33,384 bases of DNA. It comes from Flavobacteriales bacterium. Lineage in GTDB: Bacteria; Bacteroidota; Bacteroidia; Flavobacteriales_G; Salibacteraceae. The notes below the pieces were generated by a model, which saw only the letters and a program-made list of their open reading frames with translations, was not told the origin of the DNA and did no database searches. Positions 1 through 33,384 of this stretch are shown here, piece after piece; within the stretch, counting starts at the first letter, position 1; each line of letters begins with the position of its first letter. Made by a program: the position numbers and the translations under genes. The DNA lies in NCBI GenBank assembly GCA_020435995.1, contig JAGQYO010000039.1, positions 1 through 33,384 on the forward strand, written 5' to 3'.

Positions 1-81
1 TTCAACCGTAACTTCTTTCAATTTACTCAAAAGCTCCTTGGGAGCTAAAGGTATTTCAATGGTTATTTCTTCTGAATTCAT
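1..81 (-). CDS. Partial CDS, unknown protein (N-terminal 27 residues)
   Basis: An ATG at 81-79 opens a frame that stays open to the left edge and begins [18 protein letters not shown]. Its start overlaps the stop codon of the TDT transporter gene as ATGA, which implies translational coupling and a shared transcript. The fragment has no signal peptide and is acidic. I do not recognise the family, and the rest lies outside the window. Confidence 0.6.
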
Positions 82-1169
82 AATACAGGATTTTTAATGA
101 AATTTATAATGGGAACTATTTTTTTAATTTTAAACATGCGACCTATAATGGTATAGGCAAGCCCGCCAGAAGTTACCGCCCAAGCAAAAAGAGCTAGGTA
201 AATAAATACTGATGGAATCATGTAAAGGAAGTTGACCTCGGTAGCTTCGGCCAATCGATAGGTGCAAGCCGTGTACATCCCTAATGGGAAGACCATTCCC
301 CAGTATTGAGGATGATAAACGATGGGAAAAAGAAGGTAAAAATGGCGCCACACACCAAGGATAATAATGATAGGAATCCACCAAGTACCGAAGCCCCAGA
401 ACAAAATGGTGAAACCCATCAAAAAAGGCCGTAAAGAAGTGAGAAACTCCCACTGTCCTGAGTGAAGGATAAGCGTTGAACCAGCAAGTGTTGTGATGGC
501 TACGGCACCCATACTAATCCAGTAGGGAGGTGCAAATTCTTCCGCCCTCAATTCAAAAAAAGTAAGGCGATAAAAAATGAGTGTGATGATGATAATGTAT
601 AATACACAACCGATAAGAAAGAGCACGAGCGACGAAAAGAGAATCATTTCGGCGGGGAATGGTAGATGATTGATCAGCTGAACACCTAATATAGATACGG
701 ATTGTGTGGCAACCACCATAAGCAACCAAATTCCATTGATACTCACTTCGAGTGATGGTTTGTTCCGTTTTACGGTTATCATGATAAACAAGAAATAGAT
801 AAGAACAACCCAAAGAGCAAGACCTAAATAAAATAGAATGGAAGCTATCGTGTAGTTTTGTTGAATGAGAGCAAATTGACCGCCAAGTACATTGGTGCCG
901 GCTACTATGGTCAAAAATCCTGGGCTTTTGGAGTGATCTGAAATATCTTTGAGAAAACTTTGGAAATAAAAGGCTAACCTGCAAAGCAGAAACAGCCATA
1001 AAATGCAATATGCGCTAACATTAAAGTAGAGCAGTGCTTCGGGTACATAAGGTATTTTTAAAAGGAATGAAGCAATTGAAACTATTCCTGTAGCCATAAC
1101 TAATGCAAAGTAGCCTGGAAATAAACCCGCAATTCCTTTTTTAAAACTATCTATGTAAACGGTTAACAT
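78..1169 (-). CDS. TDT family (SLAC1-like) anion/C4-dicarboxylate transporter
   Basis: This is a very hydrophobic protein of about 363 residues with roughly ten predicted membrane helices, the usual size and layout of the tellurite-resistance/dicarboxylate transporter (TDT) family. Family-like stretches are [17 protein letters not shown] near the N-terminus, [19 protein letters not shown] in the middle and [16 protein letters not shown] near the C-terminus. Members carry dicarboxylates, sulfite, chloride or tellurite-related anions across the inner membrane, and the substrate cannot be read from the sequence. I chose the ATG at 1169. The frame extends to a TTG at 1199, but that TTG abuts a GACATTTG promoter-like element that would place the transcript start near 1183. 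The 3' end is coupled (ATGA) to the partial gene at the left edge. Three pairs of direct repeats lie upstream and suggest dedicated regulation. Confidence 0.88.
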
Positions 1170-1189
1170 GAAGTGTTTTACTTTAAACA

Positions 1190-1332
1190 CAAATGTCAAC
1201 TGACAGCCTTAAAACGAGCTTAAAATGAAATTAATTAGAATTAATTTTTAAACTGCTGAAAACCCGAAATAGGGCCAATTAGTTTAAAACAAGCTTAAAA
1301 CGAGATAGCCAAACTTAAAACCAACTTAAATT
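1190..1332 (-). promoter_or_regulatory. TDT gene promoter region with three pairs of 11-bp-spaced direct repeats
   Basis: Read on the minus strand, the box GTTTTAAG or a close variant occurs in pairs whose members start 11 bp apart. On the plus strand the boxes are 1208-1215 with 1219-1226, 1283-1290 with 1294-1301, and 1314-1321 with 1325-1332. A -7-like GACATTTG lies at 1197-1190 with no TTG at the expected -33 spacing. Tandem boxes one helical turn apart are typical of OmpR/PhoB-type regulators, and the weak core promoter fits an activator-dependent promoter. The identity of the regulator is inference. Confidence 0.55.
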
Positions 1333-1351
1333 AGAAAGGATTGGGCCTAGA

Positions 1352-1370
1352 GCAAATTCGCGGCATTTGC
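1352..1370. other. Inverted repeat GCAAAT-N7-ATTTGC between MOSC and TDT genes
   Basis: Perfect 6-bp arms at 1352-1357 and 1365-1370 flank TCGCGGC. No T-tract follows on the minus strand, so it is a poor intrinsic terminator for the MOSC gene. It may be an operator or chance. The rest of 1333-1449 shows no gene. Confidence 0.3.
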
Positions 1371-1449
1371 GTTTTATGTAACAAACAGATAAAATTTGAG
1401 ACCTCAATGGCAAATACTTCATCGTGGTTATTTCGGTGGGTGTGGCAAT

Positions 1450-1908
1450 TTACTTTGAGATAGCTACTTTTTCGCCAAGTGCTACTTGGTCACCCTCGCA
1501 AACAAAGCCCTCCTTGAGTATTTTACAGGTAACTCCACCTCTCCAGTTGGGGCTTAGTGCCTTAGTTAAACCAAGGTGGTATTGGTCCATTCTCCCGCAA
1601 GGTTTTAGTTCTCCCGTAATTTCTAACATAAAATCACCGATCTTTAATAAGTCGCCTTTTGTGTTTTCAAGGTTTACACCTTCTATAAGGATGTTTGCTC
1701 TTCTGGTAGTCCAGTGCAAATTGCGACCAATTTCCGCGCAAACTTCTCTCCAAGATTCGATGGTCATAACTGTAACTTGGCGATCATTTTTTGGTAATCC
1801 CCGCGATTCATCTGCTACGCCCTTACTCATGGAAACTCTTGCCGAAGCATATACTACCATTGGGTCTTTGGCCTTTTCCCTTGCTGCAATTCCTATCACT
1901 TTTCCCAT
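1450..1908 (-). CDS. MOSC domain-containing protein
   Basis: The product has 152 residues and is essentially a stand-alone MOSC domain, the C-terminal module of molybdenum cofactor sulfurases. Family-like segments are SRGLPKNDRQVTVM (36-48), LHWTTRRANILIEG (64-77), GELKPCGRMD (99-108) with the conserved Cys104, and WRGGVTCKILKEG near the C-terminus. Stand-alone MOSC proteins are thought to transfer or carry sulfur or to act with molybdenum enzymes, and the partner is unknown here. There is no signal peptide, so the protein is cytoplasmic. The ATG at 1908 is followed directly by the conserved MGKVIGIA opening. It may be transcribed toward the TDT gene, but 280 bp separate them. Confidence 0.85.
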   Translation of the reverse strand: MGKVIGIAAREKAKDPMVVYASARVSMSKGVADESRGLPKNDRQVTVMTIESWREVCAEIGRNLHWTTRRANILIEGVNLENTKGDLLKIGDFMLEITGELKPCGRMDQYHLGLTKALSPNWRGGVTCKILKEGFVCEGDQVALGEKVAISK

Positions 1909-2029
1909 AATGCGGTAAAACTACAAACATTCAATTTATAGGTCTTCTTTTTTTTGATGAACGACGTGAAATTTATAGTCTTCTAATTGTGTCTTTTTAT
2001 GATTATTCCTGAATCGTGAAGTCTTAGAT

Positions 2030-2045
2030 AGTTACATTTGTAACT
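2030..2045 (+). promoter_or_regulatory. MarR-type operator overlapping the -7 promoter element
   Basis: AGTTACATTTGTAACT is an inverted repeat with 7-bp perfect arms around TT. Embedded in it is TACATTTG (2033-2040), an exact match to the Bacteroidota -7 consensus TAnnTTTG. A further TTGTAAT half-site lies at 2053-2059. It sits 22 bp before the marR start codon. The arrangement fits autorepression of the efflux operon, with the bound regulator blocking the promoter. Confidence 0.65.
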
Positions 2046-2067
2046 GTTTCAATTGTAATTAAATTAT

Positions 2068-2541
2068 ATGAAGGATGTGGTGAAAGTATATGGTTTTGAA
2101 ATGTCTCGAATTTCAGAGGTATATCTCAGTACCTTATCCTCAATGATGTCTCCGCAAGGTTTGGAACGCTATTTTTTTGCGCTCTTATACTTATGCGAAC
2201 ATAGTGGTGAACTTACACAAAAAGACCTAGCAGATGCTATAAGAAGGGATAAGGTGCAGACTATGCGAATTGTAGACTATTTATGTGATAAAGATTTGCT
2301 TGTACGCAAACAAGACTGCACAGATAGAAGATGTCAGCTATTAGAAGTTACGGATAAAGCCAAAGCTCTGGTACCGAAAATAAAGGATGGAATAGCAAAA
2401 ACAGATGATTTGTTATTTCACAATTTTACTTCAGAAGAGAAGGCTGTTTTTAAAGCTGGAATGAACAAACTTTTTGCGACTATCAATACCCTTCCCGATC
2501 CCGAATTTATAGTGCAGGCTTATAAGAGAAAAAATAAATAG
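2068..2541 (+). CDS. MarR family transcriptional regulator
   Basis: A 157-residue winged-helix protein of normal MarR length. The helix-turn-helix is around residues 50-75 (LTQKDLADAIRRDKVQTMRIV), followed by the wing with the typical D-R motif (CTDRRCQLLEVT, 90-101). The flanking helices would form the dimer interface. It is the first gene of an operon with an RND efflux pump: the adaptor starts immediately after its stop codon. MarR proteins usually repress such operons and release DNA on binding a small ligand. The candidate operator at 2030-2045 supports autoregulation. The ligand is unknown. Confidence 0.9.
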   Translation: MKDVVKVYGFEMSRISEVYLSTLSSMMSPQGLERYFFALLYLCEHSGELTQKDLADAIRRDKVQTMRIVDYLCDKDLLVRKQDCTDRRCQLLEVTDKAKALVPKIKDGIAKTDDLLFHNFTSEEKAVFKAGMNKLFATINTLPDPEFIVQAYKRKNK

Positions 2542-3576
2542 ATGAAAAGAATTAAACAATCCATAATTGTTTTGGGCTTAACCCTAGCTATAAGCTCTTG
2601 CCACAGCGACCAAGCAGAAAAACCTGGAGGTGGAGGAAGTGCCTTGCAAGTTGAAGCATATAAGGTTGTTGCCCAGCCTTTTAACAATGAGTTGGTCACC
2701 ACCGCTAAATTGATTGCCGAAGAGCAGGTAGAACTAAAGGCCCCAATGGCGGGCCAAGTTTTGGCTATTTATTTTAAAGAAGGGGAAATTGTAAATAAAG
2801 GTCAAGCACTTATTCGCATCGATGACAGGAGTTGGAAAGCGCAATTACTAGGTGTACACGCTGAATTGGTTGCAGCTGAAAAGGATTTGGCACGCAAAAA
2901 AGAACTACTAACAGTTGAAGGCAGCAGCCAGGAAGAAGTGGATAATGCTTTTTCTAGGGTGGAGATTTTAAAATCGCAAGAACAACAGTTGCAGGTAAAT
3001 ATTGATTTAGCCAATGTTTCTGCACCGTTTTCAGGTCAATTGGGTATGAGAGATTTTAGTGAAGGCGCATTTTTAAAACAAGGTGATTTAATTACTACGC
3101 TTTCGGCCAACAAACAATTAAAAGTGGATTTTACTCTTGCACAAATGCATTCAAAAAGCATTGAAATAAATAAACCAGTGCTGGTATTAATTGGAAAAGA
3201 TACGCTTGTGGCTAATGTATATGCTATAAATCCGATTATTAATTCCGAAACTAGAACACTAAATGTAAGAGCTTTATTACCTCAAAAGGCAGAAGGAAAA
3301 ATAAAACCGGGCACTTTTGCCGAAGTTCTAATTGCCACAGACGTGGTTAAGGATGCTATTTTGATACCGACACAAGCCATAGTTCCATCTATTAATGAGC
3401 AAACAGTTTATATAAGCAAAAATGGAAAGGCAGTACGCCGAGTGATACAAATGGGAAATAGAAACGCTGATAATGTGTTGGTACTTGACGGCCTCGATGT
3501 GGGCGATACTGTAATCACAACAGGATTGTTGCACATCAAAGAGGGTATGGATATCCAAATTCAATCAATTCAATAA
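2542..3576 (+). CDS. RND efflux periplasmic adaptor (membrane fusion) lipoprotein
   Basis: A 344-residue HlyD/AcrA-type membrane fusion protein. The N-terminal signal ends in a lipobox with Cys20 (LAISSC), so the mature protein is probably lipid-anchored in the periplasm. A biotinyl-lipoyl-like half (LKAPMAGQVLAIYFKEGEIVNKGQ, about 60-85) is followed by a helical hairpin (about 95-155), the second lipoyl half (NVSAPFSGQLGMRD), a beta-barrel domain and a membrane-proximal domain. It bridges the inner-membrane RND pump and the outer-membrane TolC channel encoded next to it. It begins directly after the marR stop and ends 9 bp before the pump gene. Confidence 0.93.
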   Translation: MKRIKQSIIVLGLTLAISSCHSDQAEKPGGGGSALQVEAYKVVAQPFNNELVTTAKLIAEEQVELKAPMAGQVLAIYFKEGEIVNKGQALIRIDDRSWKAQLLGVHAELVAAEKDLARKKELLTVEGSSQEEVDNAFSRVEILKSQEQQLQVNIDLANVSAPFSGQLGMRDFSEGAFLKQGDLITTLSANKQLKVDFTLAQMHSKSIEINKPVLVLIGKDTLVANVYAINPIINSETRTLNVRALLPQKAEGKIKPGTFAEVLIATDVVKDAILIPTQAIVPSINEQTVYISKNGKAVRRVIQMGNRNADNVLVLDGLDVGDTVITTGLLHIKEGMDIQIQSIQ

Positions 3577-3585
3577 TTGTAGTCC

Positions 3586-6500
3586 ATGACATTATCCGAA
3601 ATAAGCATAAAACGTCCGGTTTTAGCCACTGTATTTGCCATTATATTTATTCTACTTGGCGTGGTTGGCTATCTGTCGTTGGGCGTGCGAGAATACCCAA
3701 GTGTGGATCCACCCATTGTTACCGTACAAACCAATTATACAGGAGCCAATGCTGAAATCATAGAAGAGCAAATTACCGAACCTATTGAAGAGCAAATCAA
3801 TAGTATTGATGGCATTAAAACATTAAGTTCAAACAGTACCGATGGTAGAAGCACCATCACCGTTGAGTTTTTACCTGAAATAAACCTAAACGACGCTGCC
3901 AACGATGTAAGAGACAAAGTATCAAAGGCTATCAAAACCTTACCACCAGATGCCGATCCGCCAACGGTAAACAAAGCTGATGCGAATGCCGAAACCATTC
4001 TATCTATTACAGTGCAAAGTGAAAAGAGAGGTTTGCTGGAACTAACGCAAATAGGAAACAATATTTTTAAAGAACGCCTTCAAACCGTGCCAGGCGTGAG
4101 TAGTGTTCGTATTTGGGGTGAAAAAAAATATGCCATGCGCTTGGAATTAGATCCCACCAAAATGCGTGAATTAAACATTACGCCAATAGACATTAAAACG
4201 GCTCTAGCTGCTCAAAATGTGGAATTGCCATCAGGTAGAATTGAAGGAAGCGAAACAGAATTAACGGTAAGAACGGTAGGTCGCTTATCCACCGTAGAGG
4301 AGTTTAATGATTTAATTATCCGTCAGGTAGGAAATACCTTAATACGATTAAAAGATGTGGGCTCAGCTCGTTTAGGGTCCGAAGCAGAGCGGACTTTATT
4401 GCGAGGAAATGGCGTTATTCCCATGGTGGGCATTGCCTTACAGCCTCAACCAGGCTCCAATTCGATCGAAATTGTTGATGAAGCATTTCGAAGGTTAGAA
4501 ATCATGAAGAAGGATTTGCCTCCTGACATTGTATTGGACGTAGCTATGGACAAAACCATTACCATTCGCAATGCTATTAGCGAAGTTAAATCAACAATTC
4601 TACTGGCTTTTATTTTGGTACTGATGGTGATTTTCTTCTTTTTAAGAAATTGGAGAACCACATTAATCCCAGTGATATTAATTCCGATAGCCCTTACCGG
4701 AACATTTGCAGTGCTGTATGCAGCAGGTTTTAGCATCAACATTCTTTCACTACTGGGCTTGGTTTTGGCTACGGGCCTAGTAGTAGATGATGCCATAGTG
4801 GTAATGGAAAACATCTACACTAAAATTGAAGCTGGAATGCACCCGATGAAGGCCGCTTTTGAAGGTTCGCGTGAAGTGTTTTTTGCCGTATTGGCTACAT
4901 CAATCACATTGATTTGTGTGTTTTTGCCTATCTTTTTTATGCCCGGTTTAACGGGACAACTGTTTAGAGAATTTGCTATGGTGGTAGTTGGAGCCATTGT
5001 TATTTCAACATTTGTTACGCTATCGTTAACGCCCATGATGAGCTCTAGGTTATTAAAAAAGAGTAAAAAAGAGAATGGGTTGATGCGTGTATTTAGCCGA
5101 ATTGTTGAAAATGCGACGAGGTTCTATTCGTCTTCACTTCAAAAGTTTATGGCTAAACGGTGGTTAGCCTTTCCTATTTTTATTCTAATGCTGGCAAGCA
5201 TTTTTGTGGTAGGTTCTCAATTAAAATCCGAGTTAGCGCCTATGGAGGATAAAAGTCAGTTGAGGATTATTTCATCTGCGCCAGAGGGGACATCTTTTGA
5301 AGCCATGGATAACTACCAGGTGAAGCTCATGCAGATGATGGATACCGTGCCAGAAAAAGCATTTTTGTTAGGAGTAACATCGCCAACATTTAGAGCTTCT
5401 ACTGCCGCAAATTCTGCATTTATTTTTATGCCTTTAAAACCCCCAACCGAACGGAATAAATCTCAAGATCAATTGGCCAATGAAATAAACCAACGGTTGC
5501 GAGGGATGACCTTCGCGAGGTCATTTGTAGTACAAGAAGAAACCATCAATACAGGTGGAGGAGGCGGTGGTAAGCTGCCACTTCAATTTGTATTGCAAGC
5601 ACCCGATTTAGACCGGTTAAAAAAAGTGCTACCCGCATTTATGGATAGTGTTCAAAATAGTCCTGTATTTTCGGTTTCACAAGTAGATTTAAAATTTAAT
5701 AAACCAGAAATTACAGTTGCCATTAACAGAAATAAGGCTTTGTTGATGGGCGTTAGCGTAGCCGATATTGCGCAAACACTTCAAACATTTTTAAGTGAAG
5801 AACGCCTCGGGTATTTTATTAAAGATGGCAAACAATACTACGTCATTACCCAGGCTAATAAGGAAAAGAAAGATGAGCCATTGGATCTAAACTACGTTAC
5901 GGTTCGCAACCATGGCGGCGAAATGATTACGCTTGATAACCTTGTTGATATTGAATTTGATAGCCGCCCTCCTTCATTATTGCGCTACAATAGATACACT
6001 TCTGCAACCATTGAAGCGGCTCCAGCACCAGGGTATACCATAGGCGATGGTATTGATGAAATGAGGAAAATTTCAAAAGAGGTGCTCGACGAATCTTTTA
6101 GCACCGAATTGGCGGGAAGCGCATCCGATTTCGCGGAGAGCTCGCACAGCACTACGCTCATTTTTATATTCGCTTTGATATTGGTTTACCTAACCCTCTC
6201 AGCACAGTTTGAAAGCTTCAGAGATCCGCTAACCATTATGCTCACCGTTCCATTGGCATTAGCAGGAGCAGTCCTTACGCTTTGGGCCTTTGATCAAACC
6301 TTAAATATTTTCAGTCAAATTGGAATGATTGTATTGGTGGGTATTGTCACCAAAAACGGGATTTTAATTGTAGAATTTGCCAACCAGAAAAGAGATGCAG
6401 GAATGACAGTTCAGGAAGCGGCTTACGAAGCTGCTTCACAACGATTTAGACCCATTTTAATGACCAGTTTGTCCACAGTGTTGGGTGCCTTGCCTATCGC

Positions 6501-6663
6501 TCTTGCCTTAGGAAACTCATCTACCAGTAGAATGCCGATGGGCTTAACTATTATCGGAGGCTTAATTCTTTCGCTAATCCTTACCCTGTATGTAATTCCT
6601 GCACTTTATTCATATATCGCCAGCAAAAAAAACACAGTTATAGATGAAGCAGATTTTAATTAA
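3586..6663 (+). CDS. RND family multidrug efflux transporter permease (HAE1 type)
   Basis: At 1025 residues this is full length for an AcrB/MexB-like pump. It has the opening ISIKRPVLATVFAIIFILLG (TM1), two large periplasmic loops and about twelve membrane helices. The proton-relay residues of the hydrophobe/amphiphile pumps are present: the Asp pair D401-D402 in TM4 (GLVVDDAIVVMEN) and K923 in TM10 (GIVTKNGILIVEFAN). These separate it from metal-type CzcA/CusA pumps. It expels drugs, detergents or similar compounds using the proton gradient, and the exact substrates are unknown. A Gly-rich loop (TGGGGGGK) lies near residue 655. The 3' end overlaps the tolC-like gene by 20 bp. Confidence 0.95.
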   Translation: MTLSEISIKRPVLATVFAIIFILLGVVGYLSLGVREYPSVDPPIVTVQTNYTGANAEIIEEQITEPIEEQINSIDGIKTLSSNSTDGRSTITVEFLPEINLNDAANDVRDKVSKAIKTLPPDADPPTVNKADANAETILSITVQSEKRGLLELTQIGNNIFKERLQTVPGVSSVRIWGEKKYAMRLELDPTKMRELNITPIDIKTALAAQNVELPSGRIEGSETELTVRTVGRLSTVEEFNDLIIRQVGNTLIRLKDVGSARLGSEAERTLLRGNGVIPMVGIALQPQPGSNSIEIVDEAFRRLEIMKKDLPPDIVLDVAMDKTITIRNAISEVKSTILLAFILVLMVIFFFLRNWRTTLIPVILIPIALTGTFAVLYAAGFSINILSLLGLVLATGLVVDDAIVVMENIYTKIEAGMHPMKAAFEGSREVFFAVLATSITLICVFLPIFFMPGLTGQLFREFAMVVVGAIVISTFVTLSLTPMMSSRLLKKSKKENGLMRVFSRIVENATRFYSSSLQKFMAKRWLAFPIFILMLASIFVVGSQLKSELAPMEDKSQLRIISSAPEGTSFEAMDNYQVKLMQMMDTVPEKAFLLGVTSPTFRASTAANSAFIFMPLKPPTERNKSQDQLANEINQRLRGMTFARSFVVQEETINTGGGGGGKLPLQFVLQAPDLDRLKKVLPAFMDSVQNSPVFSVSQVDLKFNKPEITVAINRNKALLMGVSVADIAQTLQTFLSEERLGYFIKDGKQYYVITQANKEKKDEPLDLNYVTVRNHGGEMITLDNLVDIEFDSRPPSLLRYNRYTSATIEAAPAPGYTIGDGIDEMRKISKEVLDESFSTELAGSASDFAESSHSTTLIFIFALILVYLTLSAQFESFRDPLTIMLTVPLALAGAVLTLWAFDQTLNIFSQIGMIVLVGIVTKNGILIVEFANQKRDAGMTVQEAAYEAASQRFRPILMTSLSTVLGALPIALALGNSSTSRMPMGLTIIGGLILSLILTLYVIPALYSYIASKKNTVIDEADFN

Positions 6664-7957
6664 AATAGCAGCCATCATATTGGTTTTTATGGTGAACGAA
6701 ACTTCGGCTCAATCACTTCAAGAGATGATAAGTACCGCTTTGGAGAATAATTATCAAATAAGAATAACTAAAAACGAAGCGCAAATTGCAGCAAACAACA
6801 ATGTACTTGGCAACACGGGCGCATTACCAACAGTGGATTTAATAGGAACACACTCCAATTCGTACAACAATACGGTTCAAAAGTTTGCGGATGGCACCAT
6901 TAGGGAAGGAAACAACGCTAAGAATACGAACCTCAATATGGCGGCAATGGCAAGTTGGACCGTTTTTAATGGTTTTCGTGTGTTTGCCAAACGCGATCAA
7001 CTGGCTTATCTATATGAACTAGGTCAGCTCAACTCCAAGTTTTACATTGAGCAAACGGTATCGGACGTGGTAACGGCTTATCACCAATTGGTGTATGAAG
7101 AAGATCTCATTAAAAACTATGAGCAATCCTTAGCGATATCTTCATTTAGGCTTGGTGTTGAGCAAAAAAGAAAGGAAATAGGAGTAGGCACGGTGATGGA
7201 CTATGGTCAAGCCTTAGTTGATTACCAAACGGATAGTATTCGGTTATTGACACAATTGAATACCATAAAAGCTTTGAAGATCAACCTAAATGAGGCGCTA
7301 AATACCGAATTAGAAAAAGAAATAACAGTGAGTGAAGACGGATTTAGGGTCATGCTGATGCCAAATAAGGATACTTTATTGAAGCGGGTAGAAGAGGCTA
7401 ATAATCAGCTTGAACAACAACGCTTGCAAGAGTTAATCGCCGAAACCGAATTGCGTATGGAAAAAGCCAATCGCTATCCAAAAATTGATTTATTTGCTGG
7501 GTACCAATATTCGAAAACCACATCTGCCGTTGGCTTTTTTAACTCCAACCAAAGTTATGGGCCCACTTTTGGCGCAAGCATTAGTTTTAACCTTTACAAG
7601 GGTGGGGAAACACATCGCAGGGTAAAAAACACTGAACTTTTTACGGAAAACACTGCCCTGACCAAACAACAGGTGAACAAGCAAATAAACGCGGACGTAC
7701 TCAATTTTTACAACGAATACAACTCAATCTCCTCTCAAATTGTATTGGCCAAAAGCAATGTTGACGAAATGAATAAAGTATATAGAACCGCTGAGGAACA
7801 ATTAAAAAAAGGTGCTATAAATGGTTATGACTTTAGGTTGACCCAACTGAGGTTGTTAATGAGTAAATTAACCTTAATACAATTAGAATTTTCGCTTAAA
7901 ACTATTGAAATTAACCTCAATCGTCTTTCGGGGCGCGTGTTGGAAGCCTACATCTAA
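6644..7957 (+). CDS. TolC family outer-membrane efflux protein
   Basis: A 437-residue protein with a signal peptide (MKQILIKIAAIILVFMVNET, cleavage after SAQ) and the two-fold repeat of long coiled-coil helices typical of TolC/OprM channels, for example EITRLQ-like heptads around 170-260 and 340-435. FNGFRVFAKRDQLAY (about 105-120) and FNLYKGGETHRRVKN (about 315-330) are the paired family motifs at the start of each helical half. It forms the outer-membrane exit duct for the pump encoded upstream. Its start codon lies within the last codons of the pump gene, so translation is probably coupled. No convincing terminator lies in the 15 bp before the convergent kinase gene; only a 4-bp stem is present there. 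Confidence 0.93.
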   Translation: MKQILIKIAAIILVFMVNETSAQSLQEMISTALENNYQIRITKNEAQIAANNNVLGNTGALPTVDLIGTHSNSYNNTVQKFADGTIREGNNAKNTNLNMAAMASWTVFNGFRVFAKRDQLAYLYELGQLNSKFYIEQTVSDVVTAYHQLVYEEDLIKNYEQSLAISSFRLGVEQKRKEIGVGTVMDYGQALVDYQTDSIRLLTQLNTIKALKINLNEALNTELEKEITVSEDGFRVMLMPNKDTLLKRVEEANNQLEQQRLQELIAETELRMEKANRYPKIDLFAGYQYSKTTSAVGFFNSNQSYGPTFGASISFNLYKGGETHRRVKNTELFTENTALTKQQVNKQINADVLNFYNEYNSISSQIVLAKSNVDEMNKVYRTAEEQLKKGAINGYDFRLTQLRLLMSKLTLIQLEFSLKTIEINLNRLSGRVLEAYI

Positions 7958-7972
7958 TCCGAGTTTAATCGG

Positions 7973-9340
7973 CTAGCTTAAATTAGGCAGCACAACTTCT
8001 ACGGTAGTTCCTTTGTCTAATTCTGAGTGAATAAAGATTTTACCAGAATGTAGTTTTATGATTCTCCAAACCAATGACAATCCTATGCCTTTGCCCGAAA
8101 TACCGTGGGTATTGCTTCCTCTATAAAATGGTTCAAATACATGTTTTAAATAAGATTCCGGCATGCCAATACCTTGGTCAACAAACAATAGAATGATATT
8201 TTTTTTATCTGTGGAGACATTAATTTTTACGGTTTTGTTGTCTGAGAATTTAATGGCGTTGTCAATGATATTGATAAAAGCAATTTCGAGCAACTTGGCT
8301 TTGCCCTTACAGGTTAAAATTTTGTCATTGTCGGTTATTTTATCAAAACTGATTTTGAGGTTGCAGTCTGGTTTTTGTTTCTGTATTTCATCGCGCATAT
8401 TCCACAGTATTTCATCAATTCGAATTTCTTCAAATTCCTGAAACAGGGTATCGACGTCTGTGTTGGCCAATTCCAACAAATTATTGGTAAGTGTTTTTAA
8501 GTTTTTGATATGGCCCGAAACCGATTCTAATATGGCACGGTACTCTTCTTTGTTTCTATCTTTCATTAAGGCCACATCTATTTGCCCTCCTATAGCGGTT
8601 AATGGATTGCGCAATTCGTGCGATGCGTTGGAGACAAAACGTTTTTGAATGGTAAATGCCGTTTCCAATCGGTCGAGCATCTTGTTAAAGGTAGTGGTTA
8701 ACTTTCCGATTTCATCCTTTACATGTTCTGTTCTCAGGCGATAGCTTAGGTTTTGGGAAGTAATGTTATCGGTTTGGTTTACAATATTGATGATTGGTTT
8801 TATAAAATACCCAGCGAAAATCCAACCGCTTACAAATATGATGAGCATGATGATAAACAACCGAATAATGAGTGTTTTCTTTAAATAGTTGATATAACTC
8901 ATACCGTGTTTGTCGGTGGCGGAAGTAAAAAGGGTGTACGTATGTCCTTGGTAGGGGTGTAAAAAACCAATACCCTCTAGGTCTTTATCCGACCATGTAT
9001 AAATGCCTTGCTTTGAAGTAACGTAAATTAAATCGGGGTCGGGTACCGAGGCGGTACTTGAATTGTAGATTAACGATTTGTTTTCATCGTAAATGGTAAT
9101 ATGCTCATTCACAAGTGAATGAAGGTCGTTCTCATTACTTTGAGCAAGCAATTGTACATCGTGTTTTTTGCTGTTTTTTAGTTCAATCTCAAGCTTTTCA
9201 ATGGCTCGGTTTTGCAACCGGGAGTGAAAATCTTCCTGCCTATAATCTTCTGATAGATAATAGATAGCAAATGAAAAAAAGCAGAGCATGACTCCCACTA
9301 TGAGGGTAAACAACAGCGTAAACCGAATTCTCATGTTCAT
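7973..9340 (-). CDS. Sensor histidine kinase (OmpR-partner type)
   Basis: A 455-residue inner-membrane kinase. TM1 is near residues 5-28, a periplasmic sensor region of about 130 residues follows, and TM2 is near 160-180. Then come HAMP (IKPIINIVNQTDNI and following), HisKA with phospho-accepting His241 (FVSNASHELRNPLTAIGG), and HATPase_c with N box (FINIIDNAIKFS), G1 (VDQGIGMP) and G2 (GKGIGLSLVWRI). All catalytic motifs are intact. It lies 2 bp downstream of its response regulator, so the two form an operon. The sensor domain is not recognised. An ATG two codons downstream (9334) is an equally plausible start. Confidence 0.93.
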   Translation of the reverse strand: MNMRIRFTLLFTLIVGVMLCFFSFAIYYLSEDYRQEDFHSRLQNRAIEKLEIELKNSKKHDVQLLAQSNENDLHSLVNEHITIYDENKSLIYNSSTASVPDPDLIYVTSKQGIYTWSDKDLEGIGFLHPYQGHTYTLFTSATDKHGMSYINYLKKTLIIRLFIIMLIIFVSGWIFAGYFIKPIINIVNQTDNITSQNLSYRLRTEHVKDEIGKLTTTFNKMLDRLETAFTIQKRFVSNASHELRNPLTAIGGQIDVALMKDRNKEEYRAILESVSGHIKNLKTLTNNLLELANTDVDTLFQEFEEIRIDEILWNMRDEIQKQKPDCNLKISFDKITDNDKILTCKGKAKLLEIAFINIIDNAIKFSDNKTVKINVSTDKKNIILLFVDQGIGMPESYLKHVFEPFYRGSNTHGISGKGIGLSLVWRIIKLHSGKIFIHSELDKGTTVEVVLPNLS

Positions 9341-9342
9341 GA

Positions 9343-10047
9343 TTACTCGTCTTTTAGGATATAACCCATGCCAACAAGGGTGTGTAGGAGTTTAACTGAG
9401 TAGCCTTTATCAATCTTTTTCCTAAGAAAATTCATATAGACTTCTATTACATTGGTACCTCGATCGAAGTTGATCCCCCATATTTTTTCGGCAATTTCCA
9501 CCTTGCTCAACACTCGATTTTTATTCAAAACCAGAAGTTCGAGCAAAGCAAATTCTTTAGCAGTTAAGGTGATTTCTTTATTAGCTCTTATTACCCTCTT
9601 GTTGTTTGTGTTTATGGCTAAGTCTGCCACTTTTATAATATGCTGGTCTTGTGTGACTGTTTCTGCTGTTTGGCCCGTTCTTTTTGCCAATACATTTACT
9701 CTGGCAAGTAATTCAAGAAAATCGAAGGGCTTTATTAGGTAATCGTCGGCTCCAGCTTCAAATCCCTCTAATTTGTCATCGAGCGAGCCAAGCGCCGTAA
9801 GTAGCAATATTTTTACCTCACTGTTTTGGCTCCTGATAATTTTACACAATTCGAGGCCATTGAGTCCAGGAATAATGATATCTAGAATAATAACGTCGTA
9901 GCTTTTTGAAAGTGCTAGTTTTTTACCAATTTCACCATCATAAGCAAACTCTACATCAAACCCGTTTTCGTCAAGCCCTTGCTTAATAAACTGCAATACA
10001 TCAGGCTCATCTTCAACTACAAGAATTTTTTGTTTCTCTGTGCTCAT
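9343..10047 (-). CDS. OmpR/PhoB family DNA-binding response regulator
   Basis: A receiver domain (VVEDEPDV acidic pocket, phospho-acceptor D56 in ILDIIIPGLNG, LLTALG, IKPFDF Lys) is followed by an OmpR-type winged helix ending RGTNVIEVYMNFLRKKID. Counting from the ATG at 10047 it has 234 residues. The frame extends eight codons to a TTG at 10071, but that TTG is the last three bases of a TACATTTG promoter element, so it is very unlikely to be translated. It is transcribed with the kinase 2 bp downstream. The pair is convergent with the efflux operon. Regulation of that pump is possible but not shown. The 11-bp repeats before the TDT gene suit a regulator of this class. Confidence 0.94.
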   Translation of the reverse strand: MSTEKQKILVVEDEPDVLQFIKQGLDENGFDVEFAYDGEIGKKLALSKSYDVIILDIIIPGLNGLELCKIIRSQNSEVKILLLTALGSLDDKLEGFEAGADDYLIKPFDFLELLARVNVLAKRTGQTAETVTQDQHIIKVADLAINTNNKRVIRANKEITLTAKEFALLELLVLNKNRVLSKVEIAEKIWGINFDRGTNVIEVYMNFLRKKIDKGYSVKLLHTLVGMGYILKDE

Positions 10048-10068
10048 AATTTTTTGAATGAGTTCTGC

Positions 10069-10076
10069 CAAATGTA
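10069..10076 (-). promoter_or_regulatory. -7 promoter element TACATTTG of the response regulator-kinase operon
   Basis: The minus strand reads TACATTTG, an exact TAnnTTTG match. The inferred transcript start is near 10062, about 15 nt before the ATG at 10047. No TTG was found at the usual -33 position. Confidence 0.5.
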
Positions 10077-10174
10077 CGTTAGAATTGAAATTTCTATTCT
10101 CACTTGACTGCCATATTGTTAAGTGCTACCTGTTTTTATTTATAAAAAAGGCAATCATCTTAAGGTTTTGGGGC

Positions 10175-10205
10175 AAAAAAAAAGAGGTTCGATAGAACCT
10201 CTTTT
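10175..10205 (-). terminator. Intrinsic terminator of the T9SS protein gene
   Basis: An 11-bp perfect stem (AAAAGAGGTTC / GAACCTCTTTT, 10180-10190 and 10195-10205) has a GATA loop. On the minus strand it is followed by a run of nine T (10183-10175). It lies 26 bp after the stop of the gene at 10231-11838. Confidence 0.85.
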
Positions 10206-10230
10206 CTTATCTATAATGAGTATCGAGCTG

Positions 10231-11838
10231 TTATTTCAAAATCTGAATCTGCTTAAAAGAAACACCATCTTTCGATTCAATTTGGAGCACGTAGAATCCA
10301 GAATCCAAATGAGAGGTGTTAATCACCACATTTCCTAAAAATGGGGTAGTGCTTACTTTTTCATTTCCTAGGAGGTCTATCATCCTATATGCACCATTCT
10401 CTAATCCAGCAATATTGATTTGATGGCTTGCAGGGTTTGGATAAACCTTCATTGAATTGCTTGATATAGCAGCAACTGACACTGGGCCATTTGCTGGCAT
10501 AGAAATGCTTAATTCATTGGAAGGGGCGCTGCTACCAACACCCACCTTTGTGGCCATTACACGGTATTTGTAATCTGTACTTTCTTCAAGCGAGCTTGTG
10601 TCTTTATAGGTAGAAATATTGGCTAAAACTGCTCCTATTGTGGCATAAGCCCCGCCAGCTTTCATTCTTTCAATAGTAAATCCATCTTCATTATTGGAGT
10701 TATCTGTCCAAGTAAGTGTGATGGCTTTATCACTTGCGGCACGAGAAACTACAGATCCTGTTAAAGCACTAGGTGCAGCTGGAGGTGAAGCTGGAGGGCC
10801 TTGATTTTCAGTATAATGCCAAGCAAACATAACAACAGTTGTGGGGCCAAATGACACTTTTTGCTCTACTTTTTGCAAGGTATCTCCGGCTGCGTTGTAA
10901 GTTGCTTCACGGGTGGCATCAAGGTTCCAGGTAGTACCATCGTGAGAAGACATTTTGATTGTAGAAATTTGAGAATTAGTACCATACGTAAATTCATACA
11001 TATCATCAAAGTCTCTACCACCTGAACCATCATCATTCAAGGAAATCCATTTGATGAGTTTTCCTGATGCATCATAGTCGTAGTCCATTCCATCTCCAGC
11101 AAACCACAGACTGTTTTGTGAATCCCAGCTGAATTCCAATAGAGAGTCCTTAAAACCATTGGCATCATAAGTAATTTTGTTCCAGTCGGCATTAACCCAC
11201 AGTGTGTTTGTAACGTCCCATTCGTCGGTAAAATGTCCAGTTGGTTTGCCATTATTATAAGTATAACGGTGACGTTCAAAATTGTACATTCCATTACCGG
11301 TATCCATTTTATATATTGCCTCAATCAGCTCATTTGACCCATTATAAATGAATGTATCCATTGCGTAAGTAATAGGGGGAATTCCACTCAAAAAATTGGA
11401 ATCTGTATAATTCACCTTTTCAAATCCGTTCGAATTAAAGGTAGCAACCGCATTTCTAATGGACGTCATGCTCCCGTTATACCAGCTCTCTAAACGGTAA
11501 GTAGTGGGATTGTTGCCAGAATAGTTGAAGTTGTTGTTGTGCCAAAATGTAGTGTCCAATACCGTACCTGTATAGGAAGTTTGGAGCATTTGGGTATAGT
11601 TTCCTTTGGCATCCTTAATGTATTTTTCTATCCCTTTATCTTCCATTTTTTGAGTGGAAAAGTTCAAGGTCTTAGAAAGAATATAGGGCCGACCTTCAAT
11701 AAAATACTCATACCAAGGGTTTGAGTCGTTATAAGGAATGTTGTGGGCGGGATTTCCTCCTGAATTAACACTATTTGCCCATTGACCGAAGGAAGCTGCG
11801 GATAGCACTAAAGCTAAAGAAGTTAAGATTATTTTCAT
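10231..11838 (-). CDS. T9SS-sorted surface protein with YD-like repeats and Fn3 domain
   Basis: A 535-residue protein with a signal peptide (MKIILTSLALVLSAASFGQW). Residues of about 125-340 hold a recurring hairpin motif of the form [YF]-x-[YF]-[ND]-x-x-G (IYNGSNE, YTYNNGK, ITYDANG, YDYDASG, ATYNAAG), reminiscent of YD/RHS-type repeats. A fibronectin type III domain covers about 355-450 (TWTDNSNNEDGFTIER, TDYKYRVMA). The last 75 residues are a type A T9SS sorting domain (VYPNPASHQINIAGL, then GFYVLQIESKDGV and a final KQIQILK), which directs the protein across the outer membrane and to the cell surface. The precise role is unknown. It is monocistronic, with its own promoter and a strong terminator. 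Confidence 0.88.
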   Translation of the reverse strand: MKIILTSLALVLSAASFGQWANSVNSGGNPAHNIPYNDSNPWYEYFIEGRPYILSKTLNFSTQKMEDKGIEKYIKDAKGNYTQMLQTSYTGTVLDTTFWHNNNFNYSGNNPTTYRLESWYNGSMTSIRNAVATFNSNGFEKVNYTDSNFLSGIPPITYAMDTFIYNGSNELIEAIYKMDTGNGMYNFERHRYTYNNGKPTGHFTDEWDVTNTLWVNADWNKITYDANGFKDSLLEFSWDSQNSLWFAGDGMDYDYDASGKLIKWISLNDDGSGGRDFDDMYEFTYGTNSQISTIKMSSHDGTTWNLDATREATYNAAGDTLQKVEQKVSFGPTTVVMFAWHYTENQGPPASPPAAPSALTGSVVSRAASDKAITLTWTDNSNNEDGFTIERMKAGGAYATIGAVLANISTYKDTSSLEESTDYKYRVMATKVGVGSSAPSNELSISMPANGPVSVAAISSNSMKVYPNPASHQINIAGLENGAYRMIDLLGNEKVSTTPFLGNVVINTSHLDSGFYVLQIESKDGVSFKQIQILK

Positions 11839-11850
11839 AGTTTAAATTTT

Positions 11851-11882
11851 TATCAAAAATATTTGATATATCGCAATTTCAA
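11851..11882 (-). promoter_or_regulatory. Promoter and inverted repeat before the T9SS protein gene
   Basis: The minus strand has TTG (11882-11880), an 18-bp spacer and TATTTTTG (11861-11854), matching the -33/-7 pattern. Transcription would start about 10 bp before the ATG. The perfect inverted repeat TATCAAA-AATA-TTTGATA (11851-11868) covers the -7 box and could be an operator. It also lies between this gene and the divergent NADH dehydrogenase gene. Confidence 0.45.
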
Positions 11883-11992
11883 ATAGAGTGAATCAACCAA
11901 ATTTTCTAGGCTCAATACCCCATATTTTAGTTGTTAAAACGTCGTTAATCCCATTCTTTACCCTTGGTGAAAGAATTAATTTAGTCGCGGAA

Positions 11993-13291
11993 ATGAGCAA
12001 TAAAATTCAGAACATAGAGGATACCGACCTACCGCGAGTTATTGTAGTAGGAGCGGGGTTCGCTGGATTAAAGCTAGTTCGATTGCTGGCGCCATCGGCC
12101 TTTCAAATTGTGCTTCTCGACAAGAATAATTATCATCAATTTCAACCGCTTTTTTATCAAATAGCAACTGCAGGCTTGGAGCCTAGCGCAATTAGTTTCC
12201 CCATTAGAAAACTTTTCCAAAACCAGCCCAATGTTCATTTTAGAATGGGCAGTTTACTTGAAGTTAACCCCGATCAAAACTCAATACTGACAGATATTGG
12301 TGAGATTAAATATGACCACTTGGTGCTGTGTATCGGCGCTGATACCAATTTTTTTGGCAACGAGCAGATTAAAAAATACGCCATACCCATGAAAACAGTA
12401 GGAGAGGCACTTTACTTGAGAAATAGGATATTAGAGAATTTTGAAAAAGCCCTCAACGAATCGGATATTGACCGACTTGATCTGCTTATGAATATAGTGG
12501 TGGTCGGCGGTGGCCCCACTGGCGTTGAATTGGCCGGTGCTTTAGCTGAAATGAAAAAATTTGTTTTGCCAAAAGACTATCCCGAGCTCGATTTTGAAAG
12601 AATGAAAATTACCCTTCTTGAAGGCTCTGGAAGACTGTTGAATGGCATGAGTGAGTCTGCCGGAACAAATGCTCGGGATTATTTAACCCAACTAAATGTC
12701 GATGTTCAATTAAATTCTGTGGTCAAAACCTACGATGGAAAAGAAGCAGTACTGGCATCTGGGGCTATTTATAGAACCAAAAGTCTTTTGTGGGCCGCTG
12801 GCATTCAAGCCAACAGGTTTAAGGGACTGAATGAGGATTTATTTGCCCGTGGTGGCAGGATAATAGTGGACCGATACAGTAGGGTAAAGGGGAGTGAGAA
12901 TATCTATGCGCTTGGCGACTTAGCTTATATGGAAACACCGAGGTACAAAACGGGACACCCACAGGTAGCTCAGGTGGCCATTCAACAAGCAACCCGTCTT
13001 TATCGCAATTCTAAGAGGATATTAAAGAACAAAAAACTAAAAGAATTTGAATATAAAGACAAGGGATCGATGGCCACTGTAGGGCGTAATTTAGCGGTAT
13101 GTGATTTACCCATAGGCCACCTAAAAGGCTTTGTGGCTTGGGTTCTGTGGCTATTCGTTCATTTGATGGCGATTTTGGGCGCCAAAAACAAGCTATTTGT
13201 GTTTATCAATTGGAGCTGGAACTACCTCACGTATGATCAAAGCCTTAGGCTGCTCATCCGGCATAAAAATGATAATGTAGTAAATGAATGA
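11993..13291 (+). CDS. ndh: Type II NADH dehydrogenase (NDH-2), NAD(P)/FAD-dependent oxidoreductase
   Basis: From the ATG at 11993 it is 432 residues, normal for NDH-2, which transfers electrons from NADH to quinone without pumping protons. The FAD-binding Rossmann motif GAGFAG is at residues 20-25 after the beta strand VIVV. FQPLFYQIATAGLEPSAIS follows and is characteristic of the family. The NADH-binding motif is VVGGGPTGVELAGALAEM, and the second FAD contact is IYALGDLAYME. The C-terminus is hydrophobic and amphipathic (VLWLFVHLMAILG) and anchors the enzyme to the membrane. The longer frame begins with a GTG at 11888 and adds 35 non-conserved residues, so I prefer the ATG. Confidence 0.92.
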   Translation: MSNKIQNIEDTDLPRVIVVGAGFAGLKLVRLLAPSAFQIVLLDKNNYHQFQPLFYQIATAGLEPSAISFPIRKLFQNQPNVHFRMGSLLEVNPDQNSILTDIGEIKYDHLVLCIGADTNFFGNEQIKKYAIPMKTVGEALYLRNRILENFEKALNESDIDRLDLLMNIVVVGGGPTGVELAGALAEMKKFVLPKDYPELDFERMKITLLEGSGRLLNGMSESAGTNARDYLTQLNVDVQLNSVVKTYDGKEAVLASGAIYRTKSLLWAAGIQANRFKGLNEDLFARGGRIIVDRYSRVKGSENIYALGDLAYMETPRYKTGHPQVAQVAIQQATRLYRNSKRILKNKKLKEFEYKDKGSMATVGRNLAVCDLPIGHLKGFVAWVLWLFVHLMAILGAKNKLFVFINWSWNYLTYDQSLRLLIRHKNDNVVNE

Positions 13292-13322
13292 GCGCTTATT
13301 CAGAAAGAAATACATAAAATTT

Positions 13323-13330
13323 TATGTTTG
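13323..13330 (+). promoter_or_regulatory. -7 promoter element TATGTTTG before the haem-binding gene
   Basis: An exact TAnnTTTG match 18 bp before the ATG at 13349. It suggests that this gene has its own promoter rather than depending on read-through from the NDH-2 gene. No -33 TTG is visible. Confidence 0.45.
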
Positions 13331-13348
13331 CCCTTACAATAAACAAAC

Positions 13349-13780
13349 ATGAGAAGAACATTTATATTTTTCGGCTGGATATTGCTCGGTATTCAGTTTA
13401 TTCGCCCCGATTTCACCAATCCTGAATCCATTCCAGAAAATGACTTTATTGCCATTGAAAATCCTCCAGCAGAGATTGCTGAAATATTCAAAAATGCTTG
13501 CTACGATTGCCATTCGAACCATACGGTATATCCTTGGTACAAACACATTGCGCCTAGTAGTCTGCTTATTTCTTGGCACGTTAAAGAGGCAAGAAAACAT
13601 CTTAATTTTTCGGAATGGAATGAAGTTGATAGAGAACATACCATTGATGAAATGATCTACGAAATCAATGATGGTGGAATGCCGATGTTTCCTTATGCTT
13701 TAGCTCACCCTAAGGCAAAACTTACTGAAGAGCAAAGGTCTCAACTTGAAGATTATTTAAGCGAAATTATATACCAGTAA
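13349..13780 (+). CDS. Haem-binding domain (c-type cytochrome-like) protein
   Basis: The product has 143 residues, an N-terminal hydrophobic signal or anchor (IFFGWILLGIQFI) and a single covalent haem motif CYDCH (C51, C54, H55), in the pattern ACYDCHSNHTVYPWY that marks the small Bacteroidota haem-binding domain family. WHV at about 76-78 and the GGMPMFPYALAHPKAKLTEEQ segment supply conserved aromatic and Met or His residues that could be distal ligands. It is probably periplasmic, where it would carry electrons or sense redox state or ligands. It follows the NDH-2 gene on the same strand, but a direct link to respiration is inference. Confidence 0.85.
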   Translation: MRRTFIFFGWILLGIQFIRPDFTNPESIPENDFIAIENPPAEIAEIFKNACYDCHSNHTVYPWYKHIAPSSLLISWHVKEARKHLNFSEWNEVDREHTIDEMIYEINDGGMPMFPYALAHPKAKLTEEQRSQLEDYLSEIIYQ

Positions 13781-13789
13781 ACCAGCGGT

Positions 13790-14443
13790 TTAATAATTCA
13801 ACACAACCTCTGAAAGGGTGTTCTGTTTGCAGTAAACCTCTGATGAGTATTTGGTTGAGTCTTTTCCTTGGAACACAAAATAAGTAATCGTGTGCGTGGT
13901 GTTTCCCGACACGATTACAGGGCCATAAATTAATTCATGTTGGTTTGCTTTGCGTGTTAACGGGTAGTTGTTCGCAGTAATATCGTAATAGGGCATGTTC
14001 ACTTTAATTCGTTTGGTGGTATCCAACTTTCCTGCTGGTTTTAGTGTAAGTCTTATGTTGGCTCTGCTGTGGAGTTCTAAACTCAAATCATTTTTTGCCT
14101 TCAGCATCAGTTGGGTATGCACCAAATTGGTCTCAGTGCTAGGGTAGTTGAACTCTCCAGGCCTAAAATATTCAACATGCGATGCCTGCGCAAAGTATTC
14201 CAATCTCCTGCTGGCCTTAAATTTATATTCAAATGTGCCAGAAGGTCCAGTTTGTATATATTCTTCATCGCCTTTAAATGAGGTAGAGTACGAATAAAAA
14301 GCAACGTTTGCTTTGTCAATGGGGTTTCCAGTTGCTTTATCTACAACTGTACCTGTTACTTTGGTGGCCTTCCAGTGGTTGTCACAGCCCCATACAAAAC
14401 CAAGTGCTAGAAGAAATATGGCGCTTTTTAGTATGAATTTCAC
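13790..14443 (-). CDS. Lipoprotein with carboxypeptidase-regulatory-like beta domain
   Basis: A predicted lipoprotein with a hydrophobic leader and lipobox (ALGFVWGC). After the anchor comes a beta-sandwich with the carboxypeptidase-regulatory-like pattern (VTGTVVDKATGNPIDKANV, then GPSGTFEYKF), followed by a beta-rich C-terminal half. The function is unknown, but the location is likely an outer-membrane or periplasmic surface. No ATG opens the frame. The GTG at 14443 gives MKFILKSAIFLLALG, a standard leader of normal length (217 residues). A GTG at 14470 would add nine residues. It is convergent with the haem-binding gene, with only 9 bp between the stop codons. Confidence 0.7.
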   Translation of the reverse strand: MKFILKSAIFLLALGFVWGCDNHWKATKVTGTVVDKATGNPIDKANVAFYSYSTSFKGDEEYIQTGPSGTFEYKFKASRRLEYFAQASHVEYFRPGEFNYPSTETNLVHTQLMLKAKNDLSLELHSRANIRLTLKPAGKLDTTKRIKVNMPYYDITANNYPLTRKANQHELIYGPVIVSGNTTHTITYFVFQGKDSTKYSSEVYCKQNTLSEVVLNY

Positions 14444-14537
14444 TTCACAAATTTGAAGAATTATTATCACATCTTATCGGTTTTGCTTGTCCTCTTTTCA
14501 AATGATTGGAAACCAGAGTATGCCTCAAAATAAAGGA

Positions 14538-14545
14538 TACCTTTG
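14538..14545 (+). promoter_or_regulatory. -7 promoter element TACCTTTG before the DEAD-box helicase
   Basis: An exact TAnnTTTG match. Its last three bases are the most upstream TTG of the helicase frame. Transcription would start near 14552, just ahead of the TTG at 14564. No -33 TTG is at the usual distance. Confidence 0.4.
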
Positions 14546-14563
14546 CAGCCTAAAAATATCCCC

Positions 14564-16336
14564 TTGACACAGTTTTCCGAATTAGGTATATCCGAAGAAA
14601 TATTAAAAGTATTACCCGAATTAGGGTTTGAAACTCCTACAGAAATTCAAATCGAAGCCATCCCAATCATGAATAAGTTTGATCGTGATGTGATAGGCTT
14701 GGCGCAAACTGGTACAGGAAAAACGGCTGCATTTGGCTTTCCTATGTTAGACCTTGTGGATGCTTCACGACAAGTGACTCAGGGACTTATAGTAGCACCT
14801 ACGAGAGAACTGGGCATGCAAATAGGTGAGCAGCTCAACGCTTACTCCAAATACAAAAAAGGACTCCGAACGGTAGTTGTTTATGGTGGCGGCGCCAACA
14901 TAGTAACCCAAATCAGGGATTTAAAGTCAAACCCACAGATTATTGTAGCTACGCCAGGTAGGCTTTTGGATTTAATTAACCGCAAAGCAATTAACCTAAG
15001 TCATATTGAAGTGGTTGTACTTGACGAGGCAGACGAAATGCTCAACATGGGTTTTAAGGAAGACTTAGATTTAATATTGGGTTTTACGCCAGAAACAAAA
15101 CTAACATGGTTGTTTTCTGCGACCATGCCTTCTGAAATTCGCCGAATTTCAAAAGAATACATGAAAGATCCTGTTGAAATAAGGGTTACTTCTGGAAACG
15201 AGACCAACGAGAATATTGAACACCAATATGCCCAATTGAACACATCGGACAAGATGGAAGGCTTGAAACGTTTTTTGGACAGCGACCCAGATATGCGTGG
15301 TGTGGTATTCTGCCGAACCCGTTCTGATACGCAAATGGTGGCCGAAAAGCTGGCTAAAGACGATTATCGGGTAGAACCTCTTCATGGCGACATGACCCAA
15401 AACCTGCGTGAACGTGTTATGAAACGTTTTAAAAATCATGAATTACAGGTTCTGGTGGCTACCGATGTTGCGGCTAGGGGAATTGACGTAAACAACCTAA
15501 CCCACGTGATTCATTATTCGCTACCCGATTCAAGAGAATACTATACCCATCGAAGTGGTAGAACAGCGCGTGCGGGTAAAAAAGGTATTTCGCTGGCCCT
15601 AGTAAACAGCCGTGAAGTTGGCAAGCTTATAGATTATGAAAGATCACTCAATGTGAAATTCGAGAAAGTAAAAGTTCCTTCTGTTTCGGAAATTCAAAAA
15701 AACAGGATGAAGCTATTTTATGAATCGATCAAAGAAACGCCGCCTTCATCACATGTAACAGAAGAAATTTTGGATTTGGCTTATGAGGTATGGAATGGCC
15801 TCGAAATAGACGAGTTGATTGAGAAGTTAGTGAGCCACGAATTGAACAAACTCAATTATGAAATTGACCACCGTGACCTAAACGACAGAAGTAAACCCCG
15901 CAACGATTCTAGAGGCGACCGAGATGGCCGACGAGGAGATCGAAGGGATAGAGACCGTGATGGAAATCGCCGAGACACCAGAAGCAGGGATCGAGGTGAT
16001 AGAAATGAAAGGGGTGATAGAAAAGACCGCAGGGATCGAGATAGAGGAGATAGAGGTGATAGAACCTCAAGGCCATCTAGATCAAATTCTAGCGATGTGG
16101 TTTCGTTTTTTATCAGCGCTGGTCGCAAGGACGGATGGAATGAAAATGACCTGCGGAAATTTGTAAGCGAAAAATCAGGCCTTAGTTCTGGAGATATTGT
16201 AGATGTGAGGTTGAGGAATTTAAACGCTTATTTTGATGTAGATAAAAAACATTCGAGCAAGGTAAGTAGTTCATTCAACGGAGCAGAGCTCAATGGCCGT
16301 GAATTAAGAGTTAACCGCGACAACTCTCAAAATTAG
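14564..16336 (+). CDS. DEAD-box ATP-dependent RNA helicase (CsdA/DeaD-like)
   Basis: All helicase motifs are intact: Q motif (GFETPTEIQ), motif I (AQTGTGKT), Ia (PTRELG), Ib (TPGR), II (DEAD), III (SAT), IV (VVFCRTR), V (VATDVAARGID) and VI (HRSGRTARAG). A linker of about 70 residues very rich in Arg, Asp and Gly (encoded around 15860-16085) leads to a C-terminal DbpA-type RNA-binding domain (VVSFFISAGRKDGWNENDLR). It unwinds RNA in ribosome assembly or cold adaptation. No ATG precedes the Q motif. The TTG at 14564 gives MTQFSELGISEEIL, which matches family N-termini; the TTG at 14543 lies inside a promoter-like element. The product would be 590 residues. Confidence 0.9.
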   Translation: MTQFSELGISEEILKVLPELGFETPTEIQIEAIPIMNKFDRDVIGLAQTGTGKTAAFGFPMLDLVDASRQVTQGLIVAPTRELGMQIGEQLNAYSKYKKGLRTVVVYGGGANIVTQIRDLKSNPQIIVATPGRLLDLINRKAINLSHIEVVVLDEADEMLNMGFKEDLDLILGFTPETKLTWLFSATMPSEIRRISKEYMKDPVEIRVTSGNETNENIEHQYAQLNTSDKMEGLKRFLDSDPDMRGVVFCRTRSDTQMVAEKLAKDDYRVEPLHGDMTQNLRERVMKRFKNHELQVLVATDVAARGIDVNNLTHVIHYSLPDSREYYTHRSGRTARAGKKGISLALVNSREVGKLIDYERSLNVKFEKVKVPSVSEIQKNRMKLFYESIKETPPSSHVTEEILDLAYEVWNGLEIDELIEKLVSHELNKLNYEIDHRDLNDRSKPRNDSRGDRDGRRGDRRDRDRDGNRRDTRSRDRGDRNERGDRKDRRDRDRGDRGDRTSRPSRSNSSDVVSFFISAGRKDGWNENDLRKFVSEKSGLSSGDIVDVRLRNLNAYFDVDKKHSSKVSSSFNGAELNGRELRVNRDNSQN

Positions 16337-16468
16337 CAGTACTTCCTTTTTTGGTTTCTTAATTGTGCTCGTTAAAAAGTAATAAACGTCGAATTTATTA
16401 CCTTAAATAGCAGTTTTTTTCAACGACTTTCGCGTTCGTGATTTTTTACCAAGTGAATTTCTATCTTC

Positions 16469-18910
16469 ATGATTTCTAGGCTTCTAACTATTCTATTTAT
16501 TTGCTTTTATTCCATGGGAATGGCACAAGGACGTCCAGGCGGTAAGGGCAAAGGTGGTGGCCTAGAACAAATTAAGTACTCTGTTCTAGGTAAATTACAA
16601 GATCCCGATCACAACGAAATCCCTTACGCCTCCATAGTATTATACAATTCCAATGACTCAAGTGTAGCGGGTGGGTCTGCTTCTAATGAAAATGGGTACT
16701 TCGAAATATTGGTTCCAAATGGGCGCTATTACTTACAGGCCAGTTTTTTGAGCTACGAAACCCACACCATTTCTGGGTTGGAGGTTTCTGATGCCGACAT
16801 CAACCTAAAGACCATTGAAATGACACCTTCGGCAAAGGCTTTAGAAGAAATAGTGGTAGAAGCCGAAAGACCTCAGATGGAATTGAAATTAGACAAGCGC
16901 GTCTTTAATGTAGATAAGGATCTTACCAATAGAGGCCGAAATGCGGTTGATATTCTCGAAAACATTCCATCGGTAAATGTTGACGTGGAAGGTAATGTGA
17001 GCCTGAGAAACAGCCAGAATGTTAGAATTCTCATTGATGGAAAACCCTCCTCATTGGTAGGTGCAAGTGGAAACGATGCGCTTCGCATGTTACAAGGCGA
17101 TCAGGTTGAAAAGATTGAAATCATCACTAATCCGTCGGCGCGCTACGATGCTGAGGGCGAGGTGGGCATCATTAATATTGTTTTAAAGAAAAACAAATCA
17201 AAAGGATTTAATGGATTATTTGAGCTCAGGGGAGGATATCCCAACATGGCAGGTGCCTCATACACACTCAATTATAGACAAGACAAACTCAACCTGTTTA
17301 CGGGTTATGGTGTGAATTACAGAGAAAGACCTGGATATGGTACCAATTACCACCGATTTGATAAACCAGACACAACATTTGGTTACACATCAGAGCGAAA
17401 ACACAGCCGGAATGGCACCAACCAAAACTTTAGAGCCGGCGCCAGCTATGATTTCAACAAGTACAATTCTGTGAGTTTGGCGGGCGATTATTCCATCGGA
17501 AAGGGAATGAACAACGCCCAATTGATATACAATGACTTTGATATCTATGGCGAGTTTACACAAACCTCTGATCGAAACGAAGAAGAATACCAAGAAAACT
17601 CAAACGGAAGTGTCAACTTCAATTACACCCGACTATTCAAACGAAAAGAAATGAAGTGGACCGTGGATGCAAGTGCTTATGGTAGTTTTAGTTTTGAAGA
17701 TGCCGATATTGTGGAAACCAGTACCAATCCAGTAATCTCACCTTTAATTCAAACAGCCAGTACAGTTGAAAACGAGCAGAATAGGTTGGTTCAAACGGAT
17801 TTTATCATGCCAATAGGCAAAGAAGGGAAATTTGAAACCGGAGGTAAAATGAACCTGCGAACCATTAACAACGATTATTTGGTAGAGGAGCTGCAAGGTA
17901 CGGGCTATGTGGCGCTTCCCAATTTGGACAATCAAATGATCTATACCGAGAACATTTACGCCGCTTATATTATGGCTGGTAATAAAACCGGAAAAGTTTC
18001 GTACCAAGCGGGTTTAAGAACTGAATATTCTGATATTAAAACAGATTTTAAAAGAACCAATGAAGTAAACCCACGTGATTATTTAAGCCTTTTTCCAAGT
18101 GCTAATTTGTCTTATGAATTCAAAAAAGATCAATTCCTACAATTGAGTTACAGCAGGAGAATATCGCGGCCTCGGCACTGGTTTCTTTTTCCCTTTTATA
18201 ACTTAAGCGACAACAGGAACATATCAATGGGAAACCCAAATTTGAACCCCACCTTCACCGATGCGTTTGAAATTGGATATATGAAAAAATGGGAAAAAGC
18301 TAACCTCCTAATCAGTCCTTATTATAGATATTCAACGGGCCTAACCGAGCGAATTTTATTGGCTGATACCAATGGAATTAGTTACAGGTTTCCCATCAAC
18401 CTAGGTTTTGGAAATGCTTATGGTTTGGAGCTTTCGGGCAGTTATGACCTTTCAAAATGGTGGAACCTCAACGGAAGTTTTAATTTTTATAGACAAACTA
18501 CCGACGGAAATTATGAGGGCCAGCGCTTTTCTTCCGACACCTATGCTTGGACAACCAGAATGGTGAGCAAATGGTCGATAAAACGTGTTTTTTCGTTTCA
18601 AGCATCGCTCAATTACAATTCAAAAGAAAAAACCACCCAGGGCGAGCAACTCGCAAGGTATAATGTGGATTTAGCGGCTGCGCTCGACATGCTGAAAGGA
18701 AAGGGAACCTTAACCTTAAGCGTAAGAGATTTGTTTAATACCAGACTTAGAAGAAATATCACTTATGGACCCGATTTTTATGACGAATCGGAGTTTCAAT
18801 GGATGTCTCGTTATGGGCAACTCACTTTTAGTTATCGACTCAACCAGAGTAAGAAAAGCCAGAGAGGCAATGGTAGCGGGGACTTTGGTGGGGGAGACAT
18901 GGACATGTAA
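16469..18910 (+). CDS. TonB-dependent receptor, outer-membrane beta-barrel family
   Basis: An 813-residue outer-membrane protein. The signal peptide (MISRLLTILFICFYSMGMAQ) is followed by a carboxypeptidase-regulatory-like domain (about 35-105: LGKLQDPDHNEIPYASIVLY), then a plug (about 125-235: VDILENIPSVNVDVEGNVSL, RILIDGKPS, VEKIEIITNPSARYDAEG). A 22-strand-type barrel rich in alternating aromatics follows, ending at LTFSYRLNQ and a Gly/Asp-rich tail. The architecture matches the OMP_b-brl_3 group of Bacteroidota, whose substrates are mostly unknown. No SusD partner is adjacent, so a glycan-utilisation role is not suggested. The 132 bp upstream shows no clear promoter consensus. Confidence 0.9.
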   Translation: MISRLLTILFICFYSMGMAQGRPGGKGKGGGLEQIKYSVLGKLQDPDHNEIPYASIVLYNSNDSSVAGGSASNENGYFEILVPNGRYYLQASFLSYETHTISGLEVSDADINLKTIEMTPSAKALEEIVVEAERPQMELKLDKRVFNVDKDLTNRGRNAVDILENIPSVNVDVEGNVSLRNSQNVRILIDGKPSSLVGASGNDALRMLQGDQVEKIEIITNPSARYDAEGEVGIINIVLKKNKSKGFNGLFELRGGYPNMAGASYTLNYRQDKLNLFTGYGVNYRERPGYGTNYHRFDKPDTTFGYTSERKHSRNGTNQNFRAGASYDFNKYNSVSLAGDYSIGKGMNNAQLIYNDFDIYGEFTQTSDRNEEEYQENSNGSVNFNYTRLFKRKEMKWTVDASAYGSFSFEDADIVETSTNPVISPLIQTASTVENEQNRLVQTDFIMPIGKEGKFETGGKMNLRTINNDYLVEELQGTGYVALPNLDNQMIYTENIYAAYIMAGNKTGKVSYQAGLRTEYSDIKTDFKRTNEVNPRDYLSLFPSANLSYEFKKDQFLQLSYSRRISRPRHWFLFPFYNLSDNRNISMGNPNLNPTFTDAFEIGYMKKWEKANLLISPYYRYSTGLTERILLADTNGISYRFPINLGFGNAYGLELSGSYDLSKWWNLNGSFNFYRQTTDGNYEGQRFSSDTYAWTTRMVSKWSIKRVFSFQASLNYNSKEKTTQGEQLARYNVDLAAALDMLKGKGTLTLSVRDLFNTRLRRNITYGPDFYDESEFQWMSRYGQLTFSYRLNQSKKSQRGNGSGDFGGGDMDM

Positions 18911-18972
18911 TTGTCCTCATCTTATTGTTGAATGATGAAAGAAAAGTCACTTTTTTTGCTCATTTGTTCTTC

Positions 18973-19030
18973 TATTTTTGCGACCGATCAAAATTGGAGC
19001 TTTAAAAACAGTTTGAACCAATAAACTGTT
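18973..19030 (+). promoter_or_regulatory. Candidate promoter and operator of the desaturase gene
   Basis: TATTTTTG (18973-18980) matches the -7 consensus, with a TTG 14 bp upstream, which is shorter than usual. Downstream of it lies a perfect inverted repeat AACAGTTT-N8-AAACTGTT (19007-19014 and 19023-19030), 27 bp before the ATG. The repeat would fall in the 5' leader and could be a repressor operator or a leader hairpin. Confidence 0.4.
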
Positions 19031-19056
19031 GACAATACTAAATAAACAAAACACAA

Positions 19057-20145
19057 ATGGAACATTACCGTTTTTCAGCAACTAAGGACAAGGAGTTTTC
19101 AAGTCAATTAAGAAAACGAGTTAACGCATATTTTAAGGAATCTGGATTGAGCAAAAATGCGAATACTGAAATGGTTATGAAGACCATTTTTTCAATGAGC
19201 TTATACCTTGTTCCTTTTATCATTGTACTTACTGCGGGTATCACCAATATTTGGATTCTTTTTGGCCTGTTCATTCTGATTGGAGTAGGTAAAACATGTA
19301 TTGGTACATCTGTTATGCACGATTCGCTACATGGTTCTTATAGCAGCAATGTAAAAACCAATTCATTTATTGGTCTGTGTACCATGCTCCTAGGTGCCGA
19401 TGCTTTAAATTGGCAAATTCAACACAATGTACTTCACCACACCTACACCAATGTATCGGGAGTAGACGAAGACTTGGAGGCAGATTTCTTTTTGCGTTTT
19501 GCACCCCACCAACAGCATATCTGGTTTCACAAGTACCAACACTTGTATGCGTCTGTTTTGTATTGTTTCACCACCTTGTTATGGGTAACAGTTAAGGATT
19601 TTGCAAAATGGAAGGAATACACTAAAATGGGGCTTATTCCAGCTGATAAAGCTAAAAAGCAGCTCTTTGTTATCATCGTAAAGAAACTCGGATACTACGC
19701 TATTTTTTGGGGTCTACCTTTATTGATTTTGGACCAACCAGCTTGGTTAACGCTATTGATGATTTTTTCAATGTATGCTGTTTCTGGTTTGCTGCTTAGT
19801 TTGGTGTTTCAATTAGCTCACGTTATGCCCGATACGGCCTATATTCAGGATCCAAATGAATTGGCAGAAGAGAGTAGAACAGTGCATCAACTTAGAACCA
19901 CAGCTAATTTTAGCATGAAGAGCAAATTGGTTTTTTGGTTTTTTGGCGGATTGAATTTTCAAATCGAACATCACTTGTTTCCCAATATTTGCCACATTCA
20001 TTACCCAGCGCTGTCCAAAATTGTACAGAAAACGGCTGAAGAATTTGGTGTAGAGTATAGGTCCTATAAGAGCTTTGGTGGTGCTATTATCGAACACCTT
20101 CAAATGCTGAAGACCTTGGGTAATCCAAATTTGGTTCGCGCCTAA
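19057..20145 (+). CDS. Membrane fatty acid desaturase (acyl-CoA/lipid desaturase family)
   Basis: A 362-residue integral membrane di-iron enzyme with the three diagnostic histidine boxes: HDSLH (88-92), HNVLHH (123-128) and QIEHH (302-306). The last, with Gln replacing the first His, is typical of front-end type (delta-5/delta-6-like) desaturases. Paired hydrophobic segments at about 45-85 and 205-245 form the membrane anchors. It introduces double bonds into fatty acyl chains and so adjusts membrane fluidity; regiospecificity cannot be read from the sequence. No cytochrome b5 domain is fused. The small gene that follows starts 17 bp after its stop. Confidence 0.92.
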   Translation: MEHYRFSATKDKEFSSQLRKRVNAYFKESGLSKNANTEMVMKTIFSMSLYLVPFIIVLTAGITNIWILFGLFILIGVGKTCIGTSVMHDSLHGSYSSNVKTNSFIGLCTMLLGADALNWQIQHNVLHHTYTNVSGVDEDLEADFFLRFAPHQQHIWFHKYQHLYASVLYCFTTLLWVTVKDFAKWKEYTKMGLIPADKAKKQLFVIIVKKLGYYAIFWGLPLLILDQPAWLTLLMIFSMYAVSGLLLSLVFQLAHVMPDTAYIQDPNELAEESRTVHQLRTTANFSMKSKLVFWFFGGLNFQIEHHLFPNICHIHYPALSKIVQKTAEEFGVEYRSYKSFGGAIIEHLQMLKTLGNPNLVRA

Positions 20146-20162
20146 TTCCCCCTCATACTTTC

Positions 20163-20516
20163 ATGAAAAATAAGTTCAACTATATTTTATTGGGCTATTT
20201 CCTTTTCGCTGGGCTTTCGCTATCGGCGCAAAACCAAATTCAGGTTGAAGAATTGCCACAGTCAATTCAATCCGATTTAACGAGTTCCTACAAAAAATAT
20301 AAGGTAAACGAAGTTTGGGAAATTGAAAAAGACGGGAATGTTGCGGGTTACAAGGTGCTGGTTCAAAGGAAAAACAATGTACTGAATCTTAAATACAATT
20401 TAGACGGGATTCTTTATTCCAAAAGCAAAAGCAAGTCTTTTACCTTTGATACCAACGAACGCGTAAAACCTCGTGATGAAGGTAATGTAGAGCCGCCGCC
20501 GATGCCAAATCTGTAG
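20163..20516 (+). CDS. Small secreted PepSY-like protein
   Basis: A 117-residue protein with a clear signal peptide (MKNKFNYILLGYFLFAGLSL, cleavage after SAQ). The mature part has the PepSY-like/DUF2874 pattern: LPQSIQSDLTSSYKKYKVNEV, then a KDGNVAGYKVLVQ strand and a second strand pair (NVLNLKYNLDGILYS). These proteins are periplasmic with beta-lactamase-inhibitor-like folds and no established biochemical role. The C-terminus is Pro-rich. It lies 17 bp after the desaturase gene, so co-transcription is likely, but a functional link is unproven. Confidence 0.75.
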   Translation: MKNKFNYILLGYFLFAGLSLSAQNQIQVEELPQSIQSDLTSSYKKYKVNEVWEIEKDGNVAGYKVLVQRKNNVLNLKYNLDGILYSKSKSKSFTFDTNERVKPRDEGNVEPPPMPNL

Positions 20517-20524
20517 TCGTAGAG

Positions 20525-21562
20525 CTATTTTACGGCATCGACAAACTGAACAACTTCATAAGCAAATTTTTCCCATTCATCTGCCATGGGTGAATGTCCC
20601 GAATGGTCAAATATTACCAGCTTCTTATTGGTTGAGTTCACCTCATTAAAGGCATCAACACCCAAGGAGGGGGGCACTACAAAATCGTACTTCCCCCAAA
20701 GGAACAAACAAGGAATGCTAACAAGGTGAAGTTCGTTAGTCATGGCTAGTGTTTCTGTGACCTGAAGGGCGGAGTTTGTTTGGTTTCCAATCATCCAACT
20801 TGTAAAGGGATTGGTAGGCCCAAAAAAAATCGAATTCTTATGTCCACCAGATTCTTCGGTGGTTATTACGCCGTCCGAACGCAGCCATTCTTCAACTTCA
20901 TGTGCTTTTTGATTGATTTCACCACCATCTTCAACTGAGATATTATTGGTGTCAACCTCATTTGCCCAACTCAAAATTCCATTCCAATTGTCAACATTAT
21001 TTCCTAGGGCTATTTGCTCTTGAGCCACAGCACGAAACATTTTTATGGCATCTACATTCAGTTTAGGGATATCGTGGGCACCATCGGCCTCAATCCAACC
21101 AGTCAGCAAATATTGATAACCGCTGCTAATCATAAATTTAGCCGTTAGGGTGCCTCCCCACGAGTGGCCTAAAGCAAATACTCTAACGTCATTTCCGTAT
21201 TTAGCTTTCAAAACTTTGATTACGGCATACATGTCGTGTACCATGTTGTCAATGGTCATTTCCGACTTTTTGAATTTACCATGGCTCATTCCGTTTCCTC
21301 TTTGGTCCCAATAAGCCACCGCATAATGTGCTTCTAATTCTTCCGAAAATCTCCCTGTGCGATATTCAAGTCCATTTCCGCCAGGTCCTCCATGTACAAT
21401 AAGTATAATCACCTTGGAGCTCATGTTGCCGCGCATATACACCGGCATGTCAGCGCTTTTGTTGCGCACATAAATAGTTTCAGAAATTGACGACAGATCT
21501 TGGTCCTTTTTACAAGAAAAAAACAGTGCCGAACCTAGGTATATTAACAATAGAGTTCTCAT
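20525..21562 (-). CDS. Alpha/beta hydrolase lipoprotein (proline iminopeptidase-like, S33)
   Basis: A 345-residue alpha/beta hydrolase with a lipoprotein signal (Cys17 in ALFFSC). Family S33 features are the oxyanion-hole motif HGGPGG (57-62), WDQRGNG (85-91), nucleophile Ser134 in GHSWGG, Asp293 in WGKYDF and His323 in HSGHSP. The catalytic triad is complete. It probably cleaves N-terminal residues such as proline from peptides, or hydrolyses esters, at the cell envelope. The lid region (about 160-280) is not specific. Its start overlaps the stop of the upstream gene as ATGA, so the two are translationally coupled. Confidence 0.88.
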   Translation of the reverse strand: MRTLLLIYLGSALFFSCKKDQDLSSISETIYVRNKSADMPVYMRGNMSSKVIILIVHGGPGGNGLEYRTGRFSEELEAHYAVAYWDQRGNGMSHGKFKKSEMTIDNMVHDMYAVIKVLKAKYGNDVRVFALGHSWGGTLTAKFMISSGYQYLLTGWIEADGAHDIPKLNVDAIKMFRAVAQEQIALGNNVDNWNGILSWANEVDTNNISVEDGGEINQKAHEVEEWLRSDGVITTEESGGHKNSIFFGPTNPFTSWMIGNQTNSALQVTETLAMTNELHLVSIPCLFLWGKYDFVVPPSLGVDAFNEVNSTNKKLVIFDHSGHSPMADEWEKFAYEVVQFVDAVK

Positions 21563-22239
21563 CGTTTCACCTTTGTTTGAATGGGTTCAGCCTTTAAACC
21601 AAACGATGGATTTATTTTCACACCTATTTCAAGGCTCCCTTCTATCAATATTCCAGCGCTATATTCAAAAAGGAAATTTGAATTAATACGAGAAAAAACA
21701 CTGATGGCATTCTTGTTTTCTCGGATCCAGAGTTTCCCAAATCCAAATGATAGCCCAGGAGCAAAGTAACCCTTTGATGAAACTATGTTTTTTTTATGGC
21801 CATCGCCATTATCATCTAATTGCCATGTTTCACCGTGATTAAATCGCCACATATAACCAATTCCCATGGCAGCATCAGTAAAATAGAGCTTGGTGTTGTA
21901 CCTACGCAACCCTACATCGGCTGCAAGTAGCAAACCTGAAAACGTTTGTGGCTGAACGAAGTAGGCAACACTTGGTTGTAGGTAGATCAGTTTGTTAATC
22001 TCCTTCGTTTTTCGTCTCTTCGCTTTGAACTTAGTGAACCCAAAGGCTGGATAGTCTACTGCTAATTTCACACCTGGGTGGGTTATCATATTTCCGTAAT
22101 AAGAAACCGAAATGGGAACATAGGAACTCGGTTGTAATACTTTTAAGTTGGCTAAAGTGTCCTGTGCCGCAATGCTCGGTCCCCAACCCAAAAATTGGAA
22201 CAGGCAAAATAGGATAAAGAGCAGTTTGTGTTTTTTCAA
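21559..22239 (-). CDS. Secreted beta-barrel-like protein of unknown function
   Basis: A 226-residue protein with a signal peptide (MKKHKLLFILFCLFQFLGWG, cleavage near IAAQ). The mature part is rich in aromatic and glycine strands (YLQPSVAYFVQPQTFSG, GIGYMWRF, YFAPGLSFGFGKLW), consistent with a small outer-membrane barrel. I do not recognise a named family. The start is a TTG at 22239. Unlike other TTGs in this window it is followed directly by a perfect leader and does not overlap a -7 element, so I accept it. Translational coupling to the S33 lipoprotein suggests that the two act together at the envelope. It is divergent from the sigma factor gene. Confidence 0.7.
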   Translation of the reverse strand: MKKHKLLFILFCLFQFLGWGPSIAAQDTLANLKVLQPSSYVPISVSYYGNMITHPGVKLAVDYPAFGFTKFKAKRRKTKEINKLIYLQPSVAYFVQPQTFSGLLLAADVGLRRYNTKLYFTDAAMGIGYMWRFNHGETWQLDDNGDGHKKNIVSSKGYFAPGLSFGFGKLWIRENKNAISVFSRINSNFLFEYSAGILIEGSLEIGVKINPSFGLKAEPIQTKVKR

Positions 22240-22385
22240 CGCTTTAAAAAGAGCGCGAAGTAAGGCAATTTGTGGATATCAGAGTTTTATTAAATCATGT
22301 AAGGAGGTCTTTATTGAGGTGATGTAACTTTTTTGGAAGTTAGGGTTCTTACCTATTGGAAGGACTTATTTTCGAAACAGGAATT

Positions 22386-22934
22386 ATGAAAGAACGCAGT
22401 GTCAGATTTTTAAAGCTTTATGAACCCATACACGAGGCATTTGCGCGCTTTTGCCATGCTAAAGCTTATGGTGTATTAGAGGCCGAGGATCTTATCTCTG
22501 AGAGTGTTTTGTTAGCCCTGGAGAATTTGCACAGGCTAAAACACGATGAGGCATTTCTATCATTTATGTTTTCAATTGCACGCAACATTGTCAACAACAA
22601 ATACCGAAGGCTAAAATTCATGGGCGTTTTCAATAAAAACGAAGTGGCTCTAATGAAGGATGAAGGTTTGAATCCGGAAATGAAGCATGACATAAGCGTT
22701 CTTTATTCTTGTTTGAATATGCTGCCATCGGTTCAAAAAGAGGCTCTTATTCTCTTTGAAATTAGCGGATTCTCTATTAAAGAAGTCGCTGAAATACAGG
22801 GTTCGGGTGAATCTGCGATAAAACAACGCCTCAAAAGAGGCAGGGAAAAACTGGCAAAAATACTTAAAGCGGATCGCTTGGCCCATGAATCGCTCAACAA
22901 TAGGTCTTCCATTTTATTCACAATGTTTTTATGA
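22386..22934 (+). CDS. ECF-type RNA polymerase sigma factor
   Basis: A 182-residue sigma-70 family factor with only regions 2 and 4. Region 2 covers about 10-80 (EAEDLISESVLLALENL, FLSFMFSIARNIVNNKYRR). Region 4 covers about 110-160 with a helix-turn-helix (FSIKEVAEIQGSGESAIKQR, then LKRGREKLAKIL). The upstream TTG at 22356 would add ten residues lacking family character, so the ATG at 22386 is preferred. Its stop overlaps the start of the next gene (ATGA). That arrangement is typical of a sigma/anti-sigma pair. Target promoters are unknown, and no repeated upstream motif was found. Confidence 0.9.
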   Translation: MKERSVRFLKLYEPIHEAFARFCHAKAYGVLEAEDLISESVLLALENLHRLKHDEAFLSFMFSIARNIVNNKYRRLKFMGVFNKNEVALMKDEGLNPEMKHDISVLYSCLNMLPSVQKEALILFEISGFSIKEVAEIQGSGESAIKQRLKRGREKLAKILKADRLAHESLNNRSSILFTMFL

Positions 22935-24784
22935 ATCAAAAGGGAAAAGATATGCACGCAAAAACACCAGAGTTTTACTTTAGAACAGCTCAACAGCTGC
23001 CATTGGTTATGGACTTAGACTCAATTAGAGAATTGATAGATCTGAGAATCACCAAGCAAATAAAAGCTCCAAAAAGTAGACTAGGTGCTGATTATTGGAA
23101 CCTCAATACTCTACTCATCACGGGGATGTTGCTGGGTACCGCTGGTGCAGCTAGTTTGTGGTTTGGAATGAGCCAAAACAATGTTGTCGCTCAATACACC
23201 TCGAATCATCAAATTCCTGAAGTTAAAATGATACCACTGCTCGCTGAGCAAGATGAAGCAGAGCGAAGTATTGAAATAGAGCAAGAATTTGTAGCTGAAT
23301 TGAAGGACCGAAAACACTTTGAGGAAAAAACCATTGAAAGTCAGCCGCTTGCAACCCATTATGGTAATAAGGTATCCAATGAAAAGCGAATAAAAAGCTC
23401 AACACAAGAGGAGCAGGGTTCGGTATGGTGGCCAAAAGAGGGGAGTAGCAAACTAGAAACTAAGTTGATTGAGAAGGAAGGCGCGGCAACACCCAAGCAG
23501 AAGGAGCCTAAAAAAGAAGTTTCTGGTATTATAGGAGACCATAAGGTGCTGGTAAAAGAATTAATGCTCGACGGCAACTCTTGGTTCAAACTGGTTAGCG
23601 ATGGTGGCTCGGTGACGATCAAAACATGGAAGGAAGCGAAAGTAAAGCTGACTGCACAGGTTTCGATTGAAACCAAGGACAGAGGCGAACAAGCAGAGGC
23701 TTTGGCTGATTTCGACCTGGGACTTGAAGCAAAAGGTGATCAAATTGAAGTGATAAACAAATGGAAACCGGATGGTAAATCTTCATGTGCATGTTCCTTC
23801 AAAAACACCAAAATTGAAACGTCGGAGGGGAATACTATCAAAATAAAAAACACGGAAATTCACTACGAAGTGTTTGTACCAGAGGACATGAACCTAAACC
23901 TGAAAAACAATTATGGTAAAATAGAAGTTCCCGATATGGGTGGTTCTCTCAGGGTCAACTCATTTCAAGGGGAAATTAAGATCGGTAAAATTGCCAAAAA
24001 CTTGGATCTCATTGCCCGCTATGGCCATGCTTATATTGACGGGGCCGAAAGCGCTAGCGTTCAATTGTTTCAGCAAAATGCTTCACTTGGTGCGGTTAAA
24101 ACTATTGATCTGAATGCCAAATACTCGAAGGTGAGCCTGATAAGTGCGGAAAACATGGAGCTAGTGGCTTTTCAAAGTGATATTAACCTGGAGCGAAATG
24201 GGCAAAATGCCTCGCGAATTGAAGGTAGCGTGAAGTATGGCAAACTCTTGTTCAAAGAAGATGTGAAGCAGGCCGATTTGAGCTTTTTTCAGTCAGAATT
24301 TGAAGCTCGAAACATAGATAGTCTCATTTTCAAGGGTTCATATAGCAAGATTAAAACGAAGCTAATACTTGTTGCTGTCTTTCATAAATCATTTCAGGAT
24401 AACTATCAGATACACAGCGTTAAAAGTATTTTTGGTAAAACCAAATATACAAGTATCGACATAGAGCAATTAGGCTCAAATTTGTCGATTGAAAGTTTTC
24501 AGGGAAGCATTGATGTAGGGCAAGTTCAGAGAAATTTTGAGTTGCTTAAAATTGACTCGAAATACACCCCAATTGATGTAGGATTTGACCCAACATCGAA
24601 ATATCGCTTAGAAGCAAATACCAACTATACAACACTTCAATATCCAAAAAAGGATTTCACGGTGGAGTATAGCCGCAACGAAAACCAGCAGCTGACCTTA
24701 CGAGGTACGTATAATGAACCCAGCTCTCGCAAGCCTGGATTGGTGCAGATAAATGGATTTGAAGGTAGGGTAGAGCTCCGGTAG
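22931..24784 (+). CDS. One-TM protein with extracytoplasmic beta-helix-like repeats, probable anti-sigma factor/sensor
   Basis: 617 residues in four parts. A short cytoplasmic N-terminus (1-57) contains an amphipathic helix (MDLDSIRELIDLRI). One TM segment lies at about 58-80. A charged Lys/Glu-rich linker covers about 100-205. The C-terminal region of about 390 residues resembles DUF4097-type beta-helical domains. From Tyr328 to Tyr545 it shows alternating Y-x-K-[ILV]-like and F-Q-x-x rungs every 16-22 residues: YGKI, FQGE, YGHA, FQQN, YSKV, FQSD, YGKL, FQSE, YSKI, FQDN, YTSI, FQGS, YTPI. ATGA overlap with the sigma gene and the membrane topology suggest that it holds the sigma factor and senses the envelope. 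The N-terminus lacks a recognisable zinc-binding anti-sigma motif, so this role is inference. Confidence 0.7.
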   Translation: MNQKGKDMHAKTPEFYFRTAQQLPLVMDLDSIRELIDLRITKQIKAPKSRLGADYWNLNTLLITGMLLGTAGAASLWFGMSQNNVVAQYTSNHQIPEVKMIPLLAEQDEAERSIEIEQEFVAELKDRKHFEEKTIESQPLATHYGNKVSNEKRIKSSTQEEQGSVWWPKEGSSKLETKLIEKEGAATPKQKEPKKEVSGIIGDHKVLVKELMLDGNSWFKLVSDGGSVTIKTWKEAKVKLTAQVSIETKDRGEQAEALADFDLGLEAKGDQIEVINKWKPDGKSSCACSFKNTKIETSEGNTIKIKNTEIHYEVFVPEDMNLNLKNNYGKIEVPDMGGSLRVNSFQGEIKIGKIAKNLDLIARYGHAYIDGAESASVQLFQQNASLGAVKTIDLNAKYSKVSLISAENMELVAFQSDINLERNGQNASRIEGSVKYGKLLFKEDVKQADLSFFQSEFEARNIDSLIFKGSYSKIKTKLILVAVFHKSFQDNYQIHSVKSIFGKTKYTSIDIEQLGSNLSIESFQGSIDVGQVQRNFELLKIDSKYTPIDVGFDPTSKYRLEANTNYTTLQYPKKDFTVEYSRNENQQLTLRGTYNEPSSRKPGLVQINGFEGRVELR

Positions 24785-24785
24785 G

Positions 24786-25436
24786 CTAGTCTACATAGCC
24801 ATGCTGCACGGCATACTTTACAAGGCCGGCCACGTTGCGCACGCCGAGTTTGCTGATTAAATTCTTGCGATGAGTTTCTACCGTATGATGGCTGATAAAG
24901 AGCTTAGCGCCGATTTCATGGGTGGTGAGTTCTTGGGCAATGAGCTTGAGTACATCAATTTCTCGGTCGGTTAGTTCAATGTTGATGGCTTGGGTTGATG
25001 GTTTTTCTTGCCCGCGCAAACTCTGCATAATGGTATGAGTTACTGCACTTGAAAAATATGACTGGCCGCCGAAAACAGTCTCGATAGCCTCTACTAACTC
25101 AGTTTTACTGGTGTTTTTAAGAACATAACCATGAGCCCCTGCTTTCAGTACTTTTTGAATGTAATCGGACGTGTCATACATGGTTAACATCAGAATTTTT
25201 ATCTCTGGATACAATAACTTTACCTGTTCGGTAGCCTCAATGCCATTCATTTCTGGCATATTCACATCCATCAGAATGAGATCAGTGGGTGTAGTTTTTA
25301 AAATTTCAAGCAGTTCGACTCCATTTTTGGCTGTGGCCGTTACGCTTATACCTTGGGAGCCATTGAGTATTTCAGATAGCCCATCAGCAAAAATCTGATG
25401 ATCATCCGCTATCGTGATCCTAATCGTTTTGTTCAT
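24786..25436 (-). CDS. NarL/FixJ (LuxR-type) DNA-binding response regulator
   Basis: A 216-residue regulator. The receiver domain has the acidic pair DD (11-12), phospho-acceptor D57 (LILMDVNMPEMNG), Thr in MLTMYD and Lys in VLKNTSK. The LuxR-type helix-turn-helix is at about 150-205 (LTDREIDVLKLIAQELTTHE, HHTVETHRKNLISKLGV). It overlaps the kinase gene by 17 bp and is the last gene of the operon. A palindrome at 28737-28752, upstream of the operon promoter, is a candidate binding site. It is convergent with the beta-helix gene: only one base separates the two stop codons. Confidence 0.93.
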   Translation of the reverse strand: MNKTIRITIADDHQIFADGLSEILNGSQGISVTATAKNGVELLEILKTTPTDLILMDVNMPEMNGIEATEQVKLLYPEIKILMLTMYDTSDYIQKVLKAGAHGYVLKNTSKTELVEAIETVFGGQSYFSSAVTHTIMQSLRGQEKPSTQAINIELTDREIDVLKLIAQELTTHEIGAKLFISHHTVETHRKNLISKLGVRNVAGLVKYAVQHGYVD

Positions 25437-27396
25437 CCGCTTTCAATGGAATTTCAATAATAGAAATTGTTCCCTTATAAGGCATAGAATCGATGTGATA
25501 AGTACCGTGAAGTTTTTTAGCTCGGTTATTAAGGCTGATCAATCCCATACCCATTTTTTTGTTCTTTTTCTCAGGATCGATTCCAATACCATCGTCTTCC
25601 ACGGTTATCCGCAGTTCGTTTTCTGTTTTGTTGATTTGAAGAGTTACATTTTTAGCCCGTGCGTGTTTCAGTATGTTATTAAAAATCTCTTGGAGCATTC
25701 GGTAAATTTCAATAGCAACAATCGATTCGAGGCGATTTTCCATGCCATAAACCAGCATTTTTACCTTTACAATCTCACTTTTGTTAATGCTTTCGCATAA
25801 TTCTTCAGCCGCCATTACGAGGCCAAAAGAAGCTACAACGCCTGTATTGAGGTTGTGCGAAATCTGCCTAACTTCCTTTACGGCCTCATCAATCAGTTTA
25901 TTGGCTTTGTTGTAGCGTTGTAAGCTTTCTTGTTTTTGTTCATCGAGTTTGCTTTCTAAAGATCCAAAGAGCAGTTTAATGGTGGCAAGCATTCCTCCCA
26001 AGCGGTCGTGCAGATCTGAAGCAATACGCTGCCTTTCATATTCCTGTGCTTCAATCATGGCGTTATTGGTTCTAATCTCCTGGTCTTGAAGCAGGTTGTC
26101 GATTTTCTCATTGGCCAAAGCTTGGTTCTTTTTGGCAATTCGAAATCGATTCACAAAAAAGAAGACCAAAAAAGCAATGGATAGGAGGAGTACGATGCTT
26201 CCGGCAAGCAAGAAATTTCGTTGGGCTGTTTTGGTTTTATTAGATTGTTCCAATAAGGCTAGCTGGCTTTCTTTAGTCTCCAAATCATATTTCGTTCGCA
26301 TTTTGGCAATGCTGTTCACCTTTTCGACATTGAGCAACGAGTCGTTTAAGTTTGAAAAGCGAACATGGGCGTGGTATGCGTCAAGAAAATCATGTTTAGA
26401 AGCGTAAGCTTCCGACAGAAATTCGTAACAGCGAGCCGAATTAGCGATGTCTCTCATTTCTTGAAACATAAATAGCGCTTCATTTAGCAATGAAATAGCA
26501 GTATCTGGTTTGTTTATGTTTAGCCACAGTACGGCCATATTGAACTTCACTAGGGCTATTTGGTCGAAGGCTCCCAGCGATGCGTTTTCTTCCAAAGCTG
26601 AGGTGTAATAAGCCATCGCCATTTCAGGATCACCCAGAGCTTCATAACACAAGGCTATGTTGTTGGCACAAATGGCTTTTCTCGCCCTATCTTTTGAGCG
26701 CCGAATCCGACTATCCGCGAGCAGAAAGTAGTTAAGTGCCTCGTCGTAATCACCGTAGTTATAATAAAAATTCCCCAGTCCGCTGCTGCCCAAAAATTCA
26801 CCTTCTACATAGCTAATTTGTTCAGATAACTTAACACCCAATTGATAGTATTCCAGCGCCTTAGCCGAGTCGCGATAGGTTACATTGAAATGCCCCAGCT
26901 CATAATACAGCGAAATTATTAAGTGGGAGTCTGACGCGCTGATAGCGTATTTAAGCCCGTTTAATAGGGTATGGTACGCAGAATCTATTTCGCCAATCTC
27001 CTGTTGTACGTAATTCAGTTCAACACAAGTATAAGATGCCCCTACAAAATCGTTACTCTTTTTTCGAATTTCGAGGCTTTGATTTAAATACAACAGCGCC
27101 GAATCGTTTTTACCCCATCGGTTCAAAATAGAACCTAGGCGATATGCTGCATACCCAATACCTCGCGTGTAATTCTTTTTTAAAGACAGCGTGTAAATCT
27201 CTTGCGCAATGGTGTAGGCGGAATCGGGGTCATATACCTGTAAATCGTATGCCCGATCGATTAACGAATCAATTTTTAATGAATCGCTTATTGAAATGGC
27301 AGAACTAGACCCATAAAACAGGATTAAGGAAAAAGATATCACGATCTTAATCCCCAACCCTCTTATGTTATTGAACGGCTGGTTTTTCATCATCAT
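25420..27396 (-). CDS. TPR-containing sensor histidine kinase (HisKA_3)
   Basis: A 658-residue kinase. The signal peptide (about 1-33) is followed by a periplasmic array of tetratricopeptide repeats (about 35-350; for example GIGYAAYRLGSILNRWGKND and AICANNIALCYEALGDPEMA). One TM segment is near 394-416, then a coiled coil (about 417-450), a HisKA_3 domain with His463 (RQRIASDLHDRLGG), and HATPase_c (EIFNNILKHARAKN, VEDDGIGID, GMGLISLNNRAKKLHG). Intact motifs indicate an active kinase for the overlapping NarL/FixJ regulator. TPR sensors of this sort probably read protein or peptide partners. Its start overlaps the stop of the unknown gene upstream (ATGA), so that protein may be its partner. 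Confidence 0.92.
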   Translation of the reverse strand: MMMKNQPFNNIRGLGIKIVISFSLILFYGSSSAISISDSLKIDSLIDRAYDLQVYDPDSAYTIAQEIYTLSLKKNYTRGIGYAAYRLGSILNRWGKNDSALLYLNQSLEIRKKSNDFVGASYTCVELNYVQQEIGEIDSAYHTLLNGLKYAISASDSHLIISLYYELGHFNVTYRDSAKALEYYQLGVKLSEQISYVEGEFLGSSGLGNFYYNYGDYDEALNYFLLADSRIRRSKDRARKAICANNIALCYEALGDPEMAMAYYTSALEENASLGAFDQIALVKFNMAVLWLNINKPDTAISLLNEALFMFQEMRDIANSARCYEFLSEAYASKHDFLDAYHAHVRFSNLNDSLLNVEKVNSIAKMRTKYDLETKESQLALLEQSNKTKTAQRNFLLAGSIVLLLSIAFLVFFFVNRFRIAKKNQALANEKIDNLLQDQEIRTNNAMIEAQEYERQRIASDLHDRLGGMLATIKLLFGSLESKLDEQKQESLQRYNKANKLIDEAVKEVRQISHNLNTGVVASFGLVMAAEELCESINKSEIVKVKMLVYGMENRLESIVAIEIYRMLQEIFNNILKHARAKNVTLQINKTENELRITVEDDGIGIDPEKKNKKMGMGLISLNNRAKKLHGTYHIDSMPYKGTISIIEIPLKADEQND

Positions 27397-28043
27397 ATCT
27401 CCTCAAAACTTGAATAATCTAATGGTACGAAACTGTGACCAGGCACTCCGATTTCATCGTATTCGTTGTTTCCTGAAACCAAACAAGCTTGCACATCAAC
27501 ATCAGAACCATGAGGTGGCGGGTCAAAATTTAAATGCTTTCCATTTACAGTCAAAGTACTGCTAATCGAATCTGATTTTAGTTTCACAAATCCAACCACA
27601 AGATATTGACCTTGTTGTGTCTTGCTTTTGATGATCAAAGGCCGCATTTCACCAACAGGAACAGCTTTCTGCCCTCTAATAGGTAGATTTGAAACAGTAC
27701 CTTTCTTTTGTCCTGAAGGTGTATTCATAACTACGCTAGTTAACTCATTGCCACTAAGTTGTACCTGACCAGTAAAAGCAATAAAAAAGGTGTTCATCTG
27801 ACCACTTGGTAGTGGATTTCCATTTGCCGCACAGTCATAAGTCACTTCTTTATTATTGGGATCATATCCTTGTAAGGTTATGGTCACTTGATCAAGCAAG
27901 TAGGGGAGGTCTATCACAAAATAATAGAAAATCGCGCTAGGGGAATCAATCATAAAAATTCCAATGGAGCCAACCTCGTCAACCGTTTCTCTTTGACCTA
28001 CGTGGGCTTTCTGGGTTATTTTTTCAAACGTTTCTACATTCAT
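27393..28043 (-). CDS. Unknown 216-aa protein coupled to the TPR kinase
   Basis: No family is recognised. The protein has no signal peptide or TM segment and appears beta-rich, with alternating hydrophobic strands (AIFYYFVIDLPYLLDQVTIT, TFFIAFTGQVQLSG, YLVVGFVKL) and Gly/Pro turns. Two Cys residues are well separated (DCAANGNPLP and QACLVSGNNEYDE). Its stop codon overlaps the kinase start as ATGA, a strong sign of co-translation and probable functional partnership in signalling. The 55-bp gap to the upstream secreted gene shows no terminator, so all four genes may form one transcript. The ATG at 28043 is the only good start. Confidence 0.65.
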   Translation of the reverse strand: MNVETFEKITQKAHVGQRETVDEVGSIGIFMIDSPSAIFYYFVIDLPYLLDQVTITLQGYDPNNKEVTYDCAANGNPLPSGQMNTFFIAFTGQVQLSGNELTSVVMNTPSGQKKGTVSNLPIRGQKAVPVGEMRPLIIKSKTQQGQYLVVGFVKLKSDSISSTLTVNGKHLNFDPPPHGSDVDVQACLVSGNNEYDEIGVPGHSFVPLDYSSFEEI

Positions 28044-28098
28044 AATTCTTCTATTTAAGTGATAATTAATGGGTGTTAACCTTCAAACTTATAATTAT

Positions 28099-28638
28099 TT
28101 AATGTCTTTGGTGTGCTGAAGCAGATGCTTTGAAAGCTACAGAATCAAAATCTACTGAATTTTTTAAAACCATAGTTTGCCCACTCAGGGCTTTATAAGT
28201 TACCCTATATTGCGCTCCAAGTGGCTCGTCACGTCCAAGTTTTAATGAATATGCTGTTTTGTTTTTTGCATGTCCAGTGGCAAATACAGATGTAACAGTT
28301 TCGAATTTCCCATTTCCCAGCGATCGCTGTATTTTAAAATAACCGGTTTCGAGGATATAAGGAGTTACCCAGTGTAACCAAACATCTCCACTTGCCCGAT
28401 GAATATACAACACCGGACAAGATTTTTGAGACGCACGCGCTTGGTTTGGCTGGTCTGGTTGGTTTAGTTGGTCCGGTTGGTTAGATTGATTAGGATGGTT
28501 TGGTTGGTTTGATTGGTTTGATTGGTCCAATTGGCCATTAAGGCTGTTGGGATCCTGGGCTACGGCAATTTTCAGTATAAACGATACCAGCACCAAAATG
28601 AGAAGTGTTGCTCTTAATACCTTAGTCGATGTCTCCAT
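28099..28638 (-). CDS. Secreted Fn3-like protein with Asn/Gln/Pro tetrapeptide repeat linker
   Basis: A 179-residue protein with a signal peptide (about 1-27, ending AVAQ). Next comes a low-complexity linker of about 35 residues built from tetrapeptides such as SNQP, PNQS, DQLN and DQPN. The rest is a single fibronectin-III-like or related beta-sandwich (about 78-170: GDVWLHWVTPYILETGYFKI, YRVTYKAL). No T9SS tail is present. The function is unknown; it is a plausible exported ligand or surface component. It is the first gene of the likely operon with the unknown 216-aa protein, the TPR kinase and the regulator. Confidence 0.7.
   Translation of the reverse strand: METSTKVLRATLLILVLVSFILKIAVAQDPNSLNGQLDQSNQSNQPNHPNQSNQPDQLNQPDQPNQARASQKSCPVLYIHRASGDVWLHWVTPYILETGYFKIQRSLGNGKFETVTSVFATGHAKNKTAYSLKLGRDEPLGAQYRVTYKALSGQTMVLKNSVDFDSVAFKASASAHQRH
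28441..28534 (-). repeat. 12-bp tandem repeat (minisatellite) inside the secreted gene
   Basis: The plus strand shows a degenerate tandem array of GGTTGG/GATTGG-type units with a 12-bp period, encoding the Asn/Gln/Pro tetrapeptides on the minus strand. Units are in multiples of three bases, so copy-number change would keep the frame. Confidence 0.7.
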
Positions 28639-28680
28639 AACTTTAATTTTGATATAAGTAATTCTGATTCATTGACAGGT

Positions 28681-28711
28681 CAAAGGTGAGTACTTGCTTC
28701 ATTTTGTACAA
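28681..28711 (-). promoter_or_regulatory. Promoter of the four-gene signalling operon
   Basis: The minus strand reads TTG (28711-28709), a 20-bp spacer and CACCTTTG (28688-28681), one mismatch from TAnnTTTG at the right spacing. The inferred transcript start is near 28675, about 37 nt before the ATG at 28638. Confidence 0.5.
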
Positions 28712-28736
28712 CACCGTAATCCGTGAAATTAGCTTA

Positions 28737-28752
28737 TCCCTGAATTCAGGGA
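28737..28752. promoter_or_regulatory. 16-bp perfect palindrome, candidate regulator binding site
   Basis: TCCCTGAATTCAGGGA is perfectly self-complementary. Its centre is about 70 bp upstream of the inferred transcript start of the operon encoding the NarL/FixJ regulator, a usual position for an activator dimer. Binding by that regulator is inference. Confidence 0.5.
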
Positions 28753-28943
28753 GGGGGATTAAACCCTTGATGGTGGAATTGGGAAGTTCACGCCCAACGC
28801 AGCAAGGAGGGAAGTATTGTCGCTAGAAATTGTTATTCTCAGGCAACTGTAGGCTTAGAAATTTGCTTTATAGAAGGGGAGAGGATGGCCTTCGATTTCT
28901 ACGCCTTTACATCAGGCGTCATTGACTCAGCAGATTGATGAAT
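28753..28943. other. Gene-free stretch with small stems
   Basis: No supported gene lies here. Short perfect stems occur: TTGGG-N9-CCCAA (28779-28797) and ACGCCT-N7-AGGCGT (28901-28919). The second lies just downstream of the Hsp15-like gene but lacks a T-tract on the minus strand, so it is a weak terminator candidate. Together with 28639-28752 this makes a gene-free gap of about 305 bp. Confidence 0.4.
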
Positions 28944-29318
28944 TTAGGCTTCGTCTTTTCCTATATCATCCCAATCCCTTCGCAATTTTTTGGTAGGCCG
29001 GCCTTTTAGTCCCATTTGCTTGTTCAGCCTGTTGATGGTTGTGGTTTCTTCCAATAGTTTTAGGTCGGCTTCTGGTGTTGTTTCAACTATACATGCCGAA
29101 ACGAGTTTGGCGCCCACACGAGATTTTGGAATATCCAATACCTTGAAAGTGCGCCAAATGGGGTTTGTCTTGATACCAATTAGCGCATCGACCTCCACAA
29201 GCTTACTAGGCTTGATAAAATGACCGTCGAGCTTAACTTTTTCCGCAGAGCAAGCCTTCGCGGCTAACGACCGTGTTTTGAAAAGCCTAACGGCCCAAAT
29301 AAATATATCAATTCGCAT
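28944..29318 (-). CDS. S4-domain RNA-binding protein (Hsp15-like)
   Basis: 124 residues beginning directly with an S4 domain (MRIDIFIWAVRLFKTRSLAA, then ACSAEKVKLDGHFIKPSK), a strand region (IGIKTNPIWRTFKVLDIPKS) and a basic C-terminal tail (LKGRPTKKLRRDWDDI). This matches the length and layout of Hsp15, which binds stalled 50S subunits carrying peptidyl-tRNA and helps recycle them. It is cytoplasmic. The TonB-domain gene lies 33 bp upstream on the same strand, so the two may share a transcript, though no functional link is evident. Confidence 0.9.
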   Translation of the reverse strand: MRIDIFIWAVRLFKTRSLAAKACSAEKVKLDGHFIKPSKLVEVDALIGIKTNPIWRTFKVLDIPKSRVGAKLVSACIVETTPEADLKLLEETTTINRLNKQMGLKGRPTKKLRRDWDDIGKDEA

Positions 29319-29351
29319 GGGGCAGAAATGTAGTCAAGAGGCTATTTGCTT

Positions 29352-29816
29352 CTAATTAGACTGAAACTTCACAGGTAGGTTGTATTGGACTTTTACAAGT
29401 CTTCCTTTTTGTTTTCCAGGACGCCAATTAGGCATAGCCAACACAGCTCGAATCGCTTCCTCATTGCATCCATAGCCGATACCACTTAGGATTTTAGCAT
29501 CGGTGGCTTTGCCGGATTTATCTACTACAAAAGTGACATACACAGTGCCTTGCTTTTTTGCGTCACGTGCAGCATCTGGAATCACCAAGTTTTCTTTAAA
29601 GTAGGCCTTAAGCGCTTCTTTGCCGCCAGGAAACTGTGGCATATCTTCAACAATGGTGTATATATGTTCCTCTTCATTGGTTGAACTTAGGGCAGACGTC
29701 GTTGTATCCGTTTTGATGGTTTTTTGTTTGTCCTTATTAGTAGCATCATTTTGGCTGTACAAACTTCCAGATAAAAATACAGTTAGGCTTAAAGCCGTCG
29801 TTATCAATAAATTCAT
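29352..29816 (-). CDS. TonB C-terminal domain (energy transducer-like) protein
   Basis: From the ATG at 29816 it has 154 residues: a signal peptide or anchor (MNLLITTALSLTVFLSGSLY), a Thr/Lys-rich linker, and a TonB C-terminal domain (MPQFPGGKEALKAYFKENL, GTVYVTFVVDKSGKATDAKI, GCNEEAIRAVLAMPNWRPGK). The standard TonB N-terminal TM and Pro-rich spacer are short or missing, and the leader resembles a cleavable signal. It may therefore be a periplasmic TonB-domain protein rather than a classical ExbBD-driven transducer. A TTG at 29909 could extend the frame by 31 residues, but it lies in a TAGCTTTG promoter element, so the ATG is preferred. Confidence 0.82.
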   Translation of the reverse strand: MNLLITTALSLTVFLSGSLYSQNDATNKDKQKTIKTDTTTSALSSTNEEEHIYTIVEDMPQFPGGKEALKAYFKENLVIPDAARDAKKQGTVYVTFVVDKSGKATDAKILSGIGYGCNEEAIRAVLAMPNWRPGKQKGRLVKVQYNLPVKFQSN

Positions 29817-29906
29817 AGTGTTGTCATTATGTAACTCTTCGCATTTACTTTTTAATCTTCCGTCATTCAATTGGATTTCAAGTTGAGTTATGTTTTGAGT
29901 AGCATA

Positions 29907-29914
29907 CAAAGCTA
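29907..29914 (-). promoter_or_regulatory. -7 promoter element TAGCTTTG before the TonB-domain gene
   Basis: The minus strand has an exact TAnnTTTG match. Transcription would begin near 29900, giving a leader of about 85 nt to the ATG at 29816. A TTG lies 12 bp upstream, closer than the usual -33 spacing. Confidence 0.45.
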
Positions 29915-29967
29915 AACATCCTTGTGCAATTAAAAATTACTCTTAAAAGCGTAAAGCGAGAAGGAGG

Positions 29968-29986
29968 TCGTTTGATAAACAAACGA
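29968..29986. other. Perfect 7-bp stem hairpin
   Basis: TCGTTTG-ATAAA-CAAACGA. It lies about 54 bp upstream of the TonB-domain gene's -7 element. No T-run follows on either strand, so an operator or leftover mobile-element structure is as likely as a terminator. Confidence 0.35.
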
Positions 29987-30090
29987 GATTTAATTCGGAA
30001 CAGACGGAATTATTTGTGGGTATTTGTTGCAAGGGGATACAGTAGATAGAAATCAAAAAGCCTGATAATGAGGGATGTTTCAAAAATTTA

Positions 30091-30404
30091 AGTTAACATA
30101 ATATTAATTATAGGACAAAAGGACTGGTTTTAGTATTTTGGGCTATGTATCGAGTTTCTCGTAAATATTCAATTCTCAGGCGCTCTAAATATTTGTCAGC
30201 TATAATTTACATTATGTCTGCGCTCCTAATCGTCGCTTGCCTTCGCCCAGATCGGCTCAGGTAAATGGTTCGCACTTGCCAGCCGCACTTACTAGATTTT
30301 AAAATTCCGTCCTGTAGTTCAATTTTGTTCTGAATATTGAATTCTCGTTGATTTGGATTTCGTCTCCGATTAATGATGTCCTATAATTAGTCATTATATT
30401 AAGT
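30091..30404. mobile_element. MITE-like unit bounded by imperfect inverted repeats
   Basis: Both copies contain TGTCCTATAATTA exactly: on the minus strand at 30117-30105 and on the plus strand at 30377-30389. The match continues outward as ATTATGTTAACT versus ATTATATTAAGT (10 of 12). The total is about 27 bp on each side of about 260 bp of interior. No transposase is present and no clear target-site duplication was seen, so a non-autonomous element is an inference. Confidence 0.4.
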
Positions 30405-30439
30405 AGCCCCGCGGCCATCGCATATTTGACTTAATAATC

Positions 30440-30462
30440 TTTTTGTTTTTAAATAACAAAAA
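30440..30462. other. AT-rich hairpin TTTTTGTT-N7-AACAAAAA
   Basis: Perfect 8-bp arms at 30440-30447 and 30455-30462. Stems made only of A/T-rich pairs are weak, but the position inside the mosaic region, with no adjacent gene, is notable. Confidence 0.35.
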
Positions 30463-30660
30463 ATTCTATGCGCAAATTCAACCCGCAGCCCAAGCGCTTC
30501 AAGGATTTTGTTATCAATTGAAGTTTATTACAAGCTTTTAGATTCCGTAAAATTCTCTCTCTTGGCCAACACACGCATAAGTATTAGCAAATTCGTCATT
30601 CTTCCTCAGTTTGCCATACACATGCTTTACCCATGCTCTTTTTAGTTTACGTTGTTTAAT

Positions 30661-30674
30661 ATTATGTTAAGTAG
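30661..30674 (+). repeat. Third copy of the inverted-repeat end motif
   Basis: ATTATGTTAAGTAG differs by one base from ATTATATTAAGTAG at 30393-30406, in the same orientation 268 bp away. The extended TTAATATTATGTTAA (30656-30670) is identical to the inner part of the minus-strand copy at 30091-30117. Confidence 0.45.
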
Positions 30675-31161
30675 ACTTTGATAATTTGGTTGCTTGATTC
30701 TTTCATTTTGTCTTGAAACAAAACGAAACAAAAATTCAAGAAGAAAATATGCTCAACGCGCTCTTGTTTTTTTATATGTCTTCGCATTACATCTGCTCAG
30801 TCTAAAAAGCCAATTCACGCCCGCCCTCGCCCGCATTTTCTTCTGGCCCACGCTCAGATTTCGTTAATTAATTGAATCGACGTGTTCTATTAATATTTCC
30901 TTCAGACGGCAAAGCTCCAGAGGAGGTTTGAGCGGGATTGTGCGATTGCGCTACGCTTCCCTCCAGCTATCTGGCTCAACTAGGCACAGCCTAATTGCCC
31001 TGCAGCACAAGCAAACTCCTTGCTCCTGCGTAGCTCGTCAAACATGCTTGCTTAGACCAGCCGCCGCTTAAAAGTTTTCGCTGCATTTTAGCCTTCATGA
31101 AATAAGGCCAAGCCCCTGCTCCATTTATATCGAAGCTATTGAATTGGAAATATGAATCATG

Positions 31162-31959
31162 CTACTTAGATAATTTTAGTATTCTAATAGCCCCTCGAAT
31201 CACAATAGCAAAAACTATTGCACCAATTAGTAAGTCTGGATATTGGTTATTTGTCAAATAAACAAGCACTCCTGCGAGGATAACTCCTATGTTTATTATT
31301 ATATCATTTGACGTGAAGATTGCCGAGGCTTGAATATGTGCTTCTTCACTCTTTGCTTTTTGGATTAAATTCAAAGACATAGCATTCGCTATTAAGGCCA
31401 ATATCGATACGATGATCATGGTCTGAAACACTGGCATTTCTTCTGACCCTATGAAACGCCTTATTACTTCGCTTAGGCCTAGAAGAGCTAATAAAATTTG
31501 CATATATCCACTCCATTTTGCTACTTTTTTCTTACGAATTAGTGATTGACCAACAGCTAACAAACTCAAGGCATATACAATTGAGTCGGCCAACATATCT
31601 AATGAATCAGCTACTAATCCCATAGATTTTGAAAACCAGCCAAAGAGCATTTCAATTAGAAAGAAAGAGAAATTGATAGACAATACTGCCCATAATATTT
31701 TTCGTTCTTTGTTGCTATCATCCGTATTAAAATTTATTTCTTTTGTTTCAACATCTGCAATCAACTTTGCGCCTAGTTTTAACTCTTTAAGGAGACTCAA
31801 TATTCTATGACTTTCACCTTCGTGAAAGACCGTGAGCTTTCTATCCTGAATTTTAAAATGAAGGTGTTTTATAAATGAACAGTCAGCAAGCTTCATTCGA
31901 ATTAGTTGTTCTTCTGAAGGACAATCCATTTGTGCTATTTCAAATACAGTTTCTTTCAT
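31162..31959 (-). CDS. Cation diffusion facilitator-type metal transporter with N-terminal metal-binding-like domain
   Basis: From the ATG at 31959 it has 265 residues. The first 75 or so resemble a small HMA-like ferredoxin fold carrying MDCPSEE, which could bind a metal through Cys and the acidic pair. Six TM segments of a CDF exporter follow. In TM2 the usual D-x-x-H-x-x-x-D appears as DSLDMLAD (His replaced by Asp), and TM5 carries NDIIIN instead of [HD]-x-x-x-D. The metal site therefore differs from zinc-type members, and iron, cobalt or cadmium are possible. It lacks a long C-terminal cytoplasmic domain. The start overlaps the upstream stop (TGATG). A GTG at 31968 would add three residues. 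Confidence 0.85.
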   Translation of the reverse strand: MKETVFEIAQMDCPSEEQLIRMKLADCSFIKHLHFKIQDRKLTVFHEGESHRILSLLKELKLGAKLIADVETKEINFNTDDSNKERKILWAVLSINFSFFLIEMLFGWFSKSMGLVADSLDMLADSIVYALSLLAVGQSLIRKKKVAKWSGYMQILLALLGLSEVIRRFIGSEEMPVFQTMIIVSILALIANAMSLNLIQKAKSEEAHIQASAIFTSNDIIINIGVILAGVLVYLTNNQYPDLLIGAIVFAIVIRGAIRILKLSK

Positions 31960-32570
31960 CACACCCACCTTCTTACCTTGGACTTATATTCCTTATATGT
32001 AGTCCCATGGACATTACCCAAAAACTCTTCTTCTAGCCTTATTTGAACTTGAATTGCCACCCACATTACTAGCCATAACGCAAGGCTAATTGCGTTTGGT
32101 GTTATAAGAAAAATGCCAAGATAAAATACTAGAACACCTAAAAACACTGGATTGCGTGAAATGCCAAAAATACCCTTCTGCACCAGCTCGGTTTTTTCTT
32201 CATAATTTATTCCAATTCTCCATGAATTTGCCATCTGTATTTGCGCAACTAAAGTCCACAGAAATGAGATTACTACAAAGGACAATCCCAATTGCTTTAA
32301 CACCAAAACATCTAAGTACCTAATAGGAACGAGATATTCGTATAAATGTGGAATAAATGAATACAGGAGAATTACAGAAGCAATACCAATAACCGTCATT
32401 TTATAGATGAAACCAAGATAATCGTATGCCTTGTCGGATGAGCCAAAAACAAATGGATTGACACCTGTTTGTCGCCAAACAATAATCGACCGAATTATAA
32501 ATACGACCAATAGGTAAAGTACCGTAATTAATGGTAAAAAAAATTGATATTGATTCATATTAGTGTTCAT
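31959..32570 (-). CDS. Isoprenylcysteine carboxyl methyltransferase-like membrane protein
   Basis: 203 residues with about five hydrophobic segments. It has the C-terminal pattern of the ICMT/phospholipid-methyltransferase superfamily: GIFGISRNPVFLGVLVFYLG (about 133-152) and RLEEEFLGNVHGTTYKEYKS near the end, the region that binds S-adenosylmethionine in this fold. Such genes recur in Bacteroidota metal-efflux clusters, but their substrate is not established. It overlaps the adaptor gene by 11 bp and the CDF gene by one base, so all three form a tightly packed operon. The ATG at 32558 is an alternative start that avoids most of the overlap. Confidence 0.85.
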   Translation of the reverse strand: MNTNMNQYQFFLPLITVLYLLVVFIIRSIIVWRQTGVNPFVFGSSDKAYDYLGFIYKMTVIGIASVILLYSFIPHLYEYLVPIRYLDVLVLKQLGLSFVVISFLWTLVAQIQMANSWRIGINYEEKTELVQKGIFGISRNPVFLGVLVFYLGIFLITPNAISLALWLVMWVAIQVQIRLEEEFLGNVHGTTYKEYKSKVRRWV

Positions 32571-33384
32571 GTTCTAGTTCACCTGCTTGTGATTGTGCAT
32601 ATACATAATACGCCCCCTTGGTAACAATTTGCATCCCTTTTGGGATTGGGTCAATTAGTTTAACTGCTGTATATCCGTTGTTGGTAGCGCCAGCAACAAC
32701 TGTTAAAGCTGTAAATTGAATCTCCTTGGAATCGGCCTCCATTTTTGCAACATAGATTAGAGCGTTATTTCCGTCCTGTATAATTGCTTTTTCTGGTAAT
32801 GCAGTAGTTGCATGGTCAGACAGCCATACTCGAGCATTTATGAATAATCCTTTTAAAAACTGAGGTTTGTCCCCTATTAAATGTCCATGAATACGTACTG
32901 TTTTAGAGTTTGAATTAAACTCTTTTCCGATTACGCTTACCTCTCCTTCAAAAATTGAATTTCCTAAGGCGGGAATTGTATAGCTTATTTTTTGACCAAT
33001 CTTTACTTGAGAAATATCCTTTTCAAATACATCCAATTCTAAGTGCAAATGATCGGAAGATATAATATCCATTAAAGCAATCGATGGTTGGGCATACATC
33101 CCGTTATGAAAGCTAATGTTTGAAATATAGCCGCTCATAGGTGCCACAATGGCTATTTTGGATGATATGGTCTTAGGCGTTAAGGATGATGTTGAAATTC
33201 CTAAATAGTTCAGTTGTTTAGATAATCCGACGGATTTCGCTTCTAAGACTGCTACTTCGGTTTGAGCGACTTGCAGGTTTTTCGATACTCCCGCGTTAGC
33301 ATTTACAAGTTTTTTTTGTCTCTCAAGTTCCAAAGATTTTAACCCAAACTGAGCTTTTGCATCCAAATACTCTTGCTGTGTAAC
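32560..33384 (-). CDS. Partial CzcB/CusB-type heavy-metal RND periplasmic adaptor (C-terminal part)
   Basis: The frame is open from the right edge, so the N-terminus is missing and at least 274 residues are present. The apparent start TTG near 33366 is an ordinary leucine codon: the frame continues upstream as VTQQEYLDAKAQF to the window end. Visible parts are the end of the coiled-coil hairpin (LKSLELERQKKLVNANAGVS, LQVAQTEVAVLEAKS), the lipoyl half (IAIVAPMSGYISNISFHNGM), the beta-barrel (KIGQKISYTIPALGNSIFEG) and the membrane-proximal domain, ending in a His-rich tail (GELEHEH) that could touch metal. This matches CzcB-like adaptors, so a CzcA/CusA pump gene is expected beyond the edge. 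Confidence 0.88.
   Translation of the reverse strand, partial: VTQQEYLDAKAQFGLKSLELERQKKLVNANAGVSKNLQVAQTEVAVLEAKSVGLSKQLNYLGISTSSLTPKTISSKIAIVAPMSGYISNISFHNGMYAQPSIALMDIISSDHLHLELDVFEKDISQVKIGQKISYTIPALGNSIFEGEVSVIGKEFNSNSKTVRIHGHLIGDKPQFLKGLFINARVWLSDHATTALPEKAIIQDGNNALIYVAKMEADSKEIQFTALTVVAGATNNGYTAVKLIDPIPKGMQIVTKGAYYVYAQSQAGELEHEH

Follow-up and report, generated by a model that had tools for sequence, protein, structure and literature searches.

The sigma factor gene and its membrane partner

We analysed a 33,384 nt stretch of a Flavobacteriales genome, referred to here as the window, and identified on its forward strand an ECF sigma factor gene directly followed by a gene for a single-pass membrane protein, which we refer to as the partner. 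The features of the locus are as follows.

22323..22352, + strand: putative promoter for autoregulation by the sigma factor, TGTAAC-N19-CTTAC, lying 63 nt ahead of the sigma ATG (-35-like element at 22323-22328, -10-like element at 22348-22352)
22386..22934, + strand: ECF sigma factor gene, ATG start, 182 aa (192 aa from an alternative TTG at 22356)
22931-24784, + strand: partner gene, 617 codons, its start overlapping the sigma stop by ATGA
22952..23101, + strand: inner (cytoplasmic) segment, residues 8-57, with the motif YFxxAxxLPxxxSxxxVxxLV; proposed minimal anti-sigma domain
23102..23173, + strand: single transmembrane (TM) helix, residues 58-81, a helix in the AlphaFold2 model and N-in by the positive-inside rule
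23174..23524, + strand: low-complexity periplasmic linker, residues 82-198, pLDDT mostly <50
23525..23860, + strand: first part of the Toastrack domain, a beta region (residues 199-310) with model strands and structural matches from residue 199
23861..24781, + strand: right-handed beta-solenoid, residues 311-617, pLDDT >90 for most of 311-560

The sigma protein matched Sigma70_r4_2 (50.8 bits, cut-off 25.7) and Sigma70_r2 (25.3 bits, cut-off 24) in Pfam, and thus has the build of an ECF sigma factor, with regions 2 and 4 only in about 180 aa. Two orthologs showed 64% and 57% identity to it. The ATGA coupling of an ECF sigma gene to a one-TM protein, as given in a preliminary description of this DNA, is borne out by the ORF coordinates and by the predicted TM helix at residues 58-81. 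The sigma protein ends in a hydrophobic tail, RSSILFTMFL (22860-22934), which is kept in the group with the Tyr/Phe solenoid described below and is missing in most other sigma relatives.

The partner (617 aa) had no credible match in Pfam, and its structure was predicted by AlphaFold2 with an 11-row alignment. Before the TM helix there are 10 Lys and Arg against 7 Asp and Glu, and after it 6 against 13; since the positive charge is thus greater before the helix, the solenoid should be periplasmic. A C-x-C pair (C286 and C288, 23786-23794) lies in a disordered loop of the N-terminal region of the Toastrack domain and is kept in most orthologs with the Tyr/Phe solenoid, for which a redox or metal role is possible.

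Convergent to the pair, the reverse strand encodes a NarL-type response regulator and a TPR histidine kinase (24786-27396), the stop of the regulator being one base away from that of the partner. Elsewhere the window holds an RND efflux set (2542-7957; HlyD-like, AcrB-like and outer membrane efflux proteins) and, about 3.5 kb upstream of the pair, an OMP_b-brl_3 TonB-like outer membrane protein (16469-18910).

Of 29 orthologous sigma genes, 28 have the promoter motif, in the form TGT[AC]AC-N19-C[ATC]TA, in the 150 nt before them, with 0.02 expected from shuffles; 26 of the sites are at -45 to -63 and two at -143. As the site is conserved before the sigma genes, the pair is probably autoregulated. 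The other matches checked in the window genome were in coding frames or misplaced, and only the sigma gene's own site stands in promoter position. In other genomes the site precedes a DUF5686 gene (L165; L numbers designate the loci), an OMP_b-brl_2 gene (L169) and a different sigma gene (L168). A strong site (31 bits) was also seen before a CarbopepD_reg gene (L161, in G182), with no conservation upstream of the orthologs of that gene. Since the examined orthologs of the L161 and L169 genes do not have the site, we claim no shared regulon, and searches of the window genome and other genomes for the promoter site revealed no regulon beyond the operon.

A predicted Toastrack solenoid with a corner ladder that switches as a block

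Thirteen aromatic residues alternate strictly along the outer part of the partner (Y328, F345, Y364, F380, Y398, F414, Y436, F453, Y471, F488, Y506, F523 and Y545), spaced 16-22 residues apart and with Gln directly after every Phe. In 20,000 residue shuffles of the partner the longest alternating Y/F-Q chain had 5 members, or 9 if each FQ pair was held together, while all 13 aromatics are invariant in a three-way alignment of the window partner with two orthologs (34% and 28% identity). The 13 alternating motifs that had been noticed at 328-545 are therefore confirmed, with no more than 9 in shuffles and all 13 kept in the orthologs, and the solenoid that had been proposed for this part is confidently predicted by AlphaFold2, with pLDDT mostly >90 across 311-560.

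Residues 199-461 of the model matched the adhesin-like structures 3lyc, 3ljy, 3jx8 and 4opw (Z 15.3-16.1, rmsd 2.7-3.1) and 4qrk (Z 13.7), with 7muc_AM in the top row of the structural comparison (Z 17.4). As modelled, the solenoid has an already known fold, that of the Toastrack domain (DUF4097/DUF2807). The window protein itself scores below the Pfam gathering thresholds of DUF4097 and DUF2807, and the sister partners L022, L123, L056 and L124 pass one or the other cut-off; searches of PDB sequences with profiles of the N-segment and of the solenoid gave nothing credible. The Toastrack fold unifies DUF4097, DUF2154 and DUF2807, with 4qrk and 4opw among the examples of Ravi et al., who argue for an intracellular domain (PMC11237479). 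In contrast, the window protein is predicted by its topology to be periplasmic; it also differs from the Toastrack structures compared (PDB 4qrk, 4opw, 3pet and 3ljy) in having more rungs and a Tyr/X corner ladder, and in falling below Pfam detection.

Each rung carries a two-residue corner, [Y/X]-[G/S/T], whose first residue is Tyr in every other rung and the residue following Phe in the rungs between. In both corner types a small residue follows (mostly G/S/T), and then a hydrophobic one two residues on (mostly I/L/V). The spacing from Tyr to X is 17-18 apart from two loops of 21, and is more regular than that from Tyr to Phe. It is thus the residue after Phe, rather than Phe, that is equivalent to the Tyr of the next rung, so that one mixed corner ladder of Tyr (328, 364, 398, 436, 471, 506 and 545) alternating with Gln (346, 381, 415, 454, 489 and 524) is accompanied by a Phe ladder, with each Phe one residue ahead of a ladder Gln. 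The two stacked aromatic ladders of the preliminary description were a fair account of the pattern, but the homologous ladder is the Tyr/Gln one, and the Phe ladder stands one residue before it. By strand parity, the Tyr/Gln and Phe side chains should face opposite ways. A heuristic scan of other Toastrack proteins suggests that there Tyr alternates with Phe (L010) or Ser (L022), or that His is used (L007).

The residue that follows Phe is nearly uniform over the six Phe rungs of any one protein, and it differs between orthologs. It reads QQQQQQ in the window partner and L031, KKKKKK in L033, KKKKQK in L037, RRRRRR in L034 and L035, QQQQQN in L036, HHHHQR in L038, and EEEEEE in L057, where sigma and partner are fused. 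Sequences fetched afterwards agree, with QHQQQQ in L101 and L102 and QQQQQQ in L103, which may stem from the genome of the truncated L032 or a very close one; the more distant L004 is likewise uniform (EEEEEE). Within-protein identity at this position is 0.86, whereas shuffling columns between proteins gives 0.24 +/- 0.04; for all 13 proteins together it is 0.85, where the maximum of 20,000 shuffles was 0.45. A parsimony count on the topology of the sigma tree requires at least 4 switches of the ladder residue among the orthologs.

A uniform ladder could in principle be the product of recent gene conversion or rung duplication, with no selection on the ladder as such, and a solenoid that repeats every two rungs, or about 35 residues, is the kind of sequence in which this might occur. 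However, the other columns around the post-Phe residue have within-protein identities at or near chance, and the ladder Arg residues are encoded by AGA, CGA, CGC and CGT in different rungs; since the codons for the same ladder residue differ in this way, copying of rungs is disfavoured, and we give this explanation very little credence. It is unusual in evolution for one ladder residue to be switched as a block over six rungs, and the pattern speaks for a defined binding face.

Recurrence of the pair and exchange of the outer domains

A sigma alignment searched against 84,980 species genomes gave 51 loci. In all 28 separate loci that were counted (the window, L031-L056 and L059) a partner reading frame lies directly downstream of the sigma gene; the gap in L031-L056 and L059 is -43 to +37 nt and the partner has one TM helix, in both respects with the exception of L034. 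In L034 the partner frame is broken in the stretch from TM to linker (L034:5030-5330) and the ORF is called from +281, by assembly error or decay, and in L032 the contig end falls inside the partner. The more distant sigma matches L058 and L060-L081 were left out of the pairing count, and L031, L037 and L057 are duplicate records of L002, L003 and L005, respectively. A 29th sigma relative, L057 (1105-3306), has the sigma factor, inner motif, TM helix and solenoid with its Glu ladder fused in one ORF of 734 residues.

From the other side, a profile of the inner segment alone matched 40 of the 395 genomes sampled from the class (E <= 0.001). A same-strand sigma gene lies just upstream in 29 of the 30 inner-profile loci that were fetched, several of which repeat loci already seen and are not all independent; the single exception begins at a contig end. 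Relatives found in a partner-based genome search had nearly all a sigma gene nearby. A single-protein scan of genome contigs with the partner found no relatives, whereas the search with the sigma alignment succeeded. The preliminary description had proposed looking for sigma genes adjoining such partners and had staked its reading on the pairing being present elsewhere; the pairing recurs in many genomes (28/28 and 29/30), and is thus not confined to the window genome. Three-gene systems, consisting of a sigma factor, a TM protein of about 180 aa and a secreted DUF4097-like protein, have a related but distinct layout and were set aside; they make up most of L004 and L006-L030, L022 excepted. 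In L047 (CP034120.1, titled Glaciecola amylolytica) the sigma gene stands very near those of Fluviicola on the tree, which may mean a mislabelled record or a transferred locus.

The inner segment of about 45 residues is conserved across 21 partners with differing outer domains. Besides the Tyr/Phe solenoid, the common inner segment carries WG repeats (L039), a CHU_C type IX sorting domain (L049), DUF2807 (L056), DUF4097 (L123), CBM_4_9 or Por_Secre_tail, or an FGE domain (the sigma-linked partners L042, L043, L045-L048, L052, L116 and L120-L122), so that the solenoid is one of at least six types of outer domain on the same inner module. As this module occurs with other outer domains across Bacteroidota, the class is modular. 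On the sigma tree, where outer-domain labels were assigned partly by eye, the group with the Tyr/Phe solenoid forms one clade (99/97), while DUF2807 requires two changes and FGE three. The FGE domain of L043 showed sub-threshold similarity to GldK/GldJ. Such a GldK/GldJ-like outer domain suggests a link to type IX secretion or gliding.

The partner might also be a mere co-transcribed target of an autoregulated sigma factor, its solenoid being a structural or adhesive element of the envelope with no role in control. The conserved operon promoter and the resemblance of the outer domains to adhesin-like and GldK-like surface proteins would fit such a view. Yet only the inner segment and TM helix are conserved while the outer part is replaced, the opposite of what is expected for a structural target, and among the close relatives examined the sigma gene never occurs without a partner; we thus regard this explanation as very unlikely.

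The inner segment as a candidate anti-sigma domain

No Pfam match was found for the inner segment. Residues 1-57 of the partner have no Cys and two predicted helices before the TM helix, with neither HxxxCxxC nor a recognisable four-helix class I anti-sigma domain (ASDI) of >50 aa, and no Pfam anti-sigma hit, in agreement with the earlier remark that the 57-residue cytoplasmic part has no standard zinc-type anti-sigma domain. In the full-length AlphaFold2 model the two short inner helices (13-21 and 29-41) are of low confidence. In a joint model of sigma factor and N-segment, built by reading through the TAA stops between the two genes in L033, the N helices are well formed (pLDDT 75-87). The best match of its sigma part is RpoE bound to NepR (Z 14.7, rmsd 3.6 over 159), followed by a tie of SigW-RsiW (class I) and CnrH-CnrY at Z ~12, while against RNAP-bound SigH structures the rmsd is near 27; the RpoE-NepR entry, 5uxx, is also the nearest PDB sequence to the sigma factor. 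The compact sigma fold in this model could be a default of AlphaFold. The inner segment had no detectable sequence match to CnrY or NepR. Its profile gives a weak alignment (hhalign probability 71%) to the N-terminal ends of the middle proteins in the three-gene sigma operons, and one of these proteins scores below threshold against an NCBIfam anti-sigma family. With its two predicted helices and a NepR-like joint model, the inner segment may be a minimal anti-sigma domain of the class II type.

We interpret the two genes as one signalling unit, at a probability of about 0.7, in which the partner would be a membrane anti-sigma factor with an exchangeable periplasmic sensor and the sigma factor would be set free by proteolysis. 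The mechanism that we infer, with its sigma binding, inhibition, periplasmic sensing and proteolytic release, would run as follows. The sigma factor would drive its own operon from TGTAAC-N19-CTTAC, and the partner would be a single-pass, N-in anti-sigma factor whose two-helix inner segment of about 45 residues may keep the sigma factor membrane-bound and inactive, with sigma2 and sigma4 arranged as in the complexes of CnrY and NepR. Unlike the partner, NepR is a soluble protein, and CnrY is not known to carry a large sensor. The periplasmic Toastrack beta-solenoid would be the sensor, by way of its periodic corner ladder (Tyr/Gln here), and a signal on the envelope side would free the sigma factor, probably when the partner is cut within the membrane or close to it, as in the RsgI and RseA systems. 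Of the earlier proposal of a transmembrane anti-sigma factor, the recurrent pairing and the lack of a known anti-sigma domain in the partner have held, and the anti-sigma role itself is the best explanation for them, one that we infer.

Alternatively, the partner may be a positive regulator or a membrane tether, with an inner segment that activates or positions the sigma factor as the FecR N-terminus does for FecI. The genomic and architectural evidence gives a functional link and not its sign, and the natural fusion of sigma factor, TM helix and solenoid in L057 fits a tethered factor as well. However, the joint model resembles inhibited sigma factors, although its compact fold may be the default mentioned above, and Pfam detected no FecR domain in the partner; on balance we consider a tether or activator unlikely. 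Returning to the anti-sigma reading, a bolder form of it would be an undescribed anti-sigma class of Bacteroidota with freely exchanged periplasmic sensors, in which the ladder residue (Q, K, R, H or E) is a specificity code for a repetitive ligand; we offer this tentatively, at somewhat less than even odds.

Relation to known systems

Whereas 32% of the ECF sigma factors of all phyla taken together have a class I anti-sigma factor in their vicinity, the share in Bacteroidetes is only about 6%, and the control of the other Bacteroidetes factors is a stated open problem (PMC7406223). The inner module described here is a concrete and testable candidate for part of the answer, and the proposed sensors on sigma-linked inner modules include GldK-like and type IX sorting domains. 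The recurring pair with swapped outer parts suggests a widespread, undescribed way of controlling ECF sigma factors; no description of the pairing was found in the open-access literature searched, and it may have been listed earlier in ECF classification work. What is new here is a post-Phe residue that stays uniform through the six Phe rungs of one protein and changes from ortholog to ortholog (among Q, K, R, H and E).

As modelled, the partner may resemble the class II anti-sigma factors CnrY and NepR (PDB 4cxf and 5uxx; PMC8103513, PMC7406223) in its short inner segment of two helices and in the sigma2/sigma4 arrangement. In IutY/ECF243, ECF48, ECF52 and ECF53 (PMC8999054) an ECF sigma factor is fused to a membrane anti-sigma region, and L005/L057 likewise has a sigma factor, a TM helix and an extracytoplasmic domain in one protein, but with another candidate anti-sigma segment and with a Toastrack outer domain. 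The pair also differs from FecI/FecR: FecR domains gave no hit in the partner, and none of the immediate neighbours that were scanned encodes a TonB receptor.

A further likeness is to SigI/RsgI of clostridia and bacilli (PMC6056542, PMC12203970), whose plan of an inner sigma-binding part, one TM helix and a variable extracellular sensor in an autoregulated operon is the one proposed here for the partner and its operon. The resemblance is one of working plan only, in the swapped outer domains and shared promoter of the class described here; no RsgI-type N-terminal anti-sigma domain was hit by the partner in Pfam or NCBIfam, and SigI is not a typical ECF sigma factor, whereas the window sigma is an ECF factor in a Gram-negative envelope with another set of sensors. 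The best reading of our analysis is thus a candidate anti-sigma class of Bacteroidota with interchangeable sensors, which would work like SigI/RsgI.
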